Part shown: positions 1 through 43,632 of the stretch, piece after piece
Layout: every line of letters begins with the position of its first letter
Position numbering within the stretch: the stretch's first letter is position 1
DNA from: Elusimicrobiota bacterium
GTDB taxonomy: Bacteria > Elusimicrobiota > Elusimicrobia > Elusimicrobiales > UBA9959
Reading direction: 5' to 3'
NCBI GenBank assembly: GCA_016209085.1
Contig: JACQWV010000068.1
Location: 1-43,632 of the forward strand
Length of the DNA stretch: 43,632 bases
The notes under the pieces: generated by a model
The model's database searches: none
The model's input: the letters and a program-made list of their open reading frames with translations, nothing else
Told to the model about the DNA's origin: nothing
Translations under genes and position numbers: made by a program

Positions 1-1173
1 ATCTGGACATGGGAAGGATGGTTATATCTTGCGTTTGTGCTTGATATATATTACAGGTGATCTTCCCCTTACTTCCGCTTCTTTCGCTACCACGCGAAGC
101 TCCCTGCCGCCTATATTGCCTACAATATATGCAGGCGCTGTATATTCTGTCACGGGCCCGGCTGTTTCTTCTATTTTTGCGGTGTTGGCTTCTATTATTT
201 GTTTGACCTGCTCGCCAACTTTGTAGAACCGGTCCGAGGGGGTAAGATTCCCTATCCCCTGATGCGGACGCTTGAAATTATAATATTCTATGTATTCCCC
301 GATTTTATCCCGCGCTTCCTCAAACGTTGATAAAGGCATGCGGTTCAGACTTTCCTGCAATAGATTCCGCCAGAATGATTCTATCTTGCCTAATGTCTGC
401 GGATGATAAGGCCGGCTTCTTATGTGTCTTATGCCGAGTTTCAAAAGCATCTCGCTGAATTTGCTTTTGCCCCGCCAGGTGTAATACTGCCGGCCATTAT
501 CAGTAAGCACTTCTTTCGGCAGGCCGTGTTTCTCTATGGCAGCGCGAAATACTTCCTGTACATTGACAGAAGTCTGGAACCGATATAATCCCCAGCCTGT
601 AATAAACCGGCTGTGGTCGTCCATGAACCCTATCAGGTATATCCGGTACTGACCCTTCAACATAAAGGTCATTATGTCGCTCTGCCATAACTCGTTGGGA
701 TTGGCGCGCTCAAAAAACCTGTGCTTGACAGGACGATTCCGCTTTTTAAACCGCTCGCTCCTTGGTCCATGCCCAAGCCCTCTTAACAGCCGCCGCACTG
801 TTTCCCGGGCAAGCCCAAGAAATCCATGCCTGTATAACGCTCCCTGCGCCTTGCCAATGCCTGCCTCGGGATTTTCTTTTAACACACCTTCAAGAACCTT
901 CTCAGCCGCCTCCACACGGCTGCTTCTTGATTCAACACTGCATCCTTTAGGCGCTCGCTCAAGTCCGGCTATCCCTTTAGCCTTGTATGCCTTTGTCCAT
1001 TCATATATACTGGTCACACACACCCCGTAAAGTTCTGACACCTCATGCAGTGTAAGACCTTTTTCCCTTGCCGCCACTATTTCCAATTTCTCTGACACTG
1101 TCCAGATATGTTTCTTTTTGACACCCATATTAACTGCCTCCTTTTACCTTTTTTTGAGGCTTGAGTGTCAACA
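1..1173 (-). mobile_element. IS481-like insertion sequence, left end cut by the window
   Basis: The transposase gene plus about 45 bp upstream of it. The plus strand reads TTGAGTGTCAACA at 1161-1173, so the element would begin TGTTGACACTCAA on its own strand. That fits the TGT...ACA ends usual in IS481. The opposite end lies beyond base 1, so neither the terminal repeats nor a target duplication can be matched. Confidence 0.5.
22..1128 (-). CDS. IS481-like DDE transposase
   Basis: A 368-residue transposase with an N-terminal helix-turn-helix (about residues 10-55, the 'HEVSELYGVCVTSIYEW' region) and an RNase H-fold integrase core. The likely catalytic triad is D151 (LWQSD), D210 (VLTDNGRQY) and E250 (HPQTLGKIESFW). 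The tail 'YYNFKRPHQGIGNLTPSDRF' is typical of IS481/IS3-type integrase cores. The ATG has a strong AGGAGG about 7 nt upstream on the minus strand. The ORF is complete and looks intact. It ends 21 bp from the window edge, so the far end of the insertion sequence is not visible. IS481 is my best family call; a related rve-core family is possible. Confidence 0.88.
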   Translation of the reverse strand: MGVKKKHIWTVSEKLEIVAAREKGLTLHEVSELYGVCVTSIYEWTKAYKAKGIAGLERAPKGCSVESRSSRVEAAEKVLEGVLKENPEAGIGKAQGALYRHGFLGLARETVRRLLRGLGHGPRSERFKKRNRPVKHRFFERANPNELWQSDIMTFMLKGQYRIYLIGFMDDHSRFITGWGLYRFQTSVNVQEVFRAAIEKHGLPKEVLTDNGRQYYTWRGKSKFSEMLLKLGIRHIRSRPYHPQTLGKIESFWRNLLQESLNRMPLSTFEEARDKIGEYIEYYNFKRPHQGIGNLTPSDRFYKVGEQVKQIIEANTAKIEETAGPVTEYTAPAYIVGNIGGRELRVVAKEAEVRGRSPVIYIKHKRKI

Positions 1174-1200
1174 GAATTATTAAGTATAGTATGTTTCATC

Positions 1201-1352
1201 GTAAATACTCACTGAAGCACGTCAGTGAGTATTTACCTAAGCAAAATTTGGTCTGTTTTAGGTGTTTTAATTAAAAATTCTTTTAAAAAACTAAAAATTA
1301 CCAAATTTTGCCCTGGTAACAATTCAGTAAACAGTGTTCACTGAATTGTTAC
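1201..1352. mobile_element. MITE with IS66-type ends
   Basis: A 152-bp non-coding element flanked by the 8-bp direct repeat GTTTCATC (1193-1200 and 1353-1360). The plus strand begins GTAA and ends TTAC. The two ends, read inward, match at 12 of 16 positions. Each end is itself a hairpin: GTAAATACTCACTGA (1201-1215) pairs perfectly with 1222-1236, and GTAACAATTCAGT (1316-1328) pairs perfectly with 1340-1352. A third inverted repeat, GCAAAATTTGGT (1241-1252) with 1300-1311, sits 4 nt inside each hairpin, so the element is mirror-symmetric. GTAA termini and 8-bp duplications are the published hallmarks of IS66-family elements. No ORF is inside, so a transposase would have to act in trans. Confidence 0.8.
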
Positions 1353-1379
1353 GTTTCATCTATGTTAGACGGGATATAT

Positions 1380-3131
1380 ATGATGAGAACCCATACCTGC
1401 GGGCAATTAAAAAAGGAAGATACCGGAAAAACAGCCGTCCTGTGCGGCTGGCTTTCGGTCAAAAGGGACCACGGCGGCGTGATATTCATTGACCTCAGGG
1501 ACAGGTACGGAACTACGCAGGTCGTGGTGCGCCCGGAAAAAAAAGAAATGTTCAGGATTGCGGAAAGCCTGAAAACAGAATCGGTAATCAGGGCAGCCGG
1601 CAGGGTTCTCACAAGACCCGAAGGCAATGCAAATCCCGCCATCCCTACCGGAGAAGTTGAGCTTGAAGCCGACGAGATTGAAATCCTCAACCAGGCGGCG
1701 CCTCTTCCTTTTGAGTTGAGCGAACATGCGGGTGTTTCTGAAGAAACAAGGCTCAAATACAGGTATCTTGATTTAAGAATGCCCAAGATGTCCGGGAATC
1801 TCGCTCTTAGAAGCAGAATAGCCGCCGTCGCCAGAAATTACCTGAACTCTCTTGACTTTGTTGAAGTTGAAACCCCGATTCTCACAAAATCCACTCCTGA
1901 AGGCGCAAGGGATTTCCTGGTGCCTTCCAGAATAAGCCCCGGTCATTTTTACGCGCTCCCGCAATCCCCGCAGATGTTCAAGCAGATATTAATGGTTTCG
2001 GGAATTGACAGGTATTATCAGCTTTCAAGAAATTTCAGGGACGAGGATTTGAGAGCGGACAGACAGCCGGAGCACACCCAGATTGATTTGGAAATGTCTT
2101 TTATATCGGAACAAGACATCGCAAATGCAGTTGAAGGCATGATGAAGGAAATATTCAAGTTCTCCGGCGATACGATAGAAACGCCGTTCCCCTCAATGGA
2201 CTACGACGAGGTAATGCTCAAATACGGCACAGATAAACCTGATTTGAGATTTAATTTTGAGATAAAAGACCTGACGCATTTGTTTAGAAAATCGGGATTC
2301 AGGGTATTTTTAGAGTCAATAAACGCAGGCGGGATTATCAGGGGCATAAGCACGGAAGGACGTGGAACTTTTTCAAGAAGCGAAATTGACAGGTTTGTTG
2401 AATTTGCAAAAACATCCGGGGCAAAAGGACTCGTATGGTTCAAATTTTCAGGGGATAAAATTGAATCCCCTGTATTAAAATTCCTCTCGGAAACTGAAAT
2501 CAAGGGACTAAAGGAAATTTTCAGTCCAAGGGACGGGGATATAATTTTCATTGTAACGGACAAACCGAAAACGGCATTGGAATGCATGTCCGCCCTGCGA
2601 ACAGAACTGATATCCAGACTCAAAACGAAACCAGCCAAGAAATGGGCGTTTTTGTGGGTAAGGCATTTTCCGCTTTTAGAGTGGAAGCCTGAAGAAAACA
2701 GGTGGGATGCGACTCATAATCCATTTACCGCTCCTTTGCCTGAAGATATGCCTAAACTTGACGCAGATCCTGCAAGCGTGAACTCCTGCCAGTATGACCT
2801 TGTCTTAAACGGCGTAGAATTAGGCTCCGGCTCAATAAGAAATCACTCGCGCCGAATGCAGGAAAAAATATTCGGACTCATGGGCTACGGCAAGGAAGAA
2901 ATCCAGGCGAGATTCGGCATGTTAATCAATGCTCTTGATTTCGGCGCTCCTCCGCACGGCGGGATAGGAATAGGATTTGACAGGCTGATTGCCCTGATTT
3001 GTGGCACGGATTCAATAAGAGACGTCATAGCATTCCCCAAAACCACAAGCGGAACCTGCCCTCTGACAGACGCTCCAACCGAAGTCGGAGAAAAACAACT
3101 CAAAGAACTGCACCTGAAGATAAATGATTGA
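1380..3131 (+). CDS. aspS: aspartyl-tRNA synthetase
   Basis: Class II synthetase that charges tRNA-Asp in the cytosol; about 583 residues, the normal bacterial length. It has an N-terminal OB-fold anticodon-binding domain, motif 2 around '[23 protein letters not shown]', a bacterial GAD insertion in the middle ('[13 protein letters not shown]') and motif 3 '[15 protein letters not shown]'. I start at 1380 (MMRTHTCG) because family members begin close to RTH.CG and a weak GACGGGA lies just upstream; ATG 1383 is equally possible. An earlier in-frame ATG at 1362 lies 2 nt past the MITE target duplication and would add six atypical residues. It leads a tight operon with lipA, 6 nt downstream. The MITE directly upstream may have changed its promoter. 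Confidence 0.97.
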
Positions 3132-3137
3132 TACTAT

Positions 3138-4022
3138 ATGCGTTTTCCTGCATGGATTCTTGAAGAAGTAAAAGACCTCAAGCGCAATCTGCGCGATGCC
3201 GCAAGTTCAGGCGTGCGCGTTGAACTGGCTGAAAATCGGCTTCATACCGTGTGCCAGGAAGCCCTGTGCCCGAATAAAGGCGAATGTTTCTCACATGGAG
3301 AGGCCACCTTTTTAATACTCGGCGACGCATGCACCAGGAACTGCGGCTTCTGCGCTGTTTCAAAGAAAAAACCGATTCCCCCGGATCCTGACGAACCTAA
3401 AAAAATCGCTGAACTTGCGAGAAAATGGAATTTAAAATACGCGGTGTTTACCTCGCCTACAAGGGATGATTTGTCTGACGGAGGCGCGGAACATTTTGCT
3501 CAAACCATAACAAAACTGAAAAACATAATTCCGGAAATAAAAACAGAGCCGCTTGTTCCTGATTTTAAAGGCAGTTTCAAAGCCCTTGAAACAGTTTTAA
3601 ACGCAAACCCGGACGTCTTCGGACACAACATTGAAACCGTTCCTTCCAATTATGAAAAAGCGAGGAAGGAGGCTGATTACAGGCGTTCTTTAAACCTGAT
3701 TAAGAACTCAAAAAAACTCAGGTCTGACATTTTCACGAAATCAGGATTGATACTGGGTCTGGGCGAAACCGATAAAGAAATTGAAAATACCCTGAATGAT
3801 CTGCGTGAGCATGAAGTGGATTTGCTTACAATGGGCCAGTATCTTGCGCCCTCAAAAAAACATCTGCCTGTGGAAAAATATTACACTCCCGAAGAATTTA
3901 AAGAATGGGGGGAAAAAGCGAAAAAGATGGGATTTAAAGCGGTTTTGTCCGGCCCGCTTGTAAGAAGTTCCTACAAAGCCGGTTATCTCTATGAACAGGC
4001 CAGGAAATCCATAGATGGGTAA
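3138..4022 (+). CDS. lipA: lipoyl synthase
   Basis: Radical SAM enzyme that inserts two sulfurs into protein-bound octanoyl groups to make lipoate. All three signatures are visible: the auxiliary-cluster motif CX4CX5C ('CQEALCPNKGEC'), the SAM-cluster motif CX3CX2C ('CTRNCGFC'), and the C-terminal RSSY ('VRSSYKAGYLYEQA') that ligates the auxiliary cluster. The length of 294 residues is normal. It starts 6 nt after aspS and overlaps the next gene by 8 nt, so the three are probably cotranscribed. The ribosome binding site is weak, which suggests translational coupling. No lipB or lplA is nearby. Confidence 0.96.
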   Translation: MRFPAWILEEVKDLKRNLRDAASSGVRVELAENRLHTVCQEALCPNKGECFSHGEATFLILGDACTRNCGFCAVSKKKPIPPDPDEPKKIAELARKWNLKYAVFTSPTRDDLSDGGAEHFAQTITKLKNIIPEIKTEPLVPDFKGSFKALETVLNANPDVFGHNIETVPSNYEKARKEADYRRSLNLIKNSKKLRSDIFTKSGLILGLGETDKEIENTLNDLREHEVDLLTMGQYLAPSKKHLPVEKYYTPEEFKEWGEKAKKMGFKAVLSGPLVRSSYKAGYLYEQARKSIDG

Positions 4023-5244
4023 ACAGCTTATTTTTTACTGCACTAGGGAAAACAGATATTCTTTTAACGCTCTGCTCGGCGCAATTGAAACAAGCTCCTG
4101 CCTTAACCCGCAAAAAATCGCCGTTGTCTCAAACTACCGGGATTTGTTTGCAAAAATTGAAAAAGCAATAGAAAAATCCCTGAGACCGGTTGTTGCTTTT
4201 TCGTTTTTTACCAGTCAGTTCTGGGCAGTAAAGAAAATAGTCCGGGACATCAGGCATAAATTCGCCGATAATGTCTTTCTGGTTGCAGGCGGGCCTCACC
4301 CGACAGGCGAACCGCAGGAAGTCTTAAACTCCGGCTTTGATTTTGTCATTTCAGGCGAAGGGGAAGAAACCGTAAAAGACCTTGTCTCGGGCATGGATTT
4401 CAGGGATATTAAAGGCGGGTATTTTCAGGATTCCATTGGAAAAGCAAAATTTACAGGCAAAAGGAAATGTATTGACATAAACGGCTATCTGCCGTTTTCC
4501 CCTGAATTCGGAAAATTCGGCCCCATTGAAATAACCAGGGGCTGTCCTTTTGCTTGCTCATACTGCCAGACCTCTTTCCTGTTCGGGACCGGGATAAGAC
4601 ACAGAAGCGTTGAAAAAATCATTGAAGCGGTTGAAATCATGGCCCGCCGCGGTTTAAAAGACACAAGATTCATAAGCCCCGATGCTTTTTCTTACGGCTC
4701 AATGGACGGAAAAACGCTGAATCTAAAGGCGCTTGAAGAACTGCTTAAAAATACGAGGAAAGTTCTGAAAAAAGAGGGGAAAATATTTTTCGGGACTTTT
4801 CCCTCCGAGGCAAGACCCGAGCACGTGATTCCTGAAACCCTTGAACTGACCCGTAGATACGCGGACAACAGAAATCTTCTGATAGGAGCCCAGAGCGGAA
4901 GCGACGAGATGCTTGAAAAAATAAAAAGAGGTCATACGGCAAATGACGTTTACAATGCAGTCAGACTTGCAAAGAAATACGGATTCACTCCTCTTGTGGA
5001 TTTTATTTTCGGACTGCCCGGGGAAACGCGGAAAGAAGCTCACGCCAATTTAAAAGCAATTAACGATTTCATAAAAATGGGCGCAAGAATTCACACGCAT
5101 TTTTTCATGCCCCTGCCGCAGACGCCTCTCAAAAACGCAAAACCGGCTCCTTTGAGCAAAACCCTTGAAACAAAGCTTAAACGCATTACAGGACAGGGCA
5201 AAGCCTTCGGCCAATGGGAGCAGCAGAAATGCGGAGGGATATGA
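4015..5244 (+). CDS. B12-binding domain radical SAM protein (MJ1487-like)
   Basis: A 409-residue protein. The N-terminal third has a Rossmann-type B12-binding look, with 'VAGGPHPTGEPQEVLNSGFD' and 'VISGEGEETVKDLV' as in other cobalamin radical SAM proteins. The radical SAM core follows with CX3CX2C in 'EITRGCPFACSYCQTSF' (about residues 173-192) and 'LIGAQSGSDEMLEKIKRGHT' downstream. I recall this arrangement as the MJ1487/TIGR04013-like family, whose substrate is unknown to me. The B12 domain lacks a clear DxHxxG, as in many members of this group, so cobalamin binding is inferred from family only. It overlaps lipA by 8 nt. Confidence 0.82.
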   Translation: MGKQLIFYCTRENRYSFNALLGAIETSSCLNPQKIAVVSNYRDLFAKIEKAIEKSLRPVVAFSFFTSQFWAVKKIVRDIRHKFADNVFLVAGGPHPTGEPQEVLNSGFDFVISGEGEETVKDLVSGMDFRDIKGGYFQDSIGKAKFTGKRKCIDINGYLPFSPEFGKFGPIEITRGCPFACSYCQTSFLFGTGIRHRSVEKIIEAVEIMARRGLKDTRFISPDAFSYGSMDGKTLNLKALEELLKNTRKVLKKEGKIFFGTFPSEARPEHVIPETLELTRRYADNRNLLIGAQSGSDEMLEKIKRGHTANDVYNAVRLAKKYGFTPLVDFIFGLPGETRKEAHANLKAINDFIKMGARIHTHFFMPLPQTPLKNAKPAPLSKTLETKLKRITGQGKAFGQWEQQKCGGI

Positions 5245-5390
5245 AGGGGAAAAAACCGGTCTGGATTAAGAAATTAGCGCCTGAAAATTTTCACGAATTA
5301 ATTTTAAGTTTCAGAACCGCAATGTGCCTGTTTAGCGGGCTTTCATTCATCGGAATATTTGTCTCGTTCAAGAGGCAAAAGGCAGTTTAA
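5241..5390 (+). CDS. small single-pass membrane protein, 49 residues
   Basis: A short ORF whose ATG overlaps the upstream stop codon (ATGA) and is preceded by GGAGG at 5 nt spacing, so it is very likely translated by coupling. The N-terminal half is basic and polar ('MKGKKPVWIKKLAPENFHEL'). A hydrophobic stretch follows (about residues 27-43, 'AMCLFSGLSFIGIFVSF') and the protein ends in 'KRQKAV', which suggests one membrane helix. It resembles no family I recognise. Its stop overlaps the convergent asnS stop by 3 bases (5387-5389). Function unknown. Confidence 0.65.
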   Translation: MKGKKPVWIKKLAPENFHELILSFRTAMCLFSGLSFIGIFVSFKRQKAV

Positions 5391-6787
5391 AATTCAGCGT
5401 AGCCGGGCACGCGGGGAAAAGCGGTTACGTCCCGTATGTTGGATATGCCCGTGACAAGCATCATCATCCTTTCAAAACCCAGTCCGAAGCCGGCGTGCGG
5501 AACAGAACCGAATCTTCTCAAGTCCAGATACCACCGGTAATTTTCAGGATTTATTTTGAAATCAGTCATCTTTTTTTCAAGAACTTCAAGGCGATTCTCT
5601 CTCTCGCTGCCGCCTATGAGCTCTCCTATTCTGGGAACAAGCAGATCCATTCCGCGCACGGTTTTGCCGTCCTCGTTGAGCTTCATGTAAAAAGCCGCGT
5701 TGTTTTTGGGTTTGTTGTAAAGCACGGCCGGTTTTTTGAAATAAGTTTCAACCAGAAAACGCTCGTGCTCGGAGCCGAAGTCCGCTCCCCATGAAACCTT
5801 GTTTTCAAATCTTTCGTTCTCAGGCTCAAGAATCTTTACGGCGTCCGTATAGCTGACGCGCTCGTATCCGGTTTCAGCCACGTTTTTCAGGGTGTCATGG
5901 AGGCTTGTGTCAACGAATTTTGCGAATAAATCCAGGTCCTCCGCGCAGTTTTCAAGAACGTGTTTCGTTATGTTTTTAACAAAATCTTCCGCAAGATCCA
6001 TGTCGTCGAATAAATCGTAAAAAGCCATCTCAGGCTCAATCATCCAGAACTCGGCGCAATGCCTGTAAGTGTTGGAGTTTTCCGCCCTGAAAGTGGGGCC
6101 GAAAGTATAAATCTTGCCGAGGCCGAGCGCCAGCGCCTCTCCCTCTAATTGTCCGGAAACCGTAAGAAAAGTCCTTCTGCAGAACAGATCTTTTGAAAAG
6201 TCTATTTCGCCTTTGTCGTTTTTGGGAAGTTCGTTTAATTTCGCCAGATCAAAACTTGTGACATTGAACATCTGTCCGGCACCCTCGCAATCCGAAGAGG
6301 TTATTATCGGGGTGTGAACGTAAAAAAAACCGTTGTTTCTGAAATATCTGTGAACCGCAAAAGAAAGCTCGGAGCGTATCCTGAGCATCGCGGAGTATTT
6401 GTTGGTTCTGGGCCTTAAATGCGCCACAGTTCTTAAAAATTCATCTGAAGTTTTCTTTTTTTGAATGGGATACGCTTCAGCGTCGCACCCGCCGTGGATT
6501 TCAACTTTCTCTGCCAGAAGCTCCCATTTCTGCTTTGAGGCCGGAGACGCCACGAGGTCGCCCTTAATTCTGACCGAAGTTCCGGTTACCAGAGCAGGCA
6601 GGATATCGGAGAAATCTCCTTTCGTGGTATCAAAAACTATCTGGAGGTTCTGTCTGGTTGAACCGTCGTTTATCTCGGCGAAGGAGCAGGCTTTTGAGTC
6701 TCTTCTGGTTTTAATCCAGCCCCGGACTTCAATCCGGTTTTCTGCGCCGTCAAGTTTCAGGATTTCTTTGATTGTGGGTGCGGGCAT
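5387..6787 (-). CDS. asnS: asparaginyl-tRNA synthetase
   Basis: Class II synthetase that charges tRNA-Asn; 466 residues from MPAPTIKEIL. It has an N-terminal OB fold ('IEVRGWIKTRRDSK'), motif 2 near 'FGPTFRAENSNTYRHCAEFWMIEPEM' and motif 3 'FGLGFERMMMLVTGISNIRD'. The C-terminus 'DVTAFPRVPGYAEF' is typical of AsnRS. An upstream in-frame extension of 34 residues exists, but it lies entirely inside the preceding gene and is not homologous. Having AsnRS means Asn-tRNA can be made directly. It starts 1 nt after the upstream gene's stop and is presumably cotranscribed with it. Confidence 0.97.
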   Translation of the reverse strand: MPAPTIKEILKLDGAENRIEVRGWIKTRRDSKACSFAEINDGSTRQNLQIVFDTTKGDFSDILPALVTGTSVRIKGDLVASPASKQKWELLAEKVEIHGGCDAEAYPIQKKKTSDEFLRTVAHLRPRTNKYSAMLRIRSELSFAVHRYFRNNGFFYVHTPIITSSDCEGAGQMFNVTSFDLAKLNELPKNDKGEIDFSKDLFCRRTFLTVSGQLEGEALALGLGKIYTFGPTFRAENSNTYRHCAEFWMIEPEMAFYDLFDDMDLAEDFVKNITKHVLENCAEDLDLFAKFVDTSLHDTLKNVAETGYERVSYTDAVKILEPENERFENKVSWGADFGSEHERFLVETYFKKPAVLYNKPKNNAAFYMKLNEDGKTVRGMDLLVPRIGELIGGSERENRLEVLEKKMTDFKINPENYRWYLDLRRFGSVPHAGFGLGFERMMMLVTGISNIRDVTAFPRVPGYAEF

Positions 6788-6788
6788 A

Positions 6789-7313
6789 TCATTTTTTCTT
6801 CGGCTTTTCCGGAATTTTACCCACGGAAACAAGTTCAACTTCGCAGTTTTTGTCTTCGCCCGAATACTCCTCAAGGATGTAACCGACATTCGGAGCGTAA
6901 TATCTTACCGATTTGCCGGCGTCTCCGCCTGCCAGACTGGAAACCACTTTCATGCATTTTGTGAATTTTCCGGCTTTTATCGCAAGTTTATCCGACATAG
7001 AGACTATTGCATTGGCATCCGGATGTTCGTCCCATTTTACGCCTTCTCTGGGGGGTAGGGGAAATTCTTTTCTTCCGCCTATTATTATGCCGTCCGCAGT
7101 GATTACCCACTTTTTATCCTTGGTTATTTTATATTCGGTCTCATGGGTGTCTCTCAGAATGAAAGTCATCTGAGCGCGGGCAGTTATTTTGCCCGGTTTT
7201 TTGGCAACGTCCAGTATGTCTATGTAAATTTTTGCGATTCCGTCAAACTCGGTGCTCTTGTATTTATACTCTAACCGCGTCCCCGTCTTCAAAGGAAAAT
7301 AATCAATAACCAT
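6789..7313 (-). CDS. conserved hypothetical protein, 174 residues
   Basis: No signal peptide is visible; the sequence begins MVIDYFPLKTGTRLEYKYKS. The pattern 'YFPL..GT..EY' early and 'RYYAPNVGYILEEY' late recalls a beta-rich domain often found in exported proteins of unknown function ('yyPl..G..W.Y ... YapgvG.v'). The C-terminus is lysine/proline-rich (PEKPKKK). It sits directly upstream of asnS, 1 nt apart, on the same strand. I do not recognise the function. Confidence 0.75.
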   Translation of the reverse strand: MVIDYFPLKTGTRLEYKYKSTEFDGIAKIYIDILDVAKKPGKITARAQMTFILRDTHETEYKITKDKKWVITADGIIIGGRKEFPLPPREGVKWDEHPDANAIVSMSDKLAIKAGKFTKCMKVVSSLAGGDAGKSVRYYAPNVGYILEEYSGEDKNCEVELVSVGKIPEKPKKK

Positions 7314-7344
7314 AAATCTCCTGTGTTTTACCCCCTCTACATCT

Positions 7345-7362
7345 CCCCCTTAGTTAAGGGGG
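7345..7362. repeat. G/C-run hairpin in the intergenic region
   Basis: CCCCCTTA GT TAAGGGGG, an 8-bp perfect stem with a 2-nt loop, followed by another GGGGG at about 7381. It lies between the divergent 174-residue gene and the TPR gene. There is no T-tract, so it is more likely a REP-like palindrome than a terminator. The rest of 7314-7430 holds nothing else I can name. Confidence 0.45.
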
Positions 7363-7430
7363 ACGCCTGCGGCAAACAACGGGGGTTACTGCTTTATTTT
7401 AATTTTTACAAATATAGAGAGAAAAAGCAA

Positions 7431-7459
7431 TTGACGCTATCTATTAAATGATATACAAT
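7431..7459 (+). promoter_or_regulatory. sigma-70-type promoter of the TPR gene
   Basis: TTGACG (7431-7436), a 17-bp spacer, then TACAAT (7454-7459). Both hexamers are close to consensus with ideal spacing, 75 bp upstream of the chosen start at 7534. Confidence 0.55.
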
Positions 7460-7533
7460 TTTTTTTAAATGCTGCGAATACATACCTTGCAGATACTGAA
7501 CAGAGCATGATATTCAAAAACAAAGGGGAAAAT

Positions 7534-8409
7534 ATGTCAAAAAACATCTTGTTTCTTGCTTTTTTTCTTGCGGTTACTAATTGTTTTGCGGAATTAAAAT
7601 CAGTTTCGGCAGAAAAGTTGACGCCCGAACAGGCATTTTTCATATTTAACAAACAATATAATAAAATTGACAGCTTAAGCAGGGAAGTCATATTGAAAGC
7701 CGAAGAATATCTTAAAATCAAATCAAAAAGTGCACCAAGCTCTGATATTTATTTCAAAATAGCGATTATTGAGGACCTTCTTGGAAATCGGGACGAATCT
7801 CTGCTCTATTATAGTAAAGCCATTGAACTCAACCCTTCTGAATCCAAATATTACGGCAACAGAGGGCTATTGCATCTGGAAAAGGGCAACAGCAGCGAAG
7901 CTCTGATTGATTTGAATAAAGCGATAGAGATTGCTCCGAATATGGCTTTTGTTTATCATAAAAGGCATTTGTTTTATGTAAGTATCGGTAATTATGAAAA
8001 GGCAAAGGAAGACCTTGAAATGTTTTTTAAATTAAACAAAGATAAAAAATTTGAGAGACTGGCAGAAGAAACGGATTGCCGGAATATGGCGATTGCGGGG
8101 CATATAATTAAAGATTGCCCCTCGCTGGAAAAATACACTATAACAAAAGGAATAGGTCTTGACGAGAGAAAAAATTTCATCGGATTTGCTCCAAGAAGTT
8201 TTAACATGGATGTCAATATTTCAAAAACGACAACTCCCAAAAAAGAATGCTGCGAATGGAAATGCACGACAGTTCTTACAAAATGTTGCGAAGAATGGGA
8301 ATGCACCGACTACTCTCCGTCTACAGGCGAGTGTCTTAACTGGAAATGCAAAAAATGGACGGATTGCCTGATAGAGCATTGCAAATGCGAAAAACTGTGC
8401 GATTCCTGA
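7534..8409 (+). CDS. exported TPR protein with a cysteine-dense C-terminal tail
   Basis: The start at 7534 has AAGGGG upstream and begins a clean signal peptide (MSKNILFLAFFLAVTNCFA|E); an earlier ATG at 7507 would bury it. Residues about 85-165 hold two to three TPR units ('AIELNPSESKYYGNRGLLHLEKG', 'AIEIAPNMAFVYHKR', 'NYEKAKEDLEMFFKLN'). The last 55 residues contain 12 cysteines in an EWxC-type repeated pattern (ECCEWKC, KCCEEWECT, NWKCKKWTDC), suggesting a disulfide- or metal-stabilised module. TPRs imply protein binding in the periplasm or outside. The domain pairing is not one I know; function unknown. Confidence 0.82.
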   Translation: MSKNILFLAFFLAVTNCFAELKSVSAEKLTPEQAFFIFNKQYNKIDSLSREVILKAEEYLKIKSKSAPSSDIYFKIAIIEDLLGNRDESLLYYSKAIELNPSESKYYGNRGLLHLEKGNSSEALIDLNKAIEIAPNMAFVYHKRHLFYVSIGNYEKAKEDLEMFFKLNKDKKFERLAEETDCRNMAIAGHIIKDCPSLEKYTITKGIGLDERKNFIGFAPRSFNMDVNISKTTTPKKECCEWKCTTVLTKCCEEWECTDYSPSTGECLNWKCKKWTDCLIEHCKCEKLCDS

Positions 8410-8452
8410 TAATCCTGCATAAAATTTAAATCTTTATCCCACGCGCATTACT

Positions 8453-8583
8453 GAGCCTCCCCTTTCCCGTAGGGGAAAGGGGCTGACCGCTTTTCGGCTG
8501 TGACTGCGTCACTCGTCGCTTACATAACCCAAGTTATGCGCGCTCCTCGTTCCTTGTCTCGCTCAAAAATCGGCTCAGCCAAA
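8453..8583 (+). repeat. 131-bp dispersed repeat, copy A
   Basis: Matches 22678-22808 over its full 131 bp with about five substitutions (roughly 96% identity). It opens with a CCCCTTTCCC/GGGGAAAGGGG hairpin and carries the stem CATAAC-CCAA-GTTATG (8523-8538). It ends AGCCAAA, 1 nt before the ATG of the ACR3 gene. No long ORF in it looks real. Confidence 0.85.
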
Positions 8584-8584
8584 T

Positions 8585-9646
8585 ATGTCACTAATTTCTT
8601 TACGGTCCCTAAGCAGAAAACTGTCTTTTTTGGACCGTTATCTTACGCTTTGGATATTTACGGCAATGGCAGCGGGAGTGGCCGCAGGCTGGCTTTGGCC
8701 GCAGGCCGTTGCGGATTTTAACGCGGCATCAAGCGTGGGCGCCACTTCCATACCCATAGCCATCGGCCTGATACTGATGATGTATCCGCCGCTTGCCAAG
8801 GTGAAATATGAGGAGATGCACCGGGTTTTCGCCAATAAAAAGGTGTTGGCGCTGTCGCTCGCGCAGAACTGGCTGGTCGGCCCTGTGTTGATGACGGCGC
8901 TGGCGATAATTTTCCTTCGGGACAAGCCGGAATACATGGTGGGGCTGATAATGATAGGCCTTGCCCGCTGCATAGCCATGGTAATAGTCTGGAACGACCT
9001 GGCCCGGGGCGACCGAGAGTACTGCGCGGGTCTTGTAGCTTTCAACTCCGTGTTCCAGGTGTTGTTCTTCTCGGTTTACGCCTATTTCTTTGTCACGCTT
9101 GTACCGCGCTGGCTGGGACTTGAGGGAGCTGTGGTCAACATAACCATGGGTGAAATAGCGAAAAGCGTATTTATTTATCTGGGAATACCGTTCATCGCGG
9201 GCATAGTTACGCGGTTCTCTCTTATAGCCGCGAAGGGCAGGGACTGGTATTCGGAAAAATTTATCCCGATTATAAGCCCGCTGACGCTCATAGCCCTGCT
9301 TTTCACCATAATCGTGATGTTCTCCATCAAAGGCGAAAACATCGTGCAGGTGCCTTTTGACGTGGTGCGTGTAGCTGTCCCGCTGCTGGTCTATTTCACG
9401 CTGATGTTCTTCGTGTCTTTCTATATGAGCAAAAAGGCGGGGGCATCATATGAAGAGTCGGCGACGCTATCGTTTACCGCCGCTTCCAATAACTTTGAAC
9501 TGGCAATAGCGGTGGCAGTGGCAACTTTCGGCATAGGTCATGGAGCGGCTTTTGCGGCGGTTATCGGCCCTCTGGTGGAAGTGCCTGTTTTGATAGGTCT
9601 TGTGAATGTGGCGCTTTGGCTGAGGGAAAAATATTTCACAACCTAA
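8585..9646 (+). CDS. acr3: ACR3-family arsenite efflux permease
   Basis: A 353-residue polytopic membrane protein with about ten hydrophobic segments. It shows ACR3 hallmarks: '[17 protein letters not shown]' at the N-terminus, the conserved cysteine in '[19 protein letters not shown]', and '[18 protein letters not shown]' with '[13 protein letters not shown]' near the end. It should export As(III)/Sb(III) using the proton gradient. No arsR, arsC or other arsenic gene is adjacent, so it is an orphan. The ATG lies immediately after repeat copy A with no visible Shine-Dalgarno sequence. A later start, such as TTG just before DRYLTLW, cannot be excluded. Codon use is GC-rich compared with its neighbours, suggesting separate acquisition. 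Confidence 0.93.
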
Positions 9647-9666
9647 AAAGGTAACTGTTACTTTTT
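9645..9666 (+). terminator. weak intrinsic terminator after acr3
   Basis: AAAAAGGTAA CTG TTACTTTTT overlaps the acr3 stop codon and ends in five T. The stem is AT-rich and short, so termination may be partial. Confidence 0.4.
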
Positions 9667-9979
9667 GTCTTATTGAGGAACTTGTTGATAAACAGTATTT
9701 TCATGGCACTGAGGATTTCCCAAAAATAGTTGAAATTTGAGGCGGACCTTTGGCATTAATATAATTAGCACTACTCCGTTAATTGCGGAATGCGGATTGC
9801 CCAATAAAGGGACATCCCCACTTATTCCGCCTGAGGCGGATGGAGAGGGGGTAAATCCACAATGTAGCATAGAGTGTGAATTCGCAACTGATGTGTTGGC
9901 TCACGCTAACCGCTATCCTTGCATAAACATTTAACGAAGTAGTGTTAGTTGCTCTTGAAAAACTCTGGATTTATAAATC
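9667..9979. other. intergenic stretch with small palindromes, no gene seen
   Basis: Between acr3 and the tRNA. It holds a heptamer-like run TTGCGGA-ATGCGGA-TTGCCCA (9783-9803) and the palindrome TCCGCC TGA GGCGGA (9826-9840). A near copy of the palindrome (TCGCCTGAGGCGGA) lies upstream of ppdK at 20721-20734. Neither strand gives a convincing ORF. Confidence 0.5.
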
Positions 9980-10110
9980 TGGTGGACGTGAAGGGATTCG
10001 AACCCTCGACCTCTTCCTTGCTCACTCGCGTCGGCGGCTAAACAGACAGCCGCCTTAGCGCTTCCCTCTTCCTTGCGAAGGAAGCGCTCTCCCAGCTGAG
10101 CTACACGCCC
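9980..10110 (-). tRNA. tRNA-Ala(CGC) interrupted by 55 nt in the variable region
   Basis: Read on the minus strand: acceptor GGGCGTG (10110-10104) pairs with CACGTCC, the D-arm is GCTC/GAGC, and the anticodon stem CTTCC/GGAAG encloses TTCGCAA with anticodon CGC (10075-10077). The T-arm GAGGG TTCGAAT CCCTT is complete and CCA is encoded (9980-9982). A canonical molecule would be 76 nt; this locus is 131 nt. The extra 55 nt lie between the anticodon stem and the T-arm, bounded by a 12-bp direct repeat (10010-10021 and 10065-10076). Removing one period restores a perfect tRNA. It could be a disrupted gene, a tRNA tolerating a long variable arm, or one that is processed; the sequence alone does not decide. 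Confidence 0.85.
10022..10064. mobile_element. palindromic insert inside tRNA-Ala
   Basis: The 43 nt between the two 12-bp direct repeats. It contains a perfect hairpin GGCGGCT-N8-AGCCGCC (10033-10054). Its edge AGCGCTTCC (10057-10065) is also complementary over 9 bp to 10080-10088, the 5' strand of the anticodon stem and its neighbourhood, so the insert could misfold the cloverleaf. The flanking repeat looks like a target-site duplication. Confidence 0.6.
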
Positions 10111-10232
10111 CGTTAGAGATAGGTCACGCAAGCGTGACCGACGATTATTACAGTTTTTCGGTCAAACTTCTGAAAATTGCACGTCTTCAGTGTCTTTGGT
10201 TCAATTTCTCACCGATGTATCTCTAACGGGGC
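10107..10232. repeat. inverted repeat overlapping the tRNA 5' end
   Basis: GCCCCGTTAGAGATA (10107-10121) is perfectly repeated in inverse at 10218-10232, 96 nt apart; the left arm covers the first four bases of the tRNA. Just inside is an 18-bp perfect palindrome GGTCACGC-AA-GCGTGACC (10122-10139). The tRNA promoter must lie in or beyond this element. It may be a small mobile element or a long RNA/DNA hairpin. Confidence 0.6.
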
Positions 10233-10264
10233 ACGCCCGAAATATGTTTAAAATAAACATTTTA

Positions 10265-11212
10265 CTAATTTCCCGCGGCTTTTATTTCAGCTTCAATGCG
10301 GGTTTTGGCTTTGCTGTGTTCCTGGTAATTGACGTTGAAAACATGCCTGCCTTTCCTGTCTGAGACAAAATAAAGCGCGTCAAATTTCGCAGGATTAAAA
10401 ACAGCGTGAATTGACTCGTATCCCGGGTTGCATATGGGACCGGGCGGAAGGCCCGCGTATTTATAAGTGTTGTAGGGCGAATCCGTTTTAAGGTCCTTCC
10501 TGCTGATATTTTTCTTCCAGTGCCCCAGCGCATACTGGACGGTCGGGTCCGCCTCAAGGAGCATGTTCTTTCTGAGCCTGTTTAAGTACACAGCCGTAAT
10601 CAGCGGCCTTTCGCTCGGAACAACGGCTTCCCTTTCAACTATTGAGGCTATGGTTACGACCTGCCGCCTTGACAGATTCAAAGGAGCGGATTGATTTGCA
10701 AACAATGATTCTGTCTGTCTTTCAAATTCCGCTTTTAAAACTTTGATTACTTCTTCAGCAGGCATGTTCTTTTTAAAATAATAAGTGGAAGGGAACAGAT
10801 AACCTTCAAACCGGCCTCTTTTCGCAATATCCGTAAATCTTGTTTTATCAGTCACGTTATTGGCATGGAGCCTTTCAGCCATCTGCTCAATTCTCCAGCC
10901 TTCGGGCAGCATGACTTTTACATTATCCATGTACGTGCTGTGCGTCAGAATCCACAAAGCCTGCTCCGCGGACATGTATTTTCTGAACTCATGTTCCCCG
11001 GGCATTATTTTTTTGCCCGTGCCGGTTATTTTCACCAGGATCTTGAACCATGTTGAACTTAATATAACTGAATTGTCCTCAAGAATTTCAGCGACCATGG
11101 AGGCTGAAATTCCCTGTTCTATTGCCACTTTTGTTTTTTCGCCCGGCCAGAAAAAATAAAGCAGAAGAAGCGCCAGTAAAAAAAAACCTATGGATAATTT
11201 GCGCATTTTCAT
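10265..11212 (-). CDS. mltG: endolytic murein transglycosylase MltG
   Basis: Cuts nascent glycan strands in peptidoglycan. 315 residues with an N-terminal membrane anchor (residues about 6-22), a LysM-like region ('VMLPEGWRIEQMAERL') and the catalytic domain. The presumed catalytic Glu is in 'VTIASIVEREAVV', followed by 'ADPTVQYALG' and 'SPYNTYKYAGLPPGPICNPG', which are diagnostic. Its ATG overlaps the thpR stop by 4 nt, so it is the last gene of the minus-strand run. A second in-frame ATG two codons later is an equally good start. Confidence 0.95.
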   Translation of the reverse strand: MKMRKLSIGFFLLALLLLYFFWPGEKTKVAIEQGISASMVAEILEDNSVILSSTWFKILVKITGTGKKIMPGEHEFRKYMSAEQALWILTHSTYMDNVKVMLPEGWRIEQMAERLHANNVTDKTRFTDIAKRGRFEGYLFPSTYYFKKNMPAEEVIKVLKAEFERQTESLFANQSAPLNLSRRQVVTIASIVEREAVVPSERPLITAVYLNRLRKNMLLEADPTVQYALGHWKKNISRKDLKTDSPYNTYKYAGLPPGPICNPGYESIHAVFNPAKFDALYFVSDRKGRHVFNVNYQEHSKAKTRIEAEIKAAGN

Positions 11213-11748
11213 GAAAATTTCTGCGAATGAATGACGGCGTAAACAGGGCCTTTTGGAGTCAGAACGCTCTGATACAGTTCAACAGAGCCCATTATAGAAA
11301 CACAAGACTCTGATTTGAAAAGTTCAGGTTCAAGAGGCTTGACCCGCATTTTCGCCCTTCCAAGCGTAACGTGGGGGGAAAATTTTGTGTCCGTGAAAAA
11401 CCCCGTGTCAGACAGATTCCTGGAGAGTTTGTCCGCTATCCCGGCAAGTTGTTCGGCCCCGCGGCTGATTCCCATCCAGAAAACCCTCGGCTGTTTGAGG
11501 GAAGGAAAAGCGCCGGCTTCTCCTGAAGAAATCTCAAATTTCTTTAAATCAGACAGGAAATTCATGCTCCCGGCGATTTCCGGAATCTTGGAATCAGCTA
11601 TGTCTCCCAGAAAACTGAAAGTCAGATGCATATTTTCAGGAGCGACCCATTTAATAGAAGAACCGTATTCTTTTTTAAGTTTTTCCTGAACCTCGGCAAG
11701 TTTTTTTATAAAAACTTCGTCAAACGACGAGGCTATAAAGAGTCTCAT
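11209..11748 (-). CDS. thpR: RNA 2',3'-cyclic phosphodiesterase
   Basis: 2H phosphoesterase of the LigT/ThpR type, 179 residues. It has the two HxTx motifs, 'HLTFSFLGDI' and 'HVTLGRAKM', that form the active site. Start chosen at MRLFIASSF, the usual family N-terminus; the frame stays open upstream for 47 codons but only as an overlap with the FecR-domain gene, and that part is lysine-rich and unrelated. It starts 8 nt beyond the FecR-gene stop and overlaps mltG by 4 nt. Confidence 0.9.
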   Translation of the reverse strand: MRLFIASSFDEVFIKKLAEVQEKLKKEYGSSIKWVAPENMHLTFSFLGDIADSKIPEIAGSMNFLSDLKKFEISSGEAGAFPSLKQPRVFWMGISRGAEQLAGIADKLSRNLSDTGFFTDTKFSPHVTLGRAKMRVKPLEPELFKSESCVSIMGSVELYQSVLTPKGPVYAVIHSQKFS

Positions 11749-11756
11749 TGCCTCAG

Positions 11757-12617
11757 TTATTCCTTTATTTTTTTTCTGCGTTCTACTTTTTTCTTCCGGA
11801 TTTTCTTTTTTATCTGTCTTTGTATCAATTTGCCTCTTAAAATTCTGCTCCTTAATTCCTCGCGCTGGGAAAGGCTCCTGGGCTTCCATCCTTTCCTGAG
11901 CCCGTTCATCTTGGTTCTGAGTCCTGCAAAAAGCATCCTGTGCCTTGCCATTCTGGCTATTTTGCCGGGACGAAACCGCCTTTTCATCGGATTCAAAACG
12001 ATTTCAGTGTTCTTTTCAAGCAGATATTCGCCCGTGTCTTTTATCTCCTCGCCGGTCATGCTGACGTTGACTTTTCCCTCGTCAAAAACCGCCACAGCCG
12101 TCTCCTTTGAGAGGGGGGAATATTCAACCGCAAATTCAGTGCCTCTTACCGCGCAGACTGCGGCCGGAGTTTTGACCCTCAGATTGTGTTTGGAGCCGAA
12201 AATGTTTTGTATTTTTGCCACAATGCTGCCGAGAATCAGGCCTATTTCCGAATCAGCCTGTTCAATTGAAGATATTTCCACTTCGCTGTTTCTTTCAAGC
12301 CTTATTATGCCTTTGTCGTCAAGAGCTATTTCAGCGTAGCCGTCATGCCCGGTTTTTATCCTGTCGTTGGAATCAAGGGGCACCGGCTCCGTGACTTTAA
12401 TCCAGTCTTCCCTGTCGTCAATCTTTACCTGCACGTCGCCGCTGAGCTGATTTATTCTGGCATCCCACTTCTGCGAAGCCTGCTGATACTGGCCGGATTC
12501 CAGAGCGCTTTCAAGCATCTCTTTATAATCCATGAGGTTGTCTTTATCCGCTTCCTGCGCCTGCGTCGTGAAACAAAAGGAAACTGCAAAAAACGCAGCC
12601 ATCAAAAACGTTTTCAT
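11757..12617 (-). CDS. exported FecR-domain protein with a strongly basic tail
   Basis: 286 residues from MKTFLMAAFFAVSFCFTTQA|QE, a clear signal peptide; AGGAG lies 12 nt upstream, inside the tyrS end. Residues about 60-190 match a FecR-type beta domain ('QLSGDVQVKI', 'DRIKTGHDGYAEIALDDKG', 'TPAAVCAVRGTEFAV', 'VFDEGKVNV'). The last 75 residues are packed with Arg/Lys and end IKKKIRKKKVERRKKIKE. Classic FecR regulates an ECF sigma factor across the membrane, but here there is no transmembrane segment after the signal and no sigma factor nearby. A structural or polyanion-binding role is possible. The start codon TTG at 12629 was rejected because it abuts the ribosome binding site. Confidence 0.82.
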   Translation of the reverse strand: MKTFLMAAFFAVSFCFTTQAQEADKDNLMDYKEMLESALESGQYQQASQKWDARINQLSGDVQVKIDDREDWIKVTEPVPLDSNDRIKTGHDGYAEIALDDKGIIRLERNSEVEISSIEQADSEIGLILGSIVAKIQNIFGSKHNLRVKTPAAVCAVRGTEFAVEYSPLSKETAVAVFDEGKVNVSMTGEEIKDTGEYLLEKNTEIVLNPMKRRFRPGKIARMARHRMLFAGLRTKMNGLRKGWKPRSLSQREELRSRILRGKLIQRQIKKKIRKKKVERRKKIKE

Positions 12618-12625
12618 ATGTATAA

Positions 12626-13738
12626 TCAACTCCTTTTCGTTAGTTTTTTAAACTGTCTCCTGCCCACCTGGATGACGCATTCTTTCGGCTCAAAAACAAT
12701 GTCTTCTATGATTTTCTCGCCGTCAATTCTCACCGCTCCCTGGGTTATAAGCCGCCTTGCCTCATTGGTGCCTTTGCACAAACCGGCTGACACCATTATG
12801 TAGGAAATTCTGTTCGGTTTATCCACGACATGGGTTTCCAAATCCTGCGGCAGCTCTTTTTTTGAAAACACGGTTTCAAAATGCTGTCCGGCAAGCGCGG
12901 CCTCCTGCTCCCCGTGATACCTGCCGACTATCATAAATGCCAGTTTTTTCTTTGCTTCCATGGGATGCGCCTGTTTTATTTCTGCGGCGCCGCCGAAGCC
13001 GAGAATTTCATAATAGTCGTACATGAGGTTATCGGAAACGGACATAACTTTCCCGAACATATCTACGGGCGAATCGTTGAACGCAATGTAATTCCCGTAA
13101 GATTTGGACATTTTTTTTACGCCGTCCGTGCCGACGAGAAGAGGCGCGGTCATTACGGCCTGCGGCTCCATTCCGTATATTTTCTGAACGTCTCTTCCTA
13201 CAAGGAGATTAAAAATCTGGTCCTGTCCGCCCAGTTCCACGTCGGCTTTGACCGCTACCGAATCGTAGCCCTGGAAAACCGGATAAAACAGCTCCAGCAG
13301 GCTTATGGGATTTTCAGACTTCATTCTTGTTTTAAAATCTTCCCTTTCAATGAGCCTTGAAACCGTTATGTTTTTGGCCGTTGAGATGAAACCCGCCAAT
13401 CCCTCTGCCTTTTTTCCCATAAAATCCCACAGCCATTCGCTGTTGAATCTTATTTCTGTTTTTGATTTATCCAGAATCCCGAACGCCTGTTCGGTATAAG
13501 TCCGGGCGTTGTTTTTAACCGTCTCTATGTCAAGAATCGGTCTTGTTGAATCCCTGCCGGACGGGTCCCCGACCTGCGCCGTGAAATCTCCGATTATAAG
13601 AACAGCCGTATGTCCCAGGTCCTGGAACCGGCGAAGCTTGGAAAGAACCACGCTGTGCCCCAGATGGAGGTCCCGGCTGGTCGGGTCAACTCCGAGTTTT
13701 ACTCTCAGGATTTTGCCTGAAGAAAGCCAATTATTAAT
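12626..13738 (-). CDS. tyrS: tyrosyl-tRNA synthetase with an abnormal 5' end
   Basis: Class I synthetase with 'IGDFTAQVGDPSGR', 'DVELGGQDQIFNLLVGRD', the KMSKS loop 'GVKKMSKSYGNYI' and a C-terminal S4 RNA-binding domain ('EARRLITQGAVRIDGEKI'). The HIGH-type motif 'DPTSRDLHLGH' lies upstream of the first ordinary start (GTG at 13651). The frame is open from 13789 down, but contains no ATG, GTG or TTG before that GTG. The homologous sequence 'INNWLSSGKILRVKLGVD' shows translation should begin around 13708 (CTG) or 13738 (ATT). The usual 30 or so N-terminal residues are absent. My start is a guess. The enzyme may use a rare start codon, or the gene is 5'-truncated. Confidence 0.85.
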   Translation of the reverse strand: MNNWLSSGKILRVKLGVDPTSRDLHLGHSVVLSKLRRFQDLGHTAVLIIGDFTAQVGDPSGRDSTRPILDIETVKNNARTYTEQAFGILDKSKTEIRFNSEWLWDFMGKKAEGLAGFISTAKNITVSRLIEREDFKTRMKSENPISLLELFYPVFQGYDSVAVKADVELGGQDQIFNLLVGRDVQKIYGMEPQAVMTAPLLVGTDGVKKMSKSYGNYIAFNDSPVDMFGKVMSVSDNLMYDYYEILGFGGAAEIKQAHPMEAKKKLAFMIVGRYHGEQEAALAGQHFETVFSKKELPQDLETHVVDKPNRISYIMVSAGLCKGTNEARRLITQGAVRIDGEKIIEDIVFEPKECVIQVGRRQFKKLTKRS

Positions 13739-13796
13739 TACTCTTCTTTTCTTCTTTGAATATATTCTACTTTTATCTGCCTTGATTTGTCACTGA

Positions 13797-13848
13797 TTTG
13801 CCGTTGTTTGCCGTTGTTCACTGGTTACTGGATATTCCTGCTTCCTGC
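13797..13848. repeat. tandem 10-mer and 7-mer repeats between priA and tyrS
   Basis: TTTGCCGTTG twice (13797-13816), then TTCCTGC twice (13835-13848), with CACTG-like motifs between. Non-coding, and placed exactly where the N-terminus of tyrS should be encoded. Confidence 0.6.
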
Positions 13849-13869
13849 TTGACTACTGGTCACTGCCGT

Positions 13870-15861
13870 TTACCACGGCGAGCCTTTTGCCATGAACTCA
13901 ATCTTTGCGGATCTTGGCTTTTCAATTTTTCTTAATTCATAGATGATGTCTTTTACCGGCTGGCCGCGGCTTATTTTCAGGACAATCCGGCGCAATCCGG
14001 CTGGTTTTTTAAATTTACTCCGCGCATCCGTTTCAAAAACGTCCGTTATCCCGCTACCGGGCCTTTCTTTGATTTCCAGAATCTTCCCGAACATTGACTC
14101 AAAAAAGACGTTCATGATTTTTTTATCTCCGGCCGACAGGGCGATTTCAAGGATTCTTGAAAAAGGCGGGTAAACAAATTTTTTCCTGGTCTCAATTTCA
14201 AAATCGGCGAATTTCTTGTAATCAATGTCCGGGAAATACGAAAACACATAGTAATCGGGCTGGCGCGTCTGGATGACAAACTCGGTTTTAAAATCATCCC
14301 GCCCCGCAAGCAGGCCGTAACATTCCAACAGCGTCTGGAATACCTGCTCGGAAGAGGAAAAATCGGTTGAATAAAGCATGGAATCTGCGTCAATCAATCC
14401 TATAAGCGCCAGACCGGGAATTTTAAGCTCCTTGAGGAAAAACCGGGAAGTTATCAGGATGTCAAAATCCGCGCCTGTTAAATCCCCGACCCTGTTTTTG
14501 ACTTTTCCGGTTTTTCTTGCCTCATCGGCTTCAGTTCTCAATATTTTTGCATTTTTAAACGCGTCCTTTAATTCTTCTTCAAGTTTTTTGACCCCGGCTC
14601 CGCTGTGCCTGAAAATCTTTCCCGAACATCTGGGACAGTTTTCAGGCAGATTGTATTTTTTGCCGCATTTTCCGCAGACCAGAATTATTTTTCCCTCTTC
14701 ATTTTTGTCCACATACAGTGAAATGCCGCAGCCGGGACAGTTCATTCTATGGCCGCATTTTGCGCAGAAGGCGGCTGCGGAATATCCTTTTTTGGAAGTC
14801 AATAAGACCGCCTTTTTCCCGTTTTCAAAAACTTTCTGAAGCTTGGCGGCAAGAGGGTCTGAAACCGCCTTTGAGGGATATCCGTACATGTCAATCAACG
14901 AAACCTCAGGAGGATTATTCGTTGAATCTCCGGCCGGTCCGGTTTCCACCAGATTCCATGTCCCGGTTTTAGCAGTCCAGTACGACTCAATGGAAGGGCA
15001 CGGGCTTGCCAGAACCACGGCGGCTTTGTAAAAATCCGCTCTTTTTATCAAAACGTCCCTTGCGTTAAAGCGGGGTTCAGGCTCTTCCTGAACGTGCAGC
15101 CTGTCCTGCTCGTCTTCGGCTATCACAAGCTTAAGATTATTAAAAGGCAGGAAAACGCCGGAACGCAGGGCTATTATTATTTTTACGGTTCCGTTTCTCA
15201 CGCCGGTCCATGCCAGTTTCTTTTGTTTAGCGGTCATTCCGCTGTGCCATAATCCGACCGATTCCCGGGCGAACAAATGAGAGAAGGCTTCCCTGAACGC
15301 GTTGAGCGCCGCGGCGTCCCTGACAAGACACATTACCTGACCGCTGCGCGCGGAAAAATGCCTGATGAGATTTGAATAAAGCCCTGTTTTGCCGGCGCCC
15401 GGTTTTGTCAAAAGCACGGAGACGCGTTCTCCTTCGTCAAAAAAATCCGTTATTTTTTTAAACGCTTTTTCTTCTGCGGGAATGGAGGGGGGAAAGCCGT
15501 TATCCGCGTTGTGCGGAACGAGGGGTTCGGCAGAAAAGTTTTTGACGGGGGTAAAAAAAGCGGATAAAACAAGACCGATTGCCGAACCCCAATTTCCGGA
15601 AATCCAATATGCGAGTTCAACAATATCGTCTTTGAAAAGCGGCTCCGCATCAACCAGGGATTCTATTGTTTTAATTCCGATGTTTTCAATGCCCGGGCCG
15701 TCTTGGACAAGAACAGCCGTTATCACCCCTGTTTCTTTCCTGCGGCCGAATTCGGTCATGGCTCTCATGCCTTTCTCTATGCGGGCATTCATGAGCTCCT
15801 GCGGAACCCTGTAATAAAAGGTTTTATGAAGAGGAACCGGAAAGGCGATTTCTACTATCAT
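13870..15861 (-). CDS. priA: primosomal protein N' (PriA-like), helicase motifs eroded
   Basis: 663 residues. The N-terminal 3'-end-binding domain is clear ('TFYYRVP', 'EFGRRKETGVI'), as are Walker A 'TKPGAGKTGLY' (about residues 152-162) and the zinc cysteines 'CAKCGHRMNCPGCG' and 'CGKCGKKYNLPENCPRC'. Walker B reads IAEDEQDRL where the family has DEEH. The motif V region 'LITSRFFLKELKIPGLALIGLIDAD' lacks GTQM.AKG. The motif VI region ('SSEQVFQTLLECYGLLAGRDDF') lacks Q.AGRAGR. It therefore looks like a replication-restart loader with weakened or lost helicase activity. It overlaps the udg stop by 1 nt. Confidence 0.9.
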   Translation of the reverse strand: MIVEIAFPVPLHKTFYYRVPQELMNARIEKGMRAMTEFGRRKETGVITAVLVQDGPGIENIGIKTIESLVDAEPLFKDDIVELAYWISGNWGSAIGLVLSAFFTPVKNFSAEPLVPHNADNGFPPSIPAEEKAFKKITDFFDEGERVSVLLTKPGAGKTGLYSNLIRHFSARSGQVMCLVRDAAALNAFREAFSHLFARESVGLWHSGMTAKQKKLAWTGVRNGTVKIIIALRSGVFLPFNNLKLVIAEDEQDRLHVQEEPEPRFNARDVLIKRADFYKAAVVLASPCPSIESYWTAKTGTWNLVETGPAGDSTNNPPEVSLIDMYGYPSKAVSDPLAAKLQKVFENGKKAVLLTSKKGYSAAAFCAKCGHRMNCPGCGISLYVDKNEEGKIILVCGKCGKKYNLPENCPRCSGKIFRHSGAGVKKLEEELKDAFKNAKILRTEADEARKTGKVKNRVGDLTGADFDILITSRFFLKELKIPGLALIGLIDADSMLYSTDFSSSEQVFQTLLECYGLLAGRDDFKTEFVIQTRQPDYYVFSYFPDIDYKKFADFEIETRKKFVYPPFSRILEIALSAGDKKIMNVFFESMFGKILEIKERPGSGITDVFETDARSKFKKPAGLRRIVLKISRGQPVKDIIYELRKIEKPRSAKIEFMAKGSPW

Positions 15862-16583
15862 TATCTGTTTTTTTCCAGAAACGCCTTGAGCATTTTCATG
15901 TCAGTCCATGCGTCTTTTTTAAGAGATGGGTTTCTCAAGATGGCGGCGGGATGATAAGTCGGAAGAAGTTTTATTGTCTCTGCCTGGCCGAAGATATCGC
16001 AAGGATAGTCATACCATTTCCCCCTGAGAGCGCTTATGCCGTCGTTTCTGCCAAGCAGCGCTCTGGCCGAGACCGCGCCTAAAGCCACGATGCATACGGG
16101 TTTTATTACGCGTATCTGCTCGTCAAGATACGGCCTGCACGCGGATATTTCTTCAGGCAGGGGCTGTCTGTCGTTTCCTCTGGCCTCAGGCGCCTCGGGA
16201 TTTACCATCGGATGGCATTTCACTATGTTGGCTATGTAAACTGTTTTCCGGGAAAGGCCTATGGCCGCGAGTATCCTGTCAAGAAGCTGCCCTGCCTTGC
16301 CGACAAAAGGCTCCCCCTTGTGGTCTTCCTCGTATCCGGGACCCTCGCCTATGAACATGGCTTTTGCGTTTAAACTGCCGACCCCGAAAACAGGATTAAG
16401 TCTGGAAAGCCCGAGCCTGCATTTTCTGCATTTTTTCACTTCGTCCAGAACGCTTTCAATTTCTTTTGACTTCGGCGAGGTTTTATGAAGCGCGGCGCCG
16501 GCAGGCAGGCAATCGTCTTCGTCAAGGGTTTTTATGTGGCTTTTCAAATCGGCGACAAGACTTTTTAATTCGTTCTTCATCAT
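15861..16583 (-). CDS. udg: type 4 uracil-DNA glycosylase
   Basis: Removes uracil from DNA in base-excision repair. 240 residues. The iron-sulfur cysteines begin at 'CRKCRLGLSR', and 'MFIGEGPGYEEDHKGEPFVG' is motif A. 'TVYIANIVKCHP' carries another cluster cysteine, and 'LPTYHPAAILRNPS' is motif B. These define the family 4 (thermophile-type, 4Fe-4S) enzymes. The N-terminal 60 residues are a non-conserved linker. Start is MMKNEL at 16583 or the next ATG. It sits between rpoZ (9 nt away) and priA (1-nt overlap). Confidence 0.94.
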   Translation of the reverse strand: MMKNELKSLVADLKSHIKTLDEDDCLPAGAALHKTSPKSKEIESVLDEVKKCRKCRLGLSRLNPVFGVGSLNAKAMFIGEGPGYEEDHKGEPFVGKAGQLLDRILAAIGLSRKTVYIANIVKCHPMVNPEAPEARGNDRQPLPEEISACRPYLDEQIRVIKPVCIVALGAVSARALLGRNDGISALRGKWYDYPCDIFGQAETIKLLPTYHPAAILRNPSLKKDAWTDMKMLKAFLEKNR

Positions 16584-16592
16584 TTCAAAGAC

Positions 16593-16940
16593 TCACTTTT
16601 TCTTTTTATCCTTGGCTTTGGCTTTTTCTTTTTTTTCTTTCTCTTTGTTCTTGACGGGGGCAAAGATCTCCGGCTGCGTTAAAACCGCCGTGTCTTTTTC
16701 CAGAGCCTCTTTTACCTGTTTACAGGATACCTTGCCGGCGATAACGTCGCCCATCGCTTTCCCTATTATTTCCGCAACGGGCAGATTGCGGAATTCCTCC
16801 TGTTTTTTCAAATGTCGCGCCCATTTCATCGCCAGAACAGTCAACTCGTATTTATTGGAATCCATGGAGTCGGTTATCAATTTATCCAGATTGCCGTTCT
16901 CGTTTTTCGCAACGTCAGGTTTGTTTGCTGTAGCGACCAT
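16593..16940 (-). CDS. rpoZ: RNA polymerase omega subunit
   Basis: 115 residues. The core 'MDSNKYELTVLAMKWARHL' followed by 'NLPVAEIIGKAMGDVIAGKVS' matches omega, which helps assemble RNA polymerase. The C-terminal 30 residues are a lysine/glutamate-rich low-complexity tail. A strong AGGAGG lies about 9 nt before the ATG. The order gmk-rpoZ-(udg)-priA resembles the classic gmk-rpoZ-coaBC-priA neighbourhood, which supports the call. Confidence 0.88.
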   Translation of the reverse strand: MVATANKPDVAKNENGNLDKLITDSMDSNKYELTVLAMKWARHLKKQEEFRNLPVAEIIGKAMGDVIAGKVSCKQVKEALEKDTAVLTQPEIFAPVKNKEKEKKEKAKAKDKKKK

Positions 16941-16959
16941 AAGAAGTCCTCCTCATGTC

Positions 16960-17100
16960 GCGCCCTTCGCCTTTGGCTCAGGGCGGTTTTACTCATTCCG
17001 CTTTGCCTCAAAAGGTTTCCGTTTTCGGCAAAGCGCTCGCTTCCTTTCATTTCATTCAGTCGCTCGCTTAACCACCCGAGCAGTAATTCCTGAATAATAC
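16960..17100. repeat. palindrome-rich spacer between gmk and rpoZ
   Basis: About 190 bp without a gene. It contains the inverted repeat GCTTTGCC (17000-17007) / GGCAAAGC (17027-17034) and a purine-rich run on the minus strand (GCGAGCGACTGAATGAAATG and GGAAGCGAGCG). The texture resembles the 131-bp repeat, though it does not align with it. Function unknown. Confidence 0.4.
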
Positions 17101-17131
17101 TGCGAAGCTCAGTAAGGTAAAATTTCTTTAC

Positions 17132-17755
17132 TTACCTTTGAAGCTGTTTTTTAAATTCATATATGCATCCGGCGTTTCTTTCAACTTTCATTGATTCTGC
17201 GGAAACTATGCCGATTATGTCTTTTACGGCGTTCTCAAGCTTGTCGTTTATGACCGCGTAATCAAATTCATAAGAGCGTTCAATCTCTTTCATGGCCGTC
17301 GCAATCCTGACTTTAACGCTTTCTATGCTTTCCCCGCGTTTTTTGAGCCTGGCCTCAAGCGCGTTCAGTCCGGGAGGCAGAAGGAAAACAGTCACTGCGT
17401 GCGGAAATCTTTTTCTGACAGAGGCCGCTCCCTTGACGTCAATGGTCATCACGGGGATAAATCCTTTATCCAGAATGCGTTCCACGCTCCGGGCCGGGGT
17501 GCCGTAATAATTTCCGTGAACCTTCGCCCATTCCAGCAGTTTTCCGCTCTTTATCAGGCTTTTGAATCCGCTTTCAGAGACGAAGAAATAATCCCTGCCG
17601 TTTATCTCGCCTTTTCTTTTTTTCCTCGTGGTGCAGGTAATGCTGAATCTGAACCGGCTGTCTTTTTTCAACAGCCTGTCCCTGACCGCTGATTTTCCTC
17701 CGCCTGACGGAGCGGAAATCACCAGCGGAAAATATTTAAAATCCTTATTCCGCAT
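17132..17755 (-). CDS. gmk: guanylate kinase
   Basis: Phosphorylates GMP/dGMP to the diphosphate. About 207 residues. The P-loop 'VISAPSGGGKSAVRDRL' is near the N-terminus. The GMP-binding region follows with 'TCTTRKKRKGEINGRDYFFVSE' and 'LLEWAKVHGNYYGTP', then 'VMTIDVKGAASVRKRFP'. I start at MRNKDFKYF. An ATG seven codons upstream (17776) would add MRIAECG, which is encoded by a heptamer repeat array and is probably not native, although no good ribosome binding site favours either. It follows ppdK by only a few bases. Confidence 0.94.
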   Translation of the reverse strand: MRNKDFKYFPLVISAPSGGGKSAVRDRLLKKDSRFRFSITCTTRKKRKGEINGRDYFFVSESGFKSLIKSGKLLEWAKVHGNYYGTPARSVERILDKGFIPVMTIDVKGAASVRKRFPHAVTVFLLPPGLNALEARLKKRGESIESVKVRIATAMKEIERSYEFDYAVINDKLENAVKDIIGIVSAESMKVERNAGCIYEFKKQLQR

Positions 17756-17774
17756 TCCGCACTCTGCAATTCGC
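17747..17774. repeat. heptamer array at the gmk start
   Basis: ATTCCGC, ATTCCGC, ACTCTGC, AATTCGC in tandem across the ppdK-gmk junction. In frame it reads RIAECGMRN on the minus strand, so it blurs the true start of gmk. Confidence 0.65.
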
Positions 17775-17780
17775 ATTTAC

Positions 17781-20681
17781 TTATTTGTTTTTTCTCGGTT
17801 TCTCTATCTGCGCCTGAGCGGCCGAAAGAATGGCTATCGGCACCCTGAACGGGGAACATGAAACGTAATTTAACCCGGCTGAATGGCAGAATTTAACGCT
17901 TGCTGGCTCCCCGCCGTGCTCTCCGCAGATGCCGATTTTAAGGTCTTTTCTGGTTTTTCTTCCGCGTTCAACCGCTATTTTCACAAGCTCCCCTATTCCC
18001 AGAACGTCAAGCGTCTGGAACGGGTCAGCTGGCAGGAGATTTTTCGCCACGTATTCGGGCAGGAAAGCTCCGCTGTCGTCCCTGGAAAATCCGAAACCCA
18101 TCTGGGTGAGGTCGTTCGTTCCGAAAGAAAAGAACTCCATGCTTTGAGCCAGCCTGTCCGCCACCAGGCACGCCCTCGGTATTTCTATCATGGTGCCCAC
18201 GCTGTATTTGAAAGGCTTTACTCCCTTGTTTTTCACGACCTCCGCATAGACCTGTCTTATGATTTTTTCCTGGTGCAGAACTTCGGTCTCCGTTGACACG
18301 ACCGGAATCATTATTTCCGGATAAACTTTTATCCCTTCTTTCAGAAGCTCGGCAGTCGCTTCAAGAATGGCGCGGCTCTGCATTTCAGTAACTTCAGGAT
18401 AAGTTATTCCGAGCCTGACTCCCCTGTGTCCCATCATGGGATTTGACTCCCTGAGGGAATCGGAACGCGTTTCAAGCTCTTCAAAGGTAATGCTCAGGCT
18501 TTGAGCAAGCTCCTCCATCTTTCCCTTCTGGTGCGGAACGAACTCGTGCAAAGGAGGGTCAATAAGTCTTATGGTCACAGGCAAACCTTCCATTACCTTG
18601 AGGGTTTTTTTGATGTCTTCTTTCATGTGGGGATAAAGGTCGTCAAGCGCATGCTTGCGCTCCTCGGGAGTTTTGGAGACTATCATTTTTCTCAGCTTGA
18701 ACAGAGGCTCTTCCGAACCTTTGCCGTAAAACATGTGCTCAATCCTGAAAAGCCCTATGCCCTCGGCGCCGAAACTTCTCGCATTGGCAGAATCCACGGG
18801 CGTGTCCGCGTTGGTCCTGACTTTAAGAGCTCTTATTGAATTGCAGAGTTTTAAGAACCGGTTGAGCATTTCATTGTTGTGGCTTGCATCCAGCATGGGC
18901 ATTTTGCCTTTGTACACAAAACCCTTGCTCCCGTTCAAAGTAATCCAGTCGCCTTCTTTCAGAACTTCTTTCGGAACAGCCGCACTGCGGCCGGAACAAC
19001 GAGCCTCTGGCTCATCAAGTGCAGGGGGCTCTGCCCCCCTGCCACAGGTGTCGGAGGCTATGCCGACGACCCCGGCAGTAATGGTTTTGCTGTGAGCGTC
19101 TACTTCAAGAGTAGAACATCCCACAACGCAGCACTTGCCCCAGCCTCTTGCAACCAGCGCCGCATGCGAAGTCATTCCGCCCCTTGCAGTAAGAATCGCC
19201 TGCGCCGCTCTCATTCCTTCCACGTCCTCCGGATTGGTTTCTTCCCTTACAAGAATCACCTGTTTGCCTTCTTTCGCCCATCTGACCGCGTCATTTGCAG
19301 TGAAAACAGCCATGCCGAAAGCCCCGCCCGGCCCTGCCGGAAGACCTTTTGCAATTGGTTTTGTGTAAGCTTCTGCTTTCGGGTCAACTATGGGGTGAAG
19401 AAGCTCGTCAAGCTGGGAGGGAGAAACCCGCATAACCGCCTCATCGGGAGTTATGAGCTTCTTCTCTATCATGTCAAGAGCCATCTTAACGGCTGCTATC
19501 CCGTTTCTTTTCCCGACCCTGCACTGGAGCATGTAAAGTTTTTTGTTTTCTATGGTGAACTCAATGTCAAGCATGTCACGGTAGTGTTTTTCAAGCCGTT
19601 TCTGGTACTGGTCAAGCTCGGCATAAATCCGCGGCATTGTCTGTTCAAGACTTTTAAGGTTTTTGGACTGCTCGCTTCGGCTGAATTCATTAACCGGCGC
19701 CGGTGTTCTTATACCGGCAACAACATCTTCGCCCTGCGCGTTTATTAAATATTCGCCGTAAAATTCGTTCTCTCCTGTGCCGGGATTCCTGGTAAACCCG
19801 ACGCCTGTCGCGCTGCTGTTTCCCATGTTGCCGAAAACCATCGTCTGCACGTTCACGGCTGTTCCCCAGTCATGCGGAATTCCCTCTATGTTCCTGTAAG
19901 CAACCGCTCTTTTCCCGCTCCACGAGGCGAATACGGCTCCGACAGCTCCCCACAACTGCTCCATGGGCTCGTCAGGGAATTCCTTTCCGAATACTTCCTT
20001 TATCCTTGTTTTAAAATCCTGCGCTAATTTTTTAAGGTCGTCGGCGTCAAGTTCAGTATCTTCCTTCACGCCTTTCTTGCGCTTCATTTCATCCATCATT
20101 TTGTCAAGCTGGCGCCGTATGCCCATGTCGTCCCCGGGCTCAACGCCGGCCGCTTTTTCCATCACCACGTCCGAATACATCATTATCAGTCTTCTGTAAG
20201 CGTCGTAAACGAATCTTGTATTACCTGTAAGCCTTACAAGGCCGGGAATTGTTTTTTCAGTCAAACCCACGTTCAGAATGGTTTCCATCATGCCAGGCAT
20301 TGATTTTTTTGCGCCTGAACGGACAGAAACCAGCAGAGGATTTTCAGCATCCCCGAATTTCTTGCCCGTAAGCTCCTCAATCCTTTTCATGTATTTTTCA
20401 ACTTCTTCTTTCAGGCCTTTGGGATAAGTTTTTTTATTGTTCCAGTAGTATGCGCAGACCTCTGTCGTAATCGTAAATCCGGGAGGGACCGGAAGCCGCA
20501 GGTTCGGATGGCCTGCCATCTCAGCCAGATTCGCGCCCTTGCCGCCAAGCAGGCTTTTCATTGATTCTTTTCCCTCGGCTTTTCCTTGGCCGAAGAAATA
20601 AATCGTTTTTTTGGAAATTTTCGTACTACCGGATTTCAGAGTTTTTGTTTTGGGTTTTTTCATAATCGTGGTTCTGGACAT
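17781..20681 (-). CDS. ppdK: pyruvate, phosphate dikinase
   Basis: Interconverts pyruvate, ATP and Pi with PEP, AMP and PPi. 966 residues, longer than the usual 870-900. Domains in order: a Lys-rich N-terminal extension, an ATP-grasp domain ('GGKGANLAEMAG'), the swivelling phosphohistidine domain with 'GGMTSHAALVARGWG', and a C-terminal PEP/pyruvate barrel ending 'SFGTNDLTQMGFGFSRDD' and 'GICGEHGGEPASVKF'. About 34 extra residues between 'TAGV' and 'KEVLKEGDW' come from an in-frame palindromic insert at 18968-19070. Start at 20681 (MSRTTIMKK) has GGAG at good spacing; eight upstream codons were discarded. The insert lies just after the phosphohistidine loop, on the surface by family knowledge, so activity may survive. 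Confidence 0.96.
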   Translation of the reverse strand: MSRTTIMKKPKTKTLKSGSTKISKKTIYFFGQGKAEGKESMKSLLGGKGANLAEMAGHPNLRLPVPPGFTITTEVCAYYWNNKKTYPKGLKEEVEKYMKRIEELTGKKFGDAENPLLVSVRSGAKKSMPGMMETILNVGLTEKTIPGLVRLTGNTRFVYDAYRRLIMMYSDVVMEKAAGVEPGDDMGIRRQLDKMMDEMKRKKGVKEDTELDADDLKKLAQDFKTRIKEVFGKEFPDEPMEQLWGAVGAVFASWSGKRAVAYRNIEGIPHDWGTAVNVQTMVFGNMGNSSATGVGFTRNPGTGENEFYGEYLINAQGEDVVAGIRTPAPVNEFSRSEQSKNLKSLEQTMPRIYAELDQYQKRLEKHYRDMLDIEFTIENKKLYMLQCRVGKRNGIAAVKMALDMIEKKLITPDEAVMRVSPSQLDELLHPIVDPKAEAYTKPIAKGLPAGPGGAFGMAVFTANDAVRWAKEGKQVILVREETNPEDVEGMRAAQAILTARGGMTSHAALVARGWGKCCVVGCSTLEVDAHSKTITAGVVGIASDTCGRGAEPPALDEPEARCSGRSAAVPKEVLKEGDWITLNGSKGFVYKGKMPMLDASHNNEMLNRFLKLCNSIRALKVRTNADTPVDSANARSFGAEGIGLFRIEHMFYGKGSEEPLFKLRKMIVSKTPEERKHALDDLYPHMKEDIKKTLKVMEGLPVTIRLIDPPLHEFVPHQKGKMEELAQSLSITFEELETRSDSLRESNPMMGHRGVRLGITYPEVTEMQSRAILEATAELLKEGIKVYPEIMIPVVSTETEVLHQEKIIRQVYAEVVKNKGVKPFKYSVGTMIEIPRACLVADRLAQSMEFFSFGTNDLTQMGFGFSRDDSGAFLPEYVAKNLLPADPFQTLDVLGIGELVKIAVERGRKTRKDLKIGICGEHGGEPASVKFCHSAGLNYVSCSPFRVPIAILSAAQAQIEKPRKNK
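18968..19070. mobile_element. in-frame palindromic element, family A copy 1 (in ppdK)
   Basis: 103 bp starting CTTTCGGAACAGCC and ending GTCGGAGGCTATGCCGACGAC. It shares these ends with 31277-31328. Internally it has several hairpins, including GCCGCACTGCGGC, GAGCCTCTGGCTC and GGGGGCTCTGCCCCC. It is read through on the minus strand as extra ppdK codons rich in Ala, Pro, Glu and Cys. The length difference from copy 2 is 51 bp, a multiple of three. Confidence 0.75.
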
Positions 20682-20746
20682 ATGCGCGTGTCTCCTGCCC
20701 GCCAAACGAACGGCGAGGTCTCGCCTGAGGCGGAAAATGAAAAAAT

Positions 20747-20768
20747 AGACCTGCTAAACATGAGGTCT
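20747..20768 (-). promoter_or_regulatory. terminator-like hairpin in the ppdK leader
   Basis: On the minus strand AGACCT-N10-AGGTCT is followed by TATTTTTT, about 65 nt upstream of the ppdK start and downstream of an AT-rich promoter-like stretch (20770-20805). It could attenuate ppdK transcription, or mark the end of an earlier unit. A TCGCCTGAGGCGGA palindrome lies between it and the gene. Confidence 0.4.
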
Positions 20769-20864
20769 TGTAGTTATAGTATATATATTATCAAATAATA
20801 AACCCAAAGGGCAAATTTTGTCTTATTGTCTGAGCACACTGTTTCCGTTATAAACAGAGATATT

Positions 20865-20893
20865 TTGGCTAATGATGTCTAATGTTGTATAAT
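20865..20893 (+). promoter_or_regulatory. promoter of the DNA methyltransferase gene
   Basis: TTGGCT (20865-20870), a 17-bp spacer and a perfect TATAAT (20888-20893), 19 nt before the chosen ATG. The leader is short, and the HTH domain of the product could act here. Confidence 0.55.
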
Positions 20894-20911
20894 AAAAACA
20901 AGAGGATATTT

Positions 20912-22528
20912 ATGACATTGACCAAACATAAATCAAAACAAATGTTAACGACAAAACAAGCCGCCATATTTTTAGGCGTAAGCACCAAAACCATTTATCG
21001 AATGGAGGAGAAAGGATTTATACATTCTATCCGAACGCCGGGAGGGCAACGTCGCTTTACCAGTTCCGCCATTCAAACATATCTTAATAAAAGCCGTGAT
21101 TTTACCGCTCCGCAAAATCCCAGCAGATATAAAAATAGTTTGATGGTAAGAGAAAAAAACGGCGATACTTACGCTCTATTCAAGGATACAGAAGTTTCAC
21201 AAAAAACGCCTACTCTACAACAGTTGGACCGGTTAGAACAGATAGTTTCATTAAATTCTTCAAACAATCATCATCAGTATTACGATAAAGAAATCAATCC
21301 CAAACACTGGTTAGAAGAATGGGATTTTAAGACTTATCGCACCAAAACTTATACGCACGGTTTTCATGCTTATCCCGCAATGTTCATACCACAGGTTGCC
21401 CGTAAACTTATTCTGGCTTTTTCTCAAAACAGTGACTTAGTCTGTGATATATTTTGCGGCTCAGGCACGACATTGGTAGAAAGCAGTCTCTTAAACCGCA
21501 ACTCTATTGGAATTGAACTTAATCCATTAGCAGTCTTAATTGCCCGCGTTAAAACCACACCCATTGACCCCAAGACTTTGCTAACTAAACTTAAAATCGT
21601 CATCAATGAGTATCAACAAAATAAAGATATAGAACCGCCTGAATTTTATAATATTGATTTCTGGTTCAGTAGAAATGCCATAAAGGATTTAGCGCGCCTG
21701 CGGGGGGCAATTTGGAACATTTCCGAAGAAAATATTCGCAACTTTTTCTTATTGCCTTTTAGCGAAGTAGTTAGAATTGTTTCATTCACGCGGCATAACG
21801 AATTTAAATTATTCCGGTCACCGGAAAAATTATCAGACAAATTCAAAACAGACACGCTGAATGAATTCGTTAAACTTTGTGAAAATAACATTTTGGGAAT
21901 GAAAGAATATATTCGCGACGTCCTGCCGCAGACATATTCGCGCATTATTACGGGTGATGCCACAAAAGATAACGGCATTCCTTATAATTCAGTAGATTTC
22001 ATTATTACCTCTCCGCCTTATGGCGACAGCAGAACTACTGTGGCTTATGGCCAATTTTCCAGATTATCCTCTCAATGGCTGGATTTACTGCCGCCTAATA
22101 TCAAAGACCTTGATAAAGAATTGATGGGTGGTAAAAATAACGTTGACATAAATGATTCAATATTAGAACAATCAAATACGCTCAAATATAGTATCAAGAC
22201 TATTGCTGAAAAAGATAAAGACCGGGCAAAGGATGTCTTGAGTTTTTATATTGATTTAGAGAAGGCATTAAAACAAGCCCATAAAATATTGAAACCTCAA
22301 AAATACTTCTGCTTGATTGTTGGCAACCGCACGGTAAAAGAACTGGTCTTAAAGACTGATGCAATTATTTGTGAATTAGGCGAAAAAATCGGTTTTACTT
22401 CTCAAGGCATATTATATCGCAATATCCCCAACAAACGAATGCCTTTAAGAAATAGTCCTACAAATGAAGCGGGAAAAACCGGTTCTACAATGCTCAAAGA
22501 GGGGATTATTCTATTGAGAAAGTTATAA
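20912..22528 (+). CDS. type II DNA methyltransferase with an N-terminal MerR/excisionase HTH
   Basis: 538 residues from MTLTKHK, with AGAGG 7 nt upstream. Residues about 11-58 form a winged HTH ('LTTKQAAIFLGVSTKTIYRMEEKGF', then 'GGQRRFT'). The methylase part has motif I 'DIFCGSGTTLVE' (about 179-190) with 'IGIELNPLAV' after it, and motif IV 'ITSPPYGDS'. SPPY favours N4-cytosine methylation, but N6-adenine cannot be excluded. It converges on an MvaI/BcnI-like endonuclease, so it is the protective partner. The fused HTH may repress its own gene, doing the work of a separate control protein. It is AT-rich relative to the flanking core genes, which suggests transfer. Confidence 0.9.
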   Translation: MTLTKHKSKQMLTTKQAAIFLGVSTKTIYRMEEKGFIHSIRTPGGQRRFTSSAIQTYLNKSRDFTAPQNPSRYKNSLMVREKNGDTYALFKDTEVSQKTPTLQQLDRLEQIVSLNSSNNHHQYYDKEINPKHWLEEWDFKTYRTKTYTHGFHAYPAMFIPQVARKLILAFSQNSDLVCDIFCGSGTTLVESSLLNRNSIGIELNPLAVLIARVKTTPIDPKTLLTKLKIVINEYQQNKDIEPPEFYNIDFWFSRNAIKDLARLRGAIWNISEENIRNFFLLPFSEVVRIVSFTRHNEFKLFRSPEKLSDKFKTDTLNEFVKLCENNILGMKEYIRDVLPQTYSRIITGDATKDNGIPYNSVDFIITSPPYGDSRTTVAYGQFSRLSSQWLDLLPPNIKDLDKELMGGKNNVDINDSILEQSNTLKYSIKTIAEKDKDRAKDVLSFYIDLEKALKQAHKILKPQKYFCLIVGNRTVKELVLKTDAIICELGEKIGFTSQGILYRNIPNKRMPLRNSPTNEAGKTGSTMLKEGIILLRKL

Positions 22529-22553
22529 GCAGATTCATAAATCAATACTTTGC

Positions 22554-22836
22554 TACTGAGGCAAACATAAATAATGTCCTACTTTGGAGGCTCAGATTTG
22601 GATTGGATGCAAGGCGCGACGAACGAGCATAGCGTGGGCTATGTGAATGAGGAGCAACGCAGCAGGCGGCCAAATATGAGCCTCCCCTTTCCCGTAGTGG
22701 AAAGGGGCTGGCCGCTTTTCGGCTTAGATTGCGTCACTCGTCGCTTACATAACCCAAGTTATGCGCGCTCCTCGTTCCTTGTCTCGCTCAAAAATCGGCT
22801 CAGCCAAAGCGGACATTATTTATGTTTGCCTCAGTA
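22554..22836. mobile_element. 283-bp inverted-repeat element between the R-M genes
   Basis: Bounded by a perfect 26-bp inverted repeat (22554-22579 and 22811-22836). The right half contains repeat copy B (22678-22808); the left half (about 22585-22675) is a diverged, inverted relative of it, so the whole is a large imperfect palindrome. It fills the space between the two convergent R-M genes, ending 3 nt before the endonuclease stop. No clear target duplication is visible. Confidence 0.75.
22678..22808 (+). repeat. 131-bp dispersed repeat, copy B
   Basis: About 96% identical to 8453-8583. It carries the CATAAC-CCAA-GTTATG stem at 22748-22763. The mirrored left half of the element carries CATAGC-GTGG-GCTATG (22628-22643), with one base pair changed on both sides of the stem. 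Confidence 0.85.
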
Positions 22837-22839
22837 ATG

Positions 22840-23520
22840 CTATATATCCATTATCTTCTTAAACAGATACGGCAACTTGCTTTCATAGGTTCTAAATCCA
22901 GTTCCGTGATTTCGCGCCATTGTCCCCTTATCGTGAAGACGCAAGTCAACCAAAATATTTTCCGCTTTGAATTGATCTGCCAATAATGCAGGCGAAGTTC
23001 CTCGCAATAATTGGGCACGGTAGAAATGAAACCACTCTTTACCTCCACGTTCTTCAACAAAAGCAGATACCAGAACTAATGCAGGCATTTTCCTAATAAA
23101 TGTCTCTGCCAATTTCTCTAATGACCATGTTGCTATTATGGTCCCTGATATATGTCTTACGGATATGTCTTGATTGGTTATATGTAAGAACAATCCGGCG
23201 CTATTTGGTTTTAGTGACATGGTATAATAAAGACCTTTTCGTCCGTTTTTATCCAAACTTCCATATTTCTTGACTGCCTCAAGAGGCGGCAATTGCCATA
23301 CTTTCCGATTAAAAGTAAATAGAGTTATCATGTTGTTACTATCAGAGCGATGTGCTTTAATTTCTGCTTCAATAAGATCAGGTAAAGCAACATTATTTTC
23401 TTTCAGCCCAAGATGCGTCTCTAATGTATGCCCTACACCTGTCGGACCTTTTCTGGTAGATGGAACGTATCCTTTTTTCTTGAGGCTGCTCAGACGTTCT
23501 TTAAATTTCTGCAAATTCAT
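22840..23520 (-). CDS. MvaI/BcnI-type restriction endonuclease
   Basis: 226 residues. 'GPTGVGHTLETHLGLKENN' near the N-terminus and the catalytic D48-x4-E53-x-K55 in 'PDLIEAEIKAH' match the MvaI/BcnI family arrangement; 'LFTFNRKVW' follows, also typical. Known members cut CCWGG or CCSGG as monomers, so a CCNGG-type target is expected. It is paired with the HTH-fused methylase in tail-to-tail orientation. The gene looks complete. No strong ribosome binding site precedes its ATG. Confidence 0.88.
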   Translation of the reverse strand: MNLQKFKERLSSLKKKGYVPSTRKGPTGVGHTLETHLGLKENNVALPDLIEAEIKAHRSDSNNMITLFTFNRKVWQLPPLEAVKKYGSLDKNGRKGLYYTMSLKPNSAGLFLHITNQDISVRHISGTIIATWSLEKLAETFIRKMPALVLVSAFVEERGGKEWFHFYRAQLLRGTSPALLADQFKAENILVDLRLHDKGTMARNHGTGFRTYESKLPYLFKKIMDI

Positions 23521-23648
23521 AGATTTTGTTCTTACTTTTAAAGGTTATTTGATATTATATTAAAAGAAAACGCCATGACAACAGGGTCGTGATTTAATTC
23601 CTGAATTTTCAGGGATAAAGAAAAAACAAACATCGCAAAAATCAGGTT

Positions 23649-23673
23649 AAAAAGGCAGACGCTGCCTTTTTTT
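23649..23673. terminator. strong bidirectional intrinsic terminator
   Basis: AAAAAGGCAG-ACG-CTGCCTTTTTTT: a 10-bp stem, 3-nt loop and T-tract, with A-runs that would serve the other strand. It sits upstream of both divergent genes rather than behind one, so it may be left from an older arrangement or mark the edge of the R-M insert. The rest of 23521-23699 holds nothing else. Confidence 0.7.
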
Positions 23674-23699
23674 AAATAAAGGGATTTTCAGGAGAAAAT

Positions 23700-24143
23700 A
23701 TGATAAAACTGAAGTTTGACGAAAAAGAATATTTGAGGCTGATGGAACTGGTTTACCTTGGGAACTGGGTCATAAACTCTGCAAAAGACGAGCCGGAAAA
23801 AGAGTATGAAGTTGTTGAAAGCAAAATATTTTCCCACGCCCAAACCGCAGGCTGTTCGGATTTGGCTGATTATGCCGAGGAATTCAAAGAATATTTCCCG
23901 ACAGCCAAATTTGACGAATTAATGTCTGATAGAATTGAAGAATATGACAACAATACTTTTTGGGAACGATTGATAGAATATATGGCCAAAAACGAACTTC
24001 TGGAAAAATATAAAGACAGAAAAGAAGATTTTGACAGCATGCCAAGAGAGAAAAAATGGACTGAAATAGACTCTCTTGAAGACAAATACCGCGCGGAATT
24101 TGAAAAGCACGGAATAGACAGGCTGTTTCTAAATACTCATTAA
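23700..24143 (+). CDS. conserved hypothetical acidic protein, 147 residues
   Basis: Starts MIKLKFDEKEYLRLMELVYLG with AGGAGA 6 nt upstream. No signal peptide or membrane segment. It is rich in Glu, Asp, Lys and aromatics, mostly predicted helical ('NWVINSAKDEPEKEY', 'EYDNNTFWERLIEYMAKNEL'). I have a sense of similar proteins in other bacteria but no function for them. It stands alone between the terminator and hicBA. Confidence 0.75.
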   Translation: MIKLKFDEKEYLRLMELVYLGNWVINSAKDEPEKEYEVVESKIFSHAQTAGCSDLADYAEEFKEYFPTAKFDELMSDRIEEYDNNTFWERLIEYMAKNELLEKYKDRKEDFDSMPREKKWTEIDSLEDKYRAEFEKHGIDRLFLNTH

Positions 24144-24212
24144 CTGTTAAAAAATTTGATTGACGGTTATAAAAAATCTACAATAATGTAATTAAAGAGG
24201 GATTTGAGATTT

Positions 24213-24503
24213 ATGAAAAAACACGAATTTAAAATAGGCGTTAATATTTTCAAAGAAGGGAAAAACCACGTTGTTTATTCTCCGGCTCTGGATTTATCTT
24301 CCTGCGGCAGAACTGAAGTTAAAGCCAAACGAAATTTTGAAAAGGCTCTTAAATTATTCCTTGAAGAACTGGAAGACATGGGGACATTGGAAGATGTCCT
24401 TTTAGAACTCGGCTGGCGCAGAGCGGATACTCCTAAATACGCATGGATTCCTCCCCATTTATTGAATGCCAAAGTACGCGTCCACCTGCCTAAGAGCGTC
24501 TGA
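24213..24503 (+). CDS. hicB: HicB-like antitoxin
   Basis: 96 residues from MKKHEFKIGV. The partial RNase H-like fold of HicB is recognisable in 'HVVYSPALDLSSCGRT' and 'AKRNFEKALKLFLEELEDMGTLEDVLLELGW'. It neutralises HicA and usually represses the operon. There is no separate C-terminal HTH, so DNA binding is uncertain. The stop overlaps the hicA start by 1 nt (TGATG). The order is antitoxin first. An upstream TTG at 24204 was rejected for spacing. Confidence 0.87.
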   Translation: MKKHEFKIGVNIFKEGKNHVVYSPALDLSSCGRTEVKAKRNFEKALKLFLEELEDMGTLEDVLLELGWRRADTPKYAWIPPHLLNAKVRVHLPKSV

Positions 24504-24739
24504 TGTCTGAAAGACTGATTCCGCAATCTGCTAAAACTCTGGTTAAAATTTTTGAGAAATTCGGCTATGTCGTTTCAAAACGCCGTTCCGGCGACCATAT
24601 TGCCATGCGCAAGGAAGGAGCAATTCGTCCTTTGATTATTCCTGATAAACGCGAAATCCCGGTCTTTATAATTAAAAATAATCTGCGCAGCGCCGGTATT
24701 ACGAGAGAAGAATATCTTGCCGCTCTTAAAGACCTATAA
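24503..24739 (+). CDS. hicA: HicA-like mRNA interferase toxin
   Basis: 78 residues with the dsRBD-like HicA fold. 'LVKIFEKFGYVVSKRRSGDHIAMRKEG' contains the catalytic His (GDH), followed by 'PLIIPDKREIPVFIIKNNLRSAGITREEYLAAL'. It cleaves mRNA when free of HicB. It is translationally coupled to hicB. Both genes appear intact, so the module is probably functional. Confidence 0.9.
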   Translation: MSERLIPQSAKTLVKIFEKFGYVVSKRRSGDHIAMRKEGAIRPLIIPDKREIPVFIIKNNLRSAGITREEYLAALKDL

Positions 24740-24756
24740 TTTTGACCTGTCTATTT

Positions 24757-25809
24757 ATGCCTCTTGACAAAAAAACCGAAGACAGAATAAAGGGGATGCG
24801 CAAGGCTGAATTGCACAGGCATCTGGAAGGATGCGTGCGGGTGCCGACCGTTATAGACATTGCCAAAAAACACAAATTAAAACTTCCCACATTTGACGAA
24901 ATGGAGCTTGAGAAAATATACAAACTGCGCAAACCGATGAATTCGCTTTCAGAAGTTCTGAAAATGTTTGAGATTGCTCAAGCCTCTTTTGCTTCTTATG
25001 AAGCAATAGAGCGCATAACTTATGAAGCGCTTGAACACGCATATGATAAAGAAAACATCAGTCTCCTTGAACTGCGGTTCAGCCCGGATTTTATGCTTAA
25101 AGGCAAAGATTTAGACTGGGAAAAGTCTCTGGATGTCATCGGCTCAACCATAAAGAAATTTGAAAATAATCATTCTTTTTTCTGCGGCATAATAATCATT
25201 GCCTCCCGCTCTTTTGGAATGAATTCTGTCTTAAAAACCATTGATTTCGCGGTAAAAAACAAAAATCTGATTGTCGGTTTTGATTTTGCCGACGACGAAA
25301 AAAATTATCCGTCTGCCTTATATAAAAACGCGGTGAAAAAACTTCACCAGGCAGGCATTCCTCTTACAGTGCATTCAGGAGAAGAAGGACATTTTTCACA
25401 GGTGATTGAAACCATTCAGGAACTTGGGCCGAGACGGATAGGACACGGCGTAAAAATAGCGGATGACAGAACCGGAAAAACGGCTGAACTGGTAAAAAGC
25501 TCCGGCGTGACGATTGAAACTAATCCATGGAGCAATTACCTGACTCACGCCGTGGAGTCTATTGAAACGCATCCCTTGAAAAATTTCATCAATTCAGGGT
25601 TGAAAGTTTCCATAAGCGCGGACGACCCTGAAATACTGGATACGAATCTTAACAAAGAATATTTGCTGGCTGTTGAAAAAACCGGACTTTCTTTTGATGA
25701 CCTCCTCTATACTCTCAGATGCGCTCTGGACGCTTCGTTTCTGCCCCCGGATAAAAAGCAGCAAGCCGCCAGACAAATTGAAACTCAAATTCATTTTTCC
25801 AAAATCTAA
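24757..25809 (+). CDS. add: adenosine deaminase
   Basis: Hydrolyses adenosine to inosine in purine salvage. 350 residues. Zinc and catalytic residues are visible: HxH in 'AELHRHLEGCVR', 'VHSGEEGHF' (metal His and catalytic Glu), 'RIGHGVKI', and 'SADDPEI' in place of the usual STDDP. 'IETNPWSN' matches the (C/N)P.SN loop. Some relatives act on adenine or aminofutalosine, so the exact substrate is not fixed. Start at MPLDKK is uncertain because no good ribosome binding site precedes it. It lies close behind hicA. Confidence 0.88.
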   Translation: MPLDKKTEDRIKGMRKAELHRHLEGCVRVPTVIDIAKKHKLKLPTFDEMELEKIYKLRKPMNSLSEVLKMFEIAQASFASYEAIERITYEALEHAYDKENISLLELRFSPDFMLKGKDLDWEKSLDVIGSTIKKFENNHSFFCGIIIIASRSFGMNSVLKTIDFAVKNKNLIVGFDFADDEKNYPSALYKNAVKKLHQAGIPLTVHSGEEGHFSQVIETIQELGPRRIGHGVKIADDRTGKTAELVKSSGVTIETNPWSNYLTHAVESIETHPLKNFINSGLKVSISADDPEILDTNLNKEYLLAVEKTGLSFDDLLYTLRCALDASFLPPDKKQQAARQIETQIHFSKI

Positions 25810-25848
25810 ATAGAATCCGCCTATCGCATTGTAACATTAGTTTCTGAA

Positions 25849-25901
25849 TGTAGGGGCTTGATTCATCAAGCCCGACGGGTTGGATAAATCCAACCCCTAC
25901 A
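25849..25901. repeat. GTAGGGG-type double-hairpin repeat
   Basis: Bounded by TGTAGGGG / CCCCTACA and built of two adjacent hairpins: GGGCTTGAT-TC-ATCAAGCCC (25854-25873) and GGGTTGGAT-AA-ATCCAACCC (25877-25896). A second member with different stem sequence lies at 31833-31914. Non-coding, downstream of add. Confidence 0.7.
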
Positions 25902-25963
25902 GAGATTATCAATAGTTAATATCACGATGTGTAGACCCACTTAAGCGTAAGTTATGTTCCAAA

Positions 25964-25992
25964 GGTCCCAAAATTTTGTGGGAACTTTTTTT
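25964..25992 (+). terminator. intrinsic terminator downstream of add
   Basis: GGTCCCA-AAATTTTG-TGGGAAC followed by TTTTTTT. The GGTCCCAA arm is also repeated inversely at 26018-26025. The rest of 25810-26106 holds the GTAGGGG repeat and a heptamer array but no gene. Confidence 0.55.
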
Positions 25993-26060
25993 GAAAATTA
26001 AAGGTCTTTTGAACCTATTGGGACCCATTATTATTGTGGTTAAATATAATAAAAGAAGTA

Positions 26061-26088
26061 AGAAATCAGATGTCAGAAATCAGATAAA
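26061..26088. repeat. heptamer array upstream of the caspase-like gene
   Basis: AGAAATC-AGATGTC-AGAAATC-AGATAAA, ending 19 nt before the start codon at 26107 and next to its ribosome binding site (GAGGAG). Confidence 0.6.
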
Positions 26089-26106
26089 ATTTAATGAGGA
26101 GATAAT

Positions 26107-27606
26107 ATGAAAAAAATTTTAGCGGCAATCACTATAATAAGCGCATGCAGCGCTTCGCATGCCATAGACTTTAACGACTTAACCATAAAAAATTCGGAAC
26201 TGAAAGATGCGGCAGAGGCCATTGTCTCTGAACCGGCTGTTTCAGAAAAAAATGCGCCCGCGACTCTTGGTGAACCGGCCGCTCGCAGCGCTCGCGGCAC
26301 CGATTGCGGACAATGCCGCCCTGTTCCGGCAGCTGCAAATGCGGCTCAATCCGTGGACCCGAAGTGGTACGGAAAAGATTCGCGCAAGGCATACATGACC
26401 TTCACGACATACATGCTCTACAAAATTCCCTCCGGCTACACAGGCTCTGTTTACCGCATTCTTTATGATAAGACGCAACTTCAGAAAATTTCAGATTTAG
26501 TCCGCCTTCAACTCCAGCACATGTACGGAGCCTTCACGATGCATCCCCAATTCGTAAATACTCCAGGCATACCTTCAGGCGATTATAAATTCAAATACCT
26601 CTCCGTGGAAGAGTCTCCCGGCCGGTACGCAAAGGTTACTTATTCATACGAAGATTACGCGGTTTTTGCCAGAAGCCTGTTTAACAACGCAGGTTCAAAG
26701 CGCATAGCTTTTGTCCTGCCGAAAGACCCGGCCACTATATACCAGAAAGGTTTTACGTCCGGCTCCAGCACAAACCGCTGCACGGATGCCCACTACAACA
26801 GCGAAGACGATTTCTGGTATTTCTGGAATCCGTACCAGAGAGGCTGTCCCATAAAGGAAGACGACCTGGTGACTGTCCAGAGCGATTTGCAGATGCTTGA
26901 CGTAACGCGTCACACTTACCCAGAATACCAGAAGCTCTACGGGAATAACGGAAACGGCGACGTCCTCCAGATTACCTATCTGGTCGGCGTGGACGAGAAT
27001 TTCAACAGCGGCGACCTGGGCAGGCAGACTTTCCTGAATTCGTTTGAAGGTCTGCAGGCAGGAGGATTTGAAGTGACTCTCAACGAAGCGCGGCACAAGA
27101 GGCTTTCAATGCGGACGCCTGCCAAACGCTCGGTCATTGACATGTATCTGGTCAATCCCAACAATGCTGAATTTGCCAAGCTGGCGGTCAATGGAATGAA
27201 AACCTCCGACATTTTCCTTTATGACGGGCATTCGGGATTAGGCGGACATCTTCACCCGGACCGGTTAGCCTATGACACGGGAGAACAGCTCACTCTCCCT
27301 AAAAACAAGTACCAGATATTCTATTTCAACGGATGTTCAACCTACGCTTATTACAACAGCGCGTATTTCCAAATGAAACGCACTTCTTCTGATCCCGGGG
27401 GGACGAAGAATCTTGACATCATAACAACCGGAATCGGCGCCTCGTTTTCAACCGGTTCCAAAGTTGACGTGACTTTTCTCGCCACCATAGCGACCGGACA
27501 GCGGCCTTCATGGCAGACGATTCTTGACAGAATCAACGCCGCAGAGGGGAGTTACACCGCTCTTACGCACGTGAACGGCGACGAGGACAATCCCAAAACT
27601 CAGTAA
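26107..27606 (+). CDS. exported putative clan CD (caspase-like) cysteine peptidase
   Basis: 499 residues with a signal peptide (MKKILAAITIISACSASHA). The C-terminal third shows a candidate His-Cys dyad in the caspase/gingipain pattern: 'DIFLYDGHSGLGGH' (H375) and, 35 residues later, 'YQIFYFNGCSTYAYY' (C410), each after a hydrophobic strand as the clan CD fold requires. The middle is a large tyrosine-rich domain I do not recognise. Residues 57-75 come from an in-frame palindromic repeat (26276-26330) in the linker after the signal. It is followed 33 nt later by an exported ClpP-fold protease, so they are probably one operon. The peptidase assignment rests on motif spacing only. Confidence 0.72.
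   Translation: MKKILAAITIISACSASHAIDFNDLTIKNSELKDAAEAIVSEPAVSEKNAPATLGEPAARSARGTDCGQCRPVPAAANAAQSVDPKWYGKDSRKAYMTFTTYMLYKIPSGYTGSVYRILYDKTQLQKISDLVRLQLQHMYGAFTMHPQFVNTPGIPSGDYKFKYLSVEESPGRYAKVTYSYEDYAVFARSLFNNAGSKRIAFVLPKDPATIYQKGFTSGSSTNRCTDAHYNSEDDFWYFWNPYQRGCPIKEDDLVTVQSDLQMLDVTRHTYPEYQKLYGNNGNGDVLQITYLVGVDENFNSGDLGRQTFLNSFEGLQAGGFEVTLNEARHKRLSMRTPAKRSVIDMYLVNPNNAEFAKLAVNGMKTSDIFLYDGHSGLGGHLHPDRLAYDTGEQLTLPKNKYQIFYFNGCSTYAYYNSAYFQMKRTSSDPGGTKNLDIITTGIGASFSTGSKVDVTFLATIATGQRPSWQTILDRINAAEGSYTALTHVNGDEDNPKTQ
26276..26330. mobile_element. in-frame palindromic element, family B copy 1
   Basis: 55 bp, 53 of 55 identical to 33658-33712. It contains GCCGC...GCGGC and CGGC...ATTG-CGGA-CAAT...GCCG stems. 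It is read on its plus strand here as AARSARGTDCGQCRPVP. Confidence 0.8.
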
Positions 27607-27639
27607 TATAAATACATTTTATACGCGGAGATTTTTTAT

Positions 27640-29025
27640 ATGAAAATCTTTATCCTTTCCATGACGCTGTGTCTGTCCGGGACCGCGGCTTTTGCCCAGG
27701 AACAGGCCAAACAAACCGAACCTGCAAAGCCCGCTACAAAAGCACAACAGCTGAACAATGAAAAAGAAGAACTAAAAGCCGAGTATGAACTGATTCTGCA
27801 GAAACAGAAAAACAAACTGGCTGAACTTGAGATTGAACTGAACCGCCTGGGCGCGGAAAACAAGCTCTCGACAGAAAAACAGCAGGCAGAACTGCGCCAG
27901 ATTAAAGCCGAAATTGAAAAATTCTCCACCCAGAACAAACTGGCCGAGGAAAAACTGAAGGTCATGACAGCGGCGCAGAACGAAGAGCTTGCAAAGATAA
28001 GCATTGAAAACAGGCTGGCTGCTGAAATAAACAGAAAGGCTTTGCTGGAAATAAGCAAACAGATAGAAAAACTGAAACTTGAGAACGAACTTAAGATGGA
28101 AAAGAACAAGCAAGAAGACTTGGCACTAGCAAGAGAAAAAGCCGAGATGGATATTGAACTGAAAAGAATGGAACTAAAGGAACGCAGGCTGAAGTATGAA
28201 AAGGCGGAACTGGACGCCAGAATGGACAAACTCAACAGCGACCTTGTTTTACGCACAAAGAAAGAGGAATGGAAAAAAGAATCCAACACGGAACCCTTCT
28301 ATCTGGACAAGCCGTTTCAGAGCGGCCAGCTTGTCATAAGCGACCGCCGCGTTTCCCTCAACGGGCCGATTTTAAGGGAAACAGCGGATTATGTGACCGA
28401 GCGGATTCACTATTTCAACAACATCAGCACTGCCCCGATTTTCATGGTGATAGATTATTCTCCGGGCGGCTCCGTAATGTCGGGCTACCGCATAGTGAAA
28501 GCCATGCAGGCGAGCAAAGCGCCGGTGCACGTGGTAGTGAAATCCTTTGCAGCGAGCATGGCTGCGATAATAACCACTCTTGCGGACAAATCTTACGTGT
28601 ATCCCAATGCCGTTCTTCTGCATCACCAGATGTCAACCATAAACTGGGGCAACATGACGCAGATGAAAGAACAGCTGGAACTTGCGCGCGAATGGGAACG
28701 AAGACTCATGGACCCGGTCTCAAAAAAACTGGGGATGGACAAAGAAAGTTTCCGCAAAAAGATGTACGAAAAAAACTCTGACGGGGACTGGGAAGAATTC
28801 GGGGACAAGGCTGTGGATTACAAATGGGCTACGACGGTGGTGGACAGGATAGAAGAAACCGGCTTTGTAAAAAATCCCGATTACGACAATCCATATCCCT
28901 CCAAACCCTTAAGGCTTGATCTGGAGGAAAAGCTCAATGAAAAAGGCGAGAGATACGCAGTTTTGCCGCGGCTGGAGCCTTTTGATTTTTATTTTATTTA
29001 CAACCCGGACAAGTACTACAAATAG
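27640..29025 (+). CDS. exported coiled-coil protein with a ClpP/SppA-fold serine peptidase domain
   Basis: 461 residues: a signal peptide (MKIFILSMTLCLSGTAAFA|QE), a long charged coiled coil (about 35-215, heptad-like Glu/Lys/Leu), then a ClpP-type domain. In that domain 'MVIDYSPGGSVMSG' is the oxyanion region, 'VVVKSFAASMAAIITTLA' has the nucleophile (S306) and 'NAVLLHHQMS' has the His (328/329). ClpP is normally cytosolic and fed by an ATPase. Here the protein is exported with its own coiled coil, so it must work without ATP, more like SppA or membrane ClpP-like proteases. It follows the caspase-like gene with GGAG before its ATG. Confidence 0.87.
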   Translation: MKIFILSMTLCLSGTAAFAQEQAKQTEPAKPATKAQQLNNEKEELKAEYELILQKQKNKLAELEIELNRLGAENKLSTEKQQAELRQIKAEIEKFSTQNKLAEEKLKVMTAAQNEELAKISIENRLAAEINRKALLEISKQIEKLKLENELKMEKNKQEDLALAREKAEMDIELKRMELKERRLKYEKAELDARMDKLNSDLVLRTKKEEWKKESNTEPFYLDKPFQSGQLVISDRRVSLNGPILRETADYVTERIHYFNNISTAPIFMVIDYSPGGSVMSGYRIVKAMQASKAPVHVVVKSFAASMAAIITTLADKSYVYPNAVLLHHQMSTINWGNMTQMKEQLELAREWERRLMDPVSKKLGMDKESFRKKMYEKNSDGDWEEFGDKAVDYKWATTVVDRIEETGFVKNPDYDNPYPSKPLRLDLEEKLNEKGERYAVLPRLEPFDFYFIYNPDKYYK

Positions 29026-31140
29026 TTACTTGCTGATTCCTTCAAGATTGAATATAAAGGCGTATTCAAAGGCAATGAGTTTCAGAGATTCAAATCTTCC
29101 CGTTTTTCCCGAATGCCCCACTTCCATGTCCGTCTTAAGAATTATTTTGTTATCGCCGGTTTTTAAATCGCGCAATTTAGCCGTCCATTTCGCAGGCTCC
29201 CAGTACTGGACCTGCGAATCATGCAGACCCGCAGTAATCAGCATGTTCGGATAAGCCTTTTTTTCCACGTTGTCGTAAGGCGAATATGAAAGCATGTATT
29301 CGTAGTCGTCTTTTTTATTCGGGTCCCCCCATTCGTCGTATTCCGAGGTGGTAAGCGGAATGTCGGGGTCAAGCATGGTGTTCACGACGTCAACGAAGGG
29401 CACTTCCGCTATTATGCCGTTGTAGAGTTGGGGCGCCAGATTGGAGACTGCTCCCATTAAAAGCCCGCCTGCCGAACCGCCCTCGGCGTAAACATGACCG
29501 GACAGAGCGTATTTCTTGTCTACCAGAAATTTTGTGGCATCTATAAAATCGTAAAAAGTGTTTTTCTTCTGTTTTTGCCTCCCGTCTTCATACCACTGCC
29601 TTCCCAGTTCGGAGCCGCCTCTTATGTGCGGTATGGCGCAGACGAACCCCCTGTCCAGAAGGGAAAGCCGGACCGAACTGAAATAAGGATCCGAGCTTGC
29701 GCCGTAAGAGCCGTAGGAAGTTATGTGCATGCGCATGGGAGAGCCGTCTTTTCTGAATTCTTTTCTGTACACTATTGAAACGGGTATTTTTTTGCCGTCC
29801 CGCGCAGGAGACCAGAGCCGCTCCGAGACATAGTTGTCGGGATTAAAATCTCCGAGCACTTCCTGTCTTTTGACGAGATTTTTCTCTTTTGTTTTCATGT
29901 TGTAATCATAAACGCTGTCCGGCGTGGTCAAAGATTCATAATTGAACCTGAGCCAGTCGGTTTCATATTCCTCGTTAGTTCCCGCATAGACGAGATAGGC
30001 CGGGTCGCGGAACTCAAGATAATGTTCTTCTTCTGTTTTCCTGTTTATCACCCTTATCATCTGGAGGCCGTCTTTTCTCTCTGAAACGACAAGCCAGTCT
30101 CTGAACGCGTCAACGTCTTCTATCAGCACGTCGTCTCTGTGCGCGATGTAATCCTTCCAGACGGCTTTGCCGGTTTTGTCTTCCTCAGCGACTGAAATCT
30201 TGAAGTTTTTGGCGTTCTCATTGTTCATCACGTAAAAAACGTCTCCGCCGTGTTCAAGGTAATATTCAAGCCCGTGCTGTCTGGGATGGAATATTTTAAA
30301 CCCGGATTCCGGCTCGTCCGCTTTTAAATACCTGTATTCGGTGGTCAGCGTGGAATTTACGGGCATTAAAATGTATTTGTTCGTCCTTGTCTTTGCAAGG
30401 CTCACGCTGAAAGTGTCGTCTTTTTCAAAATACATTTCCTCGTGTTTTTCAGAACCTAATACATACTTGTAAATTTTTTCCCAGCGCAGGGTTTCGGGAT
30501 GCTGTTTCGTGTAAAAAACCGTTTTATTGTCGTTCGCCCAGACCATATTGCCGGCGACGTCCGGTATTTTTTCGTCAAGAATTTTTCCCGATTCAAGATC
30601 CTTGAAATAAATCGTGTAAAACCTCCTGCCGACCGCGTCAACCGCAAAAGCAATCACCTTGTGGTCCGGGCTGGCGACAGGCAACCTGGCATGATAAAAG
30701 GCATGGCCTTTTGCCATCTCATTTACATTCAGCAAAATTTCTTCTTTTGCCTCAAGGCTTCCTTTTTTCCTGCAGTAGATGGGATATTCCCCGCCGGTCT
30801 CGTACCGCGCGTAGTAATAATAAGGACCGTCTTTAAACGGGGGGGTGGAATCGTCTTCTTTTATCCTGGATTTTATTTCCTTGAAAAGTTCATCCTGAAA
30901 TTTTTCCGTGTGTTTCATTACGGCTTCAGTGTAAGCGTTTTCATCCTTGAGATATTGAATCGCCTCGGGATTTTCGCGTTCCTTGAGCCAGTAGTAATCG
31001 TCAATTCTGACATGGCCGTGTTTTTCAAGTTTATGCGGTTTTTTCATGACTTTCGGAGGCTGGGCCCCGAAGGCCGACGCTGTTGCGGACACAGCGCCCG
31101 CGACAAGAAACAAAAGAACGAATTCATTTATATCAGTCAT
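29026..31140 (-). CDS. ptrB: oligopeptidase B-like prolyl oligopeptidase (S9A)
   Basis: 704 residues. The N-terminal beta-propeller opens with 'HVRIDDYYWLKERENPEAIQYLKDEN', a typical start of the mature domain. The alpha/beta hydrolase follows with the nucleophile in 'YAEGGSAGGLLMG', Asp near 'ITAGLHDSQVQYWEPAKW' and His in 'EVGHSGKTGRF'. It cleaves short peptides after basic residues. A signal peptide (MTDINEFVLLFLVAGAVSATASA) suggests a periplasmic location. The frame continues upstream to 31371, but that part is antisense to pncC and its repeat insert, so I start at 31140. Convergent with the ClpP-like gene. Confidence 0.94.
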   Translation of the reverse strand: MTDINEFVLLFLVAGAVSATASAFGAQPPKVMKKPHKLEKHGHVRIDDYYWLKERENPEAIQYLKDENAYTEAVMKHTEKFQDELFKEIKSRIKEDDSTPPFKDGPYYYYARYETGGEYPIYCRKKGSLEAKEEILLNVNEMAKGHAFYHARLPVASPDHKVIAFAVDAVGRRFYTIYFKDLESGKILDEKIPDVAGNMVWANDNKTVFYTKQHPETLRWEKIYKYVLGSEKHEEMYFEKDDTFSVSLAKTRTNKYILMPVNSTLTTEYRYLKADEPESGFKIFHPRQHGLEYYLEHGGDVFYVMNNENAKNFKISVAEEDKTGKAVWKDYIAHRDDVLIEDVDAFRDWLVVSERKDGLQMIRVINRKTEEEHYLEFRDPAYLVYAGTNEEYETDWLRFNYESLTTPDSVYDYNMKTKEKNLVKRQEVLGDFNPDNYVSERLWSPARDGKKIPVSIVYRKEFRKDGSPMRMHITSYGSYGASSDPYFSSVRLSLLDRGFVCAIPHIRGGSELGRQWYEDGRQKQKKNTFYDFIDATKFLVDKKYALSGHVYAEGGSAGGLLMGAVSNLAPQLYNGIIAEVPFVDVVNTMLDPDIPLTTSEYDEWGDPNKKDDYEYMLSYSPYDNVEKKAYPNMLITAGLHDSQVQYWEPAKWTAKLRDLKTGDNKIILKTDMEVGHSGKTGRFESLKLIAFEYAFIFNLEGISK

Positions 31141-31249
31141 AGGATTTATTATATTGCTTACCCCTGTTTGTGTCAACGCGATGCCGGATATATTTTTAAA
31201 TTTTATTTTCATTTCAGAATATATATATAATACCTTAAATTTAAATTTT

Positions 31250-31765
31250 ATGACAAAAGCAGTTGCGGCAGGCAAACTTTCGGAACAGCCCCTCAGGGGC
31301 CACAGGTGTCGGAGGCTATGCCGACGACTTAAAATCCGGAACGCGACTCTGGCAACGGCCGAATCCTGCACCGGCGGACTTCTCTCTCATCTCATAACTC
31401 AGGTTCCGGGGAGTTCCGATTATTTCAAAGGCGGAATTACGGCTTACTCAAACGGGTTAAAGACAGGAATTCTCGGAGTGAGGAAGAAAACCCTGCAAAA
31501 ATACGGCGCGGTTTCAAAGCAGTGCGCGATAGAGATGGCCCGGGGAGCCAGGAAACTTTTTGCAGCGGATTATTCAATTTCCGTTACAGGCATTGCCGGC
31601 CCCTCAGGAGGAACAGATAAAAAGCCGGTCGGACTTGTCTATTTTGCTGTTGCAGGGCCGGACGGCGCGGCATGTTTTAAAAAGATTTTCAGGGGAAGCC
31701 GCTCAACAATCAAACGCCTCAGCGCTGATTTTGCTTTGGACATGCTGATAAAAAAGATAGAATAG
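31250..31765 (+). CDS. pncC: nicotinamide-nucleotide amidase (CinA C-terminal domain)
   Basis: 171 residues. 'ATLATAESCTGGLLSHLIT', 'GSSDYFKGGITAYSNGLK' and 'SISVTGIAGPSGGTDKKPVGLVYFAV' are diagnostic of the stand-alone PncC/CinA-C domain, which deamidates NMN in pyridine nucleotide recycling. Between the start and the ATAESCTGG strand is an 17-residue stretch (SEQPLRGHRCRRLCRRL) encoded by an in-frame palindromic element. The promoter-facing side is divergent from ptrB with only about 110 bp between, all AT-rich. No strong ribosome binding site is seen. Confidence 0.92.
   Translation: MTKAVAAGKLSEQPLRGHRCRRLCRRLKIRNATLATAESCTGGLLSHLITQVPGSSDYFKGGITAYSNGLKTGILGVRKKTLQKYGAVSKQCAIEMARGARKLFAADYSISVTGIAGPSGGTDKKPVGLVYFAVAGPDGAACFKKIFRGSRSTIKRLSADFALDMLIKKIE
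31277..31328. mobile_element. in-frame palindromic element, family A copy 2 (in pncC)
   Basis: 52 bp with the same CTTTCGGAACAGCC start and CCACAGGTGTCGG...GACGAC end as 18968-19070, but a shorter centre (GCCCC TCA GGGGC). It is read on the strand opposite to the one ppdK uses. Confidence 0.75.
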
Positions 31766-31799
31766 TCTCAAGTTACAAGTCTCAGGTCTCAAGTTTACA
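31765..31799. repeat. heptamer array after pncC
   Basis: GTCTCAA-GTTACAA-GTCTCAG-GTCTCAA-GTTTACA, beginning at the last base of the pncC stop codon. Confidence 0.65.
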
Positions 31800-31832
31800 T
31801 AACCGTAATAGTTTCTTTAAAATTAGTTGTTA

Positions 31833-31914
31833 TTTGTAGGGGTCGCATTTATGCGACCCGATAATGCGGGTTTGATAAATCCCTGCCTGACTGCAGGCAG
31901 GAAACCCCTACAAA
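31833..31914. repeat. GTAGGGG-type double hairpin with a nested 20-bp palindrome
   Basis: Bounded by TTTGTAGGGG / CCCCTACAAA. The first hairpin is GGGTCGCAT-TT-ATGCGACCC (31840-31859). The second, GGGTTTGAT-AA-ATC...AAACCC, is interrupted exactly between ATC and AAACCC by CCTGCCTG-ACTG-CAGGCAGG (31882-31901), itself a perfect hairpin. Confidence 0.75.
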
Positions 31915-31970
31915 TAAAATCGGTTTTTAGTCTGACTAAACTGTTACACATAATCATTCTGGAGACATAA

Positions 31971-32522
31971 ATGAAAAAAGTTTTAAACTTAACCATCTGC
32001 AGTATATTAATCGCCGCGGTTTACGGTTGCAATAAAAAAGACAAATCAGGAGAACAAACTAACCAGACGCAGACCGCACAACAGGAATCCGGCAAAACTT
32101 CATACGTAAAAAAGGCCACGCATTTTACTCTCCCGGACAGAACCGGCGGCATAATAGATCTTGCCGACTATGCGGGGAAACCGGTCATGGTCGTATTTTT
32201 TGCGGAGTACTGTCCTTTTTGCAGGCAGGCGGCTCCGTTTATTGAAAAGATGCACAAAACCTATAAAGACAAATCTTTTCAGACGATAGGAATAGCGATT
32301 GAAGACGAAAAAGAACCTGCCGAAGCTTTTGCAAATTATTATAAACTGACCTTTCCAATAGCGTACAAAGGGGGGGAGACCTCAGCCAGATACGGAGCCA
32401 GGGGAGTTCCTTACCTATTTGTCCTTAACAAAAGCCATGAAATAGTCAACATGTGGGCAGGATACCACAACTCGTTTGAACCCGCCATAATAAAAACCAT
32501 TGAAGAAGCGATAAAAGGTTAA
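31971..32522 (+). CDS. TlpA/ResA-like thioredoxin-fold lipoprotein
   Basis: 183 residues. A lipoprotein signal with lipobox 'AAVYGC' is followed by a Gln/Lys-rich linker. The redoxin domain follows with 'FTLPDRTGGIIDLADYAGKP', active-site CPFC in 'FFAEYCPFCRQAAPF' and the cis-Pro loop 'ARGVPYLFVLNK'. It is likely a membrane-anchored periplasmic thiol reductant or oxidant. It has GGAGA at 6 nt. Its stop overlaps the stop of the convergent M23 gene by 4 nt. Confidence 0.92.
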   Translation: MKKVLNLTICSILIAAVYGCNKKDKSGEQTNQTQTAQQESGKTSYVKKATHFTLPDRTGGIIDLADYAGKPVMVVFFAEYCPFCRQAAPFIEKMHKTYKDKSFQTIGIAIEDEKEPAEAFANYYKLTFPIAYKGGETSARYGARGVPYLFVLNKSHEIVNMWAGYHNSFEPAIIKTIEEAIKG

Positions 32523-33766
32523 AATTCCAGATATTTTTCCGCAATTTTTTTAAAATTTTCAAGTTCCTGCCTGTTAAGTTTCTTGCTTGAAAAACGCTTT
32601 AGTTTGAGAAAATTCACGAATTTCCCGCTTTTCTTTATCCTGAAATCCAGATGCGGCCCGGTTGCAATGCCGGTCGCTCCGACATAACCCACCACATCGC
32701 CCTGCTCTAATTTCCGGCCTTTTTTCAACCCTTTTCCATACCTGCTGAGGTGTCCGTACGATGTGGCGTAACCCATCGGGTGCCTTATTTCAACATATCT
32801 TCCGTACCCTCCCTTCCAGCCGACATAAGTCACGACCCCTGCGGCAACCGCCGAAACAGGGGTTCCTGACGGAGCCGCGTAGTCTATGCCTAAGTGAGGC
32901 CTTACATATTTAAGAATCGGGTGCCGTCTCTTGTATGAAAAACCAGAAGATATGCGCCTGTATTGGAGAGGAGCCCGCAGAAAAAAGCTTCTCAGGGATT
33001 CGCCTGTTTCGTCGTAATAACCTTTCTTAAAAAAAACCGCGGTTTTTTTCCCGGTTTCTTTTCCGTCATAAACAGCGTAGAGAATCCGCCTGGAAATTTC
33101 TTTACCCTTGTCGGTTTTGGAAACTTCATAAATCATCCTGTACGCGTCTCCGTCCCTGACCTCGGTAAGGAAATCTATGGACCATGAAAAGACATCCGCA
33201 AATTCCAGCACAAGCTCCGGGGGGACTGATTCAGGAATCATTGAATCCCACAGGGAAGCGGATACTGTTCCGTTTATTTTCAGAATTTTACCGCTTACCG
33301 GCACATCTCTCTCAGAAAAGGAAAAACCTCCCTCGTCTGTCCTGGAAACCGTATAATCTTTTAAATTTCTCCTGATTTTTATGTGTTTTAATATCCCGCC
33401 TGTAGACGCGATAATCGCGTATTCGTCCGTATCTTTAAGGCTTCTTAAATCAATAGATTCTAAAAACAGTTCGGCAATCCGGTATTTATCCAGTTCGTCG
33501 GCCGCATAAGAGTCCAGGACGTCATAGAGACTTGAAGCGAACGCGCCGGTGGATATGACCACGCTCTTTTCAATTTCAAAAAACCTGAAAACAGGTTTGC
33601 GCGCCTTGAAAAAAATTAACAGGGACGCGGAGATGACTGCAAAAAGAACGAGGTACGCGGCCGCTCGCAGAGCTCGCGGCACCGATTGCGGACAATGCCG
33701 CCCTGCTCCGGCCAGCCCCGCCCTGCCTGAGAACCTGTTTTTAAGAAGAAAATAGAACCTGTTCAT
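32519..33766 (-). CDS. M23-family (LytM) peptidoglycan endopeptidase, membrane anchored
   Basis: 415 residues. One N-terminal transmembrane helix ('AAYLVLFAVISASLLIFF', about 37-54), an OapA/LysM-like middle domain, and a C-terminal LytM domain with the metal ligands in 'RPHLGIDYAAPSGTPV', 'YGHLSRYGKGLKKG' and 'GPHLDFRI'. It would cut cross-links in the periplasm. Residues about 18-36, before the helix, are encoded by the family B palindromic element (33658-33712). The start lacks a clear ribosome binding site, so a start after the repeat is conceivable, although no ATG is there. Confidence 0.92.
   Translation of the reverse strand: MNRFYFLLKNRFSGRAGLAGAGRHCPQSVPRALRAAAYLVLFAVISASLLIFFKARKPVFRFFEIEKSVVISTGAFASSLYDVLDSYAADELDKYRIAELFLESIDLRSLKDTDEYAIIASTGGILKHIKIRRNLKDYTVSRTDEGGFSFSERDVPVSGKILKINGTVSASLWDSMIPESVPPELVLEFADVFSWSIDFLTEVRDGDAYRMIYEVSKTDKGKEISRRILYAVYDGKETGKKTAVFFKKGYYDETGESLRSFFLRAPLQYRRISSGFSYKRRHPILKYVRPHLGIDYAAPSGTPVSAVAAGVVTYVGWKGGYGRYVEIRHPMGYATSYGHLSRYGKGLKKGRKLEQGDVVGYVGATGIATGPHLDFRIKKSGKFVNFLKLKRFSSKKLNRQELENFKKIAEKYLEF
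33658..33712. mobile_element. in-frame palindromic element, family B copy 2
   Basis: 55 bp, differing from 26276-26330 at two positions. The M23 gene reads its minus strand as AGAGRHCPQSVPRALRAA, opposite to the caspase-like gene. Confidence 0.8.
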
Positions 33767-34012
33767 ATAAAAGTATATATAATAGCAAATCGCATTTGGA
33801 TTTTCCGATTGTCGGCGCAGGAATAAGCAAAACTTATATAGGTATTAGAATATCTTTATTGCAACCTAATATTTTTATGTTATAACATTTTTATGCAAAT
33901 ATAATTATCTTTTAAAATGGCGCTGAGCTGCGCATAAATAAACCGATTGCCTCCTTAACTTTCCCCTTCAATCCCGCTAGTGCGGGATTGAAGGGGAAAC
34001 AGCAGTCAGGCA
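33767..34012. other. AT-rich spacer ending in a large hairpin
   Basis: No gene is seen. The left part is AT-rich and probably holds the M23 promoter. At 33961-33998 there is a perfect 17-bp stem with a TAGT loop (TTCCCCTTCAATCCCGC and its inverse). It is framed by a further GATTGCCT / AGGCAATC inverted repeat. No T-tract follows. The hairpin abuts the remnant reading frame to its right. Confidence 0.6.
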
Positions 34013-34123
34013 ATCTACAAACAGAAGGTCCGCGTGCGCGCCCTGCGGGCCACCGGCGACATGTGGGAAGCCGACCCCGCCTGCTACCTTACGGATGATG
34101 AGACAGAGGGAGAACTGCTATGA
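34013..34123 (+). pseudogene. 3' remnant of a gene upstream of the Crp/Fnr regulator
   Basis: An open frame of 36 codons ending ...EGELL-stop. The stop TGA overlaps the regulator's ATG (ATGA), as in an operon. The peptide has a natural look ('VRVRALRATGDMWEADPACY', then 'LTDDETEGELL') but no start codon. The frame is closed by a stop inside the 17-bp hairpin just upstream. I do not recognise the parent family. It is GC-rich like the next gene. Most likely a former operon partner cut off at the hairpin. Confidence 0.55.
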
Positions 34124-34878
34124 AAGTAATATGTCCGAAATGCAAGTGCGAGTCTTTTGAAACGGCGAAGCGCCTGTGTCCCATGGTGAAAATGCCGATA
34201 TTCTCAGGAGTGCCTGATAGCGTGTGGAATGTGTTCTATAAGAAGCGCATAAGCAACGATTACCGCAAGGGCAATATCATTTTCTACCAAGGCAACCGCC
34301 CTTTCGGGATGTATTTCATGTGCAGAGGCAGGGTTAAGATAGTAAAGACCGGCTCCGGCCTTCATTCCGGCATACCCCGCATTATAGAGGCGCCCGCCCT
34401 GCTGGGGGACCGCTCTTTCCTGGCCGGAGAATCCTACATGGGCACCGGCGAGGCGCTGGAAGACTGCCGCATCTGTTTTATAGACGGGGCTTATTTTGAA
34501 AAACTTTTCCTTGAAATACCGCAGGTATGCCGCGCCATCGTGCGCCGCCTGGCTACTGAGCTGGGCCATGCCGAGGAGCAGATGCTGGACTTTGGTTTTA
34601 AAACCGTAAGGGGAAGGCTGGCCAAGTATATTGTGGAGAAAACTGACGCCGCCAATAACCGCGCGGGTGCAACGGCAAAGACCAATCGCAATCCGCCTGC
34701 CTCCTGCGATATAAAATTACCGGAGAGCAGGGGTGATTTGGCCAAGATCCTCGGCACTGCGCCCGAGGTGCTGTGCCGCCTGCTGGCCGAATTCCGTAAG
34801 AAAGGCTGGATAGCCGTTTCAGGCCGGGACGTTACGGTTAAAGACAAGCCCAGGCTGGAGCAGGTCTCCCGGCGTTAG
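34120..34878 (+). CDS. Crp/Fnr-family regulator with N-terminal cysteines
   Basis: 252 residues. The N-terminus carries four or more cysteines ('CPKCKCESFETAKRLC'), which in FNR-like proteins can hold an iron-sulfur cluster or sense redox or metals. A cyclic-nucleotide-type beta-roll follows ('GNIIFYQGNRPFGMYFMCRGRVKIVK'), then a long dimerisation helix and a winged HTH ('LPESRGDLAKILGTAPEVLCRLLAEFRKKGWI'). The linker before the HTH is unusually long. The ligand is unknown. No target is visible, though the porin and tungstate island begin 230 bp downstream. GC-rich codon use like acr3. Confidence 0.88.
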   Translation: MKVICPKCKCESFETAKRLCPMVKMPIFSGVPDSVWNVFYKKRISNDYRKGNIIFYQGNRPFGMYFMCRGRVKIVKTGSGLHSGIPRIIEAPALLGDRSFLAGESYMGTGEALEDCRICFIDGAYFEKLFLEIPQVCRAIVRRLATELGHAEEQMLDFGFKTVRGRLAKYIVEKTDAANNRAGATAKTNRNPPASCDIKLPESRGDLAKILGTAPEVLCRLLAEFRKKGWIAVSGRDVTVKDKPRLEQVSRR

Positions 34879-35061
34879 GATTAAGAACGCCGCCTGTAAA
34901 TCCTGCATCCTAAACTTTACGCCTTCAATTCCCCGGCTTATGGGCGCCCGCTCAAGCATTGTCCGTCTGATACCCGCCGTCCCCGAATCTGCCTTACATA
35001 GACTTAATAAAAATCAATTTGTCTCATGCATTTAGTCATATCCGTTTTCGGCGAATTTTGT

Positions 35062-35067
35062 TATAAT
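35062..35067 (+). promoter_or_regulatory. -10 box of the porin gene
   Basis: A perfect TATAAT 42 nt before the ATG. No good -35 is visible at 17 bp (the region reads TTTAGTCATA), so an activator, possibly the upstream Crp/Fnr protein, may help. The rest of 34879-35061 shows no gene. Confidence 0.4.
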
Positions 35068-35108
35068 TTTTGTGTGGGCTGTTTCCAAAACAAATAGGAG
35101 GCAAAATA

Positions 35109-36092
35109 ATGAAAAAAGGAATAACCATAATATTCATAGGATTATTATCTATACCTGTGTTAGCAAAGGCTGAACCCATAGAGGTAGGTAAAGGAACATT
35201 AAAATTAGGCGGAATTTTCCAGACCACGCTCTCTTACACAGAGGCTACTTCTATACATACATCATTTGGAATGAAACGGGCACGCTTCCTTCTGTCTGGC
35301 TCAATCATTCCTGATAAGGTAAAGTATTTTGTTCAGACTGAGGTGGTTGGCGCACCATCTCTTCTTGATACAAAGTTGCAGTTCTTTTACCTTCCCAAAA
35401 CTGAAATTGCCGTGGGTCGATTTCTACCTAATTTTACCTACTATATGCCTATGTCCACGGCAAAATTAGACTTAGTCAATTATCCTTTGATAACAACACA
35501 ATATGCAGTGTGGCGGCAGGTAGGTATCCAGACCACAACGACTCTTGATCGTTTTGATTTGAATGTTGGCGTATTCAATGGTTATCCGGCGAACAACATG
35601 AATGATACTAACAATGCGAAAGACTTATTTGGAAGGGTAACAGCTAAACCAATTGATGGTCTTCAGGTATTTGGTTATGCCTGGATGGGTAATGCTTTTG
35701 CAACTAGAACGGGAATTTTAGCCCAAAATAGAGTTGGTGGCGGAGCTTCTTTTGAAAAGAAACTTTCTCAAGAGAGTAAGGTTCTTACATTAAGAGGCGA
35801 ATATTTAAAGGCAAGTAATGAGAATGCCGCTGACAGTATGGGATATTATGCACAGGCTGGATTGAAGGTTACTCCAAAAATTGAGATTCTCTCTCGCTAT
35901 GATGGTTATGACCCAAATGTTGACGCGAAGGATGATGGATTAACCTGGATTACCGGCGGATTAAACTATTATCTTGACGGCACCAATGTAATGTTCTACT
36001 TAAACTATATTAAGAAGATAAATGAGGTGCCATCAGGTTCAAGTGACCCCAAAGATGATGAAGTAGTTTTACAAGCACAGGTAGCATTTTAG
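35109..36092 (+). CDS. outer-membrane porin-like beta-barrel (phosphate-selective porin O/P type)
   Basis: 327 residues from MKKGITIIFIGLLSIPVLAKA|E with AGGAGG at 7 nt. The mature part has alternating beta strands and 'TSFGMKRARFLLSGSIIPDKVKYFVQTE', 'IAVGRFLPNFTYYM' and 'YAVWRQVGIQTT', as in OprO/OprP-like proteins, and ends in a strand finishing with Phe (VVLQAQVAF), the usual outer-membrane barrel signal. It could pass oxyanions. Its position directly before the tungstate cluster makes tungstate or molybdate a fair guess, but this is inference. Confidence 0.82.
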   Translation: MKKGITIIFIGLLSIPVLAKAEPIEVGKGTLKLGGIFQTTLSYTEATSIHTSFGMKRARFLLSGSIIPDKVKYFVQTEVVGAPSLLDTKLQFFYLPKTEIAVGRFLPNFTYYMPMSTAKLDLVNYPLITTQYAVWRQVGIQTTTTLDRFDLNVGVFNGYPANNMNDTNNAKDLFGRVTAKPIDGLQVFGYAWMGNAFATRTGILAQNRVGGGASFEKKLSQESKVLTLRGEYLKASNENAADSMGYYAQAGLKVTPKIEILSRYDGYDPNVDAKDDGLTWITGGLNYYLDGTNVMFYLNYIKKINEVPSGSSDPKDDEVVLQAQVAF

Positions 36093-36098
36093 TTAGCT

Positions 36099-36133
36099 AA
36101 ATTTCCCTCTCCCAAAAAGGGAGAGGGAAATTT
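36099..36133 (+). terminator. strong hairpin after the porin gene
   Basis: AAATTTCCCTCTCCC-AAAAA-GGGAGAGGGAAATTT, a perfect 15-bp stem followed by TTTATA. It separates the porin from the modE-like gene, whose promoter must overlap it or lie just after. Confidence 0.7.
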
Positions 36134-36145
36134 TATACCCTACGA

Positions 36146-36162
36146 TATGCTATTTTAGCATA
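36146..36162 (+). promoter_or_regulatory. candidate operator of the ModE-like regulator
   Basis: Perfect inverted repeat TATGCTA-TTT-TAGCATA, 5 nt before the modE-like ATG. Binding there would block initiation of the whole operon. It differs from the E. coli ModE site, so its identity as operator is inferred from position and symmetry. Confidence 0.5.
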
Positions 36163-36167
36163 ATGGT

Positions 36168-36509
36168 ATGATTAAACTTAAAACCAAAATATGGCTGGAA
36201 AAAAATGGCAAATTAATCTTCGGTGAAGGAAGATTCCGTATTCTAAAAGAAATTGAGCGAACTAATTCTATTAATCAGGCTGCGGCAAACCTGCATATGT
36301 CGTTTCGGCACGCCTGGAGTTATATTAATATTATTGAAAAAAATCTGGTGGTAAGACTTATTGATAGAAGAAGAGGCGGCAAAGATGGCGGCGGTTCACA
36401 TCTTACGCCTCAGGCAAAATATATAATGAAGAAATTTGAGAAGTTGAATGAAGTAATAAAACAGTTTGCTGACAAAAAATTTAAGGAAATTTTTAATGAA
36501 AAATTTTGA
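36168..36509 (+). CDS. ModE-like winged-HTH regulator, DNA-binding domain only
   Basis: 113 residues: 'GRFRILKEIERTNSINQAAANLHMSFRHAWSYINIIEKNL' is the ModE/LysR-type HTH, followed by 'RRGGKDGGGSHLTPQA', the wing typical of ModE. The molybdate/tungstate-binding (molbindin) domains are missing, so it must sense through another partner, bind metal differently, or act as a simple repressor. First gene of the operon; it overlaps fdhD by 14 nt. Confidence 0.87.
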   Translation: MIKLKTKIWLEKNGKLIFGEGRFRILKEIERTNSINQAAANLHMSFRHAWSYINIIEKNLVVRLIDRRRGGKDGGGSHLTPQAKYIMKKFEKLNEVIKQFADKKFKEIFNEKF

Positions 36510-37263
36510 AATAATTATATTCAGAGATCAACGGAAAATTAAAAAGAATGATTGGATAACCGAAGAAATTCCGCTGACAATTAACCTTAATGAAAAAGAA
36601 TTGGTAACCCTTTTGTGCAGTCCTATGGATTTGAAAGAATTAGTATTTGGTTTTCTTTTTACATCAGGTTTTATAAAGGGAAAAACCGATGTGAAGAATT
36701 TAATAATTAACCAGGAAAGATGGCGCGCAAATGTTGATGTTGTTAATGAAAACATTACTGAGAAATTATTTTTCAAAAGGCTCTATACATCAGGTTGTGG
36801 AAAGGGGGTAATCTATTATAATCCGCTTGACCTAATCCAACGAATGAGGATTCCCTTGACATTGACAATAAAAGGCGAAGAGATTATTTCCCTGTTGAAG
36901 GAATTTCAAAGAAGCTCTGATGAGTTTAAAAAAACTGGCGCTGTTCATAGCGCGGCATTATGCAACCAAGAAAAAATTATAATTTTGAAGGACGATATCG
37001 GCCGGCATAATGCCATAGATAAAATAATCGGCGCGGCAATTTTAGCGGACATAAATTTTGAAGATAAAATTATTCTTACGAGTGGTAGAATCTCATCAGA
37101 AATTTTACTTAAAACAAATAGATGTAAAATACCTTTGATAGCCTCAGGTAGCGCGCCAACCAATCAGGCAGTCAAATTTGCCCGAGAATTGAATATCACC
37201 CTTATTGGTTTTATTAGAGGAAACAGGATGAATATTTATAGCGGCGAAGAGAGGATAAAATAG
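36496..37263 (+). CDS. fdhD: formate dehydrogenase sulfurtransferase FdhD
   Basis: 255 residues. FdhD passes sulfur from a cysteine desulfurase to the Mo/W cofactor of formate dehydrogenase. 'EEIPLTINLNEKELVTLLCSPMDLKELVFGFLFTSGFI', 'TGAVHSAAL', 'DDIGRHNAIDKIIGAA' and 'LTSGRISSEIL' are characteristic. The sulfur-carrying loop reads TSGCGKG with a single Cys where E. coli has CxxC; many family members do the same. Start at ATG 36496 has AAGGA at 8 nt. No formate dehydrogenase gene is in the window. Confidence 0.94.
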   Translation: MKNFEIIIFRDQRKIKKNDWITEEIPLTINLNEKELVTLLCSPMDLKELVFGFLFTSGFIKGKTDVKNLIINQERWRANVDVVNENITEKLFFKRLYTSGCGKGVIYYNPLDLIQRMRIPLTLTIKGEEIISLLKEFQRSSDEFKKTGAVHSAALCNQEKIIILKDDIGRHNAIDKIIGAAILADINFEDKIILTSGRISSEILLKTNRCKIPLIASGSAPTNQAVKFARELNITLIGFIRGNRMNIYSGEERIK

Positions 37264-37265
37264 AA

Positions 37266-37874
37266 ATGATTGACGCATCCGCAATCATCCTTGCTGGCGG
37301 TAAAAGTCAGAGGATGCAAATTAACAAGCCGTTTCTTAGGTTGGGGAAAGTTTATCTGATTGAGATTGTTATAAATAAACTTAAAGAAATTTTTGATAAG
37401 ATTATCATTGTCACAAATAAAAAGAATTATTCCCGAATGATTTCTCTGTTCGGATTTGGGGTTAAAGTTTTGCAAGACAAAGTTGCTGATAAGGGGCCAA
37501 TGGCTGGATTGTATGCTGGCCTTTTATCATCCGAATACCCATCGGCATTTGTCGTTGCCTGTGATATGCCATTTTTGAATAAATCATTAATTCAATATAT
37601 GGCAGATAGAAGAGGGCATTATGATATTGTTATACCCGAATCCGCTTGTGGGCATTTTGAAATGCTTTATGGTTTCTATACCCACAACTGTTTGGCAACA
37701 ATTGATAATCATCTAAAGAAAAATGAACTGAATCTTAAGTCTCTTCTTCCTTGCCTGAATGTCCGATATATATCGCCTGAGGAGATAAAAAAATTTGACC
37801 CTCAGATACGTTCTTTTACAAATATCAACACCAGAGAGGACCTATCTAAATTCAAAAATGGGATTTTTCATTGA
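37266..37874 (+). CDS. mobA: molybdenum cofactor guanylyltransferase
   Basis: 202 residues. The nucleotidyltransferase N-terminus 'AIILAGGKSQRM' is followed by 'NKPFLRLG', 'DKGPMAGLYAGLLSS' and 'VVACDMPFLN', as in MobA. It adds GMP to Mo/W-pterin to make the bis-MGD form used by formate dehydrogenases and related enzymes. It begins 2 nt after fdhD and overlaps tupB by 17 nt. Confidence 0.93.
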   Translation: MIDASAIILAGGKSQRMQINKPFLRLGKVYLIEIVINKLKEIFDKIIIVTNKKNYSRMISLFGFGVKVLQDKVADKGPMAGLYAGLLSSEYPSAFVVACDMPFLNKSLIQYMADRRGHYDIVIPESACGHFEMLYGFYTHNCLATIDNHLKKNELNLKSLLPCLNVRYISPEEIKKFDPQIRSFTNINTREDLSKFKNGIFH

Positions 37875-38547
37875 GGGAATTAAATCTGCATTAAATTTAC
37901 TCTTTTCATTTAATAGAGATGTATATAGCGCTGTATTTCTATCGCTAAGGGTTACGACACTCTCTACCCTATTTGCGGCAATAATTGGCGTTCCACTCGG
38001 TTTCATAATTGGATTAAATAATTTCTACGGTAAAAGGGTTATAATCGTTATTTTTAATACACTCTATTCATTGCCAACAGTTCTTATGGGCTTATTCGCC
38101 TATGGAATGTTCAGTCGCAACGGTCCATTGGGTTCATTAGGTCTTCTTTATACCCCTCAGGCGATGATTATTGGTCAAACTATTTTGATTTTTCCACTCA
38201 TTACTGCTTTAACAATTTCAGCTGTCCAGGCAATAGACAAAAAGGTATTCAAAACCTGCCTCACCCTCGGCGCAAATTACCTTCAATCCTCATTGACGGC
38301 ATTTTTTGAATACAAACAATTATTTGTGGCCGCGGTCATCGCCGGATTTGGCAGGGCATTTGGCGAGGTAGGCGTAAGTATGATGTTAGGAGGAAATATT
38401 CGCGGTTATACGAGAAATATCACAACCAGCATTGCCTTTGCAACCGCCAAAGGTGAGTTTGCTCTTGGTATTGCACTGGGTTTGATTCTCCTTTTAGTTG
38501 CCTGTTTGATTAGTATTCTACTACAATTTTTACAAAGGGGAAAATAA
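37858..38547 (+). CDS. tupB: tungstate ABC transporter permease
   Basis: 229 residues with about six membrane segments ('VTTLSTLFAAIIGVPLGFIIG', 'AMIIGQTILIFPLITALTI') and the ABC-permease EAA loop 'AGFGRAFGEVGVSMMLGGN', characteristic of TupB. Start at MGFFIEG; the open frame before it is inside mobA. It overlaps tupC by 1 nt. Confidence 0.92.
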   Translation: MGFFIEGIKSALNLLFSFNRDVYSAVFLSLRVTTLSTLFAAIIGVPLGFIIGLNNFYGKRVIIVIFNTLYSLPTVLMGLFAYGMFSRNGPLGSLGLLYTPQAMIIGQTILIFPLITALTISAVQAIDKKVFKTCLTLGANYLQSSLTAFFEYKQLFVAAVIAGFGRAFGEVGVSMMLGGNIRGYTRNITTSIAFATAKGEFALGIALGLILLLVACLISILLQFLQRGK

Positions 38548-39182
38548 TGAAGGACCCAATTATAAAATTGGAGAATTTAAAGAAATCTTACAACCACACA
38601 TTCGTCCTTGACATTCCTTATTTGGAATTTGAAGCAAATAAGCTGCATATTATTTTAGGTCCTAATGGCTCCGGTAAAACAACCTTACTTAGTATATTAG
38701 CCGACATAGAAAAGATTGACCATGGCAAGATTTACTACAAAAATAAAGAGGTAGATAATGGAATGCTAAGAAGAAAAATAACACTGGTTCTGCAATCACC
38801 CTATATTTTTAATACCACTGTATTTAATAACATAGCCTATGGCCTTAAAATCCGCAGTGTAGCCAAAAAAGAAATAGACGATAAAGTGTCAGTAGTTTTA
38901 AAAAAGTTAGGCTTAGAAAAATTCACAAATCAGAATGGAATACAACTTTCTCAAGGTGAAATGCACAAGGTTGCCATTGCTCGTGCGCTTGTCATTGACC
39001 CTGATATGCTCTTATTGGATGAACCCTACTCGGACCTTGACCCTTTCAATATTCAACTTGTAGAAAATCTACTCAAGGAAACAAAAAAAACAATCATTAT
39101 GACAACACAGGATAAAGACCAGACACATCGTCTTGCCGATGTTTTTATTACGATAAAAAATGGAAAGGTTAGTTATGTTTGA
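38547..39182 (+). CDS. tupC: tungstate ABC transporter ATPase
   Basis: 211 residues. Walker A 'LGPNGSGKTTLL', Q-loop 'LVLQSPYIF', signature 'LSQGEMHKVAIARAL' (family LSGGQ), Walker B 'DPDMLLLDEPYSDLD' and H-switch-like 'TTQDKDQTHR'. It energises TupB. Short form without the C-terminal regulatory (TOBE) domain of ModC. AAGGGG precedes the ATG. It overlaps moaA by 8 nt. Confidence 0.92.
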   Translation: MKDPIIKLENLKKSYNHTFVLDIPYLEFEANKLHIILGPNGSGKTTLLSILADIEKIDHGKIYYKNKEVDNGMLRRKITLVLQSPYIFNTTVFNNIAYGLKIRSVAKKEIDDKVSVVLKKLGLEKFTNQNGIQLSQGEMHKVAIARALVIDPDMLLLDEPYSDLDPFNIQLVENLLKETKKTIIMTTQDKDQTHRLADVFITIKNGKVSYV

Positions 39183-40017
39183 TAATTTAGGAAGGAAATT
39201 GACCCATCTTAGGATTAGCATTACCCAGCGTTGTAATCTTGATTGTTTTTATTGTCATCATGAAGGCGAGAAGAACAGTGGTAAAGACATGACCCTCGGA
39301 AAAATTATTGAAATTGCAAAGGCAATGGCCAAGATCGGGATTAAATATGTGAAAATTACCGGTGGTGAACCGCTTTTAAGAGAGGATATTGTCCAGATTG
39401 TTTATCATTTAGCAAATCTCAAGGTTTTTAAAGACATTAGTCTTACAACAAATGGTTTACTGTTAAAAGATCTTGCCAAACCATTAAAAAAGGCTGGACT
39501 TAATCGGGTTAATATCGGTTGTGACTCAATCTCTTCAAGTATCACAAAGAAGAATATCTCACATGCACTGCTCGGCATAATCGCAGCAAAAAATGCCGGC
39601 CTTAATCCAATAAAGTTGAATATGGTTATTCTCAAAGACATAAATCATCATGAGGTCGGTGAGATGATTAAATTCGCAAGTAAGCATAATCTTATCTTGC
39701 AATTGATTGAACTTATTGGTAATAACAATTTTGATTATGAAAAATACTATTTCCCTTTAAAGACTATTGAAGAGGAACTTAAGGAAAAGGCAGACAGGAT
39801 TCAAGTTAGAGAATTGCAAGAACGTAAACAGTATTATATTTCCGGCGGAATCGTGGAAATTGTTAGCCCATCATATAAAATATTCTGTAAGAAATGCAGT
39901 AAAATTAGGGTAACATCGGATGGCAGGATAAAACCCTGTTTCATGCGTGAAGATACTATAATTTTCAATGGCAAAAGTTCCATAATAGAAGCAATTAAGA
40001 AAAGGGGGGGTATATAA
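39175..40017 (+). CDS. moaA: GTP 3',8-cyclase
   Basis: 280 residues. First step of molybdopterin synthesis. Radical SAM cysteines 'QRCNLDCFYCHHEG', then 'ITGGEPLLR' and 'SLTTNGLLL'. The second cluster is formed by 'FCKKCSKIRVTSDGRIKPC', diagnostic for MoaA. It is shorter than the usual 325 residues, as in archaeal-type enzymes. The C-terminus is RGGI, so the catalytically important Gly-Gly is present but followed by one extra residue. It overlaps moaC by 1 nt. Confidence 0.94.
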   Translation: MFDNLGRKLTHLRISITQRCNLDCFYCHHEGEKNSGKDMTLGKIIEIAKAMAKIGIKYVKITGGEPLLREDIVQIVYHLANLKVFKDISLTTNGLLLKDLAKPLKKAGLNRVNIGCDSISSSITKKNISHALLGIIAAKNAGLNPIKLNMVILKDINHHEVGEMIKFASKHNLILQLIELIGNNNFDYEKYYFPLKTIEEELKEKADRIQVRELQERKQYYISGGIVEIVSPSYKIFCKKCSKIRVTSDGRIKPCFMREDTIIFNGKSSIIEAIKKRGGI

Positions 40018-40454
40018 TGGTTAAAATGGTTGATATATCAGATAAGAAACCAATAATGCGTGAGGCGATTGCCAAAGGACGCATAATTCTAAAAGAAACT
40101 ACAATTGAACAAATAAAATCTGGTAATATCAAAAAGGGAGACCCTTTTACCGTTGCTCAGATTGCGGCAATTAATGCGATAAAAGAGACAAGCCATCTTA
40201 TTCCTTTATGCCATCAAATTAATTTAGATTCCATTGATGTTAGTTTTGAAATTAAAGAAAAATATATTGAGACAAAAATAACAGTAAAGGCAGAGGCAAA
40301 AACTGGCGTAGAAATGGAAGCAATCGTCGGGATCTGTGCCGCGCTCTTTACAATCTGGGATATGGTCAAGTATCTTGAAAAAGATAGTGAAGGCCAGTAT
40401 CCCTCTACAAAAATCACTGATATTGTTGTCGTCAAAAAGAGGAAGTATGGTTAA
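40017..40454 (+). CDS. moaC: cyclic pyranopterin monophosphate synthase
   Basis: 145 residues. 'DISDKKPIMREAIAKG' at the start, 'TSHLIPLCHQINLDSIDV' and 'AKTGVEMEAIVGICAALFTIWDMVK' are the conserved active-site segments. It converts the MoaA product to cPMP. It overlaps moaA by 1 nt and moeA by 8 nt. Confidence 0.95.
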   Translation: MVKMVDISDKKPIMREAIAKGRIILKETTIEQIKSGNIKKGDPFTVAQIAAINAIKETSHLIPLCHQINLDSIDVSFEIKEKYIETKITVKAEAKTGVEMEAIVGICAALFTIWDMVKYLEKDSEGQYPSTKITDIVVVKKRKYG

Positions 40455-41673
40455 ATCAGGATTTGGCAAATTAACCTCATTAAATGAGGCAATAAAAATA
40501 TTACTGGCAAATACAAGTATCAAAGAAATGGAACCGGTAAAATTAGAAGATGCGCTGGGTCGTATTTTAGCAGAAGATGTAATTGCTCTAATTGATGTGC
40601 CCCATTTTGACAAATCAGCAATGGACGGCTATGCAGTGATATCTCAAGATACTTTTGGGACATCAAACGCTTTACCAAAAACTTTGAGACTAATTGGTTC
40701 TGTCTTACCAGGCCAAGTCTTTGAGCAAAAAATTATTTCAGGTGAATGCGTGGAAATTGCTACTGGCGCGCCTTTACCTGATGGAGTTGATGCAGTGTTA
40801 ATGGTTGAGTATACGGAGCGAACCAATAATCACATCACCATCTATAAATCAGTTGCCCCTGTAGAAAATGTTATTAAGATTGGCGCTGATGTCAAAAAGG
40901 GTGAAAAAATCCTAAATAGGGGAACCACTATTTCTCCAAGACATATCGGTGTCCTGGCTGCAGTGGGAATTTCCTATGTCAAGGTTTTTCAAAAACCTAA
41001 GGTGGCGGTTTTGGCAACAGGTAGTGAAATCATAAAGCAGGGAGAAAAACTTGAAAAAGGAAAGGTTTATGATGTTAATTCACAAACCCTTTCAGCAGGT
41101 CTAAAAGAAAATAATTGCGAGGTAATAGATTTTGGTTTTGTGTCTGATGAGTTTGAAATAATAAAAAATAGAATAATAGAGGGCATTAAAAAATCCGATA
41201 TTGTCTTACTATCTGGCGGTTCCTCTTTAGGCGCCAGTGACCTGATAATTGAGGTATTGAATGAATTAGGTAAAATTTTAATTCACGGTATTGCCGTGAA
41301 ACCGGGTAAGCCAACTATCATTGCTAAAGTCAAGAACAAATTGGTAATTGGGTTGCCAGGTCATCCTATGTCCTGTCTCTCCAATTTCTATATTTTTATT
41401 TTACCCGTATTGAGAAAAATGTCTGGCTGTTGTTATGAAATTTCTGGGCGCTATATTGAGGCGGTTCTTACAAGAAAGGTCGCGTCAACAATTGGTAGAT
41501 ATGAATTCCTGCCGGTAAAGATTATTCAAAAAGAAAACAAAATTTATGCTGAGCCCATAATGAAGGGATCAAGCGCAATAACGAGCATAACTTGTGCCAG
41601 TGGCTTTATTGAAATAGATGAAAATACTGAAGTAATAGAAAAGGGTGAAAAAGTAAAGGTGAGGTTATTTTGA
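40447..41673 (+). CDS. moeA: molybdopterin molybdenumtransferase
   Basis: 408 residues; inserts Mo or W into adenylated molybdopterin. 'DVPHFDKSAMDGYAV', 'VEIATGAPLPDGVDAVLMVE', 'VLATGSEI' and 'LLSGGSSLGASDLI' with 'LIHGIAVKPGKPTIIA' are typical. A GAGGAAG ribosome binding site lies inside moaC. One MoeA copy is present; in tungsten-using organisms two MoeA paralogues sometimes split the work, but only one is seen here. Its stop overlaps the next ATG by 1 nt. Confidence 0.94.
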   Translation: MVKSGFGKLTSLNEAIKILLANTSIKEMEPVKLEDALGRILAEDVIALIDVPHFDKSAMDGYAVISQDTFGTSNALPKTLRLIGSVLPGQVFEQKIISGECVEIATGAPLPDGVDAVLMVEYTERTNNHITIYKSVAPVENVIKIGADVKKGEKILNRGTTISPRHIGVLAAVGISYVKVFQKPKVAVLATGSEIIKQGEKLEKGKVYDVNSQTLSAGLKENNCEVIDFGFVSDEFEIIKNRIIEGIKKSDIVLLSGGSSLGASDLIIEVLNELGKILIHGIAVKPGKPTIIAKVKNKLVIGLPGHPMSCLSNFYIFILPVLRKMSGCCYEISGRYIEAVLTRKVASTIGRYEFLPVKIIQKENKIYAEPIMKGSSAITSITCASGFIEIDENTEVIEKGEKVKVRLF

Positions 41674-42110
41674 TGGGAAAAGTAGTTGCAGTTTGTATAA
41701 GTGAAAATAAGGGAACGAGTAAAAAAAATGTTGGCTCGGTTGAGGTCATTGAAGGCTTTGGTCTTAAGTCCGATGCCCATGCCGGAAACTGGCATCGTCA
41801 GGTAAGTCTTTTGGCAATAGAAAGTATTGAAGAAATGAAGAAAAGGGGATTGAATGTGGGATCTGGTGACTTTGGGGAGAATATTACAACCAAAAGTATT
41901 AAACTTGAATCGCTTCCTATCGGGACAAAATTAAAAATTGGCGATGAAGTTATTCTCAAGGTGAGCCAGATTGGTAAGGTCTGTCCTAAGCCTTGCGCGA
42001 TATTTTATAAGGTTGGTTATTGTATAATGCCAAAACAAGGCATATTTGCCACAGTGTTAAGAGGAGATAGAATAAAAGTAGATGATGAGATTACTATAAT
42101 AAAAAGTTGA
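41673..42110 (+). CDS. MOSC-domain protein
   Basis: 145 residues. 'VIEGFGLKSDAHAG' and 'RQVSLLAIESIEEM', with 'SGDFGENITT' and the conserved cysteine region 'IGKVCPKPCAIFYKVG' define a small stand-alone MOSC protein. Such proteins are thought to carry or transfer sulfur for Mo cofactor enzymes. In the cluster it may act with FdhD in cofactor sulfuration. It is followed by the octamer array. Confidence 0.88.
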   Translation: MGKVVAVCISENKGTSKKNVGSVEVIEGFGLKSDAHAGNWHRQVSLLAIESIEEMKKRGLNVGSGDFGENITTKSIKLESLPIGTKLKIGDEVILKVSQIGKVCPKPCAIFYKVGYCIMPKQGIFATVLRGDRIKVDDEITIIKS

Positions 42111-42145
42111 TAAGATGATAAGGTGATAAGTTTATAAGTTGATAC
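42106..42145. repeat. octamer array between the MOSC gene and mogA
   Basis: Five tandem 8-mers: GTTGATAA-GATGATAA-GGTGATAA-GTTTATAA-GTTGATAC, starting in the MOSC stop region. This is the only real gap within the operon. Confidence 0.7.
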
Positions 42146-42168
42146 CCAAAAAACAATACAAGGAAAGA

Positions 42169-42675
42169 ATGTTCAAGGTTGGAATAATAACTGTTTCCAC
42201 AAGCGTTGCCCAGGGTAGAAAAAAAAGCAAGAGCGACCAAATCATTATTGATTTAATAAACCAGATGTCCGGCGAAGTCTCTGCACAATCAATTGTTCCC
42301 GATGATGAAAAATTGATAATAAAGGAAATTGAGAAATTTGTTGATGAACTTAATCTAAACCTCATCTTGACCACAGGTGGCACGGGATTCAGTCCAACTG
42401 ATTTTACCCCGGAGGCAACACAAAAAGTAATTGAAAGAAAGGTTCCCGGTATTCCTGAGGCAATGCGTATGGCGACTTTTAAGAATTCACCAAAATCAAT
42501 TCTTTCACGAGCTATTGCCGGAATACGTAAGAGGAGTCTAATAATAAATTTACCCGGTAATCCAAAAGGAGTTAAGGAATGTCTGGAAATTATCCTACCT
42601 GTTCTCCCACATGCCCTAAAAGTTGTAAGCGGCAAAATAATAGGTTGGGAAACTGATAAAAAAAACAATGCTTAA
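42169..42675 (+). CDS. mogA: molybdopterin adenylyltransferase, MogA/MoaB type
   Basis: 168 residues from MFKVGIITVSTS with AAGGAAAG just upstream. 'LILTTGGTGFSPTDFTPEAT' and 'PGIPEAMRMATF', and later 'LIINLPGNPKGVKECLEIILPVLPHAL', are the MogA/MoaB family hallmarks. It adenylates molybdopterin before metal insertion by MoeA. MogA versus MoaB cannot be separated by eye. It overlaps tupA by 8 nt. Confidence 0.9.
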   Translation: MFKVGIITVSTSVAQGRKKSKSDQIIIDLINQMSGEVSAQSIVPDDEKLIIKEIEKFVDELNLNLILTTGGTGFSPTDFTPEATQKVIERKVPGIPEAMRMATFKNSPKSILSRAIAGIRKRSLIINLPGNPKGVKECLEIILPVLPHALKVVSGKIIGWETDKKNNA

Positions 42676-43450
42676 TAATCTTCTTTTATTAATTCTTTTG
42701 ACTACAACCGCAAACTCAGGCGGACTAAAACTTGCAACAACGACAAGCATTGACAATTCAGGTTTATTAAATGTTCTCCTGCCTCCTTTTGAAAAAATGT
42801 TCAATATCAAAGTGGATGTTATTGCCGTGGGTACTGGACAGGCGCTGAAGATTGCTGAGCGCGGTGATGTTGATGTTGTTCTTGTTCATGCCCCGGATGC
42901 GGAATTGGAATTTGTAAGCGCTGGCTTTGGAATAGAACGTCATACAATAGCCTGGAATGATTTTATTATTATTGGCCCAGCAAATGACCCTGCACAAATA
43001 AAAGGCAAAAATACAATTAAAGCATTTCAGAACATTGCCCAAAAAAAGGTAACATTCATATCACGCGGTGATGAATCCGGTACCCATAAAAAAGAAGTAA
43101 ATTTATGGAAAAATGCAGGAATTACGCCAGCAGGTCGTTGGTATCTTGAAACTGGTCAAGGTATGGGACAAACCCTGATTATCGCTGATGAAAAAAATGG
43201 TTATTGCCTCACTGACAGGGGAACCTATCTTTTTATGAGGCAAAAAATAAAACTGGTAATTTTTTGCGAGGGCGATAAGGAATTATATAATCCATACAGC
43301 GTTATTGCGGTAAATCCCTACAAACATCCTCACACAAATTATGTTTTGGCGATGGCGCTCATTGGCTGGCTCACTTCACCCCATGGACAGAAGATAATTG
43401 CAAATTACAAAAAAGATGGCAAGACCCTTTTCCATCCTATCAAGGAATGA
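42668..43450 (+). CDS. tupA: tungstate-binding periplasmic protein
   Basis: 260 residues with a short signal (MLNNLLLLILLTTTANS). 'LKLATTTSIDNSGLLNVLLPPFE' has the TTTS anion-binding motif of TupA. It continues 'VGTGQALKIAERGDVDVVLVHAP', 'ISRGDESGTHKKEV' and 'LETGQGMGQTL', all typical. Paired with TupB/TupC it forms a tungstate importer; a WtpA/ModA identity is less likely. It is the last gene of the operon, far from tupBC, which is unusual since binding proteins usually come first. Confidence 0.94.
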   Translation: MLNNLLLLILLTTTANSGGLKLATTTSIDNSGLLNVLLPPFEKMFNIKVDVIAVGTGQALKIAERGDVDVVLVHAPDAELEFVSAGFGIERHTIAWNDFIIIGPANDPAQIKGKNTIKAFQNIAQKKVTFISRGDESGTHKKEVNLWKNAGITPAGRWYLETGQGMGQTLIIADEKNGYCLTDRGTYLFMRQKIKLVIFCEGDKELYNPYSVIAVNPYKHPHTNYVLAMALIGWLTSPHGQKIIANYKKDGKTLFHPIKE

Positions 43451-43479
43451 TAATTTTTAGTATTACAAAAAAACTCATG

Positions 43480-43632
43480 TTAAACCTTTGTTCCCGGCGT
43501 CTTTTTCTCTATATAGCCCGCAATCCAGTCCAGGGTAGAAGCGACATCCACGCTGGCCGTATCAACAGAATCAAAGAGGTCCCTGAGCCAGCCGGCATCT
43601 TTCGACACCTGGGGCTTCTTCGGAAGTCCATA
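43480..43632 (-). CDS. C-terminal end of an unknown protein, cut by the window
   Basis: 50 codons and a TAA on the minus strand, open to the edge. The peptide includes 'SKDAGWLRDLFDSVDTASVD' and ends 'WIAGYIEKKTPGTKV'. It is GC-richer than the tungstate island, so it marks the return to core-like sequence. I do not recognise the family. Nothing notable lies between it and tupA. Confidence 0.6.
   Translation of the reverse strand, partial: YGLPKKPQVSKDAGWLRDLFDSVDTASVDVASTLDWIAGYIEKKTPGTKV

Follow-up and report, generated by a model that had tools for sequence, protein, structure and literature searches.

A split tRNA-Ala(CGC) gene in an Elusimicrobiota genome is probably a deletion relic carrying part of a locus-specific hairpin element

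The 55-nt insert that splits a tRNA-Ala(CGC) gene in an Elusimicrobiota MAG appears to be the end piece of a hairpin element specific to the tRNA-Ala(CGC) locus within one family of this phylum, and the gene, fused to the element by a deletion, most likely yields no decoding tRNA; we give this explanation as a whole a probability of about two in three. The split gene would then most likely be a broken relic and not a new kind of tRNA. Coordinates refer to the window, the entire 43,632-nt stretch analysed, which is contig C139 of a short-read assembly in 140 contigs (2.35 Mb, 98% complete), the only genome analysed from its genus. On the minus strand, 10110..9980 is a tRNA-Ala(CGC) gene interrupted by the insert between two copies of GCAAGGAAGAGG and reads GGGCGTGTAGCTCAGCTGGGAGAGCGCTTCCTTCGCAAGGAAGAGG-GAAGCGCTAAGGCGGCTGTCTGTTTAGCCGCCGACGCGAGTGAGCAAGGAAGAGG-TCGAGGGTTCGAATCCCTTCACGTCCACCA. 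The features of the locus are as follows.

10265..11212, minus strand: YceG (MltG) gene, conserved upstream neighbour of the split tRNA
10077..10110, minus strand: tRNA-Ala(CGC) nt 1-34, comprising the acceptor 5' strand, D arm, anticodon-stem 5' strand and first anticodon base (Rfam, ARAGORN)
10065..10076, minus strand: direct repeat copy 1, GCAAGGAAGAGG, tRNA nt 35-46 (repeat search)
10022..10064, minus strand: unique 43 nt of the insert (single match in its own genome)
10057..10068, minus strand: antisense arm GAGGGAAGCGCT, partner of the anticodon-arm 5' strand at 10077-10088 (AGCGCTTCCTTC) and partly overlapping repeat copy 1
10033..10054, minus strand: insert hairpin GGCGGCTG-TCTGTT-TAGCCGCC (predicted fold, arm swapping, covariance model)
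10020..10032, minus strand: tail GACGCGAGTGAGC, common to relatives (GAGCACGAGTGAGC), in which TGAGC pairs with the D-stem GCTCA
10010..10021, minus strand: direct repeat copy 2, GCAAGGAAGAGG, the first GC of which doubles as the end of the GAGTGAGC motif
9980..10009, minus strand: tRNA 3' part with T arm, acceptor 3' strand including U70, and encoded CCA (Rfam, ARAGORN)
9968..9979, minus strand: trailer palindrome GATTTATAAATC

The Rfam tRNA model matched 9983-10110 (minus strand) at 55.7 bits with a large insertion, tRNA being the only known RNA family found by Rfam in the window at gathering and relaxed thresholds. ARAGORN made zero tRNA calls in the window under default settings and, with introns allowed, returned a tRNA-Ala(CGC) with i(38,55), that is, a 55-nt intron after base 38. 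An earlier sequence-only reading had described a 12-bp repeat, a 55-nt period and a perfect 76-nt tRNA on excision, and repeat search, Rfam and ARAGORN agree with it exactly: the repeat (CCTCTTCCTTGC on the plus strand, at 10010-10021 and 10065-10076) is exact with its copies 55 apart, and the excised 76-mer forms a perfect tRNA-Ala(CGC) cloverleaf in ARAGORN with a G3:U70 pair and an encoded CCA. The split gene itself has the G3:U70 pair, T arm and CCA of a functional tRNA, while the continuous cloverleaf with a 7-nt anticodon loop is broken by the 55-nt interruption; its tRNA body is free of decay, with anticodon and T stems fully paired. The same reading had put the insert in the variable region and not at position 37/38, but the 12-bp repeat makes the insertion site ambiguous, with 13 placements from 34/35 to 46/47 all yielding one 76-mer, and 37/38 is therefore permitted. 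A 15-bp perfect inverted repeat (10107-10121 / 10218-10232) spans the interval from the tRNA leader to the 3' region of YceG and is adjoined near the leader by a perfect hairpin, GGTCACGC-AA-GCGTGACC, at 10122-10139.

Gene order LigT-YceG-tRNA-Ala(CGC) is conserved between the window and its relatives (the named ones, found via YceG, are Elusimicrobia MAGs), and the conservation of YceG upstream indicates that the tRNA locus is orthologous across the family. The gene next after the tRNA in relatives encodes a class II tRNA synthetase; its window counterpart lies at 5387-6889, with TPR and SBF genes intervening between it and the tRNA in the host genome. At the relatives' loci checked with ARAGORN, tRNA-Ala(CGC) is uninterrupted.

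In related genera a homologous element of ~70-150 nt occupies this orthologous locus, usually just downstream of the intact tRNA. Its parts are, in order, the tRNA 5' half in inverted copy with a hairpin breaking it, then CGAGTGAGC, then the tRNA 3' half in direct copy (~40-90 bp). Across many genus-g4 genomes it starts roughly 10-100 nt past the intact tRNA; there the inverted part copies tRNA nt 24-40 (GTTGCGAACGAGGCGC or the 3' part thereof), the hairpin has 7-8 bp (often GGCGGCC-AGCA-GGCCGCC), GAGC(C/A)CGAGTGAGC repeats D-arm nt 10-20 imperfectly in inverted orientation, and the direct part runs from tRNA nt 38 to the CCA and on into the trailer. The direct copy takes in the terminator in G246 and G003, and the GATTT that follows the CCA of the split gene also stands behind many relatives' tRNA copies. 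A related form occurs in another genus (G009). Five genomes (G022, G229, G246, G252, G306) have one or two compact copies upstream of and beside the intact tRNA, with the hairpin inside a full tRNA 5' half and degraded 3' ends. The exact core GAGYGAGCAACGAGG occurs in 14 of 59 family genomes, in each case as a single match apart from one genome with two (reversed-pattern matches, zero), and the element is missing from many genomes. The split gene, which stands at the YceG locus, has the same make-up: an antisense 5'-half arm, a hairpin and a CGAGTGAGC tail, with nt 38 as the point of junction to the tRNA 3' half. A conserved extra arm shared by relatives, which the sequence-only reading had named as grounds for refuting it, is half borne out: the same element is indeed present in relatives, but always beside an intact tRNA-Ala(CGC) in the cases seen; only in the host genome is the sole CGC gene found the element-bearing one. 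A contig end in G224 (L202, G224:C110) shows a tandem array whose units comprise the tRNA-Ala 3' half, trailer and the hairpin element.

Homology of the insert to this element was assessed with a covariance model (R1) built from 11 genus-g4 sequences, the window copy being excluded; these were three compact copies and eight sequences from which the intervening 3' half had been removed, with a short artificial loop. R1 matched window 9983-10110 over all 119 positions with 83.3 bits (E 2.7e-21). Among the matches listed for 341 Elusimicrobiota genomes, ordinary tRNA-Ala genes scored ~50-58 bits, and only the split gene and the compact copies in the five genomes exceeded 70 bits. The non-tRNA bases of the insert aligned better than 2000 of 2000 shuffles both with L148 (GCCGCCGA-CGCGAGTGAGC / GCCGCCGAGCACGAGTGAGC) and with L157, while the alignment with L063 was not significant. 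Neither a second copy of the insert nor a second match to its tail motif was found in its own genome, and the idea that the insert is a dispersed repeat was rejected on this basis.

We posit that the relatives display the ancestral situation of an inverted 5'-half copy and a direct 3'-half copy adjoining an intact tRNA; as the element comprises the inverted 5' half, the hairpin and the direct 3' half, the tRNA itself is spared. In the host lineage, one deletion that began at tRNA nt 47, took out the first 3' half and the spacer and ended in the element would have fused the tRNA 5' half to the element, producing the 131-nt gene. At the junction in the window, AAGGAAGAGG/GAAGCGCT, the sequence is that of the relatives' AACGAGGAGG fused with GAGGCGC (GAGGCGCT), so that a single deletion suffices. 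The one-deletion model would also explain why the repeat is only 12 bp long and why its first GC is the end of GAGTGAGC. Thus the 12-bp repeat, previously taken for a target duplication, corresponds in relatives to the first part of a direct copy that is far longer, taking in the tRNA 3' half and the trailer, and, judging by sequence, is best read as the duplicated start of the tRNA 3' half. An intermediate with intact tRNA plus element was not seen in the one genome of the host genus. The element may first have formed through some mobility system or by a double template switch, which would produce one inverted and one direct partial copy, with the hairpin and the shared CGAGTGAGC needing further explanation.

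Loss of the CGC tRNA would be tolerable, since tRNA-Ala(UGC) commonly reads GCG codons and would then do so in the host lineage; to our knowledge, E. coli has no CGC tRNA. A count of tRNA-Ala genes, which the sequence-only reading had proposed, found intact tRNA-Ala(TGC) and tRNA-Ala(GGC) genes in the host genome and no second tRNA-Ala(CGC) gene in the 98% complete assembly. Evidence against a relic includes the intact anticodon- and T-stem pairing and CCA, and the status of GCG as the commonest Ala codon (32%, in 16 window ORFs), so that a CGC tRNA could be useful. If the element was inherited from the common ancestor of g1 and g4, some tRNA pairing near the insert must have been kept or re-made.

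In the minimum free energy (MFE) fold predicted for the 131-mer (-62.4 kcal/mol, z -3.5; none of 200 shuffles reached this stability), UGAGC in the insert pairs with the D-stem GCUCA, the antisense arm forms 12 bp (AGCGCUUCCUUC/GAGGGAAGCGCU) with the 5' strand of the anticodon arm, and the hairpin pairs with itself. This structure prediction bears out the competing fold proposed earlier, together with two of its components: the 7-bp insert hairpin is present, its 7 Watson-Crick pairs extended by one G-U pair, and the 9-bp pairing with the anticodon-stem strand grows to 12 bp. The cloverleaf with the insert looped out reaches -43.5 kcal/mol, 18.9 worse than the MFE fold. Since the 131-nt transcript is predicted to fold otherwise, a decoding tRNA is most likely not made; the dead gene considered by the sequence-only reading is still the best account and the competing fold is real, with the absence of a mature product being a prediction from folding.

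The same fold invites an alternative that we consider unlikely, in which the 131-nt RNA would be functional as a tRNA-like, alanine-chargeable molecule with its decoding arm replaced by a long helix and hairpin. Its acceptor stem, T arm and G3:U70 pair are all retained, and with G3:U70 and the T arm intact alanine charging is possible. One predicted fold serves both the split gene and a relative's whole intact-tRNA-plus-element stretch, in which the first 3' half is looped out. Because MAFFT misaligned the hairpin of the split gene against relatives, covariation was assessed in two ways, on an alignment fitted to the model and by exchanging hairpin arms, both resting on few independent sequences. 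Helix pairing survives changes in the fitted alignment, with 5 pairs changing on both sides compared with 1.5 for shuffles (0 of 500). Double changes affect arms 28-49 and 29-48, and a single sequence contributes many of them. Hairpin arms fit their own partner better than others', and host arms cross-paired with genus-g4 arms more weakly, the arms having been chosen by eye. The diverged anticodon stem of the host tRNA (CTTCC/GGAAG) is matched in all three derived segments. Selection for an RNA fold would produce double changes, but so would repeated rebuilding or homogenisation of the element from the local tRNA, and the identity of direct copies to their own genome's tRNA appears in part to favour the latter. 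Inverted duplication yields such pairing without selection, the compact copies of the five relatives have degraded acceptor and T stems (helices 1 and 5), and many genomes do without the element. A maintained RNA feature that is the sole form of the gene in the host lineage, whether through an alternative alanine-chargeable fold or precise excision by some novel bacterial pathway, is doubtful in our judgement; if the RNA were processed or charged, this would amount to a novel mode of tRNA maturation in bacteria or to a novel tRNA-like RNA. The tRNA-like domain of tmRNA keeps G3:U70, T arm and CCA and has the anticodon arm replaced by a helix, a plan comparable to that of the 131-nt RNA, which also has these three features but differs in having no demonstrated reading frame or pseudoknots, and Rfam gave zero tmRNA matches in the window. 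For related loci, tmRNA or sRNA identity was rejected, the weak matches lying on the tRNA body itself or below the cut-off.

Splicing of the transcript, with the 55 nt leaving as a short intron at 37/38 and a functional tRNA-Ala(CGC) being restored, is quite improbable. Exact excision leaves a perfect tRNA, placement at 37/38 is allowed, the exons are undamaged and the host genome has an RtcB RNA ligase gene, but RtcB also occurs in many bacteria, and the tRNA-splicing endonuclease (PF01974) had 0 matches in the 98% complete host assembly while archaeal controls were positive. An archaeal bulge-helix-bulge is impossible because both junctions within the repeat read the same, almost all-purine sequence: the best central helix across all placements has 3 of 4 pairs, and with a 4-bp central helix in none of them this kind of splicing is ruled out. 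The insert is also far too small for a group I intron, as noted earlier, with zero Rfam intron matches at gathering or relaxed threshold, and relatives retain an uninterrupted tRNA-Ala(CGC). Like known tRNA introns (group I in bacteria, protein-spliced in archaea and eukaryotes; PMC4033280), it can be placed at 37/38 in a tRNA gene; it differs from them in being 55 nt long with neither catalytic core nor bulge-helix-bulge, in a genome where the splicing endonuclease was not found. That review describes no short, enzymatically removed tRNA intron in bacteria.

An insertion of a transposon or MITE into the tRNA with a 12-bp target duplication is very unlikely: an exact 12-bp direct repeat does bracket a hairpin and the host genome is rich in another MITE, but the insert is single-copy rather than multiple and has no terminal inverted repeats, its inverted arm being an antisense copy of the tRNA; the repeat belongs to the longer direct copy seen in relatives; and the antisense arm is complementary to the host tRNA's own diverged stem and hence tRNA-derived. 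An assembly artefact at this tRNA-repeat locus, conceivable in a short-read MAG whose relatives have a repeat-rich arrangement, is the least credible explanation, as collapse of a repeat of at least 40 bp would not yield the observed junction and the contig continues for kilobases on either side.

The other MITE-like element, 283 bp with 26-bp perfect terminal inverted repeats, lies at window 22554-22836 (and 8452-8583) and occurs at ~41 distinct places in the host genome (58 raw matches), 7 of them <500 nt from a tRNA gene versus ~0.6 under an expectation that ignores intergenic bias. At 20882-23520 it sits between the members of a restriction-modification pair, a DNA methylase (PF01555) and an MvaI/BcnI-type endonuclease (PF15515).

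tRNA gene fragments arising from mobile-element integration have been reviewed with examples (PMC9897764). The tRNA-Ala(CGC) element resembles them as a partial copy beside an intact tRNA whose direct copy is the 3' part; it differs in its ~70-150 nt without integrase or cargo, in its inverted 5' half and hairpin, and in a direct repeat that can extend past the tRNA into the trailer. Like palindromic repeats and MITEs (REP, RPE) it is short, non-coding and hairpin-rich, and other hairpin-rich repeats in family genomes also sit at tRNA genes; unlike those dispersed families, it is tied to one locus and nearly always present once per genome. We found nothing relevant on tRNA-targeting palindromes in Elusimicrobiota among open-licence papers. 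The element points to a recurrent, structured route to the copying, inversion and invasion of tRNA genes in a phylum that has received little study, and the host offers a natural case in which the sole dedicated GCG-reading tRNA gene bears the element's debris.

Family genomes also contain a dispersed, hairpin-rich repeat of ~135 nt (L210-L239) with core GCCGAGCCGGGGYCGCG, found at 43 places spread over 24 of the 59 genomes (1 with the reversed control) and with none in the window's genome. Of 30 loci examined, 16 are near a tRNA gene (Arg CCG, Arg TCT, Ala CGC, Gly TCC), mostly on its downstream side, with pieces of that tRNA, both inverted and direct, on their flanks; the matches at L219, L220 and L223 lie in coding sequence and look like chance. 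tRNA-Ala 5' fragments stand just upstream of intact tRNA-Ala at L062 (G019), L056 (G013), L199 and L200, that of G019 being joined to a small GIY-YIG endonuclease ORF (PF01541, E 5e-12); a connection of the G019 fragment with the tRNA-Ala(CGC) element was considered and set aside, as the fragments' break points differ and no direct link emerged. A partial tRNA-like match of 28.3 bits at G000:C130:3552-3605 (L036), between copies of a short repeat (TCAATTTATTGAGCCCGC...), is perhaps another tRNA fragment.
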